Source: Mesorhizobium sp. J8 (lineage in GTDB: Bacteria; Pseudomonadota; Alphaproteobacteria; Rhizobiales; Rhizobiaceae). From it: a stretch of DNA of 64,000 nucleotides. A program made the position numbers and the translations under genes. The DNA lies in NCBI RefSeq assembly GCF_016591715.1, contig NZ_AP024109.1, positions 620,001 to 684,000 of the forward strand. The letters run 5' to 3'. Positions 1 through 64,000 of this stretch are shown here, piece by piece (the stretch's first letter is position 1; each line of letters opens with the position of its first letter). The notes under the pieces were generated by a model. It searched no databases and was not told the DNA's origin. It was given only the letters and a program-made list of their open reading frames with translations.

Positions 1-1
1 T

Positions 2-940
2 TCGGCGCTGCGCGAGGCGGAAGTCGCCGAAGTCATCGTGGTCGACGACGCCTCCACCGACGACACCCGGGAAGTGGCCCTGGCCGCCGATGACGGCAGC
101 GGCCGGCTTGCCGTCATCCGCTTCGACGTCAATCGCGGCCCTTCCGCCGCGCGCAACGCGGCCATCCAAGCCTCCAGATCGCCCTTCATCAGCATTCTTG
201 ATGCCGACGATTTCTTCCTCGAGGGCCGCTTTCGCCGGCTTTTCGCCAGCGCCGATTGGGATTTCGCCGCCGACAACATCATGCTGATCCGAGACGATGC
301 GGCGACGGACCTCGCCAAGATCACCGCGCCGCCTTTCGAAGCCGAGCCGGAATTTCTCGATTTCGAGCGCTTCATCGACGGCAACATCTCGCGCCGCCGC
401 GTGCGGCGCGGCGAGTTGGGCTTCCTCAAGCCGGTGATCAGCCGGACTTTCCTCGACCGGCATGGGCTGAGCTACGACGAGAACCTCAGGCTTGGCGAAG
501 ATTACGAACTCTACGCGCGCGCCGTCGCCTGCGGGGCACGCTTCAAAGTCATCAAGTCCTGCGGCTATGGCGCGATCGTGCGCGCCGATTCGCTGAGCGG
601 CCGCCACAGAACGCAGGATTTGAAGCGCCTTGCCGATGCCGATCTGGCGCTGCTCCAGATCGACAGCCTTCCGGAGCGCTCGAAGGCAGCGTTGCGGCGC
701 CATGAGCGCCATGTCCGCGACAAATACCGGCTGCGCAATTTCCTCGATGTGAAAGCCGAGCGCGGGCTGGCGTCGGCTGCGGCTTACGCCTTCGCCAGCC
801 AGTCGAATCTGATCCCGATCGTGCGCGGCGTCGCCACCGACAAGCTCGACGCGCTGTTCCGCCGCACCGGGATTGTTGCGCGGCAGCAAATACCGCCGAT
901 GCGCTTCCTGATGGCGGCAACCAGCGCCGCGAACGAGTGA
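2..940 (+). CDS. ExoO-like family 2 glycosyltransferase, 5' end outside window
   Basis: The frame is open from base 2 with no start codon in the window, so the N-terminus is missing; the first GTG at 38 lies inside the core fold. The visible 312 codons show a GT-A family 2 enzyme: a nucleotide-binding VDDASTDD segment, NRGPSAARNAA, a DADD metal-binding motif (DxD) and a GEDYELYARA (ED) motif. Such enzymes add one sugar from a nucleotide sugar to a lipid-linked oligosaccharide at the inner face of the membrane. The region FIDGN...LGFLKP...YDE.LR.GEDY is closely shared with the second ExoO-like gene at 14286, so the two are paralogues. Donor sugar unknown. Family assignment is firm; the ExoO-type role is inferred. 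Confidence 0.85.
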   Translation, partial: SALREAEVAEVIVVDDASTDDTREVALAADDGSGRLAVIRFDVNRGPSAARNAAIQASRSPFISILDADDFFLEGRFRRLFASADWDFAADNIMLIRDDAATDLAKITAPPFEAEPEFLDFERFIDGNISRRRVRRGELGFLKPVISRTFLDRHGLSYDENLRLGEDYELYARAVACGARFKVIKSCGYGAIVRADSLSGRHRTQDLKRLADADLALLQIDSLPERSKAALRRHERHVRDKYRLRNFLDVKAERGLASAAAYAFASQSNLIPIVRGVATDKLDALFRRTGIVARQQIPPMRFLMAATSAANE

Positions 941-1032
941 TCCTGCATTGTCCCGGAAGCTGGCGCCCCTCAAAAAATCCGCATTCGGAAAACTATGATG
1001 TTGCCTAGTCGCTGCGGGAATGGCAGTCTATG

Positions 1033-1046
1033 TTGCAATGCAGCAA
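1033..1046 (+). promoter_or_regulatory. Palindromic operator-like motif TTGCAATGCAGCAA
   Basis: This 14-base partial palindrome lies 15 bases before the chosen start of the next gene. Close copies occur at 11056-11069 and 11107-11120 (exoL/flippase intergenic region) and 20784-20797 (upstream of the acyltransferase), giving the consensus TTGCARTGCARCAA. The TGC/GCA palindrome resembles published sites of PhaR-type regulators, which is an inference. Confidence 0.45.
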
Positions 1047-1061
1047 TTTCGAAAGACCGAT

Positions 1062-1442
1062 ATGATGGCTTCGATTTTTGGCTTCAGATCTCGGGATCCG
1101 GCGCGCGACCGGCAGACCGATCTCCAGCGTTTCGACCGGTTGGCGAAGCTCTTCGACCAGATCGCGGCGGAGATCGAGGCGGAGAAAACCGGGCTGGAGA
1201 ACCGTTACAAGTCGACGGCCGCCAACGCGGCCTTCCTGGTCGAGGCGATGGAGAACGGTTCGGCATCGGCCAGCAAGGGATCGGACGTCAGCGCGATGAC
1301 CAGCTCGATCCTGAATTGCGAGCGCCGCATTGCGGAACTCGCTCGCCAGAAAGGTTTGATGAAGGAACTGCGTCATTCGCTTGACGCGATCGTCGGGGAT
1401 GGTTTCGATCGGCCCGCTGCGCAGGCGACGGTAAGACGTTGA
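1062..1442 (+). CDS. Small helical protein of unknown function (126 aa)
   Basis: I do not recognise the family. The protein begins MMASIFGF and is mostly charged helix: RFDRLAKLFDQIAAEIEAEK, then an Ala/Ser-rich centre and a second helix ending near KGLMKELRHSLDAI, suggesting a soluble coiled-coil protein. There is no signal peptide or membrane segment, and one cysteine. The ATG at 1062 (or 1065) is preferred over the ATG at 1020, because the upstream choice would place the operator-like palindrome 1033-1046 inside the coding region. It stands alone between the ExoO-like gene and exoK, so an exopolysaccharide role is suggested only by position. The motif hints at co-regulation with exoL and the flippase. 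Confidence 0.6.
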   Translation: MMASIFGFRSRDPARDRQTDLQRFDRLAKLFDQIAAEIEAEKTGLENRYKSTAANAAFLVEAMENGSASASKGSDVSAMTSSILNCERRIAELARQKGLMKELRHSLDAIVGDGFDRPAAQATVRR

Positions 1443-1570
1443 TGGGCGCGTTGGGCGCTGTCATCGGTACGAGGCATTAGAGGAGTTCAAAGGGCGGAGG
1501 ACAGGAAGCGGCTCGCTCATGCGAACCGAGGATGACTTGGGTTGGGCGGACAACACAAGGTGAGTTTGTT

Positions 1571-2455
1571 ATGAACGCAGATCCGGACAACACCTCCGCC
1601 GTGGCGGCTTGCGCGACGTCGCATGCGCCATGGAGCGGATTAACCAGCCTGCGGCTAGGCTTCGTCGGCGCCTTGCTTGCGATCGCAGCGACCCTTGCCG
1701 GGAGCCTGCATCCCGCGCATGCGCAGGAGGCGCAGCAAGAGCTGAAAAGCGCACCGTCCTTCGTCGACGATTTCTCGAATTTCAACCAGTCTCGCTGGTT
1801 CGTCTCGGACGGCTGGACCAACGGCGCCCATCAGAACTGCACTTGGTCGAAGGATCTCGTGCGGCTTTCCGACGGCGTGCTGTCGCTGGGCTTCGAAAAG
1901 CGCAAGCTGAAGGACCGCGATTTCGCCTGCGCCGAGATCCAGACGAAGCAGCGCTACGGCTATGGCGTCTACGAGGCGCGCATGAAGACCGGCACCGGCT
2001 CCGGTCTCAACGCCGCCTTCTTCTCTTATATCGGCCCGCAGGACAAACAGCCCTGGGACGAGATCGACTTCGAGGTCCTCACCAAGGATCCGTCGAAGGT
2101 GCAGGTCAACAGCTACATCCAGGGCAAGCCCAAGAACGGCAAGCTGGTCGACGTCGAGGGCGGCGCCGACAAGGGCTTCAACGATTATGGCTTCGTCTGG
2201 GAGAAGGACCGGCTGCGCTGGTACATCAACGGCAAGCTCGTCCATGAGGTGACCAACCCGGACGAGTTGCCGACCCACTCGCAGAAAATCTTCTTCAGCC
2301 TCTGGGGCAGCGACAAGCTGACCAACTGGATGGGCGCCTTCACCGATCCGGGTAGCAGGGTGATCATGCAGGTCAAGCGCGTCGCTTTCACCGCTTTGGG
2401 CCAGCCATGCCAGTTTCCGGAATCGCTGGCATGCAGCGTAAGTAACAGCAACTAG
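1571..2455 (+). CDS. exoK: Secreted family 16 endo-beta-glycanase (ExoK-like)
   Basis: A 294-aa glycoside hydrolase of family 16 with the catalytic signature EIDFE near residues 164-168 (nucleophile and acid/base glutamates). Family members cut beta-1,3/1,4-glucans with retention; rhizobial ExoK trims nascent succinoglycan-type polysaccharide outside the cell. A long N-terminal stretch with a hydrophobic core (FVGALLAIAATLAG) ending in AHAQ marks a signal peptide. Start: the ATG at 1571 follows AAGGTGAG at good spacing; an in-frame ATG at 1532 has no ribosome site and would lengthen the leader by 13 residues. It stands alone, with repeat DNA and a hairpin downstream before ugd. Confidence 0.88.
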   Translation: MNADPDNTSAVAACATSHAPWSGLTSLRLGFVGALLAIAATLAGSLHPAHAQEAQQELKSAPSFVDDFSNFNQSRWFVSDGWTNGAHQNCTWSKDLVRLSDGVLSLGFEKRKLKDRDFACAEIQTKQRYGYGVYEARMKTGTGSGLNAAFFSYIGPQDKQPWDEIDFEVLTKDPSKVQVNSYIQGKPKNGKLVDVEGGADKGFNDYGFVWEKDRLRWYINGKLVHEVTNPDELPTHSQKIFFSLWGSDKLTNWMGAFTDPGSRVIMQVKRVAFTALGQPCQFPESLACSVSNSN

Positions 2456-2456
2456 G

Positions 2457-2544
2457 GCGTGATCCCGAACCGAAGGACAGCGTCAGCAAAAGTGGCAATC
2501 GGTTTTTGCTTCGCTGACCTGCGGTTCGGATAAGATCATGCTGA
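2457..2544. repeat. Palindromic intergenic repeat, type B (GATCCCGAA family)
   Basis: Starts GTGATCCCGAACCG right after the exoK stop and closes with CGGTTCGGATAAGATCATGC, so the outer arms pair. A related, shorter element with GATCCCGAAAAG...TTCGGAAAAGATC lies at 57139-57186. Short imperfect palindromes like this are common between rhizobial genes; they are non-coding and may act as transcript ends. Confidence 0.6.
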
Positions 2545-2580
2545 ACCAACCAGGCCGTTGGCCTAGGGGACATCTGAACC

Positions 2581-2609
2581 GGCCGGGCTGCTTTTGTGGC
2601 CCGGCCTTT
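2581..2609 (+). terminator. Hairpin terminator between exoK and ugd
   Basis: GGCCGGGC (2581-2588) pairs with GCCCGGCC (2599-2606) around a T-rich loop and is followed by TTTG. It probably ends the exoK transcript; lying 20 bases before the ugd start it could also attenuate ugd. Confidence 0.6.
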
Positions 2610-2626
2610 GACAGGAATAGAACCAA

Positions 2627-3958
2627 ATGAATTTGACGGTGTTTGGGATTGGCTATGTCGGTCTCGTCCAGGCGGCTGTGCTTGCCGAGGTCGGCCACGA
2701 GGTGGTGTGCGTCGATGTCGACGAGAAGAAGGTGGAGCGGCTCAACCAGGGTTTGATCCCGATTTTCGAACCCGGCCTGGAAAGTCTCGTCAAGGAAAAC
2801 CACGCGGCCGGCCGCATCCGCTTCACCACGGATGCCGCGGCGGCCGTCAGGCATGGCCAGATTCAGATGATTGCGGTCGGCACGCCGCCCGGCGAGGATG
2901 GCTCGGCCGATCTGAGATATGTGCTCGCCGTCGCCGAGACCATCGGTCGCGAGATGGACGGCCCCAAGATCGTCGTCGGCAAGTCTACGGTGCCGGTCGG
3001 CACTTGCGAGAAGGTGAAGGCCAAGATCGCCGAGACGCTGAAGAAGCGCGGCCGCGAGGATCTCGCCTTCGACGTCGCCTCAAATCCGGAGTTCCTCAAG
3101 GAGGGCTCGGCGGTCGCCGACTGCATGAAGCCGGACCGCATCATCGTGGGCACCTCCAGCGAGGACACCGAGATGGTGATGCGCGAGCTCTATGCGCCGT
3201 TCAATCGCAACCACGAGAAGATGATCGTGATGGATGTACGCAGTGCCGAATTCACCAAATACGCCGCCAATTGCATGCTGGCGACCAAGATCAGCTTCAT
3301 GAACGAGATGGCCAACCTGGCCGAGCAGCTGGGCGCCGACATCGAGGAGGTGCGCAAGGGCATCGGCTCGGATCCGCGCATCGGCTACCACTTCATCTAT
3401 CCCGGCCTCGGCTATGGCGGCTCCTGCTTCCCGAAGGATGTGCGCGCGCTGATCAAGACCGCTGAGGGCGTCAAGTTCGACGCCAAGCTGCTGCGCGCCG
3501 TCGAGGAGCGCAACAATGCGCAAAAGTCGGTCCTGTTCGATAAGGTCAACCACTATTTCAAGGGCGCGCTCAGGGGCAAGACCTTCGCCGTCTGGGGGCT
3601 GGCCTTCAAGCCAAACACCGACGACATGCGCGAGGCGCCGTCGCGCACGCTGATGGAAGCGCTGTGGGCGGCCGGCGCCAAGGTGCAGGCCTACGATCCC
3701 GAGGCGATGCAGGAGTGCCAGGCGATCTATGGCCTGCGCGAGGATCTGCTTTTGTGCGGCACCAAGGAGGCGGCGCTGCGCGGCGCCAACGCGCTGCTGA
3801 TCTGCACCGAATGGAAGAGCTTCCGCGCGCCGTCCTTCGACGCGCTCAAGGATGCGCTGACGACGCCGGTCATCTTCGATGGCCGCAATCTCTACGATCC
3901 CAAGGTGATCGCGCGCTACGGCATCGAGTATTTCTCCATCGGCAGGATGGCGGCATGA
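2627..3958 (+). CDS. ugd: UDP-glucose 6-dehydrogenase
   Basis: Oxidises UDP-glucose to UDP-glucuronate with two NAD+, supplying glucuronic acid for acidic exopolysaccharide, capsule or LPS. The 443-aa length is typical. The N-terminus carries the Rossmann nucleotide motif GIGYVGL, and the catalytic cysteine (about residue 267) sits in [10 protein letters not shown]; the C-terminal third ([19 protein letters not shown]) is the UDP-binding domain. The start ATG follows AGGAATAGAACCAA. Rhizobial orthologues are often called rkpK. It is the first of a plus-strand run with the GMC oxidoreductase and its small partner. Uridylyl transfer to make its substrate is provided by exoN at 15296. Confidence 0.95.
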
Positions 3959-4048
3959 CGATGGCTGCTTGCCCCAGGAAGAACTTCCGCCCCGAACGAC
4001 AGCGGGGCCGACAATGACCATGCCCGTGAAGCAGGAGGGTTCGATCTG

Positions 4049-5497
4049 ATGGTGCTGGACGTTCGGCCCGAACAAATCGCCAGCGAGCATTTCGATCTCG
4101 TCGTCATCGGATCCGGCTTCGGGTCGTCCTTCTTCCTGCACGAATTCCTGAAGCGGCGCAAAGCCCGCGTCCTCGTGCTCGAATGGGGCCGCCACAATAC
4201 GCATGAGTGGCAGCTCAGCCAGAACGCCAACACCGACATAGACGACGAGAGCACCTACGATACGGACAATCCCGACAAGCCGTGGAATTACACGATCGGC
4301 CTCGGCGGCGGCACCAATTGCTGGTTCGCGCAGACGCCGCGTTTCCATCCAAACGACTTCAGGCTGAAGAGCACCTATGGCGTCGGCAACGACTGGCCGA
4401 TCAGCTATGACGAGCTTGAGCCGTTCTATGGCGACGCCGAGGAAATCATGTCGATCTCCGGCGATCCCGACATGGCGCGGATGCTGCCGCGCTCGCGACC
4501 GTTTCCGCAGCCGCCGCATCGCATGTCGACGCCCGACCGTATGATGAAGGCGGCGCAGCCGGATCAGCACTTCGTCATGCCGACCGCCCGGGCGCGGGTG
4601 GCGACGCCGCAGCGCGCTTCGTGCTGCGCCAATTTGAGATGCTGGTTGTGTCCGGCGGATGCCAAGTTCACCGTCAACAACGGCCTGATGCATGTCTTCC
4701 AGCATCCCGACGTCTCGGTTTGCCTCGGCGCTGAGGTACGCCGGTTCGACCATGCCGGCGGTGCGGTCCGCTCCGTCGCCTTCGTGCGGGACGGCAAGGA
4801 ATATTCAGTCGGCGGCGATCTCTTCATCCTTGGCGCCAATGCCATACAGAGCCCCGCGATCATGCTGCGCTCCGGACTTGGCGGCGAGTTCGTCGGCTTG
4901 GGCCTGCACGAATCCTATGGCTGGAATTACGAGGCCTATCTCGGCGGCGTCGACAATTTCGACGGCTCGACCATCACCACCGGCCTCAATTTCGGCCTTT
5001 ACGACGGGCCGCACCGGGCCGAGCATGCGGCGGCGCTCGTCTATTTCGAGAATCGCTGGCAGCACGGTATGCGCGCCGAGAAGGGCAGGCTGCGGCAGGT
5101 GCTGCCGCTGGTCATCGTCACCGAGAACCTGCTCGATCCTGAAAACCGCGTCATCCTCGACAAGAACGAGAACGCCTTCGTCAGCTTCAAGGGCGCGTCT
5201 GACTATGCCACCAAGGGCATGGCGAAAGCGCTGGAAAGGCTGCCGGAGCTGCTCAAGCCGCTGCCGGTCGAGCAGATTTTCGATCGCGGCATAAGGCCGA
5301 CGGAATCTCACGTGCAGGGTACGCTGCGCATGGGCACAGGCCCGGCCGATTCCGTGGTCGACCGCGACATGATCCATCACCAGCTCAGGAACCTCGTGGT
5401 CGTCGGCACCAGCACCTATCCGAGCTGTTCCTGCGCCAATCCAAGCCTGACCGCGGCTGCCCTGTCCTTGCGGGCGGCGGGGAAGCTGGCGGCATGA
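4049..5497 (+). CDS. GMC-type FAD oxidoreductase
   Basis: A 482-aa flavoprotein. The dinucleotide-binding motif VVIGSGFGSSFFL lies near residues 17-30, followed by an acidic strand end (VLVLEWG), and LGGGTNCW is the second FAD contact typical of glucose-methanol-choline oxidoreductases. The C-terminal HVQGTLRMG and NLVVVGTSTYPSCSCANPSLT segment is the usual FAD/active-site end. Substrate unknown; sugar or alcohol oxidation is the family norm. AGGAGG stands 10 bases before the ATG. It overlaps the next gene's region by ATGA, and that product has a twin-arginine leader, so the pair probably forms a gluconate- or fructose-dehydrogenase-like complex. A role in modifying exopolysaccharide sugars is inferred from position only. 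Confidence 0.8.
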   Translation: MVLDVRPEQIASEHFDLVVIGSGFGSSFFLHEFLKRRKARVLVLEWGRHNTHEWQLSQNANTDIDDESTYDTDNPDKPWNYTIGLGGGTNCWFAQTPRFHPNDFRLKSTYGVGNDWPISYDELEPFYGDAEEIMSISGDPDMARMLPRSRPFPQPPHRMSTPDRMMKAAQPDQHFVMPTARARVATPQRASCCANLRCWLCPADAKFTVNNGLMHVFQHPDVSVCLGAEVRRFDHAGGAVRSVAFVRDGKEYSVGGDLFILGANAIQSPAIMLRSGLGGEFVGLGLHESYGWNYEAYLGGVDNFDGSTITTGLNFGLYDGPHRAEHAAALVYFENRWQHGMRAEKGRLRQVLPLVIVTENLLDPENRVILDKNENAFVSFKGASDYATKGMAKALERLPELLKPLPVEQIFDRGIRPTESHVQGTLRMGTGPADSVVDRDMIHHQLRNLVVVGTSTYPSCSCANPSLTAAALSLRAAGKLAA

Positions 5498-5508
5498 GGG
5501 AGGGGCCG

Positions 5509-5952
5509 ATGAAGATCACACGCCGCACCGCACTCGCCATCGTCGCCGGCGGCATTGCCTCGACGGGTATCGCCGCTGCCGCCGTCTCGTCCTTCTCGGA
5601 CGAGGACCTGGTTCGCGTCACGCTGGAGAAATATTTCGGTCCGCTCAACATGCGCATCGAGCACCTGCAGCAATTCGTGCTCGAGTTTCAGAACCGCAAC
5701 CCCTGGATATTCCCGAGCGCCAAGGTGGCGGACGTGGTGACGCTGGCCGAAACGGTGAAGCTCGGCAAGGCGCGCGAGCTGCTGCCGCAGGACAAACGGC
5801 GCGATCTGCGCCACTTCGATCGCTGGGTCATCGCCGAGTTCCACATGCTGACCGATTACGCCTGGCGCAGCTCGCCCGACGATCCGGTCCGCTTCACCGG
5901 CTGGCATCCATGCACCAATCCCTTCGCCGATCTGGAGCTGCAGAATGCGTAA
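5509..5952 (+). CDS. Small Tat-exported partner of the GMC oxidoreductase
   Basis: A 147-aa protein starting MKITRRTALAIVAGGIAS, a twin-arginine-like leader with a hydrophobic stretch, as in the small gamma subunits of membrane gluconate/fructose dehydrogenases. These small subunits escort the folded flavoprotein through the Tat system. The rest is helical with a WHPCTNPF segment near the C-terminus. The ATG at 5509 is preferred because GGAGGGG precedes it and it places the twin arginines correctly; an upstream ATG at 5494 overlaps the previous stop. Homology to the subunit-3 family is suggested by leader, size and neighbour rather than by a clear motif. Confidence 0.6.
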   Translation: MKITRRTALAIVAGGIASTGIAAAAVSSFSDEDLVRVTLEKYFGPLNMRIEHLQQFVLEFQNRNPWIFPSAKVADVVTLAETVKLGKARELLPQDKRRDLRHFDRWVIAEFHMLTDYAWRSSPDDPVRFTGWHPCTNPFADLELQNA

Positions 5953-5982
5953 GGCAGGCGGAACGGAAGTCCTTTGTTTTCA

Positions 5983-6028
5983 CGCAATTCCGGACGCAAA
6001 ACCGTCTAATGGTTTTCCTGGAATTGCT
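5983..6028. repeat. Palindromic intergenic repeat, type A (GCAATTCCGGACG family)
   Basis: CGCAATTCCGGACGCAAAACCG followed by a degenerate centre and TTTCCTGGAATTGCT; outer arms pair. Other copies: 26051-26097, 27113-27160 and, reversed, 55781-55827. It abuts the start of the next glycosyltransferase gene. Confidence 0.75.
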
Positions 6029-6045
6029 TCAGCATGAGGTCGCAA

Positions 6046-7266
6046 ATGGCTGTGCAGCGCAAACCGACGGTCACCGTCATCGTCCCCACCTTCAATCGTG
6101 AAAAATTCCTGCCCGAAGCCATCGACAGCCTGCTGCGGCAGACTGTGGCGCCGGATCAGATACTAATCGTCGATGATGGCTCGACGGACAACACCGCCGC
6201 GGTAGCGGCCGCTTTCCCGGCGCCGGTGGAATATTACCGCAAGGAGAATGGCGGCAAGTCGACGGCGCTGAATTTCGCCCTGAAGCACTGCACGGGCGAT
6301 TTCGTCTGGATATTCGACGACGACGACGTCGCGCACCCGACGGCGCTGGAACGGTTTCTCGCCGCCTTCGAGCGGGAACCGGACGCCGATTTCGCTTTCG
6401 GCGAATATGCGCGCTTCCAGCGCTCGGCCCAGATCGAGGAGGAGGACTACGAGATCGTCGCCTTCGGCCACGTCACCCAGGACAATTTCTTCCCGTCCCA
6501 CCTCGAATATTGCCACGTCCACCAACCCGGTCTCCTGGTGCGCCGCGAATGCTATGACGAGGTGGGAGGCTTCAACGAGACCCTGGTCCGGTCGCAGGAC
6601 TATGAGATGATGCTGAGGCTCGCTCGCCGGTTCAAGGCAATCCGGGTCGAGGGCCTGATGTTCTTCCAGCGCCAGCACGACATGGTCCGCGGCAGCACCA
6701 AGGTCGTGATTTCCTATACCGACCGGATAAAGGCCTGGGGCTCGTACGACCGCGTGATCATGGAGGAGATCTACAAGTCGGTCGATCTCCACGAATATCT
6801 CGATCGCTCGGAACAGGCCTTGCCGAAGACGGCCGATCTCGAGATGCAGGCGCTGCTGCAGCGCTCGAGCATCATGGCCAGGAAGGGCCTATGGCACCAC
6901 GCGGCCGCGGACATCCGCCGCTACGCCCAGCTTGCCGAGCGAGCCGGAAAGACCTCGCTCAGCGACAAGGAGCGCGCCATCGTGCGGCGCACCTTCGAAG
7001 CCTATGACACGGGCCTGGCGTCCGCCACCGCCGACGCATTCGTCTCGGCGGTGAAAGGATGGAAGGCGGGTCCGCTGAAGGCCGACATCGTCAGGGAGTA
7101 CATGCACTCTTTCCCCTATTTCCTCGCCCGCGATTTGAAGGCGGGAAAACTCGTTCCAGCGTCGAAGCTTTTGCGGGAGTACTCGACGCTGTCTCTTTCA
7201 GGCTCGGTCAGTCGCCTCTGTCGGGCAATGACGTCGAAGCTTCCGTTGCAGCGCGGCGCAAGCTGA
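6046..7266 (+). CDS. Family 2 glycosyltransferase
   Basis: A 406-aa inverting GT-A enzyme: TVIVPTFNREKFLPEAIDS at the N-terminus, IVDDGSTDN for the nucleotide, a run of aspartates (IFDDDD) as the metal-binding DxD, and SQDYEMMLRLA as the acceptor-side ED motif. The last 150 residues are helical and have no membrane span, so the protein is probably peripheral at the inner membrane. Start: ATG at 6046 follows GAGGTCGCAA; the ATG at 6034 falls just after the repeat end and lacks a ribosome site. It precedes a GT4 gene by 59 bases and probably shares its transcript. Donor and acceptor unknown. Confidence 0.85.
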   Translation: MAVQRKPTVTVIVPTFNREKFLPEAIDSLLRQTVAPDQILIVDDGSTDNTAAVAAAFPAPVEYYRKENGGKSTALNFALKHCTGDFVWIFDDDDVAHPTALERFLAAFEREPDADFAFGEYARFQRSAQIEEEDYEIVAFGHVTQDNFFPSHLEYCHVHQPGLLVRRECYDEVGGFNETLVRSQDYEMMLRLARRFKAIRVEGLMFFQRQHDMVRGSTKVVISYTDRIKAWGSYDRVIMEEIYKSVDLHEYLDRSEQALPKTADLEMQALLQRSSIMARKGLWHHAAADIRRYAQLAERAGKTSLSDKERAIVRRTFEAYDTGLASATADAFVSAVKGWKAGPLKADIVREYMHSFPYFLARDLKAGKLVPASKLLREYSTLSLSGSVSRLCRAMTSKLPLQRGAS

Positions 7267-7325
7267 CGGCCTACAATTGAGCGCCGGGCTGCCGGACAAC
7301 GCCGGACCGAATTAGGAGCCGAACG

Positions 7326-8405
7326 ATGAAAGTGCTTTTCGCAAGCGGCAACGGATACATCCCCGAGTTCACCGGCGGCGTGCAATCCAACACCCATCAT
7401 CTGGTCGAACAGCTGATCGAGCATGGCCACCAGGCGTCGGTCCTGGCCTCGCTGTTCGGCGACGGCATGTTCGGCTTCAAGGCGCGCGCCAAGATGAAGC
7501 TGCTGCGGCAGCCGGCGGTGGTCGACAATTTTCCGGGCTACCCGGTGATACGCGCCTGGTTCCCCTGGGACGCGGCCGGCTTCGCCGTCAGCAAAACCAG
7601 GCCCGACGTCGCCGTCGTGCAGTGCCACAAATCCGTCCCGCTCGGAAAGGCGCTCCTCGCCGAAGGCGTGCCGCTGGTCGTCTATCTCCACAATGTCGAA
7701 TTCCACGAGCTCGCCGGCGATCCGCGCGAGCTCGGTTCGGCCTTGTACATCGCCAATTCGGAATTCACCGCGCGCACCTACAGGGAAAAATTCGGCATCG
7801 AATCCATCGTGCTTCCGCCGACCATCAACGACGCCCTCTATTGCACGCACACGACCGGCGAATTCGTCACCATGATCAATCCCTATGAGGAGAAGGGTTT
7901 CGATCTGGCGGTCAAGATCGCGGGCGCTTGTCCGGAGATCCCCTTCCTCTTCGTGGAAAGCTGGAAGCTGGACGACGACCATCGCGCGCGCGTCGAGAAG
8001 ACCATTGCGCCATTCTCGAATATCAAGCTCGAAAACCGCACCAACGACATGAAGACGGTCTATGGCCGCACCAAAATCCTGCTTGCCCCGAGCAAATGGG
8101 AGGAAGCCTGGGGCCGCGTGGCGTCCGAGGCGCATTGCAGCGGCATCCCGGTCGTCGGATCGAGGCGCGGTGGCCTGCCCGAAGCCATCGGCCCCGGCGG
8201 TGTGGTGCTCGACTACGACGCTCCGCTCGCTGATTGGGCCTCCGCGGTGGAGCGCCTGTGGAACGACCGCCAGGAATACGAGCGGCTTTCGGCTGCGGCT
8301 CTTACCTTCTCCAAGCGTCCGGAGCTCGATCCCGCGCGGCAGCTGGTTGTGTTTCTGGACCTCCTCGAAAGGGCGGCCCGGCAAGGCGTTCGCCGCGCCG
8401 CGTAG
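7326..8405 (+). CDS. Family 4 glycosyltransferase
   Basis: A 359-aa GT-B fold enzyme. The N-terminal half has the glycine-rich acceptor loop EFTGGVQSNTHHL; the C-terminal half has the donor region PSKWEEAWGRVASEAHCSGIPVVGSRRGGLPEAIG with the spaced glutamates of retaining GT4 enzymes. AGGAG precedes the ATG at seven bases. Cytoplasmic, acting on a lipid-linked intermediate of the exopolysaccharide; sugar not predictable. It converges with the phosphoribosyltransferase gene, the two stops being two bases apart. Confidence 0.85.
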   Translation: MKVLFASGNGYIPEFTGGVQSNTHHLVEQLIEHGHQASVLASLFGDGMFGFKARAKMKLLRQPAVVDNFPGYPVIRAWFPWDAAGFAVSKTRPDVAVVQCHKSVPLGKALLAEGVPLVVYLHNVEFHELAGDPRELGSALYIANSEFTARTYREKFGIESIVLPPTINDALYCTHTTGEFVTMINPYEEKGFDLAVKIAGACPEIPFLFVESWKLDDDHRARVEKTIAPFSNIKLENRTNDMKTVYGRTKILLAPSKWEEAWGRVASEAHCSGIPVVGSRRGGLPEAIGPGGVVLDYDAPLADWASAVERLWNDRQEYERLSAAALTFSKRPELDPARQLVVFLDLLERAARQGVRRAA

Positions 8406-8407
8406 CT

Positions 8408-9430
8408 CTAAGCCGGGCGCTTCACCCGGTTCTTCAGCGCTTCATAGCCGCGCTCGCCGAGCAAGGCGCGCGCCGTCGCCTTGACGGCCTGCTTTCGCCC
8501 GTCGGACGAATTGATCTGCCTGAGCCGCGCCGGAAGGTTGCGCGCCGCCTGCTGCAGCGCCGGCAGCGAAATCGGGTCGGGCAGGTTCATCATGTTGGTT
8601 TCGACGCACAGCACCGGCTTACCCGAGAGCTTGGCGATCCTCTGCGCCTGCTCATGCTCGCTCTCGATGAACAGGATGGCGTCCGACTTGCGGTAGAACT
8701 CGGCCTTGAAGCTGCCATGCGCGCCGAGCCGCTGCCGCTCTGCCTTGTTGGGCAGGTCGAGCATGATGAGATGGTCGTATCTGATGTTGTGCCCGGCGAG
8801 CCAAGCCTCGGTCAGCTTGCGGTATTTTTCCAGCCGGCTCGTCACCAGCCAGCCGATCTTCCGGGTCGGCCCGAGCAGCGGCCGCGCCTCGGCGAGGAAT
8901 TTCTCGTAGGCGGGGCCGTCGTCGTTTTCGTCCTCGGCCGGATCGAGGCAGAGCACGCCGTCAATGTCGACGCAGCATTGCTCGAGGAAGACATGGTGCA
9001 TGAAATTCCACTGGAACATCCTGGGATGCGGCACGGCCTCGAAGACGATGTCGGTTTCCTCATGCTGCAGCGAGAGGCCGAAGACGGCGGCGAAGATGAA
9101 ATCGCCCTCGATGCCGCTGGCGGCGATTTTTTCGCGTGCGTTGCGCATGGCGGTGCCGCCGATGATGCTGTCGTCGATGATCAGGATCTTGCGCATCTCT
9201 GATGCCTGCCTGTCGAGGCCCGCCCAGCGCTTCGTGATCCCGGACGTGTAGATCCGGCCGGCCAGGAAACTGTCGAGATCGGTCATCGGGATGTTCGCCG
9301 TCAGGCTGACCAGCGTCGCGGCGAGGATGCCGCTCCTCGGCACGCCGACGACCAGGTCGATGTCGCGCGGCAACCGGTGCAGGTTGCGCAGGATCGCGTC
9401 GTTCATGTCTGAAATCGATCGATAGTTCAT
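8408..9430 (-). CDS. Phosphoribosyltransferase-HAD-like fusion protein
   Basis: A 340-aa protein with two recognisable parts. Residues 1-110 form a type I phosphoribosyltransferase domain: the PRPP loop ILIIDDSIIGGTAM lies near 82-95 and VVGVPRSG near 28-34 is the pyrophosphate loop. From about residue 150 a HAD-like segment starts with DIDGVLCLDP (motif I with two aspartates) and continues with a Ser/Thr strand (GWLVTS) and a KPVLCVET end. PRTases transfer or remove 5-phosphoribose using PRPP. The gene is probably cotranscribed with the flippase upstream (46-base gap), so a role in making or salvaging a pentose or nucleotide sugar is plausible but unproven. Confidence 0.7.
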   Translation of the reverse strand: MNYRSISDMNDAILRNLHRLPRDIDLVVGVPRSGILAATLVSLTANIPMTDLDSFLAGRIYTSGITKRWAGLDRQASEMRKILIIDDSIIGGTAMRNAREKIAASGIEGDFIFAAVFGLSLQHEETDIVFEAVPHPRMFQWNFMHHVFLEQCCVDIDGVLCLDPAEDENDDGPAYEKFLAEARPLLGPTRKIGWLVTSRLEKYRKLTEAWLAGHNIRYDHLIMLDLPNKAERQRLGAHGSFKAEFYRKSDAILFIESEHEQAQRIAKLSGKPVLCVETNMMNLPDPISLPALQQAARNLPARLRQINSSDGRKQAVKATARALLGERGYEALKNRVKRPA

Positions 9431-9476
9431 GCGGTTATCCCTGTCCTAAGGTCGGCGTGTCGTGAGCCGCGTGGTC

Positions 9477-10973
9477 TCATTTCGCCCCGCTGGGGGCTGC
9501 GAGGAACCCTCTTGCCGGTATCAGCCGCAAGGCCTCGCGAAGCGCTTCGCGGCCGGCGCTGAAGGCAAGCGCGACGACAATGGTCGCGACATAGGAGAGC
9601 GCCGCGCCGCCGGCCAGCGCGACCACGGGCGGCGCCTGCAGCATCGGCTTGGCGAGCCAGACCGCGCCGAATGCCAGATGCGCGCCAAGCACGAAAGGCA
9701 GCGCCGCGTGAAGCACATGGCTGGCCTTGAGCGGTCCGTGCCTGCCGACATAGAGCCACAGGAAGGGCGTGCGCATATATTCGCTGACCGCATAGGCGAC
9801 CGCGACGCCGAGCGCGCCGTAGGGAAGGCCGATGGCGAAGGCCAGCACCGAGGTCACGGCGGTGACGATGCCCCAGCGCATGAAGTCGCCCGAACGGCCC
9901 TGGCTTACGAACAGCCATCCCGCGGGGTTGTTGAGCGGCTGCAGCAATCCGGCGAAGCCCAGTGCCAGGAAGATCGGCGCGCTTCCCCGCCATTGCTCGC
10001 CGAGCACGAAGGGGATGAGCGTGTCCGACATGGCGGCGGCGAAGGCGACACCGGGAAGCGCCACCAGGAGGATCAGCGGCATGACGCGCAGATAGGCGCT
10101 GCGATAGCGGTCCGGCTCGTCCTTCAATCGCGACAGCGCCGGCACCATCACCTTCGCCAGCGGGTTGGTGATCTGGCTGAGCGGGAAAAGCAGAAGCTTG
10201 TAGGCGCGGTCATAGAGGCCGAGCTGTGCCTCGCCCCAGTATTTGCCGATCAGCACGTTGTCGAGGTTGCGGGCGAAGAAATTGGCGAAGTTGAAGCCGG
10301 TGATGCCGGCCCCGAAATTGATCAGCGCGCCGATGCCGTCGACCTTGCGCGGCAGGCCTGGACGCCAGCGCGAGGAGTACCAGTAGCACAGCGTCGGCAG
10401 CACGGCGCTTGCCAGCGTGCCGGCGAAAAGCGCCCAATAGGAGCGATCGATGAAGGTCCAGACGATCGAGACGGCGACGCCGACGATCGCGCTGGCGATG
10501 TCGATGACGGCCAGCCGCGTGAACTCCATGCGGCGCGTCAGCAGCGCCACGTGCTGGGCTCCAAGGCCATAGGCTATGATCTGCAGGCCGAAGGCGGCGA
10601 CGAGGCCCGTCACGCGCGGCTCGCTATAGAAGGCGGCGACCAGCGGCGCGGAAGCCGCGAGTATGCAGGCGAGCACCGCGCTCACCGCCACGTTGATCCA
10701 GAACAGGTAGTTGACCTCTTCATGGCGGATGCCGCTCTTCTGGATCGTCGCCTGGGTCAGGCCGAAATCCTGGAATAGCGCGATGAAGGCAAGCACCGGC
10801 GCGCACATCGCCACGACGCCGAAATCCTGCGGCGACAACAAGCGCGACAGCACGATGACGGAGATGATCTGCGTCGCCACCCGCACGCCTTGCGCGACCG
10901 CGGTGACGACCGCGCCGCGTCCGACCGACTTGCGCAGAGAGCCCTCAGGCGGATCGAATGCACTGGTTTCCAA
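9477..10973 (-). CDS. Polysaccharide flippase, Wzx/ExoT-like
   Basis: A roughly 498-aa multi-span membrane protein of the MOP superfamily, with about a dozen hydrophobic helices (for example VAMCAPVLAFIALFQDFGL and YLFWINVAVSAVLACILAAS). Such proteins flip undecaprenyl-linked repeat units to the periplasm; S. meliloti ExoT has the same length and also sits next to exo glycosyltransferases. The start is uncertain: there is no ATG in the right place, and TTG at 10973 (after CAGGGATCC) gives the expected N-terminus. The open frame runs up to 11135 but would then swallow the regulatory motifs 11056-11120. It is transcribed divergently from exoL, with the phosphoribosyltransferase downstream. Confidence 0.8.
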   Translation of the reverse strand: METSAFDPPEGSLRKSVGRGAVVTAVAQGVRVATQIISVIVLSRLLSPQDFGVVAMCAPVLAFIALFQDFGLTQATIQKSGIRHEEVNYLFWINVAVSAVLACILAASAPLVAAFYSEPRVTGLVAAFGLQIIAYGLGAQHVALLTRRMEFTRLAVIDIASAIVGVAVSIVWTFIDRSYWALFAGTLASAVLPTLCYWYSSRWRPGLPRKVDGIGALINFGAGITGFNFANFFARNLDNVLIGKYWGEAQLGLYDRAYKLLLFPLSQITNPLAKVMVPALSRLKDEPDRYRSAYLRVMPLILLVALPGVAFAAAMSDTLIPFVLGEQWRGSAPIFLALGFAGLLQPLNNPAGWLFVSQGRSGDFMRWGIVTAVTSVLAFAIGLPYGALGVAVAYAVSEYMRTPFLWLYVGRHGPLKASHVLHAALPFVLGAHLAFGAVWLAKPMLQAPPVVALAGGAALSYVATIVVALAFSAGREALREALRLIPARGFLAAPSGAK

Positions 10974-11055
10974 ACTCAGGATCCCTGATCTTGCATCGGT
11001 CCGACATCGTCGCGACCGGCGCCCGCCGCCATGGATAAGGTACCGCAAGAAGTTT

Positions 11056-11069
11056 TTGCAGTGCAACAA
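11056..11069 (+). promoter_or_regulatory. Operator-like motif, copy 1 in the exoL/flippase divergent region
   Basis: TTGCAGTGCAACAA, matching the consensus TTGCARTGCARCAA at every position. It lies in the 196-base region between the flippase start (10973) and the exoL start (11170), 51 bases from the second copy, about five helical turns, so dimers could sit on the same face. Confidence 0.5.
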
Positions 11070-11106
11070 AAATTGTGCGGGTATTTGCTTCGCCGCACCA
11101 AAATTG

Positions 11107-11120
11107 TTGCGATGCAGCAA
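11107..11120 (+). promoter_or_regulatory. Operator-like motif, copy 2 in the exoL/flippase divergent region
   Basis: TTGCGATGCAGCAA, 13 of 14 bases identical to the copy at 1033-1046 and in the same orientation, 49 bases before the exoL start. Two tandem copies in a divergent promoter region argue for a real binding site. Confidence 0.5.
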
Positions 11121-11169
11121 AAGCTGTACTAGCATCCCCGATGGGTGGGCCCAACAGCGGTCGAGTTAC

Positions 11170-12345
11170 ATGCTGCATGTCTTGTACCTTGTGCATGACG
11201 TATCCGACCCGGCAGTGCGCCGGAGGGTTCAGATGCTCAAGGCAGGCGGCGCCGGGGTCACCCTGGCGGGGTTCCGCCGCACCACCAGCCCGGTCGCCGA
11301 GATCGAAGGCATCGAACCTGTCGACCTCGGCGCGACGCGCGACGGCCGATTCGCGCAACGCCTCGGCGCAGTCGCCAAGGCCGCGATGTCGATCGGCGCG
11401 AAGCTGGGCGCCATGCGCACACCCGATCTCATCATCGCGCGCAACCTCGAGATGCTGGCACTGGCCCGCCGCGCCAATGGCGCGCTTGGGACGAATGTGC
11501 CGATCGTTTATGAATGCCTCGACATCCATCGCCTGGTATTGCGCGACGATTTCGTCGGCAGGACGCTGCGCGGCGCCGAACGCCACCTCGCCCGCGACGT
11601 GAAGCTTCTGGTGACGAGCTCGCCGGCCTTCATCGCCAATTATTTCGAGCCTTTCGGGCAGATCGTCGCGCCCGTCGAGCTGCTCGAGAACAAATATTTC
11701 GAGACCGCGCCGGTTGCGGCGGTGCATTCTTTCGAGGACGACAGCCCGGCGTCACCGCCCTGGCGTATCGGCTGGTTTGGCGCGCTGCGCTGCCGCCGCT
11801 CGTTGGAGCTGCTGGCCGAGTTCACCCGCCGGCAGGCGGGACGCTTCGAGGTGGTGCTGAGGGGCCGTCCGGCGCTGTCCGAATTCCCGGACTTTCACGG
11901 TTTCGTCGAGGCCGAGCCGTGGCTTTCATTCGGCGGCCCTTACCGCAATCCGGAGGATATGGCGGCAATCTACGGGCAAGTGCATTTCTCCTGGGCGATC
12001 GATTTCTTCGAGGCCGGCCAGAATTCCGAATGGCTGCTTCCTAACCGTCTCTATGAAGGCTGCCGCTTTGGCGCCGTGCCGATCTCGATGGCGGGTACCG
12101 AGACCGGCCGGTTCCTGAAGCGGCAGGACATCGGCGTGCTCCTGTCCGAGGCGACGCCCGAGGGCATCGAAGCGATGCTCGGCCGGATGGATCAGGACCG
12201 CTATCGCGGCCTGAAGTCGCGGGTGCTGGCGCGCAATCCAAGGACCTGGAGCTACGACCGCAGCGATTGCGCGGCTTTCGTCGAAAAGCTGCGCGGCCTT
12301 GCCGCCATGCGTTCAAATTTTGCGACGACGGAGGCCGCGGCGTGA
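11170..12345 (+). CDS. exoL: Glycosyltransferase, ExoL-like
   Basis: A 391-aa GT-B type transferase: N-terminal MLHVLYLVHDVSDPAVRRRV with the R-rich acceptor loop, a central IVYECLDIHR strand and a C-terminal donor domain. The name rests on position more than motif: this gene followed by exoA, exoM, exoO, exoN and exoP is exactly the succinoglycan gene order of Sinorhizobium, where exoL encodes a transferase of nearly the same size. The ATG at 11170 is chosen because upstream sequence in the frame is intergenic and carries the two operator-like motifs; the ribosome site is weak. Its TGA overlaps the exoA ATG by one base, indicating translational coupling. Confidence 0.8.
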   Translation: MLHVLYLVHDVSDPAVRRRVQMLKAGGAGVTLAGFRRTTSPVAEIEGIEPVDLGATRDGRFAQRLGAVAKAAMSIGAKLGAMRTPDLIIARNLEMLALARRANGALGTNVPIVYECLDIHRLVLRDDFVGRTLRGAERHLARDVKLLVTSSPAFIANYFEPFGQIVAPVELLENKYFETAPVAAVHSFEDDSPASPPWRIGWFGALRCRRSLELLAEFTRRQAGRFEVVLRGRPALSEFPDFHGFVEAEPWLSFGGPYRNPEDMAAIYGQVHFSWAIDFFEAGQNSEWLLPNRLYEGCRFGAVPISMAGTETGRFLKRQDIGVLLSEATPEGIEAMLGRMDQDRYRGLKSRVLARNPRTWSYDRSDCAAFVEKLRGLAAMRSNFATTEAAA

Positions 12346-13358
12346 TGGCAGGGGGCGCACAGGAACCAGTGACGCAGGCTATCCCGTCGATCCTGATCGT
12401 CATTCCCTGCCTCAACGAGGCAGCCCATATCGGCGGCCTGCTCGACCAATTGCGGCCCGCGGCGGCACGGCTCGGCGGCCGCATCGTCGTCGCCGACGGC
12501 GGCAGCACCGACGGCACGCAGGCCATCGTAGAAAACATCGTGGCGAAGGATCCCCGGGTGATCCTGCTTGCCAATCCGAAGCGCCTCCAGAGCGCCGCCA
12601 TCAATCTCGCGGTGGCGAGTCTCGGCGAAGGCGCCGACTACCTTATCCGCATCGACGCGCATGGCGGCTATCCGGACGATTACTGCGACCGGCTGGTTGA
12701 GGATGCGCTTGCGACCGGCGCCGATTCGGTCGTCGTTTCGATGCTGACCGCCGGCACCGGCGCCGTGCAGAAAGCGGTCGCGGCGGCGCAGAACTCCAAG
12801 CTCGGCACCGGCGGCTCGAAGCACCGTCACATGTCCGAGGGCGAATGGGTCGACCACGGCCACCACGCGCTGATGCGCGTCGCCGCCTTCCGGCATGTCG
12901 GTGGCTATGACGAGAGCTTCAGCCACAACGAGGACGCCGAGCTCGACTATCGGCTCCGCCAGGCCGGCTATCGCGTCTGGATGAGCGGCAGGACGCAGAT
13001 GGTCTACTATCCGCGCTCGACGCTGAAGAGCCTCTATTTCCAGTATCTCGGCTATGGCCGCGGCCGCGCCAGGAACGTACTGAAGCACCGTATGGTGCCG
13101 AAGGTCCGGCAGATGGTTCCGCTGCTGGTTGCGCCCGTAGTGCTGCTCGCCCTGTTCTCCTTCGTCCACTGGCTGGCGGCGGTGCCTTTCCTTTTGTGGG
13201 CGGCGGTGTGCCTCAGTTACGGCCTGGTGGCGGCGCTACGCCAGCGCAACGCCGGCATAGCGCTCGCCGGCGTCTCGGCGATGGTTATGCATTTCGGCTG
13301 GTCCGTCGGCTTCTGGCAGCAGCTTTTGACGTCCCGCTTGCAGCGCAAGGTGGCATGA
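12345..13358 (+). CDS. exoA: Glycosyltransferase, ExoA-like, membrane-anchored
   Basis: A 337-aa family 2 glycosyltransferase. Motifs in order: LIVIPCLNEAAHIGGLLDQL, VVADGGSTDGT, RIDAHGGYP (acceptor/metal region) and HNEDAELDYRLRQAGYRVW (ED plus RxxRW-like end). Hydrophobic helices at the C-terminus (LLVAPVVLLALFSFVHWLAAVPFLLWAAV and following) anchor it in the inner membrane. In succinoglycan synthesis ExoA adds a beta-1,3 glucose to the growing lipid-linked unit. ATG at 12345 overlaps the exoL stop. Second gene of the coupled exoLAMO run. Confidence 0.85.
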   Translation: MAGGAQEPVTQAIPSILIVIPCLNEAAHIGGLLDQLRPAAARLGGRIVVADGGSTDGTQAIVENIVAKDPRVILLANPKRLQSAAINLAVASLGEGADYLIRIDAHGGYPDDYCDRLVEDALATGADSVVVSMLTAGTGAVQKAVAAAQNSKLGTGGSKHRHMSEGEWVDHGHHALMRVAAFRHVGGYDESFSHNEDAELDYRLRQAGYRVWMSGRTQMVYYPRSTLKSLYFQYLGYGRGRARNVLKHRMVPKVRQMVPLLVAPVVLLALFSFVHWLAAVPFLLWAAVCLSYGLVAALRQRNAGIALAGVSAMVMHFGWSVGFWQQLLTSRLQRKVA

Positions 13359-14296
13359 TGGCCGGCCGCTCGATCGACATCTGCATCTGCACCTTCCGCC
13401 GGCCGGAGCTGGCCGACACGCTGCGCTCCGTCGCTGCGCTGGAGAAGCCGGCGGGACTGGAGATAGGCATCGTCATTGCCGACAATGACGATGAGCCCAG
13501 CGCGCAGAAGCTGGTGAAGGCTTTGGCCGAAGAGCTGAAGCTGCCGGTCCGTTACCGCCACGCGCCGGCGCGCAACATCTCGATCGCCCGCAACGCTTGC
13601 CTCGACGCCAGCGTGTCGGACTTCGTCGCCTTCATCGACGACGACGAGACGGCGTCGCCCTCCTGGCTGGTCGAGTTGATTGCGGCGGCCGACGCTACGG
13701 GTGCCGCGGCGGTGCTCGGTCCAGTGCGGGCGCATTATCGCCAGGACGCGCCGGACTGGATGCGGAAGGGTGATTTCCATTCCACCTTGCCGGTCTGGGT
13801 GCGCGGCGAGATCCGCACCGGCTACACCTGCAACGTCCTGCTCAGAACGGCCGATGCAAGCCTGCGCGGCCGGCGCTTCAGCCTGGCGCGCGGCCAGACC
13901 GGCGGCGAGGACACCGAATTCTTCGACGCCATGGTCAAGGCCGGCGGACGTATCGCCTTTGCGCCTAATGCCTTCGTCGATGAGGTCGTGCCGCGCGCCA
14001 GGGCCGCGTTCGACTGGCTGCGCCGCCGCCGCTTCCGCTTCGGCCAGACGCATGGCCATCTGATCGGGCGCGGCGCTGGCGGCATACGCCGCGCCGGCCA
14101 GATCGGGCTGGCTTCGGCCAAGGCCGCCTACTGTTTCGGCATGGCGATTTTGACCGCGATCAGCCCGGTGCGGCGGAACCGCAGCGTGCTGCGCGGCATT
14201 ATGCACGTTGGCGTCGTCAGCGGTTTGGTCGGCGTCCGCGAAATCCGCCAATACGGCCTCACGTCGCCAGAACAAGGGAACAAGCGTGCAGCCTGA
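13355..14296 (+). CDS. exoM: Glycosyltransferase, ExoM-like
   Basis: A 313-aa family 2 glycosyltransferase starting MMAGRSIDICICTFRRPELADTL, a characteristic ExoM-type N-terminus. IVIADNDDEPSAQ binds the nucleotide, FIDDDE is the DxD site and GGEDTEFFDAM the ED motif. In succinoglycan synthesis ExoM adds a beta-1,4 glucose. The start overlaps the exoA stop (ATGA at 13355). A C-terminal hydrophobic patch (AYCFGMAILTAISPV) may associate with the membrane. Its end overlaps the exoO start by 11 bases. Confidence 0.85.
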   Translation: MMAGRSIDICICTFRRPELADTLRSVAALEKPAGLEIGIVIADNDDEPSAQKLVKALAEELKLPVRYRHAPARNISIARNACLDASVSDFVAFIDDDETASPSWLVELIAAADATGAAAVLGPVRAHYRQDAPDWMRKGDFHSTLPVWVRGEIRTGYTCNVLLRTADASLRGRRFSLARGQTGGEDTEFFDAMVKAGGRIAFAPNAFVDEVVPRARAAFDWLRRRRFRFGQTHGHLIGRGAGGIRRAGQIGLASAKAAYCFGMAILTAISPVRRNRSVLRGIMHVGVVSGLVGVREIRQYGLTSPEQGNKRAA

Positions 14297-15272
14297 CGTC
14301 AGCTTCGTCATTGCCGCCTATAATGCGGAGGCCACCCTCGACCGCGCCATTGCCGGCGCGATCGCGCAACTCGGCGTGACCGTCGAGGTCATCGTCGTCG
14401 ACGACCAGTCGCGCGACGGCACGCTCGATGTGGCGCGCGCCTATCCGCAAGATATCGTCAAGGTGGTGGCGCTGCCGGCCAATCGTGGTCCGGGCGGCGC
14501 CCGCAATGCCGGCCTCGACCTGGCCAGGGGCCGCTGGGTGGCGGTGCTGGATTCCGACGATGCGGTCCTTCCCGACCGCCTGGCCATGATGATCTCCCGC
14601 GCCGAAGCGGCGGGTGCCCAGATTGCGGTCGACAATGTCCAGGTCGTGCGCGAGGACGGCACGCCCGACGACACCATGTTTCCGGCCAGCTATCTCGAAA
14701 GCCTGCGCGAAATCTCGCTGGCCGACTACATCGACGGCAATCTGGTCTTCGAATCGCGCTTCAATCTCGGCTATCTCAAGCCGATCTTCCAGCGCCGCTT
14801 CCTCGACGACAACAGGCTGCGCTACGACGAGAAGCTGCGCATCGGCGAGGACTACATTCTTCTGGCCAGCGCGCTGGCCAGCGGCGGCCGCTGCGTGGTC
14901 GAGCCGACCGTCGGCTATGTCTATCATATCCGTACCGGCTCGATCTCGCGGGTGCTCGACCTGCATCACGTCGAGGCGATGACGCATGCCGACGCCGCCT
15001 TCGCTGCGGCATATCCCATGGACAGCAGCGCGAAGGCGGCCTTCGCCAGGCGTGGCCGCAGCCTGCGCAAGGCGTCGTCGTTCCTGTCCCTGGTTCAGCA
15101 CATCAAGGCGCGCGCGCCGATCAAGGCGATCGGCGCGGCGCTCAGGGATCCGGCCGCGATCGGGCATTTGAGCATGCCTATCGCGGTCCGGCTCAAAAGG
15201 GTTGCGGCGCAGCTTCGCCGTGGGGGTGGGGAGATAAAGCATGCTGGCGATTTGATAGCCGGCGACAGGTAG
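14286..15272 (+). CDS. exoO: Glycosyltransferase, ExoO-like
   Basis: A 328-aa family 2 glycosyltransferase: [56 protein letters not shown] (DxD) and [13 protein letters not shown] (ED). In succinoglycan synthesis ExoO adds a beta-1,6 glucose. Start is GTG at 14286 after AAGGGAACAA, giving the usual short N-terminus; longer in-frame starts lie wholly within exoM. The gene at the left window edge is a paralogue with the same signature blocks. A 23-base gap separates it from exoN. Confidence 0.85.
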
Positions 15273-15295
15273 AAATCTCTCAGAAGGAAGACCAG

Positions 15296-16192
15296 ATGCA
15301 GAAAGTCAGGAAGGCAGTCATCCCGGTGGCGGGGCTCGGAACGCGGTTCCTGCCGGCGACCAAGTCGATGCCGAAGGAAATGCTGCCCGTCGTCGACAAG
15401 CCCGTCGTGCAATATGCCGTCGACGAGGCGTTCGAGGCCGGCATCGAGCACATCGTCTTCGTCACCGGCCGCAACAAGGCGGTCATCGAGGACTATTTCG
15501 ACCTGCACCCTGAACTGATCGGCACGCTGGAGCAGACCGGCAAGAAGGCACAGCTCGAATCGCTGGAAAGCCTGTTGCCCGTCGCCGGCGCCACCTCCTT
15601 CATCCGCCAGCAGTCGCCGCAGGGCCTAGGCCACGCCGTCTGGTGCGCGCGCGACGTGATCGGCAACGAGCCCTTCGCGCTGCTGCTTCCCGACATGGTG
15701 TCGTTCGGCACGCGCGGCTGCCTTGCCGAGACGGTCGACCTTTACCAGCGCACCGGCGGCAATGTCATCGCCGTCGAGCGCTGCGACCCGGCCGAAACCA
15801 GCAAATACGGCATTGTCGGCCGCGGCGACGAGGTCGGTTCCGGCTTCAAGGTCACGGCGATGGTCGAAAAGCCGGCGCCCGCCAACGCGCCGTCGAATTT
15901 CTACATCAACGGCCGCTACGTCCTGCAGCCGGAGATCTTTGCCCTGCTCGGCAACCAGCAGCGCGGCGCCGGCAACGAGATTCAACTCACCGACGCCATG
16001 GTGCGCCTGGCTCAGAGCCAGCCTTTCTATGCCCAGCCTTTCGATGGCCGCATGTTCGACTGTGGTTCCAAGGAGGGCTTCATCGAGGCCACCATCGCCT
16101 TTGCGCTGGCCCGCGACGACATGAAGGGTCCTGTCTTCGAGATGCTGCAGCAATTTGTCCGGTCGCATGAGCGCCGGGAAGTAGCCGCATAA
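15296..16192 (+). CDS. exoN: UTP-glucose-1-phosphate uridylyltransferase
   Basis: Makes UDP-glucose from UTP and glucose-1-phosphate. The 298-aa sequence has the nucleotidyltransferase signature [17 protein letters not shown] near residue 14 and [10 protein letters not shown] for the sugar-binding face; [21 protein letters not shown] and a VEKPAP segment are typical of the GalU family. AGAAGGAAG precedes the ATG. Sitting between exoO and exoP matches Sinorhizobium exoN rather than a free-standing galU. Its product feeds the glucosyltransferases here and UDP-glucose dehydrogenase at 2627. Confidence 0.93.
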
Positions 16193-16246
16193 TGCCCATC
16201 TTTCGGGTGCATATGCGGTTTCGCGATGGCGCGACAGCCACTCCAG

Positions 16247-16269
16247 CGCCCGGGCCTTCCGGCCCGGCG
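16247..16269 (+). other. GC-rich hairpin downstream of exoN
   Basis: CGCCCGGGCC pairs with GGCCCGGCG across a TTCC loop. There is no following T-run, so it may be a processing or pausing element rather than a terminator. The 167-base gap between exoN and exoP otherwise holds no gene that I can see. Confidence 0.45.
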
Positions 16270-16359
16270 CATCCTGGCAACAACGTTGCGCGGTCTTTTC
16301 TGGTCACGACGCCGATCTACCAAGGCCGATAGCGCCTGCAACCTGGAATTGGACCGACT

Positions 16360-18741
16360 ATGAACTATGCCAACTTCCCCCTCGACAAGAGGATGCCATT
16401 GCCCAGTACCGATCAGGAAAAGGGTGAAGACTTCATCGATGTCGAGCGCCTGCTTGGCATGGCCGCCCGACAGGCCAAGGTCGTGGCGGTCTGCGCCGTC
16501 ATCGGTCTGTTCCTGGGTGTGATCTATCTGCAGACCACGCCCAAGCAATATATGTCCGTGGCGAGTGTTCTGATCGACGAGGGTCTGAACAAGGTCGTCG
16601 ACGACATCTCGGCGGCGTCGCAAACCGTTCAGACCGATGCTTCCTTTCTCAGCCAGGTCGAGATTCTCACCTCCGCGCGCTTGGCATCGGTGGTGGTCGA
16701 CAAGCTGAAGCTCGATCAGAACGATGCGTTCATGAACCCGCCCCAATCGGCTCTGGCGAAGGGCATCGGCTTCCTGCGCGGCCTGGTCAGCTACTTCCGC
16801 GGCAGCTCGGCGGGCGACATCCCTGGCATTGAGAATGTCGACGAGGCGACGCGCCAAGCCATGATCAAGACGGCGACACACGACTATGCCGTGCTGAAGC
16901 TGCAGAGCGAGGTGCTGGCGCAGCGCAACGGCCGCAGCTACGTGATTTCCATCGGCTATCAGGCGCCGGATCCTGCTTTGGCCATGGCCATCACCAAGGC
17001 CTATGCGGACGCCTATCTGGCGGATCAGCTCAATGCCAGCTTCGACGCCACCGAGCGCGCCGCCTTGTGGCTGCAGGGCCGGCTCACCGAGTTGCGCGAG
17101 AGCTCGCAGCAGGCTGCGATGGCGGTCGAGAAGTTCAGGGCCGAGCATGGGCTCTCCGCCAACAGCGACGGCCAGTTGCTGAGCGACAAGCAGCTCGCCG
17201 ATCTCAACGCGCAGCTCATCGTCGCCCAGGCTGATACCGCCAGGGCCAGCGCCCGCTACCAGCAATACAAGGCGATCGTCGACAGCGGCTCCGAAAGCGC
17301 CTTCAACGATTCCGCGATAGCAGCCGACCAGCCGAGCAGCTCGGTCATCATCGCGCTGAAAACCCGTTATCTCGCGATCGCCAAGCGCCTGCAGGACGTC
17401 GAGAACAACTTCGGCAAGGATCATCCGCAGGCGGTCGCGCTGGCCAAGGAGAAGGCCGACGTGTCGGCGCAGATCTTCGGCCAGCTGAAGCAGATCACCG
17501 AAAGCTATCGAAACGACTACCAGGTGGCGCAGGCGCGCGAGACCGCGCTTAGGGAGAAGATCGCCGCCCAGGCAGGCAAGAGCTCGATCGACAACCAGTC
17601 GCAGGTCAAGCTGAAGGAGCTCGATCAGCAGGCCCAGGCGCTGACCACGCTTTATCAGACCTTCCTCAGCCGCTACGAGGAAGCCTCGCAGCAGCAGTCC
17701 TTCCCGGTCGGCAAGGTCCGCATCATATCAGACGCGACGATGCCGCTCGCGGCCTCCAGCCCCCGCACCTTGCGCGTGCTGGCGCTGTCGCTGGTGCTCG
17801 GCCTGATGCTTGGCGCCGGCTTTGGCGGGCTCAACGAGTTCAACGAGCGGTTCTTCAGGACGGGTGAGGACATCCGCGACCGGGTCGGTCTGAAGTTCCT
17901 CGGCTATCTGCCGACGATCGGCGGCGGCAAGGCCAAGGAGTCCAAGGCCGACGACCTGCCGGCCGACGGCAAGGTGGCGAGCCTTTCGGCGGCGGAGAAA
18001 CGGGCGCGCATGCGTGTCAGCATCGATGCCCCGGCATCGATGTTCGCCGAGACGCTGCGCAACGCCAAGATCGCCTTCGACGTCGTCATGGAAGACCGCG
18101 GCAGCCGGGTCATCGGGGTCATCTCCGTGCTGCCCGGGGAGGGCAAGTCGACGGTGGCGGCGAATCTCGCCGGCCTGCTCGCCGCCAACGGCGCCAAGAC
18201 CCTGCTCATCGACGGCGACCTGCGCAATCCGGGCTTGAGCCGCAGCCTCGGCATGGAGGCCGAGCAAGGCCTGATGGAGGCGGTGGTCAACGGCCAGACA
18301 TGGCAGTCGGTCGGCAAGGTCGACCGCCAGACCAAACTTGCGATCATTCCCGCCGTGCTGCGCGGCCAGTTCTCGCACACCAGCGAGCTTCTGGGCTCGG
18401 CCGGCATGCGGCGCTTCATCGAGAATGCCAAGGAGACGTTCGAATACATCATCGTCGACCTGCCGCCGCTCGGCCCCGTCGTCGACGCCAAGGCCTTCGC
18501 CCCGCTGGTCGACAGTTTCGTCCTGGTCACCGAATGGGGCCGCACGCCGCGCAACATGGTGCGCTCGATGCTGGAATCCGAACCCTATATCGCCAACAAG
18601 GTGATCGGCGCGGTGCTCAACAAGGTCGATCTGAAGAAGCTGGCCAAATACGGCTCGCTCGGCGGTTCGGAAAGGTTCTTCGACCGCTATTCGAGCTACT
18701 ATCTGGAAAAATCCGAGCAGCGCCCCAAGCAGGCAGCCTGA
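16360..18741 (+). CDS. exoP: Polysaccharide co-polymerase with BY-kinase domain (ExoP-like)
   Basis: A 793-aa inner-membrane protein controlling polymer length and export. A first membrane helix (VVAVCAVIGLFLGVIYLQ, about residues 43-60) opens the Wzz domain; a long periplasmic coiled-coil region follows; the second helix is near LRVLALSLVLGLMLGAGFG. The cytoplasmic C-terminal third is a bacterial tyrosine kinase: Walker A LPGEGKSTVA, Walker A' LLIDGDLRNPG, and IIVDLPPLG as Walker B. The tail has a few tyrosines (DRYSSYYLEK) that could be autophosphorylated. It closes the exoLAMONP block. ATG at 16360; an in-frame ATG at 16393 is an alternative. Confidence 0.9.
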   Translation: MNYANFPLDKRMPLPSTDQEKGEDFIDVERLLGMAARQAKVVAVCAVIGLFLGVIYLQTTPKQYMSVASVLIDEGLNKVVDDISAASQTVQTDASFLSQVEILTSARLASVVVDKLKLDQNDAFMNPPQSALAKGIGFLRGLVSYFRGSSAGDIPGIENVDEATRQAMIKTATHDYAVLKLQSEVLAQRNGRSYVISIGYQAPDPALAMAITKAYADAYLADQLNASFDATERAALWLQGRLTELRESSQQAAMAVEKFRAEHGLSANSDGQLLSDKQLADLNAQLIVAQADTARASARYQQYKAIVDSGSESAFNDSAIAADQPSSSVIIALKTRYLAIAKRLQDVENNFGKDHPQAVALAKEKADVSAQIFGQLKQITESYRNDYQVAQARETALREKIAAQAGKSSIDNQSQVKLKELDQQAQALTTLYQTFLSRYEEASQQQSFPVGKVRIISDATMPLAASSPRTLRVLALSLVLGLMLGAGFGGLNEFNERFFRTGEDIRDRVGLKFLGYLPTIGGGKAKESKADDLPADGKVASLSAAEKRARMRVSIDAPASMFAETLRNAKIAFDVVMEDRGSRVIGVISVLPGEGKSTVAANLAGLLAANGAKTLLIDGDLRNPGLSRSLGMEAEQGLMEAVVNGQTWQSVGKVDRQTKLAIIPAVLRGQFSHTSELLGSAGMRRFIENAKETFEYIIVDLPPLGPVVDAKAFAPLVDSFVLVTEWGRTPRNMVRSMLESEPYIANKVIGAVLNKVDLKKLAKYGSLGGSERFFDRYSSYYLEKSEQRPKQAA

Positions 18742-18745
18742 GGCG

Positions 18746-18798
18746 GTTTTCCGTTCGGAAAACAATAGGGCGGCTCAGCCTGGAACGCGTGCCGCCCT
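18746..18798. terminator. Two hairpins between convergent exoP and phosphatase genes
   Basis: GTTTTCCG (18746-18753) pairs with CGGAAAAC (18756-18763), and AGGGCGGC (18767-18774) pairs with GCCGCCCT (18791-18798). Lying between converging stops, they probably end both transcripts. Confidence 0.55.
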
Positions 18799-19612
18799 AA
18801 TCTTGTGACGACAGCAGCCGGCCGTATCTGCCGACGATCCTGAGCGCGGTCAGCCGTCCCGTCTGGAAGGCGCCGGTGTCGATATCGAGCCGGCGCCCGT
18901 CGAGTGTCGGAGCGTCGACGATCGTGTGCCCGTGCACCACCCAGCGGTCGAGGCGATGCGCCGCCTGGAAGAACTCCTCGCGTATGTTGAGGAGATCGCC
19001 TTCGTCCTGAGCCTCGAGCGCGATACCGGGCCGGATGCCGGCATGCACGAAGACGAATTGGTCGGAGCAGACCATCGCCGGCAGCGTGCGCAGGAAGTCG
19101 ACATGGCTGGCTGGAATGGCCTCGCGTATGCGCGCGTCCGCCTGCTCGCTCGAACCGTAGAGGCTTATCAGCCGGTCAGGGTCGACGCCGTAGGAGAACA
19201 GGGTCTCGCGGCCGCCATAGCCGAGCCAGGTTTCACGCGAGAGATGACCATCCAGATAGAGCAGCAGCGCGACCTCGTGGTTGCCCACGAGGCAGATGCG
19301 CTGGAAGCCCTTCGGCGGCGGCGCCATCAGATGGTCGATCACGCGCCGCGAATGCGGCCCGCGGTCGATATAGTCGCCCAGCATGATGATGATCTTGCGG
19401 CCGCGGAAACGCTGCGCATCGAGCTGGATCTTGCCTTCCAGCGCGCGCAGCTCGTCGAGGCAGCCATGCACGTCGCCGATCGCGTAGACGACCGCGTCGC
19501 GCATATCCATGACGAGGCGCTCGCGCGGCGCGGGTCGAGGGCGTCTCGATCGTTGGAAAAGGTACACGGATTGGGGCTCGGCTGCTTGCACTGATCTGCG
19601 CCTCGATATCAT
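18797..19612 (-). CDS. PPP-family serine/threonine phosphatase (metallophosphoesterase)
   Basis: About 271 aa with the complete di-metal phosphoesterase motif set: YAIGDVHGCLDEL, MLGDYIDRGPHSR, LVGNHE, and later histidines in VFVHAG and VVHGHT. Such enzymes remove phosphate from proteins or cleave dinucleotide alarmones. The start is uncertain: ATG 19612 is taken, but ATG 19510 (MDMRDAVVYAIG) would remove a basic leader, and a GTG at 19633 also exists. It faces exoP, whose kinase domain is regulated by phosphorylation; a functional link is only suggested by adjacency. Confidence 0.82.
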   Translation of the reverse strand: MISRRRSVQAAEPQSVYLFQRSRRPRPAPRERLVMDMRDAVVYAIGDVHGCLDELRALEGKIQLDAQRFRGRKIIIMLGDYIDRGPHSRRVIDHLMAPPPKGFQRICLVGNHEVALLLYLDGHLSRETWLGYGGRETLFSYGVDPDRLISLYGSSEQADARIREAIPASHVDFLRTLPAMVCSDQFVFVHAGIRPGIALEAQDEGDLLNIREEFFQAAHRLDRWVVHGHTIVDAPTLDGRRLDIDTGAFQTGRLTALRIVGRYGRLLSSQD

Positions 19613-19660
19613 GCCGAATGCAAACAATTCCACACCGGCGCGCGATCGACGGTCGCCTCG

Positions 19661-20740
19661 TCAGGCGGCCTTCAACCGATAACGGAACAGCGTGTGGTCG
19701 AAGAGCAGCCGGATGCGTGGCTCGGCCTCAGCCGCGATCAGCCAGCTCACCGCGATCATGGCGGCGCCGACAGCGGGGATAGCGGCCAGATAGGGCACGC
19801 CGGCGCGCATCAGGGCGCCGAGCATCGCCGCGCCGACGACGTCGTGGATCAGATAGAGCGGGTAGGTCATCAGTCCGATCCGCCGCCAGCCGCGCCAGGA
19901 AAGGCCGAGGCGCAGCGACCACGCCATCAGCGCGACCGCTGCGAGGAAGATGATGATCGGTGCCGCGTAAGGCATGGCGGCTCCGACCTTGAGGCTGTGC
20001 ACGTCGACCGAGCTGGCGATCTGCAGCGCGCCCGCGAACAGGAACAGGGCCGTGAAGGCGAGGCGCGGCAGCGTCGTTGCCTTGAAGCGCATCAGCCACA
20101 AAAGCACGCCGACGGCGAAGAACGCGCCGTGATGCACCAGCGTCAGCTGCAGCCAGCGCGTCTCGGCGAAACCGGTCCAGCCGAGGGCGAAATAGCCGAT
20201 CCAGAACAATGTGCTGACGAGGCCGATGACGATGGCGACCGGTTCCATCAAATCGAAGCGACCGAGCCGCAGCAGGACCCAGACGATGGCATAGAATGCG
20301 ATCTCGATGCCGAGCGTCCAGTAGACGCTGTCCACCCATGGCTCGAAGGGCACGAACAGACCCGTGCGGACAAGGCGGATCACGGCATCCGTCGGCCAGG
20401 AAAGGCCCGTCACAAGCAGGACGATCGCCGTGATCGGCGCGCAGATCCAGACCGCCGGCACCAGCCGCCTGAAGCGCGCCTCGAAGAATTTCAGCGGCGT
20501 CGCGTTCTCGGCGCTGAAGGCGATGACGAAGCCGCTGATGACGAAGAACACCTGCACGCCGACCCAGCCGGAGCCGGCGAAGGCCATTTCTGGATGCGGC
20601 GGGATGCCGCCGGTGGCGCGCGCCGAAATGCCGTCCGGAAAAGCCCAGACCCAGAAGCCATAGTGATAGAACATCACCATGACGGCAGCCAGGAAACGCA
20701 GGATGTCGACACCGCCGAATGTCGTCTTGTGCTGAGCCAT
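19661..20740 (-). CDS. exoZ: Membrane acyltransferase family 3 (ExoZ-like)
   Basis: A 359-aa integral membrane O-acyltransferase with about ten helices. It opens with the family block FGGVDILRFLAAVMVMFYHYGFW (conserved arginine and histidine) and GVQVFFVISGFVIAFSA. These proteins acetylate or otherwise acylate sugars during polysaccharide assembly; Sinorhizobium ExoZ acetylates succinoglycan. The ATG at 20740 follows GAAGG at eight bases; the open frame reaches 20770. The gene name is by family and locus, so moderate. An operator-like motif at 20784-20797 lies just upstream. Confidence 0.75.
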   Translation of the reverse strand: MAQHKTTFGGVDILRFLAAVMVMFYHYGFWVWAFPDGISARATGGIPPHPEMAFAGSGWVGVQVFFVISGFVIAFSAENATPLKFFEARFRRLVPAVWICAPITAIVLLVTGLSWPTDAVIRLVRTGLFVPFEPWVDSVYWTLGIEIAFYAIVWVLLRLGRFDLMEPVAIVIGLVSTLFWIGYFALGWTGFAETRWLQLTLVHHGAFFAVGVLLWLMRFKATTLPRLAFTALFLFAGALQIASSVDVHSLKVGAAMPYAAPIIIFLAAVALMAWSLRLGLSWRGWRRIGLMTYPLYLIHDVVGAAMLGALMRAGVPYLAAIPAVGAAMIAVSWLIAAEAEPRIRLLFDHTLFRYRLKAA

Positions 20741-20783
20741 GCCGTGCCTTCGGTATGGCCCCCCAAGCAAAGTTTAAGGTCTA

Positions 20784-20797
20784 TTGCTGCGTTGCAC
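20784..20797 (-). promoter_or_regulatory. Operator-like motif upstream of the ExoZ-like gene
   Basis: On the minus strand this reads GTGCAACGCAGCAA, matching 12 of 14 bases of the copy at 1033-1046. A partial second copy (TTGCAGTGCG on the plus strand) follows at about 20807. It lies 43 bases upstream of the acyltransferase start. Confidence 0.4.
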
Positions 20798-20862
20798 AAC
20801 AGGCGATTGCAGTGCGGGATAAATTCGTGAATTCGTCCTTAACAGCGCCGTCTGCCGGATGG

Positions 20863-22770
20863 CTACACGCCGATGCCGCGTCCCTTCAGCGCCGCCGTGA
20901 TCTCGTCGAGGATCGCGGGGTCATCGATGGTCGCCGGCATCGTCCATTCCTCCTTGTCGGCGATCTTCTGCATCGTGCCGCGCAGGATCTTGCCGGAACG
21001 GGTCTTGGGCAGCCGCTTGATCGTCACCACCGTCTTGAAGGCGGCGACAGGTCCGATCCGCTCGCGCACCAGCCCCACCACCTCGCTTTCAATCGCGCCG
21101 GTGTCCCGCGACACGCCGGCATTGAGGACGACGAAGCCGAGCGGCACCTGGCCCTTCATGGCGTCGGCAATGCCGATGACCGCGCATTCCGCGACATCGG
21201 GATGCGCCGCAAGCACCTCTTCCATGGCGCCGGTCGACAGCCGGTGGCCGGCGACATTGATGATGTCGTCGGTGCGGGCCATCACGTAGAGATAGCCGTC
21301 CTCGTCCATCATGCCGGCATCGGCGGTCTTGTAGTAGCCTGGGAACTCCTCGAGATAGGCCTGCCGGAAGCGGGCGTCCGCATTCCACAGGGTCGGCAGG
21401 CAGCCGGCGGGCAGCGGCAGCTTGACCACGACATTGCCGAGCGTGCCACGCGTCACCTCATGGCCGGCATCGTCGAGGATGCGGATGTCGTAGCCCGGCA
21501 TCGGCACGCCGGGCGAGCCGTATTTCACTGGCAACAGCCCCAGCCCCGCCGGATTGATCGTCATCGGCGAACCGGTTTCGGTCTGCCACCAATGGTCGAC
21601 GACCGGACGGTCGAGCTTCTGCTCCGCCCATTTGATGGTTTCCGGATCGGCGCGCTCGCCGGCGAGAAACAAGGTGCGGAACTTAGACAGGTCGTATTTC
21701 GGCACGAACTCGCCCTTGGGATCCTGCCCCTTGATGGCGCGGAAGGCGGTCGGCGCGGTGAACAGCGCCACGACGCCATGCTCGGAGATCACCCGCCAGT
21801 AGGTGCCGGCGTCCGGCGTGCCGATCGGCTTGCCTTCGAAGAGCACGCTGGTGCAGCCATGCAGGAGCGGCCCGTAGACGATGTAGGAATGGCCAACCAC
21901 CCAGCCGACGTCGGAGGCCGCCCAGAACACTTCGCCGGGCTTGACGCCGAACTCGTTGTCCATGGTCCATTTCAGCGCGACCATGTGGCCGCCATTGTCG
22001 CGCACGATGCCCTTCGGCTGGCCGGTCGTGCCGGAGGTGTAGATGATGTAGAGCGGGTCGGTGGCCAGCACCGGCACGCAGTCGACATTGGCGCCGGCGG
22101 CCCGTTCGCGGGCGACCGCGTCCGCATAGTCGAAGTCGTAATTGTCCTTCATCTCGCAGCGCAACTGCTCGCGCTGCAGGATGAGGCAGGCGTCGGGCTT
22201 GTGCTTCGACATCTCGATCGCCTTGTCGAGCAAAGGCTTGTAGGCGACGACCCGTCCGGGCTCCAGCCCGCAGGACGCGGAGATGATCAGCTTCGGCTTG
22301 GCGTCGTCGATGCGGGTGGCGAGCTCATGCGAGGCGAAGCCGCCGAACACCACCGAATGCACGGCGCCCAGCCTGGCCGAGGCGAGCATGGCGATGGCCG
22401 CTTCCGCCACCATCGGCATGTAGATGATGACGCGGTCGCCCTTGCCGATGCCGCGATGCCGCAGCACCGAGGCCAGCGCGACGACCTCGCGCTTCAATTC
22501 GGCATAGGTGAATTTCCGGATCGTGCCGGTGATCGCGCTGTCATGGATCAGCGCCAGCTGGTCGGCGCGGCCGCCGGCGACATGGCGGTCGATTGCGTTG
22601 TAGCAGGTGTTGCAGGTGGCGCCGACGAACCAGCGGCCATAGACGCCTTGCGTCGGGTCGAAGACCTTTTCGGCCGGCTTGTACCAGTCGATCGCCTTCG
22701 CTGCTTCGGCCCAGAACCCTACGGGGTCGCGTTTCCAGCCCTCATAGACTTCGTGATAGCGTGAGGCCAT
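20863..22770 (-). CDS. prpE: Propionate--CoA ligase (acyl-CoA synthetase, PrpE type)
   Basis: A 635-aa AMP-forming acyl-CoA synthetase. P-loop-like IIYTSGTTGQPKGI binds ATP; WWQTETGSP and YKTADAG are adenylation motifs; the C-terminal KTRSGKILRG holds the catalytic lysine. PrpE-type end MPATIDDPAILDEI and N-terminal WYKPAEKVFD favour propionate (or acetate) over longer acids. The ATG at 22770 follows GGGAGGAAGG; the frame extends five codons further with no ribosome site. It is not functionally tied to the exo genes; the 122-base gap to the acyltransferase carries the operator-like motif, so the two are probably separate transcripts. Confidence 0.9.
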   Translation of the reverse strand: MASRYHEVYEGWKRDPVGFWAEAAKAIDWYKPAEKVFDPTQGVYGRWFVGATCNTCYNAIDRHVAGGRADQLALIHDSAITGTIRKFTYAELKREVVALASVLRHRGIGKGDRVIIYMPMVAEAAIAMLASARLGAVHSVVFGGFASHELATRIDDAKPKLIISASCGLEPGRVVAYKPLLDKAIEMSKHKPDACLILQREQLRCEMKDNYDFDYADAVARERAAGANVDCVPVLATDPLYIIYTSGTTGQPKGIVRDNGGHMVALKWTMDNEFGVKPGEVFWAASDVGWVVGHSYIVYGPLLHGCTSVLFEGKPIGTPDAGTYWRVISEHGVVALFTAPTAFRAIKGQDPKGEFVPKYDLSKFRTLFLAGERADPETIKWAEQKLDRPVVDHWWQTETGSPMTINPAGLGLLPVKYGSPGVPMPGYDIRILDDAGHEVTRGTLGNVVVKLPLPAGCLPTLWNADARFRQAYLEEFPGYYKTADAGMMDEDGYLYVMARTDDIINVAGHRLSTGAMEEVLAAHPDVAECAVIGIADAMKGQVPLGFVVLNAGVSRDTGAIESEVVGLVRERIGPVAAFKTVVTIKRLPKTRSGKILRGTMQKIADKEEWTMPATIDDPAILDEITAALKGRGIGV

Positions 22771-22926
22771 CCGCCTTCCTCCCAAGAAACGTTCTGCCGC
22801 CTGCCATAGACTAAGCCGCGCGTGACGGCCATGTCTTCCTGCATTTTGGTCGACACCGCCGGCAAACGTCTCTGTTCGGAGCCTCCGGTGGAGGCGTCGC
22901 TGTCACTGTCCCTGATCTAAGCCGGC

Positions 22927-23043
22927 TTAAAGCGGCAGCGCCGCGAGCATCAGCCCGACGCCGCCGGCGATCAGGATGGCCGCCGCAAGCGCCTTCCGAT
23001 GACGCTCGAACGCCGTCGGAGCCCGTTCCCAATTGTAACGCAT
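22927..23043 (-). CDS. 38-residue single-span membrane peptide
   Basis: Starts MRYNWERAPTAFERHRKAL and ends in one hydrophobic helix (AAAILIAGGVGLMLAALPL): a basic, aromatic N-terminus followed by a membrane span. GGGGAG stands seven bases before the ATG. It is divergent from the PqqD-like gene, 184 bases away, and upstream of prpE on the same strand. No family recognised. The good ribosome site and clear topology make it a credible small protein. Confidence 0.55.
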   Translation of the reverse strand: MRYNWERAPTAFERHRKALAAAILIAGGVGLMLAALPL

Positions 23044-23227
23044 ACAGATCACTCCCCAAAGCCCGGCGGACTCATAGCTTACCCAACGGCAGGAAGGCAA
23101 GACCTTGCTAATATTCGCCCCGCGACGGTCAGGCCTGCGGGGCTAGACGTCCCGCCTTCGGCATCCGTGCCAATGGACAGCCTCGCGGCACCGCGCTAAT
23201 TGCTCTTTGAGCGAAGGGAGCGGGCGG

Positions 23228-23515
23228 ATGGCTGAAATCGGCTCTGAAACGGTGCTTCGGATGGCGGACGATGCGTCCGTGCAGCATGTCGGCGATGGCG
23301 CCGTCGTGCTCCTGGCGCGTAGCGGCCAGCTCTACACCTGCAACGACACGACCGAGGCTTTTCTCGACAAGGTGAACGGCGCGCGCAACCTTAATCAGAT
23401 CGTCGACCTGCTGTCCGACGAATTCGAGGTCGACAAGGCAACGCTCGACCACGACATGGCCGAATTGGCCGCCGAGCTGGTGGCTGAAGGCATCCTCGCC
23501 GACCCGGGGGCGTGA
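23228..23515 (+). CDS. PqqD-like peptide-binding protein (RiPP recognition element)
   Basis: A 95-aa protein of the PqqD superfamily: a beta-rich N-terminus (GAVVLLARSGQLYTCNDTTEAFLDKV) and helices ending ELAAELVAEGILAD. In lasso and other RiPP pathways such domains (B1) bind the precursor's leader peptide. The ATG at 23228 follows GAAGGGAGCGGGCGG; a TTG at 23207 is the alternative. It overlaps the lasso-B2-like gene by one base, so the two are translationally coupled. No precursor peptide is evident nearby. Confidence 0.75.
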   Translation: MAEIGSETVLRMADDASVQHVGDGAVVLLARSGQLYTCNDTTEAFLDKVNGARNLNQIVDLLSDEFEVDKATLDHDMAELAAELVAEGILADPGA

Positions 23516-23946
23516 TGGCCGACAGACCGGTCCTGCGCGTCCTGTTCCGCGTCCATTTGTGGCTCAGCGCGCGGCTGATGCCGTTGCTGGTCGGCCGTCG
23601 CGATTTCGAAGGCGTGTTGAAACTGGCGCCGCTGCGCTCGCCCGCGCCCTATCGTAACTTGCCTTGGACCTACATCGTCCATCGCGTCAAGCGAACGGTG
23701 CGGCGTCCCTGGCTGATGCGCGATCGCAGATGCCTTCGCGAAGGTCTGCTCGGTTTTCGCTTTCTGCGCATGGCCGGCCTCGACCCAGAGCTGCGTTTTG
23801 GCGTCGATGCCAACTCGATGCACGAGTCTCGCCTGTCGGCGCATTGCTGGGTCTGCCTCGACGGCAAGCCGGTGGTCAGTGACAGCCAGCCCGGCATGGT
23901 GGAGATCTACCGCCACCCGGCCAGGAGGAAGGCGCCAGCCGCTTGA
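23515..23946 (+). CDS. Lasso-peptide B2-like protease (transglutaminase fold)
   Basis: A 143-aa cysteine protease-like protein matching the B2 family that removes leader peptides in lasso biosynthesis. Putative catalytic residues: Cys73 in RRCLREGLLGFRFL, His110 in SAHCWV and Asp116 in CLDGKP, the spacing expected for this fold. The N-terminal helices (LWLSARLMPLLVGRR) are also typical. ATG at 23515 in TGATG overlaps the PqqD-like stop, and its own TGA overlaps the next start (TTGA). With the preceding PqqD-like protein it would form the B1/B2 pair. Confidence 0.75.
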   Translation: MADRPVLRVLFRVHLWLSARLMPLLVGRRDFEGVLKLAPLRSPAPYRNLPWTYIVHRVKRTVRRPWLMRDRRCLREGLLGFRFLRMAGLDPELRFGVDANSMHESRLSAHCWVCLDGKPVVSDSQPGMVEIYRHPARRKAPAA

Positions 23947-24923
23947 GCGACCCGATTTTCCGCTACGACCTCAATGGCCAGGTCATAGGCATCACCGCCG
24001 CGCGCGCCGATCTTTGGCCGGGCTTCGACCTGATGCTTGGCGCCCTGCGTGTGGAAGAGCCTGTCCCGCCCGGTTTTCGCGTCGACATCGTCGAGACGCC
24101 CGAGTTGCAGGAGAACCCGGAGGGAAAGCTGGCCTTCGACGGCGACGTGCCGCCGGACGGCCATTGCCGCATGATCGATGCCGGCAGCGTCTTCCATCTC
24201 GTCTTTCCGGGCCAGCAGACGTTGTCGATCCGCGACGGCGAGGGTCGGGCCGAAATCCGTCTTCATCCAGACGGCAAGATCAAGTGGACTTTGCTGATGA
24301 TGGTGCTGGACGCGGCGCTCGACGCGGACGGCCAGCATATGCTGCACACCGCGGGTCTCACCTTGCCTGGAAAGGACGGCCTGGTTCTCATTCATGCGCC
24401 AAGCGGCACGGGCAAGTCGACGACGTCGCTGGCGCTTGCGTCGCGGGGCTTCGGCCTTTGCTCGGACGACGTGATGATCCTCAACGCAAGGGCGCAGGGC
24501 ATCACGGCCTGGGGCATGCCGCGCAAGGTGAAGGTCCACCGCAACACGGCGGCGATGCTGCCCTTCGTCGCGCCTTGCCTGGGCGAAAGCTGGGATGCCG
24601 AGGGCGAACAGTCTGTTTCGCTGGACCGCCTCGGCGAAATCATCCGCGTCGAGGATGTGCGTGCCAGGCCCGTCGCCGCGCTCCTGCATCTCGCGCGCTC
24701 GGCCGATACCGAGACCCGGCTGCTGCCGATGGCCAGGACCGACGCCATGGTGACTTTGGCTACCGACAATGTGCGGACTGGCATGACCGGCCTGCTGTCG
24801 CTGCAGAAAAGGCGCATGGCGATGATCGCGGCGCTGGTGAAGGCGGTGCCGACCTTCACGCTGGAAGTCGGGGCAAGGCCGGCCGAGGCGGCGGCGCTGA
24901 TCCGCGCCAAGGTGGATATCTAG
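23943..24923 (+). CDS. HPr-kinase-like P-loop protein of RiPP type
   Basis: A 326-aa protein with a P-loop (HAPSGTGKSTTSLALA, near residues 150-165) and a downstream FGLCSDDVMIL acidic motif, as in HPr kinase/phosphorylase and PEP-carboxykinase-like kinases. In paeninodin-type lasso clusters such kinases phosphorylate the peptide's C-terminal serine. The start is TTG at 23943 overlapping the B2 stop; this keeps the operon coupled and no ATG fits better. The N-terminal 130 residues are less conserved. HPr from the PTS at 29220 is an alternative substrate, but gene linkage favours the RiPP-type group. Confidence 0.7.
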   Translation: MSDPIFRYDLNGQVIGITAARADLWPGFDLMLGALRVEEPVPPGFRVDIVETPELQENPEGKLAFDGDVPPDGHCRMIDAGSVFHLVFPGQQTLSIRDGEGRAEIRLHPDGKIKWTLLMMVLDAALDADGQHMLHTAGLTLPGKDGLVLIHAPSGTGKSTTSLALASRGFGLCSDDVMILNARAQGITAWGMPRKVKVHRNTAAMLPFVAPCLGESWDAEGEQSVSLDRLGEIIRVEDVRARPVAALLHLARSADTETRLLPMARTDAMVTLATDNVRTGMTGLLSLQKRRMAMIAALVKAVPTFTLEVGARPAEAAALIRAKVDI

Positions 24924-24944
24924 CCGGAAGCGAGCTCCCCGCGA

Positions 24945-25970
24945 TCACGCCGGATGAGGTCGCGGCCGCGCCAGCCTCTGCACCCAGCGGAAAGCGTCAC
25001 GGCTGAGGCGTGAGCGCAGCTTTTCGCGCGAGTTCACGCGAAGCAGCATGTTGCCGGTGATCAGCCATTTCGCCAGCCGTATCGAGAGATCCGGCTTGAT
25101 GCGGTCGGCGAGCTCGATCGCGCGCGGCGCGGCGAACAGGCGACCGGTGACGTTGAGGACCGTCGCCAGCTCGAGCTCGATGCCCGTCATGCGGGCGGCC
25201 TCGAGCAGGCGCGCTTCGTCTTCTGGCGATTTCAACGCCCGCACGCCTTGCAGCACGTCGACGCAGAGCTGCAGCCTGTGGAACTTGTGGCCGCCTGCGG
25301 CATGGACGATGGCGATGGTGAGAAGTGCCGCCGGCGTGTCGGGCTCGCCCTTGTCGATCGCCTGCAGCTCACGAAAGCCGAGCGACAGACGCCTGCGCAT
25401 CCCGGTGTCGTGCACCAGATTGCCGTGCAATTCGATGAGCAGGCTCGAGTTGTCTTTCTCCAGCCATTTGAATTCCTGCAGCTCGTGCGAGAGGGCCTCG
25501 CCGCTGCCGAGCTCGAAGCCGCATTCGGCGATCGTCCGGTTGGCCGCCTCGATGCCGGCGGGATCGACGAGGATGTCGATGTCGGTGAAGGGACGGTCGG
25601 CAAGCTGCCGATAGAGCCTGCGCGCGAACACCGGCCCCTTGACGATCCGGGCCGGGATGCCTTTTGCCGCCATCGCCTTCATCACGCGGTCGCCGTGATA
25701 TTGCAGCAACATCGACTGCCCGGTCGCCATCGTCATCTGGTCGCGCAACTCGGCAAGCTTTTGCCGCAGGCCCACGTCTTTCGGCAGATCGGCGTCGCCT
25801 CGTTCCCGGAGCTTGCGCAGCACGATCGGCAGCACGCCATGGAACTCCGCATTGGCGAGCAGCGCCAGCAGGCCGGCTGCCGAAACGTCCTTGTCCCGAT
25901 CGGCGGTTGCCTCCGGGTCCGAGAGGTTGAGCAGCAGTTTTTCCTGGGCAGGCGAAAGCTCGGGCAGCAT
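24945..25970 (-). CDS. NTP-transferase-like protein (PF14907 type)
   Basis: A 341-aa protein resembling the nucleotidyltransferase family often found in RiPP and polysaccharide clusters: VKGPVFARRLYRQLADRPFTDIDILVD carries the nucleotidyltransferase core (D-x-D after a G-P pair), and LIELHGNLVHD supplies the third acidic/His site. It converges with the HPr-kinase-like gene with a 21-base gap. In paeninodin-type clusters a homologue accompanies the B1, B2 and kinase genes. Substrate unknown. Family call is from motifs and neighbours. Confidence 0.7.
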   Translation of the reverse strand: MLPELSPAQEKLLLNLSDPEATADRDKDVSAAGLLALLANAEFHGVLPIVLRKLRERGDADLPKDVGLRQKLAELRDQMTMATGQSMLLQYHGDRVMKAMAAKGIPARIVKGPVFARRLYRQLADRPFTDIDILVDPAGIEAANRTIAECGFELGSGEALSHELQEFKWLEKDNSSLLIELHGNLVHDTGMRRRLSLGFRELQAIDKGEPDTPAALLTIAIVHAAGGHKFHRLQLCVDVLQGVRALKSPEDEARLLEAARMTGIELELATVLNVTGRLFAAPRAIELADRIKPDLSIRLAKWLITGNMLLRVNSREKLRSRLSRDAFRWVQRLARPRPHPA

Positions 25971-26050
25971 CGTTCAGGCAGCAGCAAGGTTCCATGCATG
26001 CTGTCAGAAAAGCCCCAGCGAAGCCAGCGCCGCTCTATCTCGTTGTTTTA

Positions 26051-26097
26051 GCGCAGTTCCGGACGGAAAACCGCTTCACGCTTCTCCCGGAATTGCT
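26051..26097. repeat. Palindromic intergenic repeat, type A
   Basis: Same family as 5983-6028: GCGCAGTTCCGGACGGAAAA at one end, CCCGGAATTGCT at the other. It abuts the 3' end of dhaK and, with the copy at 27113-27160 in the same orientation, brackets that gene. Confidence 0.75.
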
Positions 26098-27084
26098 CTA
26101 CATCCCCCAGCGCAGCGCAGCGGTGTGCACGGGAGCGTCCCATAGCGCCGTCATCTCATCGTCGAGCATGGTGAGCGTGATCGAGCATCCGGCCATGTCG
26201 AGCGAGGTCACATAGGAGCCGACCAACGAGCGGATCACTGTCACGCCGCGTTTCTCGAACATTTTGCGCGCGCTGTTGTACATCAGATAAAGCTCCATCG
26301 ACGGCGTGCCGCCGAAGCCGTTGACGAAAAGCAGCGCCGGCCCCTTGGCGCGTTCACCCAGGTCGCCGGCGATGGCCGCGCAGACCTCCTCGGCGATGGC
26401 GTCGGCGCTCTTCAGCATCTCGCGCCGCCGGCCGGGCTCGCCATGGATGCCGACGCCGAATTCCATCTCGCTGTCGCCGATCTCGAAGGTCGGCTTGCCG
26501 GCGGCTGGCACCGTGCCGCTGGTCAGCGCCACGCCCATCGAGCGCGTCGCTGCGTTGACGCGATCGCCCAGCGCCTTGAGGTCGGGCAGGGCCATGCCTT
26601 GCTCGGCGGCGCCGCCGACGATCTTTTCCACCACCAGCGTGCCGGCCACTCCGCGCCGTCCGGTCGTGTAGGACGAGTTCTCGACCGCGACGTCGTCATT
26701 GGTCACCACCTGCAGCACGCCGTCCGCCATCTCGGCCGCCATGTCGAAATTCATCACGTCGCCTTCGTAGTTCTTGACGATGAACAGGCAGCCGGCGCCG
26801 GTGTCGACCGCCTCGACGGCGGCCAGCATCTGGTCGGGTGTCGGCGAGGTGAAGACCTGGCCGGGGCAGGCGGCGTCCAGCATGCCATGGCCGACCAACC
26901 CGCCATGCAGCGGCTCGTGGCCCGAGCCGCCGCCGGAGATCAGCGCCACCTTGCCGGGCTTCAGCTCCTTGCGGCGGATGAATTTGTGGTCGTCGCCAAG
27001 CACGAGGATGTCGGCATGGGCGGCGGCGAAGCCGTCGAGGCTTTCGGTCAGCACCGTGTCCACCGAATTGAGAAACTTCTTCAT
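26098..27084 (-). CDS. dhaK: Dihydroxyacetone kinase subunit DhaK
   Basis: A 328-aa subunit that binds dihydroxyacetone covalently as a hemiaminal to histidine in GVGIHGEPGRR; SGGGSGHEPLHGG is the characteristic N-terminal glycine/histidine block. DhaL-ADP, rephosphorylated through DhaM, HPr and EI, gives dihydroxyacetone phosphate. GGGAGGAC precedes the ATG at 27084, 12 codons into the open frame. It is the last gene of the minus-strand unit, separated from the rest by one repeat and bracketed by two. Confidence 0.93.
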   Translation of the reverse strand: MKKFLNSVDTVLTESLDGFAAAHADILVLGDDHKFIRRKELKPGKVALISGGGSGHEPLHGGLVGHGMLDAACPGQVFTSPTPDQMLAAVEAVDTGAGCLFIVKNYEGDVMNFDMAAEMADGVLQVVTNDDVAVENSSYTTGRRGVAGTLVVEKIVGGAAEQGMALPDLKALGDRVNAATRSMGVALTSGTVPAAGKPTFEIGDSEMEFGVGIHGEPGRRREMLKSADAIAEEVCAAIAGDLGERAKGPALLFVNGFGGTPSMELYLMYNSARKMFEKRGVTVIRSLVGSYVTSLDMAGCSITLTMLDDEMTALWDAPVHTAALRWGM

Positions 27085-27112
27085 GGCAGTCCTCCCGACT
27101 GTCTTTGGTTTA

Positions 27113-27160
27113 CGCAATTCCGAACGGAAAACCGCTACACACCTTTCCCTGGAATTGCTT
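27113..27160. repeat. Palindromic intergenic repeat, type A
   Basis: ACGCAATTCCGAACGGAAAA...CCCTGGAATTGCT, between the HTH-like gene and dhaK, same orientation as the copy at 26051. Confidence 0.75.
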
Positions 27161-27164
27161 GTGC

Positions 27165-27596
27165 TCAGCCGCTGCCCTTGCCGGCGATGCTGGTGATCTT
27201 CTGGATGAATTCGTTGATCGCCCGGTCGAGCGCGGCGTTCTGCTTGTCGTCGCCGAAATCCGGCACGATCAGCGAGACATGGCGCGTCTTGCGCTGGCCC
27301 GAAGCCGCGGGCGCCTTGCCGGGATGCGCCTGGTGATAGGCGGCCATGAACTGGTCGCGCTCGGCCTGGTTGAAGTGGCAGACCGAGAAGATGGAAGGCA
27401 GATGCTTCGACGGGATCGGGATCGAATAGGCGGGGCTCGATATCTGCGTGACGAAGCTGCGGTGCTTGCCGAGCGCATCGGCAAGCCGCTGGCGCATGCC
27501 CGACGGACGCTGGTCGATGACCTGCGAAAGGATCGTCTTATAGGCGCGGATCGCGTCTTCCGAACCGGCTTCTTGTATCTTGGCAGTCTTGGCCAT
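27165..27596 (-). CDS. HTH-like protein inside the dha/PTS operon
   Basis: A 143-aa protein. Residues 20-80 (ILSQVIDQRPSGMRQRLADALGKHRSFVTQIS then IPSKHLPSIFSVCHFNQAERDQFMAAY) have the helical pattern of a Cro/XRE-type helix-turn-helix, followed by a basic linker and a C-terminal helix. It sits seven bases downstream of ptsI and upstream of dhaK, so it is probably an operon-specific regulator. The start ATG 27596 (MAKTAKIQEAG) gives a sensible N-terminus; the frame upstream is the shadow of ptsI. The HTH assignment is from pattern only. Confidence 0.55.
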   Translation of the reverse strand: MAKTAKIQEAGSEDAIRAYKTILSQVIDQRPSGMRQRLADALGKHRSFVTQISSPAYSIPIPSKHLPSIFSVCHFNQAERDQFMAAYHQAHPGKAPAASGQRKTRHVSLIVPDFGDDKQNAALDRAINEFIQKITSIAGKGSG

Positions 27597-27603
27597 GCCG
27601 CGC

Positions 27604-29178
27604 CTACACCGAAACGTCCGCGATGGCCGCCTTGGCCATGGCAAGTTGCGCCGGCGCGACCGACAGGTCGCGCAGGCCCGCTTCGAGCAGCGCCGGGATG
27701 GCTGCCGGATCGCCGCCCGCGTCGCCGCAGAGGCTGACCGGAACACCCTTCTCCTGTCCGAAGGCCGCGACTGAAGCGATCAGCCGCAGCACCGCCGGAT
27801 GGCGCACGGAATTGAGATGCGCGACCGCCGCATTGTCGCGCGCGGCCGCCATCACATATTGCGTCAGATCGTTGGAGCCGATCGAGAGGAAGGCGACATC
27901 GCGGAAGGCTTCCGGCGCCAGCGCGACGGAAGGCACCTCGACCATGATGCCGAGCGGCGGAAGCTTGTGCGCGACGCCTTCCGCCGCAAGCGCCGACTGT
28001 TCTTCGGCGAACAGCGCCGCGGCTTGGGCATACTCGTCAGGCGTGGCGATCATCGGGAACATCACCTTCAGATTGCCGTGGATGGCGGCGCGCAGCAATG
28101 CCCGTATCTGCACGCGGAAGATATCGCGCCGCTTGAGCGAAAGCCTTATGCCGCGCAGGCCGAGAAACGGGTTGGTCTCCGCGACGGTGAAACCCGGCAC
28201 CGGCTTGTCGCCGCCGGCATCGACGGTGCGGATGGTCACCGGCTTGTCGCCGGCCCATTCCAGCACCTTGCGATAAGCATGGTATTGCGTTTCCTCGTCG
28301 GGCAGCGTCTTGCCGAACAGGAATTCCGTGCGCATCAGGCCGACGCCGTCGCAGGTCGCGATATCGATGCCGTCGACGTCGGAAGGGTAGGCGATGTTGA
28401 CCTGGACCCGCACGGCGGTGCCGGCCTTGGTCACCGCAGGCGCCGTCAGAAATGTCCTCGCCGCGCCCTGGCGGTTGGCGAAGGCGGAGGCCAATTGCCG
28501 GAAGGCTTCGATCTCAGCCCGCGACGGCGAAAGGACGATCGCGCCGTGCTCCGCATCGAGCAGCACGACACCGGTGGGCCGCCCCGCCGGGGCACCGAGC
28601 CCAACCACCATCGGCACGCCGCGCGAGCGCGCCAGCATCGCAACGTGGCTGGCCGTGCTGCCGGCTCTCAGCGCTATCCCGCCGCCCTTGCTCCAATCGG
28701 TTTCGAGGAAACGCGTCGGCGCGATGTCCTCACCATAGAGGATCGCGCCCGGAGGCGCCGCGGCCTCGCCGGTCTCGCTCAGCGCCCGCAGCACCTGGTC
28801 GCGGATGTCGCGCAAATCGGCGGCGCGGGCGCGGAAATAGTCCTGGTCCGACGCCTCATAGCCGGCGATCTCATTGTCCAGCGCCGCGCGCCAGGCGGCG
28901 TCCGCCGGCTGTCCGGAGCCGATCGCCGCCAGGGCCGGACCGCGCAATGCGTCGTCCTCCAGCATGGCGATGTGGAATTCAAGGATGCCGGCGGCGTCGC
29001 CATCGGCGGTTTCGACCAGCGCCGCCATCCGGCCGACGGCCTTGCCGATTGCGCTCACCAATGCGGCTTGTTCTTCCTCGGCGCTTGCTTTGCGCTTGTA
29101 GCTGGCCGGAGGCTGGTCGAGGTCGAACAGCGGGCCTTCGGCATAGCCGGGAGAGGCGGGGATACCCTCAACCCGCAT
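27604..29178 (-). CDS. ptsI: PTS enzyme I
   Basis: A 524-aa phosphoenolpyruvate-protein phosphotransferase. The phosphorylated histidine lies in GSTASHVAMLARSRGVPMVVG, and the PEP-binding C-terminal domain holds the catalytic cysteine in SLCGDAGGDP and arginines in MRTEFLF and LRGIR. It passes phosphate from PEP to HPr (29220) and on to DhaM. Slightly shorter than E. coli EI (575 aa), matching stand-alone Dha-type enzymes. AGGA stands 10 bases before the ATG. No sugar-specific permease is nearby, so this set seems dedicated to dihydroxyacetone. Confidence 0.93.
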   Translation of the reverse strand: MRVEGIPASPGYAEGPLFDLDQPPASYKRKASAEEEQAALVSAIGKAVGRMAALVETADGDAAGILEFHIAMLEDDALRGPALAAIGSGQPADAAWRAALDNEIAGYEASDQDYFRARAADLRDIRDQVLRALSETGEAAAPPGAILYGEDIAPTRFLETDWSKGGGIALRAGSTASHVAMLARSRGVPMVVGLGAPAGRPTGVVLLDAEHGAIVLSPSRAEIEAFRQLASAFANRQGAARTFLTAPAVTKAGTAVRVQVNIAYPSDVDGIDIATCDGVGLMRTEFLFGKTLPDEETQYHAYRKVLEWAGDKPVTIRTVDAGGDKPVPGFTVAETNPFLGLRGIRLSLKRRDIFRVQIRALLRAAIHGNLKVMFPMIATPDEYAQAAALFAEEQSALAAEGVAHKLPPLGIMVEVPSVALAPEAFRDVAFLSIGSNDLTQYVMAAARDNAAVAHLNSVRHPAVLRLIASVAAFGQEKGVPVSLCGDAGGDPAAIPALLEAGLRDLSVAPAQLAMAKAAIADVSV

Positions 29179-29219
29179 GGCTCGCGTTCCTCGCCGGCCT
29201 GGCGACAGTCAGGTCGGTC

Positions 29220-29522
29220 TCAAGCGGACCGGACATGATCCGTGTCCTCGTCGAAGTCGCGCTGCACGAGGTCGACCAGCGCCTTCACCGCCTGGGTCGC
29301 GCCGTCGCCCCTGGCGCGGATATGCAGCATGGTCCCTTTCGGCGCCTTTGCCGCCATCACCTTGACGATGCTCTTGGCGTCGAACCAGGGGCCATTTGCC
29401 GCGACCGCCACCTCCACCTCGGCCGCGAACGATTTGGCGAGCTTTGTGAACTTCACCGAAGGGCGCGCATGCAGACCCACCGCGTGGGTGATCAGGACCG
29501 TTGCTTCGGCGGATGCGGACAT
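29220..29522 (-). CDS. ptsH: Phosphocarrier protein HPr
   Basis: A 100-aa HPr-fold protein with the active histidine in GLHARPSVKF; AKSIVKVMAAKAPKGT near the middle is the region that carries the regulatory serine in other HPr proteins. It accepts phosphate from EI and passes it to DhaM. It sits between dhaM and ptsI with gaps of 19 and 41 bases. Confidence 0.93.
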   Translation of the reverse strand: MSASAEATVLITHAVGLHARPSVKFTKLAKSFAAEVEVAVAANGPWFDAKSIVKVMAAKAPKGTMLHIRARGDGATQAVKALVDLVQRDFDEDTDHVRSA

Positions 29523-29541
29523 TCAGTCGGTTCCCGTTCGT

Positions 29542-29931
29542 TCACGACGGCGACAATTCATGCGCCGTCGCCACCACTTCCTTGAGCGAGGCGCCGCCGG
29601 AGGATTCGGTTGCCGCCATCACCGCGCCCTCCACGATCGGCGCGTTGCAGACGACGATCTTGTGCGAGCGTGGCTCGCCGATCATCTCGACCGCCATCTC
29701 CGAATTGGTCTCGGCGCCGCCGAGATCGACCAGGATGGCGACGCCCGCTTCCGACCAGGCCTTGTCGATCGCGCCCATGATCGCCTCGACGCTGGTGCCG
29801 AGCCCGCCATGGCCGTTTCCGCCGCACCACGCAAGCGGCACTTCGTCGCCCACCATCTGGCGCACCATGTCGGCCGTGCCCTCGGCAACCAAGGGCGAAT
29901 GCGACACGATGACGATACCGACATTGCTCAT
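29542..29931 (-). CDS. dhaM: DhaM, PTS EIIA-type domain
   Basis: A 129-aa EIIA-mannose-type domain; the phosphorylated histidine is His8 or 9 in VIVSHSPLVAEG, and GGNGHGGLGTS is a further family block. E. coli DhaM fuses this domain to HPr and an EI piece; here the three are separate genes, as in many other bacteria. The ATG at 29931 overlaps the dhaL TGA by one base (TGATG). Phosphorylated DhaM rephosphorylates the ADP held by DhaL. Confidence 0.93.
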   Translation of the reverse strand: MSNVGIVIVSHSPLVAEGTADMVRQMVGDEVPLAWCGGNGHGGLGTSVEAIMGAIDKAWSEAGVAILVDLGGAETNSEMAVEMIGEPRSHKIVVCNAPIVEGAVMAATESSGGASLKEVVATAHELSPS

Positions 29932-30533
29932 CAATTGCCCTCAATGGCTTCCGCGATTGCGCGCACCAGCAGCGCGGTCGAGCGCGCACCGGCGTCCATA
30001 TGCCCGATCGAGCGCTCCCCCAGGAAGGAAGCCCGCCCGCGCAGGGCCTTCATCGGCACGGTAGCGTCCGCCGCCCGGTCGGCGGCATCGGCGATTTCCG
30101 CGCCCGTCTCGCCTTGCGCCAGCGCGTCATACACCGGTTGCAGCACGTCGAGCATGGTTTTTTGGCCAACTTGCGATTTGCCGCGCGCCGCGACCGCTTC
30201 GATCGCCTTGCCCAGCGCCGTGGTCAGCGCGGCGCGGTCCGGTGCCGGCGGCAGGTCCTTGCCAAGCGCCATGAACAGCGTGCCGAACAGCGGCCCGGAG
30301 GCGCCGCCCACGGTCATGACCAGCTTGGTGCCTACCGCTTTCAGCGCGTCGGGCAGCGGTTTCGCCGCGAATGCGCCCGCCTCGGCGCGCACCGCCTCGA
30401 AGCCGCGTTTCATGTTCAGCCCGTGGTCGCCGTCGCCGATCGCCTGGTCGAGCGCCGTCAACTCCTCGGCATGCGCCGCGATCGTATCGGCGGCCGCCGC
30501 GATCAATCGGGAGAAATCGGCTGCGGCCATCAT
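29931..30533 (-). CDS. dhaL: Dihydroxyacetone kinase subunit DhaL
   Basis: A 200-aa all-helical ADP-binding subunit. ALDQAIGDGDHGLNM holds the aspartates that coordinate two Mg ions, and TVGGASGPLFGT is the nucleotide loop. It keeps ADP as a cofactor, which DhaM recharges. The ATG is at 30533 or 30530 after GAAGGGCAA. It lies seven bases after dak, whose C-terminal half is a paralogous DhaL domain. Confidence 0.93.
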   Translation of the reverse strand: MMAAADFSRLIAAAADTIAAHAEELTALDQAIGDGDHGLNMKRGFEAVRAEAGAFAAKPLPDALKAVGTKLVMTVGGASGPLFGTLFMALGKDLPPAPDRAALTTALGKAIEAVAARGKSQVGQKTMLDVLQPVYDALAQGETGAEIADAADRAADATVPMKALRGRASFLGERSIGHMDAGARSTALLVRAIAEAIEGN

Positions 30534-30540
30534 TTGCCCT

Positions 30541-32181
30541 TCATGCCGGGGCGAACAGCGCCGCCACGGCAGCGAAAACTTCGGCCACGGCGAAGGCGCC
30601 GGGATCCGCGACGTCGAGCTGCCTGCCGATATAGGCGGAACGCCCGGCCTTCGCCTTCTGCATTGCCACCGTCGCCTCCGCGCCATGTCGGGCGGCCGAA
30701 GCGGCCGCTTCCAGTCCGCGCGCGTCGAGTGCCTTCAGCGCCGGCTCCAGCGCATCGACCATGGTGCGGTCGCCGATCCTGGCGCCGCCATAGAAGGTCA
30801 TCCGGTCGAGCCCGGCGAGCAGGGCCTTGGGTAAAGTTGCGCCGAAACCCAAAGTCTGTGCGGTGGCAGTAAAAAAGATCGACAGCAACACGCCACTGGA
30901 GCCGCCCATCGACGTGCCCAGCGCATCGCCGATCGCGGCGACCGTCGCGGCGCGATCGGCGAGCGGCAGCGCATCGATGCGCTCGAGGATGCTGCGCGCG
31001 CCCGTCGCAACGGTCGAGCCGGTGTCGCCGTCGCCTGCCTTGGCGTCGAGCGCGTTGAGCGGCTCTTCGAGCTCGATCAGCCTTTGGCAGGCGGCTTTGA
31101 TCAGCCGCTCGGCGGCCGCATCGCGGCTGGCGGGCTTTGTGGCTGGGCCGGCGGCGGGCTTGGCCATCGCGATAACGACCGGCTGACGAACCGGCTTTGC
31201 CGGCAGCCAGGCAGGCGGCCCGACGGGCGCCAGCAGCGCCGCCTCGCGTTCCGCATCCAGCTTGATCAGCGACAACGAAAAGCCGTTCATATTGAGCGCG
31301 GTCATCAGGTGCCCAGGTCCGATCGTCAGCGCCACCGCCTTTGCCAGCGACGAAGACAGCACGGCATTCGCGATCAGTGACATTTCGAGCGGCGGCACCG
31401 ATCCCAGATTGTTGACCAGCAGGGCGTAGCGGCTGCCGGCATCGAGCCGCGCGGCGAGGCGCTCGGCCATGATGGCGACGAGCGAGCTGGCGCTCTGCAG
31501 CGCGATACGCTCGACGCCCGGCTCGCCATGGATGCCGAGGCCGAGCTCGCCGTCTTCGGCGCCGAAGCGCTCCTCATGCGCCTGTCCGGGGATCGAGCAG
31601 GAGGAGAGCGAGATGCCGAGCGAAACGATATCCTTGGCCGCCGCGCGCGCAGCCGCGGCAACCGATGCCAAGTCATGGCCGGCTTCCGAAAGGTGACCGG
31701 CGATCTTGTGTACGAACAGCGTGCCGGCGACGCCGCGCGGCTGGGCGATATCAGGCAGCGCGATGTCGTCGCTGACGATCACCATCTCGACCGCAAGCCC
31801 CTCGGCGCGCGCCTTCTCCGCGGCCAGTCCGAAATTAAGCCGGTCGCCGGTGTAGTTCTTGACGATCAGCAGGCAGCCGGCGGAACCGGTCGTGGCGCGG
31901 ATCGCCGCCAGCACCGCTTCGACGCTGGGCGAGGCGAAGATCTCGCCGGAGACGGCCGCCGTCAGCATGCCGGCGCCGACGAAGCCGGCATGCGAAGGTT
32001 CATGTCCGGCGCCGCCGCCCGAAACCACGGCCACCTTCGTCTTGTCCCAGTCGGCGCGCAGCACGACCTTGATCTCGGGGTAGCCGTCGAGGCGGGCGAG
32101 CGTGCCCGACCCTGCCGTGGCGAGGAAGCCGTCCAGCGCCTCCGTGACGATCGTGTCCTTGCGGTTGAAAAAATGCTTCAT
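30541..32181 (-). CDS. dak: ATP-dependent dihydroxyacetone kinase, single chain
   Basis: A 546-aa protein joining DhaK and DhaL domains. N-terminal 330 residues: SGGGAGHEPSHAG, and the substrate histidine in LGIHGEPG. After a proline/alanine linker (about 335-365), the DhaL-like half has KAGDGDTGSTV (Mg ligands) and GTSMGGSSGVL. Citrobacter-type Dak uses ATP directly, so this one does not need the PTS. It occurs in the same operon as the PTS-dependent set, giving two routes to dihydroxyacetone phosphate. ATG 32181 chosen for MKHFFNRKDTIV, which matches family starts. Confidence 0.92.
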   Translation of the reverse strand: MKHFFNRKDTIVTEALDGFLATAGSGTLARLDGYPEIKVVLRADWDKTKVAVVSGGGAGHEPSHAGFVGAGMLTAAVSGEIFASPSVEAVLAAIRATTGSAGCLLIVKNYTGDRLNFGLAAEKARAEGLAVEMVIVSDDIALPDIAQPRGVAGTLFVHKIAGHLSEAGHDLASVAAAARAAAKDIVSLGISLSSCSIPGQAHEERFGAEDGELGLGIHGEPGVERIALQSASSLVAIMAERLAARLDAGSRYALLVNNLGSVPPLEMSLIANAVLSSSLAKAVALTIGPGHLMTALNMNGFSLSLIKLDAEREAALLAPVGPPAWLPAKPVRQPVVIAMAKPAAGPATKPASRDAAAERLIKAACQRLIELEEPLNALDAKAGDGDTGSTVATGARSILERIDALPLADRAATVAAIGDALGTSMGGSSGVLLSIFFTATAQTLGFGATLPKALLAGLDRMTFYGGARIGDRTMVDALEPALKALDARGLEAAASAARHGAEATVAMQKAKAGRSAYIGRQLDVADPGAFAVAEVFAAVAALFAPA

Positions 32182-32275
32182 GGATTTCGTCCAGTCCGTA
32201 TCTGCGGTCGTCAATCGGTGTGAGTATAGGGCGGAGCGCGAATATAGGAGGCGAGGCGGCTACATCAGTCCCCCG

Positions 32276-33289
32276 CTACATCAATCTCTGCCCGTCCGAG
32301 CCGAAATAAAGCGGCGCGATATAGCGGATCGTCACCTTGTCCCCCTTTGCGAGCGGCGTGTCGGGATCGGTCAGCGTCACCAGTTTCTTCGCGCCCACGG
32401 TCACATGCAGGTGGTTCTGGTCGCCGAGATGCTCGACCCAGTCGACGACGCCGTCGGCATGTCCGTTCGTTGCCTTCTCGATCGCGAGGTGCTCGGTGCG
32501 CGCGCCGATCGTTTTCGTTCCGGCTGGCGCGCCGCCGTCGGGCAAGAGCCCGGCGGGCAGAAGGTTGATCGCCGGCTGGCCGAGGCGCGCGGCGACATGC
32601 AGGTTCGCCGGTTCGGAATAGATCGCCCGCGGCGTGCCGATCTGCACCAGCACGCCGTCGGCGAGGATGCCGATGCGGTCGGCCATGGTCATCGCTTCGA
32701 TCTGGTCGTGCGTGACATAGAGCATGGTGGCGCCGAGCTCGGACTGGATTCGCTTCAGCTCGAGCCGGAGATCAGCGCGCAGCTTGGCGTCGAGCGAGGA
32801 GAGCGGCTCGTCCATCAGGTAGATCGCGGGCTTGCGCACCAGCGCGCGGCCGATGGCGACGCGCTGCATCTCGCCGCCCGACAACCTTGTCGAGCGGTTG
32901 TCGAGCTTGTGGTCGATGCGCACCATGCGCGCCACCTCCTCGACGCGGCGGCGCACCGCCTCCTCCGGAAAGCGTCGCGCCGGCGAGCGCAGCGGGAAGG
33001 CGAGATTGTCGAACACCGACAGATGCGGGTAGAGCGAATATTGCTGGAAGACGAAGGCGGTGTCGCGCTCGGCCGGCGACAGCGCGGTCGCGTCATGGCC
33101 GCCGATATGGATCGTGCCGCTGTCCGGCCGCTCCAGCCCGGCAATCAGCCTCAGCGTCGTCGTCTTGCCGGCGCCGGTCGGACCGAGCAGCACGACGAAT
33201 TCACCGTCCTTGACCGCGAGGTCGAGATCCTCGATCGCGATGGTGTCGCCAAAACTCTTGGTCACGCCCTGGATACGGACATCAGCCAT
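32276..33289 (-). CDS. ABC transporter ATP-binding protein, sugar type (first)
   Basis: A 337-aa ABC ATPase of the MalK/UgpC group: Walker A LLGPTGAGKTTTL, signature RLSGGEMQRVAIGRA, Walker B IYLMDEPLSSLDAKLR, and a C-terminal TOBE-like region (residues 240-337) with ARLGQPAINLLPAG. The ATG at 33289 follows GGAGGCACGCC and overlaps the end of the second ATPase gene by eight bases. The two ATPases probably form a heterodimer powering the permeases at 34812 and 35759. Confidence 0.9.
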   Translation of the reverse strand: MADVRIQGVTKSFGDTIAIEDLDLAVKDGEFVVLLGPTGAGKTTTLRLIAGLERPDSGTIHIGGHDATALSPAERDTAFVFQQYSLYPHLSVFDNLAFPLRSPARRFPEEAVRRRVEEVARMVRIDHKLDNRSTRLSGGEMQRVAIGRALVRKPAIYLMDEPLSSLDAKLRADLRLELKRIQSELGATMLYVTHDQIEAMTMADRIGILADGVLVQIGTPRAIYSEPANLHVAARLGQPAINLLPAGLLPDGGAPAGTKTIGARTEHLAIEKATNGHADGVVDWVEHLGDQNHLHVTVGAKKLVTLTDPDTPLAKGDKVTIRYIAPLYFGSDGQRLM

Positions 33290-34388
33290 GGCGTGCCTCC
33301 GCTGCCTGATCATGCATGGCGGTCCTGACCGCGCGTCCGGAACCCTTTTCGAACAGCGACAGCCGGGCGCTGCTCAGCGTCAGCCCGACCTGTTCGCCGG
33401 GGCTGAGATGGATGCCGGCCGGCACCCGCGCCTTGATGATGCCGTCGGCCGTCTCCACCGCGACGATCTGCGTGGTGCCGAGATATTCTGTGCCGTAGAT
33501 CGCACCGCGCAGCTTCGAGCCGTCGTCGAAGCGGATGTGCTCGGGCCGGATGCCGAGCGCCATGTCGGCGGGCGCGATGTCCTCGCGCACTTCCGGCACC
33601 GCGACCTTGGCGCCCTGAACGACGATCTCCTTCGCGCCCTTCGCGAGGCCGCCGCCGAATTTCAGGAAATTCATTGGCGGCGAGCCGATGAAATCGGCAA
33701 CGAACATCGTCGCTGGCCGGTCATAGATTTCGCGTGGGCTTCCGAACTGTTCGATGACGCCGTGGTTCATCACCGCGATCTTGTCGGCCATCGACATCGC
33801 TTCCATCTGGTCATGCGTGACGTAGACTGTGGTGGCGTGGATGCGGTTGTGCAGTTCGCGCAGCTCATGCACCATCAAATCGCGGAATTCCGTATCGAGA
33901 GTCCCCAGCGGCTCATCCATGAGAAAACATTTCGGCCGCCGCACGATGGCGCGGCCGAGCGCGACGCGCTGGCGGTCGCCGCCGGCAAGGCCGGAGACGG
34001 ATTTGTCGAGGAGATGATCGATGCGCAAGAGCTTCGCCGTCTCTTCGACGCGGCTGCGGATCTCGGCCGACGGCATGCCCTGCGCCAGCAGTGGAAAGCC
34101 GATATTCTTGCGCACATTCACGTGCGGGTAGAGCGCGAAGAGCTGGAAGACGAAGGCGATGTCGCGCTCGCGCGCCCGGCGCATGGTGACGTCCTCGCCG
34201 CCGAGCAGGATCTTGCCGCCGGTCGGCAGCTCGAGGCCGGCGATCATGCGCAGCGTCGTCGTCTTGCCGCAGCCGGACGGGCCGAGCATGACGAAGAACT
34301 CGCCGTCCTCGACGACGAAATTGGAATCCTGCACGGCGACGAAGGCGCCGAAGGCTTTCCTCAGATTCTGAACACGGATCTCGGCCAT
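33282..34388 (-). CDS. ABC transporter ATP-binding protein with divergent signature
   Basis: A 368-aa ABC ATPase. Walker A LGPSGCGKTTTL and Walker B CFLMDEPLGTLD are good, but the LSGGQ signature reads GLAGGDRQRVALGRA, with Ser replaced by Ala and Gln by Asp. The C-terminal TOBE region (GIRPEHIRFDDG) is intact. If paired with the other ATPase, one of the two ATP sites would carry the odd signature, as in other asymmetric ABC systems. The ATG at 34388 (MAEIRVQNL) starts two bases after the small membrane protein gene. Confidence 0.88.
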   Translation of the reverse strand: MAEIRVQNLRKAFGAFVAVQDSNFVVEDGEFFVMLGPSGCGKTTTLRMIAGLELPTGGKILLGGEDVTMRRARERDIAFVFQLFALYPHVNVRKNIGFPLLAQGMPSAEIRSRVEETAKLLRIDHLLDKSVSGLAGGDRQRVALGRAIVRRPKCFLMDEPLGTLDTEFRDLMVHELRELHNRIHATTVYVTHDQMEAMSMADKIAVMNHGVIEQFGSPREIYDRPATMFVADFIGSPPMNFLKFGGGLAKGAKEIVVQGAKVAVPEVREDIAPADMALGIRPEHIRFDDGSKLRGAIYGTEYLGTTQIVAVETADGIIKARVPAGIHLSPGEQVGLTLSSARLSLFEKGSGRAVRTAMHDQAAEARHG

Positions 34389-34390
34389 CT

Positions 34391-34594
34391 CTATTCCGGG
34401 AATTTCGAGACGATGATGAACATCACCGTGCCGGCCAGCATGGTGATGAATGAATAGGTGTAGAGCGACAGCGCGAAGGGCTGGAACAGCATCAGGAAGC
34501 CGATCGCGATGATCGCGGTCGCGATGTTTTCCATCAGGCCGCGCCTGGCCCAGCGGGGCCAGGAGGAGCGCTTGGAGACGACACTGCGGCTCAT
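34391..34594 (-). CDS. Small membrane protein of the ABC operon (67 aa)
   Basis: Two hydrophobic helices (NIATAIIAIGFLMLFQPFALSLY and TYSFITMLAGTVMFIIVS) separated by a short turn, with a basic N-terminus. Similar short proteins (DUF2160-like) accompany glycerol-type ABC transporters in rhizobia, with two ATPases. Its position immediately before the two ATPase genes fits such a unit. Function not known. Confidence 0.65.
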   Translation of the reverse strand: MSRSVVSKRSSWPRWARRGLMENIATAIIAIGFLMLFQPFALSLYTYSFITMLAGTVMFIIVSKFPE

Positions 34595-34604
34595 GCCGCA
34601 CCCC

Positions 34605-34800
34605 CTTCCTTCTCCCCGTTCACGGGGAGAGATGGCTGCGAGGTGGTTCCCCCACTCCGTCGCTGCTTCGCAGCGCCACCTCTCCCCCCTCCGGAGGGAG
34701 AGGAAGGGAGCCCGGCTGAATGAAGTTCGCGCCCTTCCGCTCCCCCGTCGATCGGGGGAGAGGTGTCGAGCGAAGCTCGACGGAGTGGGGGTCGACTTAT
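34605..34800. repeat. Mosaic palindromic repeat, type D (CTTCTCCCC family), inside the operon
   Basis: Contains TTCTCCCCGTTCACGGGGAGA, CTCCCCCCTCCGGAGGGAGAGG and CTCCCCCGTCGATCGGGGGAGAGG, each able to fold, with an AAGCTCGACGGAGTGGGGG tail. It fills the gap between the second permease gene and the small membrane protein gene. A related element lies at 44808-44932. Confidence 0.7.
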
Positions 34801-34811
34801 TTCCACACTAG

Positions 34812-35762
34812 TCATTTGCGCACCGCGCCGAAGGTGATGCCGCGCAGCAATTGCTTGCGGAGCAGGATGGTGAAGACGAGGATCGGCACCAGGAAGATGG
34901 TCGTGCCGGCGGCCACTGCCGGCCAGTCCTGGCCGCCTTCGCCGATGATGGTCGGGATGAAGGGCGGTGCGGTCTGCGCGGTGCCCGAGGTGAGGAGTGC
35001 TGCGAACGCATATTCGTTCCAGGCGAAGATCAGGCAGAAGATGGCGGTCGCGGCGATGCCGGTCGTCGCCTGCGGCAGCACGGTCCGCCAGAAGGCCTGC
35101 AGCCGCGTGTAGCCGTCGATCATCGCGGCCTCCTCATATTCGCGCGGGATCTCGTCGATGAAGCCCTTCAAGAGCCACACAGCCAGCGAGACGTTGACCG
35201 CGGTGTAGAGCAGGATCATGCCGAGCGCGGTGTCGGAGAGGCCGAGCTCGCGGTACATCAGGTAGATCGGGATCGCCACCGCGATCGGCGGCATGAAGCG
35301 CGTCGACAGGATGAAGAACAGAAGGTCGTCGGCCAAAGGCACCTTGAAGCGCGAGAAGCCATAAGCCGAGAGCGTGCCGAGGAACACCGCGCAGAAGGTC
35401 GAGCCGAAAGCGATGATCAGCGAGTTGACGAAGCGCGGCAGGAAGTTCGACGGCCCGGCGATCACCATGTTGCGCTTGCGCACGGTCTCATCGCAGAAGC
35501 CGGTCGCCGGCCCGAGCGAATTGATATATTCCGGCGTCTGCCGGGTGCGCGTGGTGAACAGGTTGCAATAGCCCTCGATGCTCGGCTGGAAGACGATCTT
35601 CGGCGGGTAGGCGATGGAGTCCGGTGGCGTCTTGAAGCTGGTGGCGAAGATCCAGAGCAGCGGCACGATGGAGATCAGCGCATAGGCTATGATGATTGTA
35701 CCGGCGATCAGCTTCGCGTTCGACGAGGGTGCTACGACGGAATGGGCGGTGGTCAGGCTCAT
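34812..35762 (-). CDS. ABC transporter permease (MalG-like)
   Basis: A 316-aa inner-membrane permease with six or so helices (IIIAYALISIVPLLWIFATSF first). The EAA loop EEAAMIDGYTRLQAFWRTVLPQ docks to an ATPase. Its start overlaps the end of the next-upstream permease by four bases (ATGA). Substrate is unknown, but the operon context of dihydroxyacetone kinases points to a small carbohydrate. Confidence 0.88.
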   Translation of the reverse strand: MSLTTAHSVVAPSSNAKLIAGTIIIAYALISIVPLLWIFATSFKTPPDSIAYPPKIVFQPSIEGYCNLFTTRTRQTPEYINSLGPATGFCDETVRKRNMVIAGPSNFLPRFVNSLIIAFGSTFCAVFLGTLSAYGFSRFKVPLADDLLFFILSTRFMPPIAVAIPIYLMYRELGLSDTALGMILLYTAVNVSLAVWLLKGFIDEIPREYEEAAMIDGYTRLQAFWRTVLPQATTGIAATAIFCLIFAWNEYAFAALLTSGTAQTAPPFIPTIIGEGGQDWPAVAAGTTIFLVPILVFTILLRKQLLRGITFGAVRK

Positions 35763-36706
35763 CTCTGCTTCACCTTGTTGAGCGCCTTGACGTAGATGTT
35801 GGCGAGGCCGAACACCGCGACGAACAGGATGATGGCGAAGGCCGAGGAATAGCCGGTGCGCCAGCTTTCGAACGCCTGCCGTTTCAGCGTGATCGAGGCG
35901 ACCTCGGTGGTGGATCCGGGTCCGCCGCCGGTGAGCAGGTTGACCATGTCGAACATCTTGAAGTTCTCGATGCCGCGGAACAGCACCGCCAGCATGATGA
36001 AGGGCAGCGCCATCGGCAGCGTGATCGACCAGAACTGCCGCCAGTTGGAGGCGCGGTCTACCTCGGCCGCCTCATAGATGTATTCGGGGATCGAGCGCAG
36101 GCCGGCGAGGCAGATCAGCATCACGTAAGGCGTCCACATCCAGGTGTCGACGATGATGATCGCCCAGGGCGCCAGCTCGACGTTGGACAGCATCTGCACA
36201 TTCGTCGGCGGAATGCCGGTGACGAACGAGACGACATAGGAAAACAGCCCGATCTGCGGCTCGTAGAGGAAGCGCCAGAAATTGCCGACCACCGCCGGCG
36301 ACAGCATCATCGGCACCAGGATGATGGTCGTCCAGAAAGCGTGGCCGCGGAACTTGCGGTCGATCAGCCATGCCAGCGTGAAGCCGATGACTGTCTGCAG
36401 CAGGATCGTCCAGAACACGAAATGCGCTGTCGTCTGCATGGCGATCCAGATGTCATGGTCGCCGAGGATTCGCTGGTAGTTAGCGAGCCCCAGATTCTTC
36501 ACCACTTCGTTGGGACGGTTGGCGCGGAAGTTGGTGAAGGAGAGGTAGATCGCCCAGAACAGCGGGAAGATGTTGATGGCAAGCAACAGCAGGATCGTCG
36601 GCGAGATGAACAGCCAGGCGAGGCCCTTGTCGCTGATGCCCCGGATCTTCTTGGCCAACGGCTCCGGGGTCGCCCGGGCGACGTTGTCCGCAGTCCGATT
36701 GAGCAT
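35759..36706 (-). CDS. ABC transporter permease (MalF-like)
   Basis: A 315-aa permease: KGLAWLFISPTILLLLAINIFPLFWAIYLSF is the first helix and YEAAEVDRASNWRQFWSITLP the EAA loop. It pairs with the downstream permease. The ATG at 36706 follows AGGACTAACC, giving MLNRTADN; the frame continues seven codons further. Confidence 0.88.
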   Translation of the reverse strand: MLNRTADNVARATPEPLAKKIRGISDKGLAWLFISPTILLLLAINIFPLFWAIYLSFTNFRANRPNEVVKNLGLANYQRILGDHDIWIAMQTTAHFVFWTILLQTVIGFTLAWLIDRKFRGHAFWTTIILVPMMLSPAVVGNFWRFLYEPQIGLFSYVVSFVTGIPPTNVQMLSNVELAPWAIIIVDTWMWTPYVMLICLAGLRSIPEYIYEAAEVDRASNWRQFWSITLPMALPFIMLAVLFRGIENFKMFDMVNLLTGGGPGSTTEVASITLKRQAFESWRTGYSSAFAIILFVAVFGLANIYVKALNKVKQR

Positions 36707-36759
36707 GGTTAGTCCTGCTTCGGTCACGTCAAGTCTCGATGATGGAATTTATCTGAACT

Positions 36760-36789
36760 GCGTCCCGTGCCAAGGGCGGCACGGGACGC
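36760..36789 (-). other. 12-bp hairpin between binding-protein and permease genes
   Basis: GCGTCCCGTGCC pairs with GGCACGGGACGC across six bases; no T-run follows on the minus strand. Stem-loops here are typical of binding-protein operons, where they stabilise the upstream mRNA or limit read-through so that the binding protein is made in excess over the permeases. Confidence 0.7.
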
Positions 36790-36813
36790 TGCGGCTTGGG
36801 CTCGGGAGGAGCC

Positions 36814-38145
36814 TTACATCTTGCCGTCATCCTGGAAGACCTGCGTCCAGTCCTTGACGAGGCCGTCCAGTGCATCCTTGGCCGAGCCCTGGCCGGCGAC
36901 GACATAGTCGTGGAAGCGCTTCTGCGAGGCTTGCAGCAGCGGCGCGTAGCTTGGTTCGGCCCAGAAGTCCTTCACGATCGCCATGGAGTCGAGGAAGGCC
37001 TGCGCGTAAGGCTGGCTGGACGGGAACTTCGGGTCCTTGACCACGGAGTTCAGGCAGGAATAGCCGCCGAGCGACCACCACTTGGCCTGCACGTCCTTGT
37101 TGGCGAACCACTTGATGTATTTCAGGGCCGATTCCTGCTTGTCGGAATAGGAGACCACCGAAATGCCTTGGCCGCCGAGCTGCGCGAACTGGTCGCCGTC
37201 GGGTCCTTTCGGATTGACGAAATAGCCGATCTTGTCGCCGCCGACATTCTCGTCCTTCTGCAGGCCGGGCCAGGTGAAGGCGAAGTTCATATGCATCGCC
37301 ACCTGACCGGATTTGAAGGCGTCGACGCCTTCGCCCATATAGCTGTTGGAGGCGCCGGGCGGCGTGCAGCAGTCATAGAGCGCCTTGTAGAACTCGAGAC
37401 CCTTCACCGATTTATCGGAGTTGACGAAGCCTTCCATCTCGTATGGCTTCTTCGGGTTCTCGTACTGGAAGCCGTAGCTGTAGAGCAGGTCCATGGCGCC
37501 CATGGTGATGCCTTCCGAGCCGCGCTCGGTGTAGATCGAGGCGCCGTAGACCGTCTTACCGTCGATCTGCCGCTTCTGGAAGAATTCGGCGATCTGCTTC
37601 AGCTGGTCGAAGGTGGTCGGCGGGGCGAGATCCCAGCCATATTTTTCCTTGAATTCCTTCTGCAGCTCGGGCCGCGAGAACCAGTCCTTGCGATAGGTCC
37701 AGCCGACGACGTCGCCCATGGCCGGCAGCGCCCAGTAGTTCGGCGTGTTCTTCGGCCATTCCGAATAGCCGACAACGGTTGCCGGCACGAAGTCGTCCAT
37801 GCTGATCTTCTCCTTGTCGAAGAAGTCGTTCAGCTTGACGTAGTGGCCGTTCTCGGCGGCGCCGCCGATCCACTGGCTGTCGCCGATGATCAGGTCGCAG
37901 AGCTTGCCGTGCGAGTTGAGCTCGTTGAGGAAGCGGTCGGCGTAGTTCGTCCACGGCACGAACTCGAACTTCATGCCGATCCCGGTTTCCTTGGTGAAGT
38001 CCTTCGACAGTTCCACGAGCGCGTTGGCCGGATCCCAGGCCGCCCAGCACAGCGTCAGGTCTTCCGCATGCGCGACGTTCGAGACGGCTGTCGACGCAAA
38101 GATCGCCGAGGCCAGTCCCAACGCCAGTTTCAAGGTCGATTTCAT
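36814..38145 (-). CDS. ABC transporter sugar-binding protein
   Basis: A 443-aa periplasmic solute-binding protein (family 1, MalE-like) with a signal peptide (LALGLASAIFASTAVSNVAHA, cut before EDLTLCW) and a long two-lobed body; LNDFFDKEKI and GWTYRKDWF are typical. It is the first gene of the unit, expected to be the most abundant product. GGGAGGTAAGGC precedes the ATG. Substrate is likely a small polyol or keto sugar feeding dihydroxyacetone, but this is inference. Confidence 0.88.
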   Translation of the reverse strand: MKSTLKLALGLASAIFASTAVSNVAHAEDLTLCWAAWDPANALVELSKDFTKETGIGMKFEFVPWTNYADRFLNELNSHGKLCDLIIGDSQWIGGAAENGHYVKLNDFFDKEKISMDDFVPATVVGYSEWPKNTPNYWALPAMGDVVGWTYRKDWFSRPELQKEFKEKYGWDLAPPTTFDQLKQIAEFFQKRQIDGKTVYGASIYTERGSEGITMGAMDLLYSYGFQYENPKKPYEMEGFVNSDKSVKGLEFYKALYDCCTPPGASNSYMGEGVDAFKSGQVAMHMNFAFTWPGLQKDENVGGDKIGYFVNPKGPDGDQFAQLGGQGISVVSYSDKQESALKYIKWFANKDVQAKWWSLGGYSCLNSVVKDPKFPSSQPYAQAFLDSMAIVKDFWAEPSYAPLLQASQKRFHDYVVAGQGSAKDALDGLVKDWTQVFQDDGKM

Positions 38146-38248
38146 GCCTTACCTCCCATTTGCGAAACGCGCCCGGATGACGGTTTCAAGAGCCCCTCAA
38201 CCCTCGCTCCTCCGAGGGCCTAAACACGAAGCGCGATGCGCGGCTGAT

Positions 38249-38286
38249 GTTTAGTAATTTGTTTAGTGATGCTCTTTTTACTAAAC
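38249..38286. promoter_or_regulatory. Repeated GTTTAGT/ACTAAAC operator before the binding-protein gene
   Basis: GTTTAGT at 38249-38255 and 38261-38267 (12 bases apart) and the reverse, ACTAAAC, at 38280-38286; a weaker CCTAAAC lies at 38219-38225. It is the only AT-rich stretch in the 230-base gap before the operon's first gene, so it is a likely repressor or activator site. Confidence 0.5.
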
Positions 38287-38378
38287 AACGCAAGCGAAAT
38301 CGTCGCTGCGCCGCAGCATGGCGAAACGGATCATTGAAATCGTTGGGAAATGATCGCCGGGCGCTGCGTCCGCCGCGA

Positions 38379-39077
38379 TCAGCCGGCCCGGCCGGCGGGG
38401 CCCGGACTTGCCATCACCGGCCGGATCGGCGGCGCCGGCGGCAACAGCGCGCGTATGTCGGCGAAGGGAAAGGTAGGCTCGAAGCGGAAGGCCTCTGCCA
38501 GCGCGCCGGCGGCGCCGTTGCACTGGCCGGCTCGAAACTCGTTCTGGAGGCGCGCCCTGTGCACATAGTGCTCCGGACCTTGCGAGCGGTGCGCGCGGAT
38601 CGCTTTCGCCTTGATGTCCCAATGCTGGGAGATCTCGACATAATGCGTCGGCGAAAAACCGGTGCCGCCGAGGGTGTCGGCATGCAGCACCGGCACCGCG
38701 AAGGATGCCGCGATGCGCACGCCGTCGGACAGGGCGCGGTGGTCGCCATGATAATCGTAGGGCGCATGGGTGATGGCGAGGTCGGGTTTCACCTCGCCGA
38801 TCAACGCTTTCAGCGATGAAATCAATGCCGCATCGGCGATGAGTTCGCCATCGGGAAAGCCGAGGAAGCGCGGCTCGACGCCGAGCAGGCCTGCCGCCGC
38901 GGTGGCTTCATCGCGCCGCGCCCTGGCAAGCGCCGCCGGATCGCCGTTGCCGCCCCTGGCGCCGTTCGTGGCTATCGCAAAAGTCAGCTCTGCGCCTTGC
39001 GCGGCGCATGCGGCCAGCGTACCGAACATGAATATCTCGATGTCGTCGGGATGTGCCCCCAGCGCCAGTATCTTCAC
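38379..39077 (-). CDS. PIG-L/LmbE family deacetylase
   Basis: A 232-aa zinc hydrolase beginning with the family's ALGAHPDDIEIFMFGTL (His/Asp/Asp zinc site) and containing HAPYDYHGDHRALSDGV with the third zinc ligand. Members remove acetyl groups from N-acetylglucosaminyl or related substrates. Start is GTG at 39077 (VKILALG) after GGGAGAGAAGAC; no ATG fits. It is divergent from the EamA transporter gene, 21 bases away. The gene is near the transporter operon but on its own promoter; the substrate is unknown. Confidence 0.85.
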   Translation of the reverse strand: MKILALGAHPDDIEIFMFGTLAACAAQGAELTFAIATNGARGGNGDPAALARARRDEATAAAGLLGVEPRFLGFPDGELIADAALISSLKALIGEVKPDLAITHAPYDYHGDHRALSDGVRIAASFAVPVLHADTLGGTGFSPTHYVEISQHWDIKAKAIRAHRSQGPEHYVHRARLQNEFRAGQCNGAAGALAEAFRFEPTFPFADIRALLPPAPPIRPVMASPGPAGRAG

Positions 39078-39098
39078 GTCTTCTCTCCCGGAAATGGT

Positions 39099-39989
39099 AT
39101 GCCGAACGGAATCCTGCTCGCCCTGATCGCCTATGCAAGCTATTCGTTCAGCGACGCCGTCATCAAGAGCCTGGGCGGGCAGTTCACTGTCTTCGAGATC
39201 GGCTTCTTCTCGACCTTGTTTGCCGGCTGTTTTCTGTTCTTCACCAAGCCGGGCGACGAACGCTGGCGCGACTTCTGGCGCACCAAACGGCCTTGGGCGG
39301 TGCAAGCGCGTGCCTTGGCCGGCATCGCCTCGGGCGTGCTCAGCGTTTTTGCCTTCACCACCATTCCGCTGGCGGAAGTCTACGCGCTCATCTTCCTGGC
39401 GCCGTTGCTGGTCACCATCCTGTCGACGGTCATCCTGAAGGAAAGGGTCGGTCCCTGGCGGTGGCTCGCCGTGGTCGCCGGCTTTGTCGGCGTCATGCTG
39501 GTGGTGCGGCCGGGCTTTCGGGAATTGCATCTCGGCCATCTCGCCGCCTTCGCCAATGCCTTCCTCGCCGCCATCAGCGTCATCCTGATGCGCTCGCTCG
39601 CCCAGCAGGAAAGGCGCACGACGATCCTCGGCGCGCTGGTCGGCTACGGCCTTGTCTTCAACGGTATCGGCGCGGCCGCCACGTCGTTCTCGCTCCCTAA
39701 TTTCGGCCAACTGGTCTGGCTGATGATGGCTGGCCTTTTCACCGCCGGCGGACAACTGCTGCAATTGCTTGCGGTCAAATACGCGCCCGCAAACCGCATC
39801 GCGCCGACGCATTACTCGCAGATCGTCTGGGCGGTCATCCTCGGCGCGCTGTTCTTCCGGGAATATCCCGACTGGCTGTCGCTGGTCGGCCTTGCGGTGG
39901 TCGGCGCCTCCGGCCTGCTGACCATGGTGCGCGAAGAGGTTCGGCTCGGCACCGTGCGCTGGAACCCGTTTTCGCGCACCAGGCTTTGA
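39099..39989 (+). CDS. EamA-family (DMT) transporter
   Basis: A 296-aa inner-membrane protein with ten predicted helices in two repeats (LLALIAYASYSFSDAVIKSL first), usually exporting metabolites such as amino acids. The ATG at 39099 starts just after the divergent deacetylase. No partner is evident. Confidence 0.85.
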   Translation: MPNGILLALIAYASYSFSDAVIKSLGGQFTVFEIGFFSTLFAGCFLFFTKPGDERWRDFWRTKRPWAVQARALAGIASGVLSVFAFTTIPLAEVYALIFLAPLLVTILSTVILKERVGPWRWLAVVAGFVGVMLVVRPGFRELHLGHLAAFANAFLAAISVILMRSLAQQERRTTILGALVGYGLVFNGIGAAATSFSLPNFGQLVWLMMAGLFTAGGQLLQLLAVKYAPANRIAPTHYSQIVWAVILGALFFREYPDWLSLVGLAVVGASGLLTMVREEVRLGTVRWNPFSRTRL

Positions 39990-40042
39990 CCGCCGGACCT
40001 CACACGTTGCGCGGTGACCGCGACCGCTGATATGCGGGCGAC

Positions 40043-42505
40043 ATGACGACGAAACCCTTGCCGGAACTCCCGGTCACAGCCGTGCTGCCGGCACTCGGCG
40101 AAGCGCTATCGCGGCGCAACAGCGCCGTGCTGGTGGCGCCGCCCGGCGCCGGCAAGACGACGCTGGTGCCGCTGGCGCTGCTCGACGCGCCATGGCTCGG
40201 CAAGGGCCGGATCGTGCTGCTCGAGCCGCGTCGGCTCGCCGCCCGCGCCGCCGCCCGCCGCATGGCAGAACTGCTGGGCGAGGAGCCGGGCGGTACGGTG
40301 GGCTACGCCATGCGCATGGAGAACCGCACCTCCGCGCGGACAAGAATCCTGGTCGTCACCGAAGGCGTGCTCTCGCGCATGATCCTTGACGACCCGGAAC
40401 TGCCGGGCGTCTCGGCGGTGATCTTCGACGAATTCCACGAGCGCTCGCTCGACGGCGATTTCGGCCTGGCGCTGGCGCTCGACGTGCAGGGCGCGCTGCG
40501 TCCCGACTTGCGCCTGCTGGTCATGTCGGCGACGCTCGACGGCGCGCGTGTCGCGAAGCTTTTGTCGGAAGCGCCGGTGATCGAGAGCGAGGGCCGCGCC
40601 TTTCCGGTCGATATCCGCTACGACGATCGGCCTGCGGGCACGGCGGTCGAGGACGCCATGGCCAAGGCCGTGCGCGCGGCCCTGGCCGGCGAGCAGGGCA
40701 GCGTCCTCGCTTTCCTGCCCGGACAGCGCGAGATCGAGCGTACCGCCGAGCGGCTTCAGGGCAACGTCGCGGCCGACACCGACATCGTTCCGCTCTACGG
40801 CCAGCTCGACAACAGGGCGCAGGATCAGGCGATCAGGCCGGCGCCGGCCGGTCGCCGCAAGGTGGTGCTGGCGACATCGATAGCCGAGACGTCCATCACC
40901 ATCGAGGGCGTGCGCGTCGTCATCGATTCCGGCCTGTCGCGGCTGCCGCGCTACGAGCCGGCGAGCGGCCTGACCAGGCTCGAGACGGTGCGCGTCAGCA
41001 GGGCCTCGGCCGACCAGCGCGCCGGCCGTGCCGGCCGCACGCAAGCCGGCGTGGCGGTGCGCCTGTGGCGCGCCGAGCAGACCGCGTCGCTTCCCGCCTT
41101 CACGCCGCCCGAAATCCTCGAGGCCGATCTGTCCGGCCTGCTGCTCGACTGTGCGGCCTTCGGCGTCGCCGATCCGTCGAGCCTCTCCTTCCTCGATCCG
41201 CCGCCGGTCCCGGCGCTCAACGAGGCAAGGGTGCTGCTCAAGGCGCTGCACGCTATCGACGATGCCGGTCGACTGACCGAGGCTGGCGCCGCCATGCGCA
41301 AGCTGGCGCTGCCAGTGCGGCTGGCGCATATGGTGGCCGAAGCCGCGAAGACCGGCCATGCGCTGGAAGCGGCGACGCTTGCCGTGCTCTTGACCGAGCG
41401 CGGGCTGGGCGGCGACAGCGCCGACCTGGAGCGGCGTCTGATCCGGTTTCGCGGCGAGAAATCCCCTCGCGCCAACGCCGCCAGGCAGCTCGCCGAGCGT
41501 TTGGCCAGGCAGACCGGCGGCGGGCAGGGCGGCGAGACGGCCAGCGCCGGCTCGCTCCTCATTCATGCCTGGCCGGATCGCGTCGCAAGGGCGCGCGGCG
41601 AGCGCGGCCGCTTCGTGCTCGCCAATGGCTCCGGCGCCATGGTCGATGCCGCCGATCCGCTTGCCAATGAAACTTGGCTCGTCGTCGCCGACGTGCAGGG
41701 CAAGGCGCAGAACGCCCGCATCACCGCCGCTGCGCCGGTCGATGAAGCCGATATCCGCGGCGCCCTTGCCGACCGCATCGAGACGAAGCGCGAGGCGAGC
41801 TTCGACCGCGAGCGCCGCGCGGTGCGCATGCGCGAGACCGCCAGGATCGGCGCCATCACGCTCTCCGAGCGCATGTTGCCCGCGCCGTCCGGGGCCGACG
41901 CCGATCAGGCCATCCTCGATGCCTTGCGCCAGCACGGCCTGTCGCTGCTCGATTGGGGGAAGGAGGCGGAGGCGCTCCGCCAACGGCTCCGCTGGCTGCA
42001 TCGCGGCCTTGGCGCACCCTGGCCCGACGTCTCGGACGAAGCGCTTGTCGAAAGCCTCGACGATTGGCTCCTGCCGTTTCTCGCCGGCGATCCCTCCTTC
42101 GCGGCGATCAAGCCGGGGACCCTATCCTCGGCGCTCATGGCGCTGGTTCCGCACGATCTGCAGCGCAAGGTCGACGCGCTGGCGCCGACCCATTTCGACG
42201 CGCCGTCGGGCAGCCACGTGCCGATCCGCTATGACGGCGAATGGCCGGTGCTGGCGATCCGCGTGCAGGAGTTGTTCGGCCTCGACCGTCATCCGGCCAT
42301 CGCGGGCGGCACCGTGCCGCTGACGCTGGAATTGCTGTCGCCCGCGCACCGCCCGATCCAGACGACGCGTGATCTCCCCGGCTTCTGGCGCGGCTCCTGG
42401 GCGGATGTGCGCGCCGAGATGCGCGGCCGCTACCCGAGACATGTCTGGCCGGAAAACCCGCTGCTGGCCGCTGCCACCAGCCGCGCCAAGCCGCGCGGGA
42501 CGTAA
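40043..42505 (+). CDS. hrpB: ATP-dependent RNA helicase HrpB
   Basis: An 820-aa DEAH-box-like helicase. Walker A APPGAGKTTLVPLALL, motif II DEFHERSLDGD (DEFH, typical of HrpB), motif III MSATLDGARV, motif VI QRAGRAGRTQAG, and the characteristic HrpB C-terminal domain (TRDLPGFWRGSWADVRAEMRGRYPRHVWPENP). Function in RNA metabolism is not settled. Its stop abuts the type C repeat. Confidence 0.95.
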   Translation: MTTKPLPELPVTAVLPALGEALSRRNSAVLVAPPGAGKTTLVPLALLDAPWLGKGRIVLLEPRRLAARAAARRMAELLGEEPGGTVGYAMRMENRTSARTRILVVTEGVLSRMILDDPELPGVSAVIFDEFHERSLDGDFGLALALDVQGALRPDLRLLVMSATLDGARVAKLLSEAPVIESEGRAFPVDIRYDDRPAGTAVEDAMAKAVRAALAGEQGSVLAFLPGQREIERTAERLQGNVAADTDIVPLYGQLDNRAQDQAIRPAPAGRRKVVLATSIAETSITIEGVRVVIDSGLSRLPRYEPASGLTRLETVRVSRASADQRAGRAGRTQAGVAVRLWRAEQTASLPAFTPPEILEADLSGLLLDCAAFGVADPSSLSFLDPPPVPALNEARVLLKALHAIDDAGRLTEAGAAMRKLALPVRLAHMVAEAAKTGHALEAATLAVLLTERGLGGDSADLERRLIRFRGEKSPRANAARQLAERLARQTGGGQGGETASAGSLLIHAWPDRVARARGERGRFVLANGSGAMVDAADPLANETWLVVADVQGKAQNARITAAAPVDEADIRGALADRIETKREASFDRERRAVRMRETARIGAITLSERMLPAPSGADADQAILDALRQHGLSLLDWGKEAEALRQRLRWLHRGLGAPWPDVSDEALVESLDDWLLPFLAGDPSFAAIKPGTLSSALMALVPHDLQRKVDALAPTHFDAPSGSHVPIRYDGEWPVLAIRVQELFGLDRHPAIAGGTVPLTLELLSPAHRPIQTTRDLPGFWRGSWADVRAEMRGRYPRHVWPENPLLAAATSRAKPRGT

Positions 42506-42553
42506 TGCATGTCGCCCAAAAGTGCGCAGCGGTTTTGGGACAACGACATGCAT
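42505..42553. repeat. Palindromic intergenic repeat, type C (ATGCATGTCG family)
   Basis: ATGCATGTCG (42505-42514) pairs with CGACATGCAT (42544-42553) across AAAAGTGCGCAGCGGTTTT, which forms a second arm. A decayed relative is at 44019-44057. Confidence 0.7.
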
Positions 42554-42606
42554 CAGGCAAAGACGGTGCTCTATCGTTTCGCCGCGGCCGGTTGTAATCC
42601 TTGGCG

Positions 42607-43932
42607 ATGATCAACATCCTGCGCGCGCCCGATACACAGCAAAGCCAGCGGCTGCGGCTCAACACGCTGATCCGTCTGCGCTGGTTGGCGATCGTCGGCC
42701 AAAGCCTGACCGTGCTGGTCGTCGCCTATGGCCTGAAATTCCCGCTGCCCGTGCCGATGTGCTTTGCGCTCATCGCCTTGTCGGCCTGGATGAATCTGTG
42801 GCTCACCTTCCGCTATCCGGCCGCGCATCGGCTCACCCCGCTCGCGGCCTTTGCGATCCTCACCTTCGATGGCGTCCAACTCACCGGCTTGCTCTACATG
42901 ACCGGCGGCCTGACCAATCCGTTTTGCGTGCTGCTGTCCGTGCCGGTCGTCATCTCGGCCGCCTCGCTGCCGCTGCGCATGACCGCGGTGCTGGGCGCGC
43001 TGGTCATAGTGGCCGCCACGCTGCTGGTGTTCTTTCACCTGCCGTTGCCCTGGTATGAGGGATCGCCGCTGCCGATGCCCTTCATCTATGTCGCCGGCAT
43101 GTGGATGGCGGTCTTCGCCTCGATCGCTTTCACCGCCATCTATGCCTTCCGTGTCGCCGCGGAAGCGCGCCTGCTCGCCAACGCGCTTGCCGCCACCGAG
43201 CTGGTGCTGCAGCGCGAGCAGCATCTGTCGGCGCTGGACGGGCTGGCCGCCGCCGCCGCGCATGAGCTCGGCACGCCGCTGGCCACCATCACCGTCGTCG
43301 CCAAGGAGATGGAGAAGGCGCTCGGCAAGGATCCGAAATATGGCGAGGACGTCAAGCTCCTGCGCTCCCAGAGCGAGCGTTGCCGCGAGATCCTGAAGCG
43401 GCTGACCAGCCTTTCCTCGGAAGGCGAGGCACATCTGTCGCGCATGCCGCTCACCTCGCTGATCGAGGAGGTGACGGCGCCGCATCGCGATTTCGGCATC
43501 TCGATCCGGCTGCGGCCCGGCGAGCGCATCGGCCCGGAGCCGGTCGGGCGGCGCAACCCCGGCGTCATCTACGGGCTTGGCAATCTGGTCGAGAATGCCG
43601 TCGATTTCGCCCGCAAGTCCGTCACCGTCAGCTGGAGCTGGGACAATGAGGCGGTCACCTTTTCCATCACCGATGACGGGCCGGGATTCCCGGCCGAGAT
43701 CATCGATCGCATCGGCGAACCCTATATGTCGACGCGCCAGGGCACCGAGGCGGGCGGCGGCCTGGGGCTCGGGCTGTTCATCGCCAAGACCTTGCTGGAG
43801 CGTTCCGGCGCCACCATCGATTTCCGCAATTCGAGCGGGCTCGGCGAAGGCGCGGTGGTGCAGATATCCTGGCCACGCGGCCTCTTCCTCAACCAGGAAC
43901 AAGCCTCGGCCACCATGTTCGACAACGCCTGA
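42607..43932 (+). CDS. actS: Redox-sensing histidine kinase ActS/RegB
   Basis: A 441-aa sensor with six helices in the N-terminal half; the loop GGLTNPFCVLLS is the ubiquinone-binding motif of RegB. The phosphorylated histidine is in AAAHELGTPLATI; a conserved cysteine follows in SERCREIL, the residue that forms a redox disulfide in RegB. N box NLVENAVDFA, G boxes DDGPGFP and GGGLGLGLFIA. It signals to ActR (44135) to adjust respiration and carbon/nitrogen metabolism. ATG at 42607; TTG at 42601 is possible. Confidence 0.92.
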   Translation: MINILRAPDTQQSQRLRLNTLIRLRWLAIVGQSLTVLVVAYGLKFPLPVPMCFALIALSAWMNLWLTFRYPAAHRLTPLAAFAILTFDGVQLTGLLYMTGGLTNPFCVLLSVPVVISAASLPLRMTAVLGALVIVAATLLVFFHLPLPWYEGSPLPMPFIYVAGMWMAVFASIAFTAIYAFRVAAEARLLANALAATELVLQREQHLSALDGLAAAAAHELGTPLATITVVAKEMEKALGKDPKYGEDVKLLRSQSERCREILKRLTSLSSEGEAHLSRMPLTSLIEEVTAPHRDFGISIRLRPGERIGPEPVGRRNPGVIYGLGNLVENAVDFARKSVTVSWSWDNEAVTFSITDDGPGFPAEIIDRIGEPYMSTRQGTEAGGGLGLGLFIAKTLLERSGATIDFRNSSGLGEGAVVQISWPRGLFLNQEQASATMFDNA

Positions 43933-44018
43933 ACCCTGCGGTTCTCGCATGGCAGCTCTGTTGCCGGCTCTAAAAATTGGACATTGCCCTTGCGGGACTG
44001 TATCTGCGTAAAAGTGAA

Positions 44019-44057
44019 GCATGTCGCCCGAAATTGTGTCTGGAAAAGCGGCATGCC
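44019..44057. repeat. Decayed palindromic repeat, type C
   Basis: CATGTCGCCCGAAATTGTGT...AAAAGCGGCATGCC, a degenerate copy of the element at 42505-42553, in the actS-actR gap. The remainder of the 202-base gap has no gene. Confidence 0.5.
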
Positions 44058-44134
44058 TGAAAACATGGACTTCAAGCGCCTTCGCTGGAATTCGTTTCGA
44101 CGGATGCGCTTTTGGTCGATAGGATGCCGATAAG

Positions 44135-44698
44135 ATGAGCGGAGACGAAACGACTGGCGCAATGGTCGAGGGCGAGGACACCTCGCTGCTCATCGTCGAG
44201 GACGATAAGCCTTTCCTCACCCGGCTTGCCCGGGCCATGGAAACAAGGGGCTTCGTGGTCGAGACGGCGGAGAGCGTGGAAGAGGCGGTCGCCAAGGCGC
44301 GCGCCCATCCGCCGGCCTATGCTGTGGTCGACATGCGGCTCGGCGACGGCAACGGCCTCGACGTCGTGGCCGCCATCCGCGAGAAGCGCGACGACGCCCG
44401 CGCCATCATCCTGACCGGCTACGGCAATATCGCCACCGCGGTGACTGCGGTGAAGCTCGGCGCCGTCGACTATCTTTCCAAGCCCGCCGATGCCGACGAC
44501 GTCTTCGCCGCGCTCACCCGCACCTCCGGCGAGCGTGCCGCGCCGCCGGAAAACCCGATGTCGGCTGACCGCGTGCGCTGGGAGCACATCCAGCGCGTCT
44601 ACGAAATGTGCGACCGCAACGTGTCCGAGACGGCGCGCCGGCTGAACATGCACCGCCGGACCTTGCAGCGGATCCTCGCAAAGCGGGCGCCGCGCTGA
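44135..44698 (+). CDS. actR: Response regulator ActR/RegA
   Basis: A 187-aa two-domain regulator. The receiver has LIVEDDKPFL at its start, the phosphorylated aspartate in VVDMRLGDGNG and the K in YLSKPADADD; the C-terminal Fis-type helix-turn-helix is VSETARRLNMHRRTLQRILAKRAPR. Partner of ActS. AGGATG lies upstream of the ATG. Separation by a repeat-filled 202-base gap suggests its own promoter. Confidence 0.93.
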   Translation: MSGDETTGAMVEGEDTSLLIVEDDKPFLTRLARAMETRGFVVETAESVEEAVAKARAHPPAYAVVDMRLGDGNGLDVVAAIREKRDDARAIILTGYGNIATAVTAVKLGAVDYLSKPADADDVFAALTRTSGERAAPPENPMSADRVRWEHIQRVYEMCDRNVSETARRLNMHRRTLQRILAKRAPR

Positions 44699-44807
44699 GG
44701 GCCGCTGGACGTACTGCATAACGCGCTTCGGCCGACCTGGGGTTCGGTTGGCAGCGAGACCTAAACCATCGAAGTCATCGCTGCCCCTCATCGCCCTGCC
44801 GGAGCAC

Positions 44808-44932
44808 TTCTCCCTATATAGCGACGGGGAGAAGGGGGCTGCCCGCAACGCTGGCTCCCTTACACGCCGTCGGAGATTAGCGAAGTGCTGCGCGAGAGCA
44901 CTCTTCTCCCTGTTTCACGGAGAGAAGATGCG
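44808..44932. repeat. Mosaic palindromic repeat, type D
   Basis: CTTCTCCCTATATAGCGACGG-GGAGAAG at the left and CTTCTCCCTGTTTCACGGAGAGAAG at the right, same family as 34605-34800. It fills most of the 320-base actR-nhaA gap; the rest holds no gene that I can see. Confidence 0.65.
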
Positions 44933-45019
44933 GCGCCGGTGTTCGCAAAATTGTGATGCTTGCCCGCTCGTCGAAGTTTGCGCATCATCGCGCCGCCGAA
45001 AGGGAAGTGAGGAGTCGAA

Positions 45020-46216
45020 ATGCAGGCTTTGGATCAACGGCCGAAATCGATCCTGCGCGAGTTCCTCGACGGCGAGGCCGCCGGCGGCATCATCCTGATG
45101 GTGGCCGCGGCCCTGGCGCTGATCGTCGCCAATTCGCCTTTGGCCGGGACCTATTTCGCCGTCCTGCACGCCTATCTCGGGCCGCTCAGCGTCTCGCACT
45201 GGATCAATGACGGGCTGATGGCGGTGTTCTTCCTGCTGGTCGGGCTGGAGATCAAGCGCGAAATGCTGGACGGACAGCTTTCGACCTGGCCCCGCCGCGT
45301 GCTGCCGGGCATCGCCGCGGCCGGCGGCATGGCGGTCCCGGCGCTGGTCTATGTCTTCGTCAACCGCGACAATCAGGCGGCGCTTGCCGGCTGGGCGATC
45401 CCCACCGCCACCGACATCGCCTTCGCGCTCGGCGTGCTTTCGCTGCTCGGCAGCCGCGTGCCCGCCTCGCTGAAGGTCTTCCTCACCGCTTTGGCGATCA
45501 TCGACGATCTCGGCGCCGTCGTCATCATCGCGCTGTTCTACACCAGCGGCCTGTCGCTCGCTTATCTGGCCGCCGCCTTCGTCGTCATCGCCTTGCTCGT
45601 CCTGCTCAACCGGATGCGGGCCATGAAGCTCTGGCCGTATCTCCTGCTTGGCGTCGTCTTGTGGGTGCTGGTGCTGAAATCGGGCGTGCATGCCACGCTG
45701 GCCGGCGTCGCGCTGGCGCTCACCATCCCGCTGGAACGTTCTCCCGGCATCAGCCACGATACCGAACATTCGCCCCTGCATCGGCTGGAGCACGGCCTGC
45801 ACAAGCTCGTGCCCTTCATCGTCATCCCGATCTTCGGCTTCGCCAATGCCGGCGTCTCGCTCGGGGGCTTGAGCCTTGCAGCCCTGGTCGAGCCGCTGAC
45901 GCTGGGCGTCGCCGCCGGCCTCGTGCTGGGCAAGCTCGTCGGCGTGTTCGGCTCCTCGGCGCTGGCCATCCGCTTTGGCCTCGCCGACCTGCCGGTCAAT
46001 GCCGGCTGGCTGCATATGCTGGGCGTTTCGCTGCTGTGCGGCATCGGCTTCACCATGAGCCTGTTCATCGGCCTGCTCGCCTTCGCCAGCGATCCGGCGC
46101 TCCAGGACGCGGTGAAGGTCGGCATCCTCGCGGGCTCGCTGGTTGCCGCGCTGCTCGGCGCCGCCGTACTGCTGACGGCGCCAGCGGTCGGCGGGGCGGA
46201 AGAAGATCTGGGCTGA
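45020..46216 (+). CDS. nhaA: Na+/H+ antiporter NhaA
   Basis: A 398-aa inner-membrane antiporter with about 12 helices; the two aspartates essential for transport lie in [13 protein letters not shown], and [17 protein letters not shown] is the discontinuous helix. It exports Na+ or Li+ for H+ and handles alkaline or salt stress. GTGAGGAG precedes the ATG. It converges with the ECF sigma gene, three bases away. Confidence 0.95.
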
Positions 46217-46219
46217 TCC

Positions 46220-47260
46220 TCAGGACGCGACAGGCTCCGGCCGCAGGCCAAAGGCCGCGAACAAGGCGGGGCCGAGTGGCGGGACATAGATGGTCAGGGA
46301 GGCGATCTTGCCGTCGTCCGGCTCGATGACATGCAACGAATGAGGCCGCCACACGCAATCCTGGCGGCCGAGCGCGTAGACGCCCACGGCCGGCTGGGCG
46401 TTGGCGCCGATGGCCACCGGGCGGTAGCCGGCGAAATTGCCCCAGACAGTTCCGAGGAAGGCGCCGATCGCCTGATGTCCATGGTACCATTCCCGCCAGG
46501 GCGGCATATGGTAGACGGCGTCCTCGCGCAGCAGGCCCACCAGCCCATCCAGATTGTCGGCCTGCCAGGCCCGCATATAGCGTTCGAGCAGCACGCCTTC
46601 CTCCGGACCGGGCCACGAACGCTGCGGCGGGCTCCCCTGGCGGTCGCGTAGCGTCGCGCGGGCCCGCTGCAGGGCGCTGTTGATCGACGCTATGGTTCCG
46701 CCGAGCAATTGCGCGGTCTCGATGGCGGACCATCCGAGCACATCGCAAAGCAGCAAGGCCGCACGCTGCCTGGGCGGCAACAACTGGATCGCCGCCACGA
46801 AAGCGAGCCGCACGGCCTCTCGGGCCTCGTAGCGCGCTTCCGGACCCGGCCTGTCGTCGGCAATGTCCGGCAGCTCCGCATCCGGATATGGCTCCAGCCA
46901 GGCGAGCTCCGCGGTCGGACCACCGGTCGCTCCTCCGTCGGAGGGCGGCCGTCCGGGCTGCTGGAGAATGCGCCGCCCCGCCGACCGTGCCTTGATGGCA
47001 TTGAGGCAGCTCTTGGTGGCGATCGCGTAGAGCCAGCCGCGCGCCGAGCCGCGCCCGTCGAATTGCGACCGCGCGCGCCAGGCCTTGAGGAACGTCTCCT
47101 GGACGAGATCGTCCGCCTCGTTGAGCGAGCCCATCATCCGGTAGCAATGCAGCTTGAGCGCGCGGCGATGGGCGACGCTCAGGCGCTCGAAAGCCAGCCG
47201 GTCGAGGACCGGCTGGCCTGGCCGGCCCAAAGGCTCGATAGGGCCGGACGCGTCAGTCAT
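46220..47260 (-). CDS. ECF sigma factor with C-terminal SnoaL-like domain
   Basis: A 346-aa protein: region 2 LKLHCYRMMGSLNEADDLVQETFLKAWRA, region 4 LPPRQRAALLLCDVLGWSAIETAQLLGGTIASINSALQRARATL, then about 130 residues of a SnoaL/NTF2-like fold (MRAWQADNLDGLVGLLREDAVYHMPPWREWY). Sigma factors of this group (SigJ/ECF41-type) use the extra domain for self-control and typically regulate the gene next door, here the SDR enzyme immediately upstream. ATG at 47260; the ribosome site is poor. Confidence 0.85.
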   Translation of the reverse strand: MTDASGPIEPLGRPGQPVLDRLAFERLSVAHRRALKLHCYRMMGSLNEADDLVQETFLKAWRARSQFDGRGSARGWLYAIATKSCLNAIKARSAGRRILQQPGRPPSDGGATGGPTAELAWLEPYPDAELPDIADDRPGPEARYEAREAVRLAFVAAIQLLPPRQRAALLLCDVLGWSAIETAQLLGGTIASINSALQRARATLRDRQGSPPQRSWPGPEEGVLLERYMRAWQADNLDGLVGLLREDAVYHMPPWREWYHGHQAIGAFLGTVWGNFAGYRPVAIGANAQPAVGVYALGRQDCVWRPHSLHVIEPDDGKIASLTIYVPPLGPALFAAFGLRPEPVAS

Positions 47261-47301
47261 GGGAAACCCGGGCGCTGAATCCGGCCGCCATCCTGCTCGC
47301 C

Positions 47302-48048
47302 TCATGCCGCTGCCGCAAGGCCGCTGCCGCTCACGGTGAAGGAACTGCCCTGCAGCTTGCCGGTCGCGAGCTGCACCACCGCTCGTCCGACATCGCCCGG
47401 CGTCTGCATGTCGCTCAAGCTGGCCAGGAAGTCGGCCGGGCGGATGCCCATATAGGCTGCGATGCTGCCAATGCCGCGATCGCCAACCCCGGTGCCCGGC
47501 ATGATGCGGGCCGGCGAAAGCGCCATGAAACGCAGGCCGAGGCCGAGCCTGTCCGATTCCTTCTGGCAATGGCCGGCCAGAAATATCTGCATGCGCTTGG
47601 CGCCGGCATAGCCGCCTGAATTCGGCGGGCCGCCGGTGATGGCGGCGCCGCTGGCGATCAGCAGCACGCGGGCTCCGGGCTTCAGCCGGCCCTTGAGGGC
47701 TTCCCGGCAGAACAGGAACGATGCCTTGACGTCCATCTCCCAATTCGCCGAGAAGACCTCCCAACTCTGCTCCTGGATCGGCTCGGCAGGGGCGAGCGCC
47801 CCGGCGCAGACCACCAGCACGTCGGGTGCCAGCGCATCGAAAACCGCCTGCGGCGCTCCTTCCGCCGTTGCATCCATGCTGAGGGTTTTCAGACCCGGGC
47901 GTTCCCAGGCGAGCTGCTTCAGGTCGGCGGCGCCACGGGCGACGGCAAGCACGGTCGCTCCCTCGCCAAGCGCTGCCTCCACGATCGCCCGGCCGACGCC
48001 ACGGCTGCCTCCGACCACGACGACATTCTGATTTTGCAACGATTTCAT
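47302..48048 (-). CDS. Short-chain dehydrogenase/reductase
   Basis: A 248-aa SDR: the cofactor motif VVGGSRGVGRAIVE near residue 10, catalytic Ser in LLIASGAAITG, Tyr and Lys in SGGYAGAKRM, and a NAG-like AGALAPAEP. The ATG at 48048 follows GAGGTGATCAC. It is followed by the ECF sigma factor, 41 bases away, on the same strand, making it the probable target or partner. Substrate unknown. Confidence 0.85.
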   Translation of the reverse strand: MKSLQNQNVVVVGGSRGVGRAIVEAALGEGATVLAVARGAADLKQLAWERPGLKTLSMDATAEGAPQAVFDALAPDVLVVCAGALAPAEPIQEQSWEVFSANWEMDVKASFLFCREALKGRLKPGARVLLIASGAAITGGPPNSGGYAGAKRMQIFLAGHCQKESDRLGLGLRFMALSPARIMPGTGVGDRGIGSIAAYMGIRPADFLASLSDMQTPGDVGRAVVQLATGKLQGSSFTVSGSGLAAAA

Positions 48049-48223
48049 GTGATCACCTCTTTCCAGACCGCCGGTCCATCCGGTCGTATCTGTTGGTGAA
48101 GACAATCGGGATCAGCGAAAATCATCGGTGCAGGTCGAAATTCTTGTCGGCCGCAGATGGAGGCGGTTTGAATCTTGTCTCGGCGCCGGCCGTCAACGGC
48201 AGGCCTCCATTCTCGGGAGGAGG

Positions 48224-48724
48224 CTACTCGCTCTCGCCGTCCAGCGCCGGCACGGCGACGCCAGCAAGCTCGGCGGCCAGCAGCCGCGCGGCGCCCGCGC
48301 GGGCGATTCGCAGCATCAGCGCCTTGCGCGTCGCGGCCGCCATGCGGTGCTCAGGCGCATCGCGCAGGATCTCGGCGCCATAGCCGTCGGAGAGGATGAA
48401 GCCGCATTCCTCGGGAAAGATGTCAGCCGGAACGCCGGGATGGGTGGCGAAGAAGAAGCGGTCCGAATGCAGCCGGTAGTCCGGCCATTTGCGGTCGACC
48501 CTGAAATCCTCGATCGAGGATTTGATCTCGATGATCCAGATGTCGCCTTGCCTGGTCAGCGCGACGAGATCGGCGCGCCGGCCGGTGGCGAGCGACAGCT
48601 CCGGCAGCACATGCGCGCCCATTTCGCTGAGCAGCCGCTGCACGCCGCGCCGCACCAGCATGGCGCGCTCCGACTGGCGACCGTCGATCAACGGGTTAAG
48701 GGGAATCGGGGAAACGATTGGCAT
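48224..48724 (-). CDS. mmcB: MmcB family DNA repair protein
   Basis: A 166-aa nuclease-like protein with a PD-(D/E)XK pattern: ELSLATGRRADLVALT, then WIIEIKSSIEDFRVDRKWPDY. MmcB proteins act with the ImuB-DnaE2 translesion pathway after DNA damage in alphaproteobacteria. ATG 48724 (MPIVSPIPL) is chosen; ATG 48736 lies four codons upstream and overlaps the divergent interrupted gene. The transposon has inserted 38 bases from its promoter side, so its expression may be altered. Confidence 0.82.
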   Translation of the reverse strand: MPIVSPIPLNPLIDGRQSERAMLVRRGVQRLLSEMGAHVLPELSLATGRRADLVALTRQGDIWIIEIKSSIEDFRVDRKWPDYRLHSDRFFFATHPGVPADIFPEECGFILSDGYGAEILRDAPEHRMAAATRKALMLRIARAGAARLLAAELAGVAVPALDGESE

Positions 48725-48734
48725 AGCAAACACC

Positions 48735-48773
48735 ATGCCAGATTTTGTTCACGGTTTGAACCCGCAAACGAGC
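48735..48773 (+). pseudogene. 5' fragment of a small gene split by the transposon
   Basis: Encodes MPDFVHGLNPQTS, then breaks at the left end of the transposon. If the element and one copy of the 8-bp duplication are removed, the frame joins base 52103 without gap or stop to give a 67-residue protein (see 52103-52267). The ATG is divergent from mmcB. No function recognised. Confidence 0.7.
48766..48773. repeat. Target-site duplication, left copy (AAACGAGC)
   Basis: Directly repeated at 52095-52102, immediately outside the two inverted repeats. Eight bases is the duplication length of the IS1595 family. Confidence 0.9.
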
Positions 48774-48797
48774 GGCGATTATCTGTTTGACAAACCC
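48774..48797 (+). repeat. Left terminal inverted repeat
   Basis: Begins GGCGATTATC and ends TTGACAAACCC. It differs from the right repeat at positions 3, 11 and 13. TTGACA within it faces inward and GATAAT faces outward. Confidence 0.92.
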
Positions 48798-48837
48798 AAC
48801 GTTTAATGTTACACAATAACAACGTCGCGATTAGATC

Positions 48838-48862
48838 GGCCCACCCTTCCACAAGGTGGGCC
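48838..48862. other. Hairpin in the gene-free left part of the transposon
   Basis: GGCCCACC (48838-48845) pairs with GGTGGGCC (48855-48862). The stretch 48798-49093 otherwise has no gene that I can see and is AT-rich; the hairpin could stop transcripts leaving the element. Confidence 0.5.
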
Positions 48863-49093
48863 GTTCGCGTTTTGGGTGGGGTGAAATTTGCCGCTAAATT
48901 TTGCGATGAAAATTTCGATGGTCGCAAAATGTGGTGGTGCGGATCACAATTGCGAATTTGTCAACGATATTTTTTCGCAGAATCTTGTGAACCAAAGCGA
49001 ATTAGTTTAGTTATATCTCCGGGCCTGGCCCACGAGATCGCCTTTGCGGTCGCCCAAAAGCCTCTGCGGAAACGCATGAGGCTTTTTGAGTAT

Positions 49094-49915
49094 CTAGGGT
49101 TTGCGCTCGACGTTTTCAAAGCAGCTGTATTTCGACCCCAGCATTGGCCAATCCTCTTCTTTGAGGTGGCATTCGATCAGCTTCTTATCGTCCATAAGCC
49201 GTTTGTAAGTTCGGTTGCTCGCGTGGTAGCCGCCCATGCAAATCGGCCACAAAAACAGGTCCGCGAACTGCGCCATGGGAGACGATTTCTGTTTCGTCGC
49301 GAATTCGTAGAGGGTTTCCGTGAATTGCTCGGCCGTTAGTGGCGCGTATTTGCCGGAATTGTCCTTAGCGAAAGGCATGCCCTCTGCCTTCATGGTCTCA
49401 TAATAGGCTTTGAGTAGCGCGTCCTCCGGCTTGTTGCAGCGTTCTGGGTGAACGCGCAAACGCAAGTCCATGCTTCGAGCAAACTTAGCAGCGCGCTCTA
49501 CGACAACGCTAAACGCCGTCTTACAAAGCTGCCACGGCGCTTTCTGGTACATTTCCAGATAGCGCGCATTGTAGCCGGGACGATCAATCGTGCATGCGAT
49601 ACCTGTGACGGGCGCATCGCGCATCATCACATAAAGCTCTTCGTAAAACCGCTTTTTGTCGTCGTCGTTCAATCCTCGCAGCCATTCGAAATTCTCATTC
49701 TGCGAACGGATTTCAGATGAGTGCAGAGGCGCCTCGATTGGCCATCTCTCGGAAAAACTGCGGTGAAGTTCGCGTGCCGCTTCCTCTTCATCGCTTCGAA
49801 TAAGCACGCCACCAAACGCAAACCAGTCATAGCCGTGTTCGGGTTTCTTCCCAGGATTGCGGGTAGGATGTCTGGTACCGGAATCGTCCAGATACAAATT
49901 CAACGTTACGGGCAT
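49094..49915 (-). CDS. DUF3800 protein, transposon cargo
   Basis: A 273-aa protein starting MPVTLNLYLDDSGTRHP, with the YLDDSG acidic motif of DUF3800, LHSSEIRSQN as the next conserved acidic block and a C-terminal FADLFLWPICMGGY. The fold is thought to resemble RNase H, so nuclease activity is possible, but no function is proved. DUF3800 genes are often found in mobile elements and defence islands. Six bases separate it from the upstream 58-aa gene, so they are cotranscribed. The ribosome site is weak. Confidence 0.75.
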   Translation of the reverse strand: MPVTLNLYLDDSGTRHPTRNPGKKPEHGYDWFAFGGVLIRSDEEEAARELHRSFSERWPIEAPLHSSEIRSQNENFEWLRGLNDDDKKRFYEELYVMMRDAPVTGIACTIDRPGYNARYLEMYQKAPWQLCKTAFSVVVERAAKFARSMDLRLRVHPERCNKPEDALLKAYYETMKAEGMPFAKDNSGKYAPLTAEQFTETLYEFATKQKSSPMAQFADLFLWPICMGGYHASNRTYKRLMDDKKLIECHLKEEDWPMLGSKYSCFENVERKP

Positions 49916-49921
49916 GGGGGG

Positions 49922-50098
49922 TTATTTCGTTGCCTTTTGGCTTTTCCGGCGCACCAGATCTTTTATTTCATCGTTGGTCAGCTTCGGTGCGTGTGCAATC
50001 TTGTTAACGGCGGCCTCGAAGGCTTCCTCCGATTGGTCTGTTTTCAGTTCGCGGGCCGCTTCCTCAAATTTCTCTTTCTGGGTTTTCTTTGTTGGCAT
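49922..50098 (-). CDS. 58-aa charged protein upstream of DUF3800
   Basis: Begins MPTKKTQKEKFEEAARELK and ends DLVRRKSQKATK: an acidic helical centre between lysine-rich ends, no cysteine. GGGAG stands before the ATG with a short spacer. It is directly upstream of the DUF3800 gene in an arrangement typical of antitoxin-toxin or regulator-effector pairs. Family unknown. Confidence 0.65.
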   Translation of the reverse strand: MPTKKTQKEKFEEAARELKTDQSEEAFEAAVNKIAHAPKLTNDEIKDLVRRKSQKATK

Positions 50099-50138
50099 GG
50101 CGGCTCCCTAACTATTTGTTATCTACAGCTTTTGGCCG

Positions 50139-50273
50139 TCAATAGCATCTAACATGCTGAATCCCTTGACGAAAACCGGAAATAACCCCATATTTGAAGC
50201 CAACGGGAGTGCGATTTGAAATCGCACCCCCGCCGGCAAACGGGTCAAGAACTAATGACTGCTTGCCACACAG
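50139..50273 (-). pseudogene. Fragment with a DNA-methylase motif I
   Basis: An open 44-codon stretch with no start codon reads GKQSLVLDPFAGGGAI, the SAM-binding motif of DNA N-methylases, then about 25 residues of unrelated-looking sequence to a TGA. The frame is closed 5' by TAG at 50274. A 19-base palindrome (GTGCGATTT/AAATCGCAC, 50209-50227) lies exactly where the methylase similarity ends, which suggests a rearrangement point. Looks like the remnant of a lost gene. Confidence 0.45.
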
Positions 50274-50912
50274 CTAACCTCCTTTCTTCGCCCAATCAGG
50301 CGACTTAAGGGGGATGAGTGGGCCAAAGAGATTAGAGCCGGAAAGCAAACTCTCTTTGGTCCGGCTAAGTGCGGAGAGAGGGGGATTCGAACCCCCGGAG
50401 GCCGTGGTGTTCTTGGAGGAACCGACCTCTCCTGATTTGGAGTCAGGCGCATTCAGCCGCTCTGCCATCTCTCCCGTAACAGGCCCGGACGGAATATCCG
50501 GGCCTGAACTTTTTACGAGGTACCAAACCAGCCCGCGCCTCCCCACGATTTGATCGTGGGCGAGGCGGCTTAGCTGAGGGCTAAGGCTGGTGCGCGTAAA
50601 CTCGGTATCGAAACGCTCGTTGATTTTGGTGAGAATATCCAGGGCGACCAACCCGTCAGGGTAGTCGGACAAAACCTGAACAACGTAGTCCTTGATTGTC
50701 CCGCGACGGATGCCACCCTCCTTCCTGTGGTCTGCCGTTTGGACTCCGTTAACCATACCGATTGCCGCCGACGATTTTTCCACGTCAGCCAACTCGGCCT
50801 CCAGCGCCACCAGATAAGATTGCCGCTCCGCGATCTCAGCCCGAAGCGGCGTAATCTTATCCAGAAGCTCCCGATGCCGGGATTTCAGGTAATCGCGGAG
50901 TTCGTTTGTCAT
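50274..50912 (-). CDS. Winged-helix-like protein whose frame runs through a tRNA
   Basis: A 212-aa open frame from ATG 50912. Residues 1-60 are a coiled coil (RHRELLDKITPLRAEIAERQSYLVALEAELADVEK); residues 75-130 (RGTIKDYVVQVLSDYPDGLVALDILTKINERFDTEFTRTSLSPQLSRLAHDQIV) look like a winged helix. From about residue 145 the frame is the translation of the tRNA gene (GEMAERLNAPDSKSG...), so the natural end is probably near YLVKSS and the tail is either read-through or non-functional. A promoter-like pair precedes it at 50921-50948. Possibly a transposon regulator. Confidence 0.6.
   Translation of the reverse strand: MTNELRDYLKSRHRELLDKITPLRAEIAERQSYLVALEAELADVEKSSAAIGMVNGVQTADHRKEGGIRRGTIKDYVVQVLSDYPDGLVALDILTKINERFDTEFTRTSLSPQLSRLAHDQIVGRRGLVWYLVKSSGPDIPSGPVTGEMAERLNAPDSKSGEVGSSKNTTASGGSNPPLSALSRTKESLLSGSNLFGPLIPLKSPDWAKKGG
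50372..50474 (-). tRNA. Class II (serine-like) tRNA with CCA anticodon and very long variable arm
   Basis: Acceptor GGAGAGA/TCTCTCC pairs at all seven positions with discriminator G; T arm GGGGG-TTCGAAT-CCCCC; anticodon stem CCTGA/TCAGG with loop CTCCAAA, anticodon CCA (reads UGG, Trp). The variable region is about 34 bases: GAGGTCG pairs with CGGCCTC and inside it GTTC pairs with GAAC, a two-part extra arm. The body resembles tRNA-Ser (acceptor, discriminator and T arm like E. coli tRNA-Ser), not the class I tRNA-Trp. No CCA tail is encoded. It is 103 bases, longer than normal Ser tRNAs. It lies in the transposon. Folded by hand. Confidence 0.8.
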
Positions 50913-50920
50913 AGAACTCC

Positions 50921-50948
50921 ATATAGTCGCGCTCGGAGTTTGTTTCAA
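50921..50948 (-). promoter_or_regulatory. Promoter of the winged-helix/tRNA unit, probably leaderless
   Basis: On the minus strand TTGAAA (50943-50948), 16 bases, CTATAT (50921-50926), a good alphaproteobacterial promoter. The ATG at 50912 begins only nine bases past the -10 box, so transcription would start at or just before the ATG, giving a leaderless mRNA. Confidence 0.55.
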
Positions 50949-51090
50949 GTCTCTGTAGTCAGACAGCAACAGATGTTGTTTAAACGCGACTCTGGTTAAG
51001 TCAGCTAGGCTGACCTATTTCTTTCGCTGCCGATACCGCCAGAGCGGTAGCTCTAGCTGAACCGGCTTGCGGTAGCGCTTGCGCTTATCG

Positions 51091-52032
51091 TCAAGCAGGT
51101 CTGCGATAGGTAAGGCGCTTACCCCTCACGCCATTCAGGGCGATGAAAGCGCGGGTACCGTCATCGACGCCAAGCGCAACGCGGTTCGAATACCGGAAGT
51201 CGAATTCGGCAAGGTAGCGGTGCAGATGGTGTTCGCTGCAATGCTGATAGATGCCCTTCATGCCGCGCTTGAAGATCGAAAAGAAGCCTTCGACGGTGTT
51301 GGTGTGGACGTTGCCGCGAACATATTCGTCCTTGGAATGCGTGACGAATTCATGCGAGGCGAAATCCTGGCTGGCGCGGCGATAGATACCGCTCTCGTCG
51401 GTCATCAACGCGCTTTCCTTGGCGATGTTGGCGCGGACGATAGGCATGACGTTACCCATGCGGGCGGTATCGACATGGAAGGAACGGGCCGTGCCGCCGC
51501 GCTCCACCAGCGTAACGACCGTGTTCTTGTGAGCGCTGCCGCCGCGCTTGACGGGAGAACCCTGCAAACGACCGATATAGGTTTCGTCGGCTTCGACAGT
51601 CTTGCCGCCGCCGCCCATCGGGGAAAGCTCGCCAGAGGCCATAGCAAGGCGAATGCGATGGCAGAGGAACCAAGCGGCCTCATAAGTGCATTCGAGTATG
51701 CGGTGCATCTGGTGGGCGCTGATACCCTTCTTAGAGGCGCACATAAGGTGGATGGCCTGTAGCCACTTGGTGAGCGGCAGATGGCTTTCCTCGAAGATCG
51801 TGCCCATACGCACGGTGAACTGCGAACGGCAGGCGCGGCACTTGTACAGGCCGTGACGCTCGACGCCGTTCGGGTTCTTCTTGGAGGGCTTGGTGCGAAC
51901 GCCCTTCAAAGCGTAGTGGCGATCTACACTACCGCACTTGGGGCAAACGGGGCCGTTCGGCCACAGTATGGATTCGACATGCTCGAAAGCCTTGGCTTCG
52001 TCATGGAATTCGGGGCGGGACAAAACGGACAT
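51091..52032 (-). CDS. IS1595-family transposase
   Basis: A 313-aa ISXO2-like transposase. N-terminal zinc ribbon CPKCGSVDRHYAL with a second pair in YKCRACRSQF; catalytic acidic residues in VEADETYIG and MTDESGIY, and the family asparagine/glutamate in NVHTNTVEGFFSIFKRGMKGIYQH. The ATG at 52032 follows AAGGAG. The TTGACA in the right inverted repeat, 17 bases before GATAAC, could be its promoter. It is intact, so the element may still move. Confidence 0.93.
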   Translation of the reverse strand: MSVLSRPEFHDEAKAFEHVESILWPNGPVCPKCGSVDRHYALKGVRTKPSKKNPNGVERHGLYKCRACRSQFTVRMGTIFEESHLPLTKWLQAIHLMCASKKGISAHQMHRILECTYEAAWFLCHRIRLAMASGELSPMGGGGKTVEADETYIGRLQGSPVKRGGSAHKNTVVTLVERGGTARSFHVDTARMGNVMPIVRANIAKESALMTDESGIYRRASQDFASHEFVTHSKDEYVRGNVHTNTVEGFFSIFKRGMKGIYQHCSEHHLHRYLAEFDFRYSNRVALGVDDGTRAFIALNGVRGKRLTYRRPA

Positions 52033-52070
52033 TGCGGTAACTCCTTGGAATCGTTATCGCAGTTCCATTT

Positions 52071-52094
52071 GGGTTTGTCAACCGGATAATCACC
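52071..52094 (-). repeat. Right terminal inverted repeat
   Basis: Reads GGGTTTGTCAACC and then GGATAATCACC on the plus strand; reverse complement of the left repeat with three mismatches. Confidence 0.92.
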
Positions 52095-52102
52095 AAACGA
52101 GC
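52095..52102. repeat. Target-site duplication, right copy (AAACGAGC)
   Basis: Identical to 48766-48773 and immediately outside the right inverted repeat. Confidence 0.9.
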
Positions 52103-52267
52103 GGGCGATTATGGGTTTCGATCACCGAGGTGTGCGGGGAACGGCATGTGCTTGTGGAGGAGAGCGGCAACCAAAGCGCCCATGCGTTCGACATCGAGCA
52201 ATTCGCCGTCGTCTACGCCGAAAGCCAAAAGGTACGGCTTGGTCTCAACATGGTAACGCGCGCCTAG
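52103..52267 (+). pseudogene. 3' fragment of the small gene split by the transposon
   Basis: Continues the frame from 48773: GRLWVSITEVCGERHVLVEE and on to GLNMVTRA, then TAG. Third-base GC is high as in real genes. Joined to the 5' part it gives a 67-residue protein of unknown function. A pair of overlapping hairpins follows. Confidence 0.7.
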
Positions 52268-52279
52268 ACAGTTCAAAAA

Positions 52280-52322
52280 AATGGCTCGCCTCTTCCGAAC
52301 AACGAGCCATTAGAAGGCGAGC
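52280..52322. other. Two mutually exclusive hairpins after the split gene
   Basis: AATGGCTCG (52280-52288) can pair with CGAGCCATT (52303-52311), or GCTCGCCT (52284-52291) with AGGCGAGC (52315-52322). They share the GCTCG segment, so only one can form. It may be a terminator or attenuator. Confidence 0.5.
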
Positions 52323-52340
52323 TTAAACAGAAGCCGCCCA

Positions 52341-52811
52341 CTATGCCCGCAAGTGCGGCATTACCTTGGAAGAGGCTACCAAGATCATCCGAGAAGCAAG
52401 CGGGCCGAAGCTATTCCTCCCAAGAACCATCTTGGCCTCTCGAACGAGTGAAGCCCACTCCCGACCCAGGAAGCGGATAAGCTCCACAGCCTGTACCTCG
52501 CTTACGCCGGTCTCCCTGACAAGCCTTGCAACAAGTCCGTCCTGCGCCGTCGCCAGTCCGTGGCGGCGGGAACCTGCCGTGATCCGATGGCTGGACAAGG
52601 GCCGGTTAGGCGCGGGTAACCTGGGGACGAGCCGGTCCCGCTCCAGCGCAGTCACAGTGCCGGCTTGTGAGTTCACGACCTGGCGTTGCCCAGCCCCAAA
52701 CGGGGGAACATTGCTTGACCTCCCACGTTGTGCAGCGCGGCGCATCCGTAGGACTGGAACACTGCTTATCGTGCCGCCGTTGGGGATGACCTGACAGCCC
52801 GCCCGTGACAT
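52341..52811 (-). CDS. Hypothetical protein, start uncertain
   Basis: A 156-codon frame. The last 70 residues (LVARLVRETGVSEVQAVELIRFLG and EWASLVREAKMVLGRN) look like a real helical domain; the first 80 residues are low-complexity and may be non-coding, and the hairpin at 52797-52826 overlaps the start. The true gene could be shorter. Not recognised. Confidence 0.35.
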   Translation of the reverse strand: MSRAGCQVIPNGGTISSVPVLRMRRAAQRGRSSNVPPFGAGQRQVVNSQAGTVTALERDRLVPRLPAPNRPLSSHRITAGSRRHGLATAQDGLVARLVRETGVSEVQAVELIRFLGREWASLVREAKMVLGRNSFGPLASRMILVASSKVMPHLRA

Positions 52812-52826
52812 CCATCTCGGGCGGGC
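52797..52826. other. 9-bp GC-rich hairpin
   Basis: GCCCGCCCG (52797-52805) pairs exactly with CGGGCGGGC (52818-52826). No T-run on either side. It overlaps the 5' end of the uncertain open frame 52341-52811. Confidence 0.5.
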
Positions 52827-52949
52827 CAGCTTTAAGGCGATCCGGCCCCAAAGCCAGCAAATGAACTCCAGCCCGATTCACTCCTGATCTGGCTAGCAAG
52901 CGAGTGCGGATTCCTGATGGCTCGTGGAATACGAGGGATGCGGAGATCC

Positions 52950-53171
52950 TTACCGTGAGTCGCCCGCCCGAAACTCATCCGCCAGAAGCCTGGCCAAATG
53001 GTCGCGGCTCAGGCTCAATGTCTCTTTCAGGAACCACAGGAAGTTGCTCGGGCCTTCCGTCGGCAGGCCGTTTTCTTCCGCCTGAGTGATGACCGCGCGC
53101 TGGCGCGCGATCCGCTCTTCGATCTCGCGGATGTGCTGCTCGACCCGCTCGATGTCTTCTTGGAGACCCAT
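52950..53171 (-). CDS. Small coiled-coil protein (73 aa)
   Basis: MGLQEDIERVEQHIREIEERIARQRAVITQAEENG, a helical coiled coil, followed by FLWFLKETLSLSRDHLARLLADEF. No signal peptide or membrane segment. ATG 53171 is used; a TTG lies three codons upstream. Probably real because of the clear heptad pattern and high third-base GC; function unknown. Confidence 0.6.
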   Translation of the reverse strand: MGLQEDIERVEQHIREIEERIARQRAVITQAEENGLPTEGPSNFLWFLKETLSLSRDHLARLLADEFRAGDSR

Positions 53172-53316
53172 GGCCGGCAATCCGTGCGTGCGCGATCGTC
53201 AAGATAGCACCAAACCGGAAATGCGTGGAAGCGGGATGCTTGGCCGTGGCGCGGAGGAGATCAGGTCTTGCTAATCGTATCCCTCGGCAGCAATCTCGCC
53301 GTGAGAGGATTTCCCC

Positions 53317-53787
53317 ATGACCCGCGATCAGATGCTTGCCCACCTCCGGTCCGCCGACGCCGTCGCGCGCGAGGCGGCGGCGCATGGGCATCATCCGTTC
53401 GGCTGCGTGCTGGTCGGGCCGGACGATCGCGTTTTGATGCGGCAGGGCAATCTCGACACGGTGCGCCATGCCGAGACCGAGCTCGCCCGCCGCGCCGCGG
53501 CCGCCTATGAGCCGGAGTTCCTGTGGCAGTGCACGCTGGTCACGACCTTCGAACCATGCGCGATGTGCGCCGGCACGATGTACTGGGCCAATATCGGCCG
53601 CCTGGTCTACGGGGTCGAGGAAACCAGCCTCCTGGCGCTCACAGGGGATCACGAGGAGAATCCGACGATGAACCTCGCCTCGCGCACCGTCTTCGCTTCC
53701 GGCCAGAAGAAGATCGAGGTCTTCGGCCCCTTTCCCGAAATCGCCGACGAACTGCTCGCTCCGCACCGCGATTTCTGGAAGCGCTGA
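53317..53787 (+). CDS. Nucleoside/guanine deaminase-like protein
   Basis: A 156-aa zinc deaminase: HAETELARRAAA supplies the zinc-binding His and catalytic Glu, and TFEPCAMCAGTMYWANIGRLVYG the two zinc cysteines. Length and the C-terminal ASRTVFASGQKKIEVFGPF suit a guanine- or nucleoside-deaminase of the CDA fold rather than TadA. Acts in purine or pyrimidine salvage. Its stop and the outer-membrane protein gene converge eight bases apart. Confidence 0.85.
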   Translation: MTRDQMLAHLRSADAVAREAAAHGHHPFGCVLVGPDDRVLMRQGNLDTVRHAETELARRAAAAYEPEFLWQCTLVTTFEPCAMCAGTMYWANIGRLVYGVEETSLLALTGDHEENPTMNLASRTVFASGQKKIEVFGPFPEIADELLAPHRDFWKR

Positions 53788-53794
53788 CGCGGTC

Positions 53795-54544
53795 TCAGAA
53801 GCGGGCGCTTCCCGGCTCGTTGAACCGGTAGACGAGCGAAAACGAGAGCGTCTGCACTTTCGGCTTGAAGGCAATGGCACTGTCCGGGGCGCCGGTGGCG
53901 TCGACATACATGCCGGCGCTTCTGCGGCCGTAGTCGGCGAAGCGGTATTCGGCCTTCATGGACCAGCCTGGCGAAGAGATGCCCGTGAAGTCGAGCGTGT
54001 TCTCGACGCCACCGCCCACGAACCACCCGTCATAATGTTGTCCGGCAACACTCAACGGCACGAGCGGCGTCGGATCGAGGCCGGATCCGGTGAATTCGGC
54101 GCGGCTGTAGCCGCCATTGGCATAGACCAGCACGTCCGGGGTAACCAGCACACCTAGACGGAGGCCCGCGGCAAGGTTGAGCCTGTCGTTCGTGGTGCCG
54201 GAATACTGCTCGAAAGGCGCCCTGATCGTGCCCTTGATGTCGCCGAACTGAACGTCCGCAAAGGCACCGGCCACCCAGGAAGGGGCGAATTGCCAGTCGA
54301 AGCCGCCGCCCACCGTGACGAAGCCGCCGCTGGCGCTGGTGCCCACGGACGGTCCAGGCGCGGGAAAACCCCCGAAATCCGTATACTGATCAGCGTTCCA
54401 CCAGCCATACCCGCCGCCGGCCGAAAGATAGAACCCGCTCCAGTCCCGGGCCGGTGCTTGTCCCACAGCGTTCATGTCGGCGGCCGACACCGTCGATGGC
54501 AACATGCTTGCGATCACCACACCGGCCGCACACAAGAGTCTCAT
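53795..54544 (-). CDS. Outer-membrane beta-barrel protein (Omp25-like)
   Basis: A 249-aa protein with a signal peptide (LLCAAGVVIASMLPSTVSA, cut before ADMN) and a barrel with the family's DWSGFYLSAGGGYGWW start, FVTVGGGFDWQF, and final strand LVYRFNEPGSARF with an aromatic near the end. Similar proteins are abundant in the outer membranes of Brucella and rhizobia. GAGGA lies eight bases before the ATG at 54544. Confidence 0.85.
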   Translation of the reverse strand: MRLLCAAGVVIASMLPSTVSAADMNAVGQAPARDWSGFYLSAGGGYGWWNADQYTDFGGFPAPGPSVGTSASGGFVTVGGGFDWQFAPSWVAGAFADVQFGDIKGTIRAPFEQYSGTTNDRLNLAAGLRLGVLVTPDVLVYANGGYSRAEFTGSGLDPTPLVPLSVAGQHYDGWFVGGGVENTLDFTGISSPGWSMKAEYRFADYGRRSAGMYVDATGAPDSAIAFKPKVQTLSFSLVYRFNEPGSARF

Positions 54545-54814
54545 GCAAAAGTCCTCGAAGTTTTGATCTGGCATATTCAGCCATGGCCGATTTCGCCGCT
54601 CCCGTCTTGGACCGACGGGCTCCGGCATTGGATGGGCGGGTGTCATGTGAAAACGATTCGCAATGTGGCGCCGCTGCAACGGGCGACGATCCAAATGATC
54701 GCGTCTTGGACCAGATGGCCCTGGGCTTGGACTGGCGGGCCTGCTTGCTTCTTTTTGCTGATCCGCGCCGTGACGGCCGTGCTAGGTTGAACACGAGCAA
54801 TCAGAATTCCGCCT

Positions 54815-55780
54815 ATGCAGAAGATCGATTTTTCGTCCGCCAGCCTGCCGGCGCATCTGAGCGACAGGGATCGCTTTCGCCTCTGGCGCGACATGTGGGT
54901 GGAGCAGCTTGGCGACGCCGAGATCAGGCATGCCGAGGACAAGCGTTTCGCGACGGCGACGAAGATGCGCTTCCTCGGCGACCTTCGCGTCGGCCAGTTC
55001 GAGACCACGACCGAATACTATGTGCGCACGCGCCGGCATGTCGCCAACGACCGCGATGATATCTTCGTCGGATTCTACCGCAGCCCCAAGCCGCAGATAT
55101 GGTCGGTCGCCGATTGCGATCTGTCGCTGCTGCGCGGCAACGGCATCGCCTACAACGTCGCCCAGCCCTGCCGCAGTTTCACGGACGGCGTCACGTCATG
55201 GGTCCTGGCCTCCATCCCCCGCGCCGCCTTGCTGAGACAGGTGCCGCATGCCGACGATCGTCCCGTGACGCGGCTCGACCCGGCAAGTCCCGCCGTGCGC
55301 CATCTGGAGCGCACGATCGACTTCCTGCTTGGATCCGAGGAGGTGGATGCGGAGCCGGCGCTTTCGCGCCAGGCGGGAACGGCATTGGCCGACCTGATCG
55401 TGCTGGCGCTCGGGGCCAAGGGCGATGCCGCGGAAATCGCGATCGGCCGCGGGTTGCGCGCGGCGCGCCTGCGCGAAGCCATGGCGGTGATCGAGGCGCG
55501 CTTCACCGAACCGGCGCTGTCGACCGAGATGGTCGCTCGTGCGGTCGGGCTTTCGCGTCGATATCTCAACACGCTTCTGCTCGAGAGCGGCAGCACCTTT
55601 GCCGAGCGCGTGCTGGAGCTCCGGCTGCGGAAGGCATGCGCCATGCTGTCTGACATCCGCCACGACGCCACGAAGGTGAGCGACATCGCGCTCGCTGCGG
55701 GCTTCAACGACGTGTCTTATTTCAACCGCCGGTTCCGGGCCCGCTTCGGCGCTTCACCCACGCAATATCGCGGCGGCTAG
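54815..55780 (+). CDS. AraC-family transcriptional regulator
   Basis: A 321-aa regulator: an N-terminal sensor domain (about 1-200) of the AraC-binding-like type 2, and a C-terminal double helix-turn-helix, LSRRYLNTLLLESGSTFAERVLELRLRKACAMLSDIRHDATKVSDIALAAGFNDVSYFNRRFRARFGASPTQYR. It is divergent from the outer-membrane protein gene, 270 bases away; it could control that gene or another. No clear ribosome site. Effector unknown. Confidence 0.88.
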   Translation: MQKIDFSSASLPAHLSDRDRFRLWRDMWVEQLGDAEIRHAEDKRFATATKMRFLGDLRVGQFETTTEYYVRTRRHVANDRDDIFVGFYRSPKPQIWSVADCDLSLLRGNGIAYNVAQPCRSFTDGVTSWVLASIPRAALLRQVPHADDRPVTRLDPASPAVRHLERTIDFLLGSEEVDAEPALSRQAGTALADLIVLALGAKGDAAEIAIGRGLRAARLREAMAVIEARFTEPALSTEMVARAVGLSRRYLNTLLLESGSTFAERVLELRLRKACAMLSDIRHDATKVSDIALAAGFNDVSYFNRRFRARFGASPTQYRGG

Positions 55781-55827
55781 GGCAATTCCAGGAAAAGTGT
55801 GAGCGGTTTTCCGTCTGGAATTGCGTA
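55781..55827. repeat. Palindromic intergenic repeat, type A, reversed
   Basis: GGCAATTCCAGGAAAAGTGT...GGTTTTCCGTCTGGAATTGCG, the reverse orientation of the other type A copies. A second short inverted arm pair (AGAGCGGTTCGCCG...CGGTGAAACGCTCT) follows to about 55878. Confidence 0.75.
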
Positions 55828-55886
55828 AAAACAAAGAGATAGAGCGGTTCGCCGTTTCCGTGAACGGTGAAACGCTCTGGTTTCTG

Positions 55887-56291
55887 TCAGGCGGATAGCT
55901 GGTCCGCCGCGCCCGCCATATCGTCCAGGATCGGACAGTCCGGCCGGTCGTCGCCATGGCAGGCGTGGATCAGCTTCTGCAGCGTCGAACGCATCGACTG
56001 CAATTCGCGCACCTTCTCCTCGATCGCCCTGACATGGGCGGCGGCGATCTCGCGCACGTCGTGGCTGGCGCGGCCGCGGTCCTGATAGAGCGCCATAAGC
56101 TGCCTGCAATCGTCGATTGAGAAGCCGAGATTGCGGGCGCGGCGCAGGAAGGCCAGCCGGTGGATGTCCTCGCCGGAATAATCGCGATAGCCGTTCTCGG
56201 CCCGCGCCGGACGAATCAGGCCGATCTCCTCATAGTAGCGGATGGTCTTGGCCGGCAGGCCGGAACGCTCGGCGGCATCACCGACATTCAT
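55887..56291 (-). CDS. cueR: MerR-family copper-responsive regulator (CueR/HmrR type)
   Basis: A 134-aa regulator: winged helix MNVGDAAERSGLPAKTIRYYEEIGLIRPARAENGYRDYS, a dimerising coiled coil, and the metal loop HACHGDDRPDCPIL with the two cysteines spaced as in CueR. It senses Cu(I) and activates copper efflux genes, none of which are in the window. AAGGAGAGCGCC precedes the ATG. The gene name is by motif. Confidence 0.82.
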   Translation of the reverse strand: MNVGDAAERSGLPAKTIRYYEEIGLIRPARAENGYRDYSGEDIHRLAFLRRARNLGFSIDDCRQLMALYQDRGRASHDVREIAAAHVRAIEEKVRELQSMRSTLQKLIHACHGDDRPDCPILDDMAGAADQLSA

Positions 56292-56517
56292 GGCGCTCTC
56301 CTTGACTCCAGACGGCTCCATAAGCCGCCTCATTGATTTTGCTTCACAATCCTGTGAGGCCTGTTGCGGAAATGCCGCAGTTCGGCACTTACCGGCGCGT
56401 AAGGTCTTGCATATAGGCAGTGCGCGCTTGGCAAGCAAAAGAAATGCCAGCATGAATGATGGCAACAAAGCGGCCGACTCGTGCCGCTGCCATAGACACG
56501 GGGCGTCGGACCTATTC

Positions 56518-57135
56518 ATGCGCTTGAAGTCATTTGCAATCCTCGCCGCGCTTGCGCTGTCGACCGCGATCAGCGGGTGCAGCACCATCGGCGGGCAAAT
56601 GTTCACCAACAACTATGGCGCGATGAGCGATGCCGGCTATCAGCTGCCGCGCATCCCGATCGAGAAGGTTCCGGCTCGCTACCACCGCCAGGAAGTGCGC
56701 TACGACACTTCGGAGAAGCCGGGCACCATCATCGTCGATACGCAGAACAAGTTCCTCTACTTCATCGAGGGCGACGGCATGGCGATGCGCTACGGCATCG
56801 GCGTCGGCCGCGAGGGTTTTGAATGGCACGGCACCGCCCATATCGCGTTGAAGCGCGAATGGCCGACCTGGACGCCGCCGGCGCCGATGATCAAGCGCCA
56901 GCCCGAGCTCGCCAAGTACGCCGGCGGCATGGAGCCGGGCCTTAAGAACCCGCTTGGCGCGCGCGCCATGTATCTCTTCAACAAGGGCGGCGACATGGGC
57001 TACCGCCTGCATGGCAGCCCGGAATGGTTCTCGATCGGCAAGGCGATGTCGTCGGGCTGCATCCGCCTGATGAACCAGGATATTATCGACCTCTACGACC
57101 GCACGTCGGTCGGCGCCAAGGTCATCGTGATGTAG
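56518..57135 (+). CDS. L,D-transpeptidase lipoprotein
   Basis: A 205-aa YkuD-fold enzyme that makes 3-3 peptidoglycan cross-links or attaches outer-membrane proteins. Signal peptide with lipobox LSTAISGCS; catalytic His and Cys in YRLHGSPEWFSIGKAMSSGCIRLMNQD. ATG 56518 is chosen as the signal peptide start; upstream the same frame is the shadow of the cueR promoter region. A rho-independent terminator follows. Confidence 0.88.
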   Translation: MRLKSFAILAALALSTAISGCSTIGGQMFTNNYGAMSDAGYQLPRIPIEKVPARYHRQEVRYDTSEKPGTIIVDTQNKFLYFIEGDGMAMRYGIGVGREGFEWHGTAHIALKREWPTWTPPAPMIKRQPELAKYAGGMEPGLKNPLGARAMYLFNKGGDMGYRLHGSPEWFSIGKAMSSGCIRLMNQDIIDLYDRTSVGAKVIVM

Positions 57136-57138
57136 GGA

Positions 57139-57186
57139 CCATGATCCCGAAAAGCGGGAACCGGTTTTCGGAAAAGATCGTGGTCA
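57139..57186. repeat. Palindromic intergenic repeat, type B
   Basis: GACCATGATCCCGAAAAGCG...GGTTTTCGGAAAAGATCGTGGTC, with paired outer arms. Same family as 2457-2544. Confidence 0.65.
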
Positions 57187-57242
57187 ACTGAAAAGTTTCG
57201 TAAGCGGACCGTCTAGGCAACAACAAGACGTCCTGAAAACAG

Positions 57243-57272
57243 AAAACCGGGCTGTTGGGGCCCGGTTTTTTG
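57243..57272 (+). terminator. Rho-independent terminator
   Basis: AAAACCGGGC (57243-57252) pairs with GCCCGGTTTT (57260-57269), followed by TTTGTTT. It serves the L,D-transpeptidase gene. Confidence 0.8.
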
Positions 57273-57316
57273 TTTGGATCAGAACTCGCTCCGCCGCACG
57301 CGGCCGGCGTGGATAC

Positions 57317-57886
57317 TCAGGCGACTTGCTCGACCTGCTGCACCTCCGGCACGAAGTGTCGAAGCAGGTTCTGGATGCCGTGCTTCAGCGTCGCCGTCGA
57401 CGACGGGCAGCCGGCGCAGGCACCTTTCATATGCAGGAACACCGTGCCGTTCTCGAAACCGCGGAAGGTGATGTCGCCGCCGTCCTGCGCGACCGCCGGG
57501 CGCACGCGCGTGTCGAGCAGTTCCTTGATGGTCAGCACCAGTTCCTCGTCCGCTTTGTCGTAGAACTCGCCGGTTCCACCGGCTTCACTCGCCGGAGCGG
57601 CCGAGGCCATGACCGGCGCGCCGGACATGAAATGCTCCATGATGGCGCCGAGGATCGCCGGCTTCAGATGCTGCCAGTCCGGGCCGTCCTTGGTCACGGT
57701 GATGAAATCATAGCCGAAGAAAACCCCGGTGACGCCCGGGATCTCGAACAGACGGCCAGCCAGCGGCGAGGCCTCCGCCGCGGCTTCGGCGCTGCGGAAA
57801 TCGGCTGTTCCTTCGCGCAGCACTTCCTTGCCCGGCAGGAATTTCAGCGTCGCCGGGTTCGGCGTCGATTCGGTCTGGATGAACAT
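57317..57886 (-). CDS. NifU-family iron-sulfur scaffold protein
   Basis: A 189-aa protein: N-terminal Nfu-N domain MFIQTESTPNPATLKFLPG, and the C-terminal NifU domain with the cluster-binding CxxC in GACAGCPSSTATL. It carries Fe-S clusters to target proteins. GGAGATACCC precedes the ATG at 57886. The 275-base gap to usp has no gene. Confidence 0.9.
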   Translation of the reverse strand: MFIQTESTPNPATLKFLPGKEVLREGTADFRSAEAAAEASPLAGRLFEIPGVTGVFFGYDFITVTKDGPDWQHLKPAILGAIMEHFMSGAPVMASAAPASEAGGTGEFYDKADEELVLTIKELLDTRVRPAVAQDGGDITFRGFENGTVFLHMKGACAGCPSSTATLKHGIQNLLRHFVPEVQQVEQVA

Positions 57887-58160
57887 GGGTATCTCCAGGC
57901 CCTTCACGGGCCGATAGTTTGGAATAATTCTAAATAGGCTCTATTGGCTGGACATTCAAGCGAAACGCGTCGCTGGAAACGGCTGGCTGGCGGAATGTTT
58001 TTTCGGCCCCTCATCCAATTGAGATGTGTTGAGATTCAGGTCAGGCCGAGTCAAGAACGGTGGTTTCGAGAACCGGAGCGGAGCGTACCTAAGGTGGTGA
58101 GCACCGGAAGCACGGGAAACCGCCGCTAGCAGGCCGACCTCACCTCAACATCAGCACATC

Positions 58161-58652
58161 TCAGGCCAGGCTGTCGATCTCTTCGTCGGACAGGTTCTGC
58201 GGCACGACGGTCACCGGAATCGGAAAGGCCGCTCCCCGGCCCGCTACGGCGCTGACCAGCGGTCCCGGACCTTCCTTGCCGGCGCCGGCGGCCAGCACCA
58301 GGATGGCGATGTCCTGGTCTTCCTCGATCAGCTTGTGGATCTCTTCGGGCGGCTTGCCCTCGCGCACCACCAGCTCCGGCTCGATGCCGACGCTTTGGCG
58401 CACCTTGTTGGCGTAGCCGTCGAGTGCTCCGCGCGCGGTCGCGTTCGCTTCCTCGCGCATGATCTTTTCCACGCCCAGCCAGTGCTGGAAATCGTCCGGC
58501 TCGATCACATAGAGCAGCACCAGCACGCCGCCGGTGTGCTGCGCCCGCTTCGAGGCATAGGCGACGGCGCGCTCGCATTCCGGCGTGTCGTCGATGATCG
58601 CCAGGAATTTGCGGCGATGGCCGGCTTCGCGGCTGAGGCGTTTGGAGACCAT
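58161..58652 (-). CDS. Universal stress protein (UspA family)
   Basis: A 163-aa UspA-fold protein: KFLAIIDDTPECERAVAYASKRA at the N-terminus, and a C-terminal ATP-binding glycine-rich segment (LVLAAGAGKEGPGPLVSAVAG) that departs from the G-x2-G-x9-G consensus. Members help stress survival. It sits between nifU and trpS, a common order in Hyphomicrobiales. Confidence 0.85.
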   Translation of the reverse strand: MVSKRLSREAGHRRKFLAIIDDTPECERAVAYASKRAQHTGGVLVLLYVIEPDDFQHWLGVEKIMREEANATARGALDGYANKVRQSVGIEPELVVREGKPPEEIHKLIEEDQDIAILVLAAGAGKEGPGPLVSAVAGRGAAFPIPVTVVPQNLSDEEIDSLA

Positions 58653-58751
58653 GTCTATCTGCTCGGTATGGTTTCAGCCGCAATCTGCCACCGCCACGGA
58701 CCGGCGGCAAGCCGCCGGCCGGCATGGCGATGGTTCAGCAAGACGGCTCGA

Positions 58752-59819
58752 TCAGTCCTGCAGCAGGCCGATGATATCGCGAACCGTCTTCATCGTGCCC
58801 TCGGCGATCGCGCGAGCCCGGTCGCCGCCATCCTTGAGCACGGCATCGACATAGGCGCGGTCGCCCTCGATGCGGCGCATCTCCGAAGCGATCGGCGCCA
58901 GCTTCTCCACGGCAAGGTCTGCAAGCGCCGGCTTGAACACGGAGAACTGCTGGCCGCCATATTGCTTCAGCACGTCTTCCTTCGAGATTTCCGCGAGACC
59001 GGCATAGATGCCGACGAGGTTTTCCGCCTCGGGCCGGCTTTCCAGCCCGTCGATCTCGCTCGGCAAGGCCTCCGGATCGGTCTTGGCCTTGCGGATCTTC
59101 TTCGAGATGGTGTCGGCGTCATCCGTCAGGTTGATGCGCGACAGGTCCGACGGATCCGACTTCGACATTTTCTTCGAGCCGTCGCGCAGGCTCATGATGC
59201 GGGCCGCCGGGCCGCCGATCACCGGTTCGGTTATCGGGAAATAGCCGTTCACGGTCTCCTCGCCGACTTGCATCTCGACGCCGACGCCGAGCGCCGCGAT
59301 CTTCTCGGAGAAATCGTTGTTGAATTTCTGCGCGATATCGCGGGTCAGCTCCAGATGCTGCTTCTGGTCCTCGCCCACCGGCACATGCGTTGCGCGGTAG
59401 AGCAGGATATCGGCGGCCATCAGGCTCGGATAGGCGAGCAGGCCGAGCGAGGCGTTCTCGCGATCCTTGCCGGCTTTGTCCTTGAACTGCGTCATGCGGT
59501 ACATCCAGCCGATGCGCGCCACGCAGTTGAAGATCCAGGCAAGCTCGGCATGCTGGATGACCCGTGACTGGTTGAAGACGATGTGCTTCTTCGGGTCGAT
59601 GCCGGAGGCGAGGAACGCCGCGGTGATCGAGCGCGTCTGGTCGCCCAGATCCTGATGGACGAGCTGCGCCGTCAGCGAATGCAGGTCGACGACGCAATAG
59701 ATGCAGTCGGACTGTTCCTGGAGGGCGACGAATTTCTTGATGGCGCCGAGATAATTGCCGAGATGCAGGTTGCCGGTCGGCTGGACGCCCGAAAAGACGA
59801 GTGGCTTGAAGGCGGACAT
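58752..59819 (-). CDS. trpS: Tryptophanyl-tRNA synthetase
   Basis: A 355-aa class I enzyme charging tRNA-Trp. HIGH-type motif [10 protein letters not shown] near residue 17; KMSKSDPSD near 200; and the tryptophan-binding TGNLHLG and VVDLHSLT blocks. The ATG at 59819 is chosen for [16 protein letters not shown]; the frame extends 51 codons upstream over non-conserved sequence. It acts on the CCA anticodon and so would be a candidate charger of the unusual tRNA at 50372. Confidence 0.95.
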
Positions 59820-59944
59820 GAGTTCCTCATGGCTTGTGGAGGGCCGTTTCGCGCGCGGCGAAAGTCTTTCGACGGCGCGCTTATGAACGAAGGTGGCTGC
59901 GGGATCAAGAGCTTGGAATTGAGCCAATCGTGGCAAGCTCACAG

Positions 59945-59998
59945 TTGACACCTGCGTGTAAGAACTACACATTGTTGGCTACATGTAGGAATGTAGCC
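59945..59998 (+). promoter_or_regulatory. vapBC promoter with two inverted repeats
   Basis: -35 TTGACA at 59945-59950; GTGTA/TACAC (59956-59960/59966-59970) lies between -35 and -10; GGCTACAT/ATGTAGCC (59977-59984/59991-59998) overlaps the ribosome site AGGA. Typical operators for autorepression by the antitoxin-toxin complex. Confidence 0.65.
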
Positions 59999-60244
59999 TT
60001 GGCCATCAACATCAACAACAAGGAAGCCGACAGGCTGACACGGGCCTTCGCTAAAGTCGAAGGGGTCGGCCTCACCGAGGCGATCGTGATTGCGATGCGA
60101 GAGGCACTGGAGCGTCGTCGCAATCATGAAACGCCCTTGGAAACGGCGGCGCGGCTGCGGGCTGAATTTGGGATCAAACTCAGCGAGCAAGCGCGCAAGC
60201 CGTTGCCGCGTTCGGTCTACGATGAATTGTCTGGCGGCGACTGA
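59999..60244 (+). CDS. vapB: VapB-type antitoxin
   Basis: An 81-aa antitoxin: N-terminal ININNKEADRLTRAFAKVEGVGLTEAIVIAMREAL forms the ribbon-helix-helix/AbrB-like DNA-binding part and the C-terminal ARKPLPRSVYDELSGGD wraps the toxin. The start is TTG at 59999 after AGGA, because no ATG is available. It overlaps vapC by one base (TGATG) as in most such pairs. Confidence 0.8.
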   Translation: MAININNKEADRLTRAFAKVEGVGLTEAIVIAMREALERRRNHETPLETAARLRAEFGIKLSEQARKPLPRSVYDELSGGD

Positions 60245-60648
60245 TGTTTGTCGACGCAGCAGCCATCGTCGCGATGCTAAGCAATGAGGTCGAAGCCGAG
60301 CGCTGCGCACGAGCGGTCACGGAAGCGTCGGCACCGTTCACTTCCGCCATCGCCATGTGGGAGGCAGCGATGGCGCTGGCGCGGCCGGAAAAGCTGGCCA
60401 TACCGGTCGTCAGAAGTGCGGAGATTGTAAACCGCTTTCTTGAAGAGCGGGCAATTGCGCTGCGCGAGCTTCCGCCTGCGGTCGAGGCAGCGACGCTATC
60501 TATCGAGGCCGCGTCACGGTTTCGCAGCAACGCCATGCGCCTGAACATGGCGGATTGTTTCCACTACGCTTGCGCGCGCCACTACGCGGTTCCGATGCTC
60601 TCCACGGCCGACGAATTCAGGCTCACGGATCTGGAGACTGTTCCCTGA
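60244..60648 (+). CDS. vapC: VapC PIN-domain toxin
   Basis: A 134-aa PIN nuclease: MFVDAAAIVAMLSNEVEAE begins with the first metal-binding aspartate, a Glu follows, and LNMADCFHYACARHYAVPMLSTADEF carries the remaining acidic residues. VapC enzymes cut RNA, often initiator tRNA. Coupled to vapB by TGATG. Its end overlaps the murJ stop by 26 bases (convergent). Confidence 0.88.
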   Translation: MFVDAAAIVAMLSNEVEAERCARAVTEASAPFTSAIAMWEAAMALARPEKLAIPVVRSAEIVNRFLEERAIALRELPPAVEAATLSIEAASRFRSNAMRLNMADCFHYACARHYAVPMLSTADEFRLTDLETVP

Positions 60649-62227
60649 CAGGCGGAGTCTTCGCCGAGCCTCGCTTCACATTCCTGCGGATCATGCCGAA
60701 ATCGGCGCCGCCGGTGCCGAAGGCGGCGATGAAATAGAGCGCCGCACCTCCGCCGACCAGCGCGAACAGCGTCGTCGCCTTCACCACCAGGGGCGAGCCG
60801 GGCCCGACCCTTGTGGCGAAGTAGTGCTCGGCGAAGTAAAGCGCGGTCGCCATGATCACCGCCGACAGCACCAGCCGCGGAATGCGCTTCAGAAGCGGTA
60901 TGTCGCGGCCCCAATGGCCGCGCCGGATCAGCATGCCGAGCAGCATCAGCGCGTTGACCCAGCCGGCGACGGCCGAGGCGACCGCGATGCCCGGCGCGCC
61001 CATCGACGGGAACAGGGTCAGCGCCGTGGCGACGTTCACGCCAACCGAGATGGCCGCGAAGATCATCGGCGTGCGCGTGTCCTCGCGCGCGAAATAGCCG
61101 GGCGTGAAGGCCTTGATCAGCACGAAGGCCGGCAGGCCGAGGCCGAAGATCGCCAGGATCGAGGCGACGACCGGCGTCGAGTGGTTGGCGGCAAACGCCC
61201 CGCGCTCATAGACCAGCCGCACGATCGGCTCCGACATCACCCAGAGCGCCGCCGCCGCCGGCAAGGTCATGAACAGGGTGAACTCGACCGAGCGGTTCTG
61301 CAGATTGGCGGCCTCGATGAGGTTGCCCGATTTCAGCGCCCGCGACAGTTCCGGCAACAGCACGATGGCGACGGCCACGCCGACGACGCCGAGCGGCAGC
61401 TGATAGATGCGGTCGGCATAGGCGAGTGACGAAACCGCGCTGTTCTGCCCCGAGGCGATCGCCGTGCCGATCAGCTGATTGATCTGGGTGATGCCGCCGG
61501 TGATCGCCGCCGGCAGCGCCAGGATCAGCAGCCGCTTGACGTTCGGCGTCATCTTCGGCCGGCGGAAACCGATCGAGATGCCGGCGTGGCGCACCGCCAC
61601 CCAGACGATGGCGAGTTGCACGATGCCCGCCGCCAGCACGCCCCAGGAGAGCCCGAAGCCGACATCATGCGCGTCGAGCCCATGGTACCAGGCGTAGGCG
61701 AGCACGCTGATCAGGATGATGTTGAGGAAGGCGGGCGCGATCGCCGCCGCGAAATAGCGGCGCAGCGAGTTCAGCATGCCTGCCATCATGGCGCCGAGCG
61801 ACATGCAGATCAGGTAGGGGAACATGATCGTGGCGAGCGTGACAGTCGTCTCGAACTTGCCCGGAATGTCGGCGAAGCCCGGCGCCACGAGGTAGCGCAC
61901 GATGAGCGGCATCGCGACTTCCATCGCGACGGTCAGCGCCAAAAGCGCCGAAAACAGCACGCCGAACACTTCCTCCGAGAAGCGCTTGGCGCCTTCATTG
62001 CCATGCTGCTCGATCTCCTTGGCGAAGAGCGGCACGAAAGCGGCGTTGAAGGCGCCTTCGGCGAACAGCCGGCGGAAGGTGTTGGGGAACTGGAAGGCGG
62101 CGTTGAAGGCGTCGGCGACCGGCCCGGTGCCGAGGGCAGCCGCCATCAGCATCTCGCGGCCGAAACCCAGCGCGCGGCTCATCAGCGTGCCGGACGCGAC
62201 GGTGGCGAATTTCTTGACGAGGCTCAT
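60623..62227 (-). CDS. murJ: Lipid II flippase MurJ
   Basis: A 534-aa multi-span membrane protein (about 14 helices) that flips the peptidoglycan precursor. ATVASGTLMSRALGFGREMLMAAALG at the N-terminus is the family's typical entry, and AFNAAFQFPNTFRRLFAEGAFNAAFVPLF the conserved Arg-rich block. Essential. It follows glnD with a 40-base gap, as in other Hyphomicrobiales. Confidence 0.95.
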   Translation of the reverse strand: MSLVKKFATVASGTLMSRALGFGREMLMAAALGTGPVADAFNAAFQFPNTFRRLFAEGAFNAAFVPLFAKEIEQHGNEGAKRFSEEVFGVLFSALLALTVAMEVAMPLIVRYLVAPGFADIPGKFETTVTLATIMFPYLICMSLGAMMAGMLNSLRRYFAAAIAPAFLNIILISVLAYAWYHGLDAHDVGFGLSWGVLAAGIVQLAIVWVAVRHAGISIGFRRPKMTPNVKRLLILALPAAITGGITQINQLIGTAIASGQNSAVSSLAYADRIYQLPLGVVGVAVAIVLLPELSRALKSGNLIEAANLQNRSVEFTLFMTLPAAAALWVMSEPIVRLVYERGAFAANHSTPVVASILAIFGLGLPAFVLIKAFTPGYFAREDTRTPMIFAAISVGVNVATALTLFPSMGAPGIAVASAVAGWVNALMLLGMLIRRGHWGRDIPLLKRIPRLVLSAVIMATALYFAEHYFATRVGPGSPLVVKATTLFALVGGGAALYFIAAFGTGGADFGMIRRNVKRGSAKTPPVREQSPDP

Positions 62228-62267
62228 GCTGGGAACGACTGCCAGAAAAATTGCGTCAATTGGATGG

Positions 62268-64000
62268 TCACTCGGCCGCCGCCTTGGCCTTGCCGGTGCG
62301 TTCCGGCGAATTGCCTTCCAGCGTATCGATCAGCCGCTTGTGGATGGCGGCGGTGCGCGTCGGGCTGTCGATCTTCTGGCCGGTCAGGTCGGTGACATAG
62401 AAGGTGTCGATGACCTTCTCGCCGAAGGTGGTGATATGCGCCGAGGCGATGTCGAGCGACAGGTCGGAGAGCGTGCCGGTGATCTCGGAGAGCAGGCCCG
62501 GCCGGTCCAGCCCCTCGACCTCGATCACCGAGAAGCGGTTGGAGAGCGTGTTGCGGATCTCGGCGCGCGGCGGGATGCGGAACGCCTTGGCGCCGCGCTT
62601 CGGCTTGGTGCGCTTCTCGATCATCTCAGGCAGCCAGCTCTTGCCGGAAAGCACGTCCTCGATCAGCCGGCCGACCCGCTCGGCGCGGCGCCGCTCGTCC
62701 TCGTCGAGGTCGAACTCCCGGGAGATCAGGATGGTGTCCAGCGCGCGTCCGTCGGATGTGGTGAAGATTTGCGCGTCGACGATGTTGCCGCCGGCCGCGG
62801 CGCAGGCTCCGGCGATGATCGACAGCAGGCGCGGATGGTCCGGCGCCAGCACGGTGATCTCGGTCACCGCCTCGAACTCATGCGTCTTGACCATGGTGGC
62901 GAGCTTCTTTCCCGCCGCGTCGGCCTCGCGGATGAATTCGGCATGGCGGAGCTGGTCCGGCAGGTCGACGGTCAGCAGATAGTTTTCGTAGTGCTGGGCG
63001 ACATAGCGCTTGCGCTCCTTGGCCGGCCAGGCGCCAAGTGCCTCCGCCAGCCGCTCGCGCGCCGCGGCCGCACGCTCGGCGCGCGTGACCTCCGAAAAGC
63101 CGCCGGTAAGCAGCAGTTCGGTCTCGAAATAGAGCGTGCGCAGCAATTGCCCCTTCCAGCCGTTCCAGACACCGGGCCCGACGCCGCGGATGTCGCAGAC
63201 GGTGAGGATCAAAAGCAGCTTCAGCCGTTCCACCGACTGCACGATCGAGGCGAAATCCTCGATCGTCTTACGGTCGTTGAGGTCGCGCGTCTGCGCCGTC
63301 ATCGACATGACGAGATGGTTCTCGACCAGCCAGGCGACCGTCTCGGTGTCGGCGGCAGATAGTCCCATATGCGGGCAGATGCGCCGCGCAATGCGGGCGC
63401 CGGCCTCGGAATGATCCTCCGGCCTGCCCTTGGCGATGTCGTGCAGCAGCACGGCGACATAGAGCGCCTCGCGGCTCTTCTTCAGGCCCGGCATCAGCGA
63501 ATGCGACAGCGGATGCACCTTGGCGCCGTCGCCGCGCTCGATCTCGGCCAGCACGCCGATGCAGCGGATCAGATGCTCGTCCACCGTGTAGTGGTGATAC
63601 ATCGAGAACTGCATCATGGCGACGATCTTGCCGAAGTCGGGGATCAGCCTGCCGAGCAGCCCGGCCTCGTTCATGCGCCGCAGGTTGAGTTCGGCGTTGC
63701 GGTCCGACGTCAATATGTCGAGGAACAGCCGGTTGGCCTCCTCGTCGCGCCGGAGCGACTTGTTGACGAGACCCAGCGAGCGGGTGAGCAGCTTCAGTGC
63801 GTCGGGATGGAACTCCAGCCCGTGCTTGTCGGCGAACCAGAAGAGCCTCAGCAGATTGACCGGGTCGCGCTCGAACACGCTGTCGTCGGCGATATTGATG
63901 CGGTGGTTGTCGACGATGAAGTCGGAGGTGCCGGCAAGCTTGCGCTTGCGCCGCTGGAAGGTGAGGAAGATGCGATTGAAGCCCGGCACATGCTTGGCCT
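62268..64000 (-). CDS. glnD: GlnD, bifunctional uridylyltransferase/uridylyl-removing enzyme, N-terminus outside window
   Basis: The visible frame runs to the window edge with no start, so about the first third of the protein, including the nucleotidyltransferase catalytic core, lies beyond base 64000. Present are the HD-type domain ([19 protein letters not shown], with HTVDEHLI upstream) that removes UMP from PII, and two C-terminal ACT domains ([18 protein letters not shown] and [17 protein letters not shown]) that bind glutamine. It uridylylates or deuridylylates PII (GlnB/GlnK) in response to glutamine. A GTG at 63989 is internal. Confidence 0.95.

Follow-up and report, generated by a model that had tools for sequence, protein, structure and literature searches.

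A serine-type tRNA with anticodon CCA in an IS1595-family transposon of Mesorhizobium sp. J8, and hairpin-preceded tRNA-like structures in related elements

What could a tRNA with a serine-type body and a tryptophan anticodon be doing inside a transposon? The question is raised by a window of 64,000 nucleotides (positions 620,001 to 684,000 of contig NZ_AP024109.1) of the Mesorhizobium sp. J8 genome, whose coordinates are used throughout. A preliminary description had reported such a tRNA, with a discriminator G, anticodon CCA and a variable arm of about 34 bases in two stems, in an IS1595 transposon and within an open reading frame that runs through it. All of this was found as described, on the minus strand, with a 7-bp acceptor, a 5-bp T stem, G73 and a variable arm of 34 nt.

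The tRNA and the transposon that carries it

50372..50474, minus strand: class II tRNA of serine type, anticodon CCA (Rfam RF00005, 58.2 bits; no encoded CCA end)
50438..50440, minus strand: anticodon CCA (loop 50436-50442, loop letters CTCCAAA)
50397..50430, minus strand: 34-nt variable region, outer 7-bp and inner 4-bp stem, stacked
48774..52094, genes on the minus strand: complete IS1595-family transposon, 3321 bp, with terminal inverted repeats and 8-bp direct repeats
48766..48773, no strand: target-site duplication AAACGAGC, low end (8-bp direct repeat)
52095..52102, no strand: target-site duplication AAACGAGC, high end (8-bp direct repeat)
48774..48799, plus strand: terminal inverted repeat GGCGATTATCTGTTTGACAAACCCAA (pair matching at 23/26)
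52069..52094, minus strand: terminal inverted repeat GGTGATTATCCGGTTGACAAACCCAA (pair matching at 23/26)
51091..52032, minus strand: IS1595-type transposase, 313 aa (PF12762, E 1.6e-32; PF12760, E 1.3e-13)
50274..50912, minus strand: coiled-coil/winged-helix open reading frame, 212 aa, ending in KKGG and a stop, its frame running through the hairpin and the tRNA
50480..50506, minus strand: hairpin of 11 bp, 5 nt before the tRNA (score 10.3; maximum 8.0 in 30 shuffles)
50278..50285, minus strand: Shine-Dalgarno-like stretch AAAGGAGG, coding for part of KKGG
50245..50271, minus strand: micro-ORF GTG-TGG-CAA..., VWQAVISS and a stop (motif enriched behind relatives)
49922..50098, minus strand: small cargo protein, 58 aa (similar stretches lie close to IS1595 copies in the genus)
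49094..49915, minus strand: cargo DUF3800 protein, 273 aa (PF12686, E 1.2e-07, 33 bits, cut-off 21)

The tRNA is 103 nt long and is the sole match over the Rfam gathering threshold in the whole window (cut-off 29, E 5.6e-10), so the covariance-model check that the preliminary description had called for came out in its favour. Both marks of a class II tRNA are present, i.e. a score over the curated cut-off and an intact cloverleaf with a long arm. ARAGORN called no tRNA in the 64 kb, a miss that may be due to the long variable arm. Folded under the cloverleaf constraint, the sequence is 2.8 kcal/mol less stable than at the minimum free energy, compared with 0.0-2.1 for the four ordinary tRNA-Ser of the host, and the folding z-score is only -2.31 (2 of 200 shuffles equally or more stable); the case is thus built on the covariance model and the relatives and not on stability.

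With regard to identity, the acceptor, D arm, T arm and long arm are serine-like, and the sequence is 77-87 % identical to the host tRNA-Ser genes over aligned positions. The body differs from that of a tRNA-Trp, being class II and not class I in spite of the CCA anticodon. tRNA-Sec has the anticodon UCA, and neither this nor its 13-bp acceptor domain was found (12 bp, 7/5, and CCA). The tRNA-Ser determinants given in the partial text of PMC7609411, the long arm and G73, are present; the anticodon is not a serine one. Since the host genome (one contig, 6.69 Mb; 49 tRNA-model matches, the window tRNA among them) encodes four serine tRNAs (TGA, GCT, CGA and GGA) and one normal tRNA-Trp, the window tRNA is an extra copy; the letters that follow it, in place of an encoded CCA end, are GCAC. 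Two other host tRNAs were noted in passing, i.e. one without an ARAGORN amino-acid assignment (L031 62-136, a second partial tRNA match lying beside it) and a tRNA-Gln(TTG) without an encoded CCA (L043 50-120).

Searched as DNA, the window tRNA matched 99 of 151 family genomes, with its own copy as the only full-length one among the matches listed. Five plasmid records were matched, each over 25 % of the query, and 58 phage records, two of which cover at least 80 %, both being tRNA-Ser at 69 %. On the strength of the covariance model and of the relatives described below, we regard the sequence as very probably a real transposon-borne tRNA.

The element around it has the transposase domain PF12762, the terminal inverted repeats and the 8-bp duplication of the IS1595 family, and its genes are ordered on the minus strand as transposase, coiled-coil/winged-helix gene, tRNA, 58-aa protein and DUF3800 protein. 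PADLOC had no match for either the DUF3800 or the coiled-coil/winged-helix protein. Parts of the region were matched in all 31 genus genomes searched, and IS1595 units ending at the position of window 52094 are present in many relatives of the genus. In seven of 12 fetched genus regions (L181 and L183-L188), an IS1595 unit occurs together with the flanking gene; in L190 the unit is partial. The region beside this gene (window 48224-48800) looks like an IS1595 hot spot, judging from the same 7 of 12 fetched loci.

Relatives of serine and alanine type

Is the tRNA a peculiarity of this one copy? A protein search with the 212-aa frame, which crosses the tRNA from 50912 to 50274 without a stop, returned 13 proteins, with P0002 at 76 % identity and full coverage. 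The frames of P0002, P0003, P0004 and P0007, and in wider searches (best 120 of 279 and best 120 of 511 proteins) those of P0017, P0038 and P0050, cross an apparent serine-type tRNA, the first four at the same place; together with the window this makes eight of 169 proteins examined. The tRNAs of these seven records were judged from the protein letters, and the anticodon of P0017 is uncertain; its loop appears to differ, with DLGSG where the others have DSKSG. In P0014, the gene and hairpin letters are directly followed by those of the micro-peptide, without a tRNA.

The class II cases read at the DNA level are the window tRNA and that of L185, an IS1595 transposon of the same genus. The latter tRNA (54.9 bits) has the anticodon UUA and U73 instead of G73, with a hairpin just upstream and a terminator-like stem downstream. 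The preliminary description had proposed a search for homologues in other IS1595 elements; this one is a class II tRNA whose anticodon is not CCA.

The gene itself belongs to a family weakly resembling HARE-HTH (of 26 aligned members, 14 hit it at E <= 1, the best at 6e-5), the window's own member being absent among the hits shown for the family. This family was found in 8 of 397 genomes of the order, with one copy in each of 24 of the 25 genomes reached through the loci and two in the remaining one. With the winged-helix proteins, tblastn had no match in phages or plasmids, and a DNA pattern search of viral contigs gave 0 matches.

A second kind of structure emerged at the loci of gene relatives (25 genome, 5 viral), in a scan for NCC preceded by an acceptor and T arm. 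Of 32 loci, five were positive, i.e. L079, L085, L094, L097 and L107; in the first four the structure lies at the end of the ORF (0, 0, 0 and 1 of 100 shuffles, respectively), while that of L107, 235 nt before the ORF end, was taken as chance. These alanine-type structures are about 70-77 nt long, have the form of a mini-tmRNA with G3:U70, and show no recognisable anticodon arm; their T-loop sequences differ. The tmRNA model RF00023 matched them end to end with the middle deleted in four of six loci (L094, 2.7e-9; L079, 2.7e-8; L097, 1.7e-5; L091, 7.6e-5), with no match in L085 or L086, and in three of 15 further loci (L186, 4.3e-11; L131, 4.4e-7; L116, 7e-7), all at sub-threshold scores of 21.3-36.6 bits against a cut-off of 47. 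Matches to sX6 (RF02225; PMC5559785 and PMC3771888, each in partial text) in L091 and L097 were dropped, with 9 of 150 genomes matched and 0 over the cut-off.

The stems of the alanine type covary. Eight sequences, chosen partly for pairing, gave a covariation score of 0.405 against 0.153, with 96.9 % of cells paired (0 of 500 shuffles as high in either case). Both partners vary in the acceptor pairs 5:71, 6:70 and 7:69 and in two pairs of the T stem, and G3:U70 is constant in all eight. Two of the five measures are weak, i.e. double-change pairs and further pair types, for which 41 and 101 of 500 shuffles, respectively, were as high. Of the erosion of stems or anticodon loops in homologues, which according to the preliminary description would refute its reading, only one half is seen: stems are kept in the alanine type with compensatory changes, anticodons are not.

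A model trained on eight alanine-type sequences, R1, scored at least 53 bits in 7 of the 25 genome loci of gene relatives (L079, L085, L087, L091, L093, L094 and L097). L093, which lies outside the training set, reached 53.3 bits compared with 31.4 and 39.2 for tRNA-Ala controls, and L086, at 31.3, did not rise above them. A genome search with R1 gave matches in 6 of 397 genomes of the order, in 2 of 398 of the phylum and in 1 of 40 of the genus. The order and phylum matches fall in seven distinct places, i.e. two already known (L131 and L116), two ordinary tRNA-Ala at 48 bits (L216 and L217) and three new ones, L213 (58.8), L214 (56.9) and L215 (51.3 bits, close to the genomic tRNA-Ala). Duplicates were counted once (L087, L116, L212 and L222; L131, L211 and L221; L213 and L218; L214 and L219; L215 and L220; L186 and L225). 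The tRNA-like end of tmRNA, with G3:U70 and A73, was seen in 13 of 13 alanine-type structures examined, namely the eight training sequences, L086, L093 and L213-L215, of which the last five carry some bias because R1 favours both features.

Hairpin, micro-ORF and cargo

In both types, a hairpin usually precedes the structure at a distance of 2-17 nt. It exceeds all 30 of its shuffles in 11 of 15 structure-bearing loci, narrowly so in L215, whereas those of L079, L085, L086 and L213 do not. A joint descriptor of hairpin and structure yielded nine hits over 658 kb, counting both strands, compared with 0.67 for each pass through shuffled sequence, in loci chosen partly for earlier finds; seven hits lie in structure-bearing elements, one is a genuine chromosomal tRNA-Ser (L088) and one apparently chance (L202). 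The window hairpin also scores as an intrinsic terminator on the plus strand (2 found, shuffled mean 1.3), and may simply be a terminator.

Seven of the 15 structure-bearing loci (the window, L185, L186, L097, L218, L220 and L221) lie inside elements with 8-bp repeats and terminal inverted repeats, as judged by a repeat scan run without a shuffled control, in which three of the seven have 18/18 matching inverted repeats and a 7-bp candidate in L091 was left out. The transposases are of IS1595 type in L186, L218, L220 and L221 and IS1-like in L097; that of L185 matches the window's at 78 % and is split over two frames. We conclude that transposons of IS1595 and IS1 type, and relatives of the gene, probably share a pattern of a hairpin followed by a tRNA-like structure of serine or alanine type. 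Sixteen further IS1595-like loci of the genus (of 18) gave no Rfam tRNA or tmRNA match, so the structure is optional in such transposons.

Two sub-threshold Rfam matches near IS1595-like copies are recorded separately, i.e. mir-9456 at L202 2793-2905, almost surely a simple inverted repeat, and the Brucella sRNA BASRCI27 at L208 1915-2071 (45.2 of 59.8 bits).

Cargo differs between elements. It comprises a HEPN protein with a nucleotidyltransferase in the IS1595 element of L221 (3371-4193, plus strand) and a SocA/Panacea antitoxin in that of L220 (4653-5258, plus strand); among genus IS1595 elements, PADLOC recognised BstA in L187 (1101-2078, plus strand) and a HEC-09 NYN protein in L183 (597-1265, minus strand). 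L185 encodes a 481-aa cargo protein (1681-3126, plus strand) without a Pfam match at E 0.1 or a PADLOC match.

A Shine-Dalgarno-like stretch with a micro-ORF beginning (A/G)TG-TGG was observed after the winged-helix gene or the tRNA-like structure in the window (50245-50285, minus strand) and in L084, L089, L091, L095, L186 and L218, with the peptides VWQAVISS, VWQTVTTVG, MWQTALLN, MWQTAFLG, MWSTKIIDV and VWQAFTLE, each followed by a stop. The strict form of the motif occurs in 6 of 30 loci, where shuffles average 0.19, and the loose form in 9 of 30, where they average 0.96; the L218 micro-ORF stems from the repeat scan and is outside this count. Two ideas connected with it were rejected. The KKGG tail is no proof of selection on the protein, as it encodes AAGAAAGGAGG, Shine-Dalgarno-like and placed before the micro-ORF, and as relatives that stop before the tRNA would be absent from read-through records. 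Decoding of the micro-ORF UGG by the window tRNA is not a general mechanism, because L185 has UUA and the alanine type has no anticodon.

A possible role in charging and processing instead of decoding

Considering that the serine and alanine types recur while the anticodon varies (CCA, UUA, another one in P0017) or is absent, selection appears to act on the shape and the acceptor end and not on decoding, which suggests that the tRNA shape and the charging end are kept and the decoding triplet is not. Recoding of tryptophan codons to serine, which the preliminary description had inferred in case of serine charging, is for the same reason unlikely to be the purpose of the window tRNA; the L185 triplet, the different P0017 loop and the alanine type without an anticodon arm all speak against it. 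The other thought in that description, i.e. a regulatory or decoy RNA, we count as supported.

As to how such a structure might work, SerRS relies on the long arm and G73 and AlaRS on G3:U70 (partial text of PMC7609411). Our best guess, held tentatively, is a processing element that shares a transcript with the gene, is cleaved by RNase P and could be charged with serine or alanine. As a gap of 2-17 nt hardly accommodates a separate promoter, the hairpin and the structure probably belong to the transcript of the upstream gene. RNase P would then cut at the 5' end of the tRNA-like structure, leaving an mRNA that ends in the hairpin, and the released RNA could be matured by the CCA-adding enzyme and charged by SerRS, or by AlaRS in the relatives. 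Selection would then act on the tRNA shape with its chargeable end, and the role would probably be to set mRNA ends and the expression of the transposon genes. Several observations count against this explanation. In the window, the cut would strip the overlapping frame of its stop codon and yield a non-stop mRNA, which is hard to reconcile with it if the cut does not serve to limit the overlapping product; and L185 has U73 instead of the G73 of the serine type, next to a transposase split over two frames. The four hairpins that do not exceed their shuffles, the low R1 score of L086, the genomic tRNA-Ala scoring close to L215, the missing tmRNA matches in L085 and L086, the two weak covariation measures with sequences chosen partly for pairing, the optional presence of the structure and the terminator-like hairpin also weigh on this side.

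The main rival to RNase P processing is a decoy or antitoxin RNA, serving as bait or brake for tRNA-cutting nucleases of the cargo, of phages or of host defence. Some HEPN toxins cut tRNA, and the HEPN protein with its nucleotidyltransferase and the Panacea antitoxin in structure-bearing elements, as well as BstA and HEC-09 NYN in neighbouring ones, would fit this. Yet the cargo changes from element to element while the type of structure recurs, the elements with BstA and HEC-09 show no tRNA-like structure, and the DUF3800 and coiled-coil/winged-helix proteins of the window lack a PADLOC match, which makes us consider a decoy unlikely.

That the transposon picked up a host or foreign tRNA-Ser gene by chance, which has since drifted without a role, would agree with the 77-87 % identity to host genes and the optional presence of the structure. 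Given the intact stems of the window tRNA, P0002 and six further records reading through a serine-type tRNA at the same place, and the recurrence of alanine-type elements with G3:U70 in 13 of 13, we think capture quite improbable. Much the same holds, at a still lower level of credence, for a missense suppressor charged by SerRS, which would insert serine at UGG codons (and in L185 read UAA): the long arm, G73 and intact cloverleaf suit it, and allo-tRNAs with foreign anticodons insert serine or alanine in E. coli (partial text of PMC7609411), but the anticodon is not conserved among the relatives and is missing in the alanine type, the normal host tRNA-Trp reads UGG, and serine in place of tryptophan would be harmful.

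A tryptophan tRNA in class II form is highly improbable. Bacterial TrpRS reads the CCA anticodon and G73, both present in the window tRNA, and could charge it with tryptophan; against this stand the serine-like acceptor, D arm, T arm and long arm, and the UUA and U73 of L185. Least credible of all are scars of elements integrating into tRNA or tmRNA genes, i.e. left-over attachment sites: elements often integrate at serine tRNA and tmRNA genes, but seven of the structures are contained in DDE transposons that have 8-bp repeats, the acceptor has its two strands, with covariation between them, and the T loops differ in sequence.

Among known systems, allo-tRNAs are reportedly those of Mukai et al. 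2017. According to the partial text of PMC7609411, they have a long arm, serine or G3:U70 (alanine) identity and many non-serine anticodons, ochre included, and one allo-tRNA pseudogene overlaps a transposon ORF. This is the closest published thing, which the window tRNA would resemble, as far as its sequence goes, in serine identity combined with a non-serine anticodon. In contrast, allo-tRNA acceptor/T stems are 8/4 or 9/3, whereas the window RNA is 7/5, and the same partial text mentions no upstream hairpin, IS1595 setting or tmRNA-shaped alanine form.

The alanine-type relatives share with tmRNA the acceptor and T arm, G3:U70 and A73, but unlike tmRNA they lack the part with the tag reading frame and the pseudoknots; the window RNA itself is not tmRNA-like. 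With described IS1595-family transposons carrying passenger genes, the elements have the transposase domains, terminal inverted repeats, 8-bp duplications and passengers in common. A literature search, mostly of papers outside subscription, found no described tRNA or tRNA-like cargo in this family and no description of the pattern of hairpin and tRNA-like structure.

For the proposed processing, mascRNA offers an analogy in the way of working, with no kinship claimed (the Rfam match is sub-threshold at 18.7 bits). It is an RNase P-cut tRNA-like structure that sets the end of the upstream transcript, MALAT1, a long non-coding RNA of eukaryotes that contains a triple helix.

It is tempting to speculate, and we do so with some reserve, that transposons of IS1595 and IS1 type use a dedicated RNA of hairpin and tRNA-like structure, in which a serine-type tRNA and a mini-tmRNA of alanine type are interchangeable, and which controls the transposon, or its defence cargo, through charging or processing by tRNA enzymes and not through decoding; this would be a class of mobile-element RNA not described before. 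If chargeable tRNA mimics recur in transposons while their anticodon is not conserved, these transposons would provide a direct test case for non-decoding uses of the tRNA shape in bacteria, in a compact system where RNase P cutting, aminoacylation and transposition or defence are separable by point changes. Such elements might also account for the stray suppressor-like tRNA genes of genomes and metagenomes, and would set the loose link between allo-tRNAs and transposons (partial text of PMC7609411) in a concrete genetic context.
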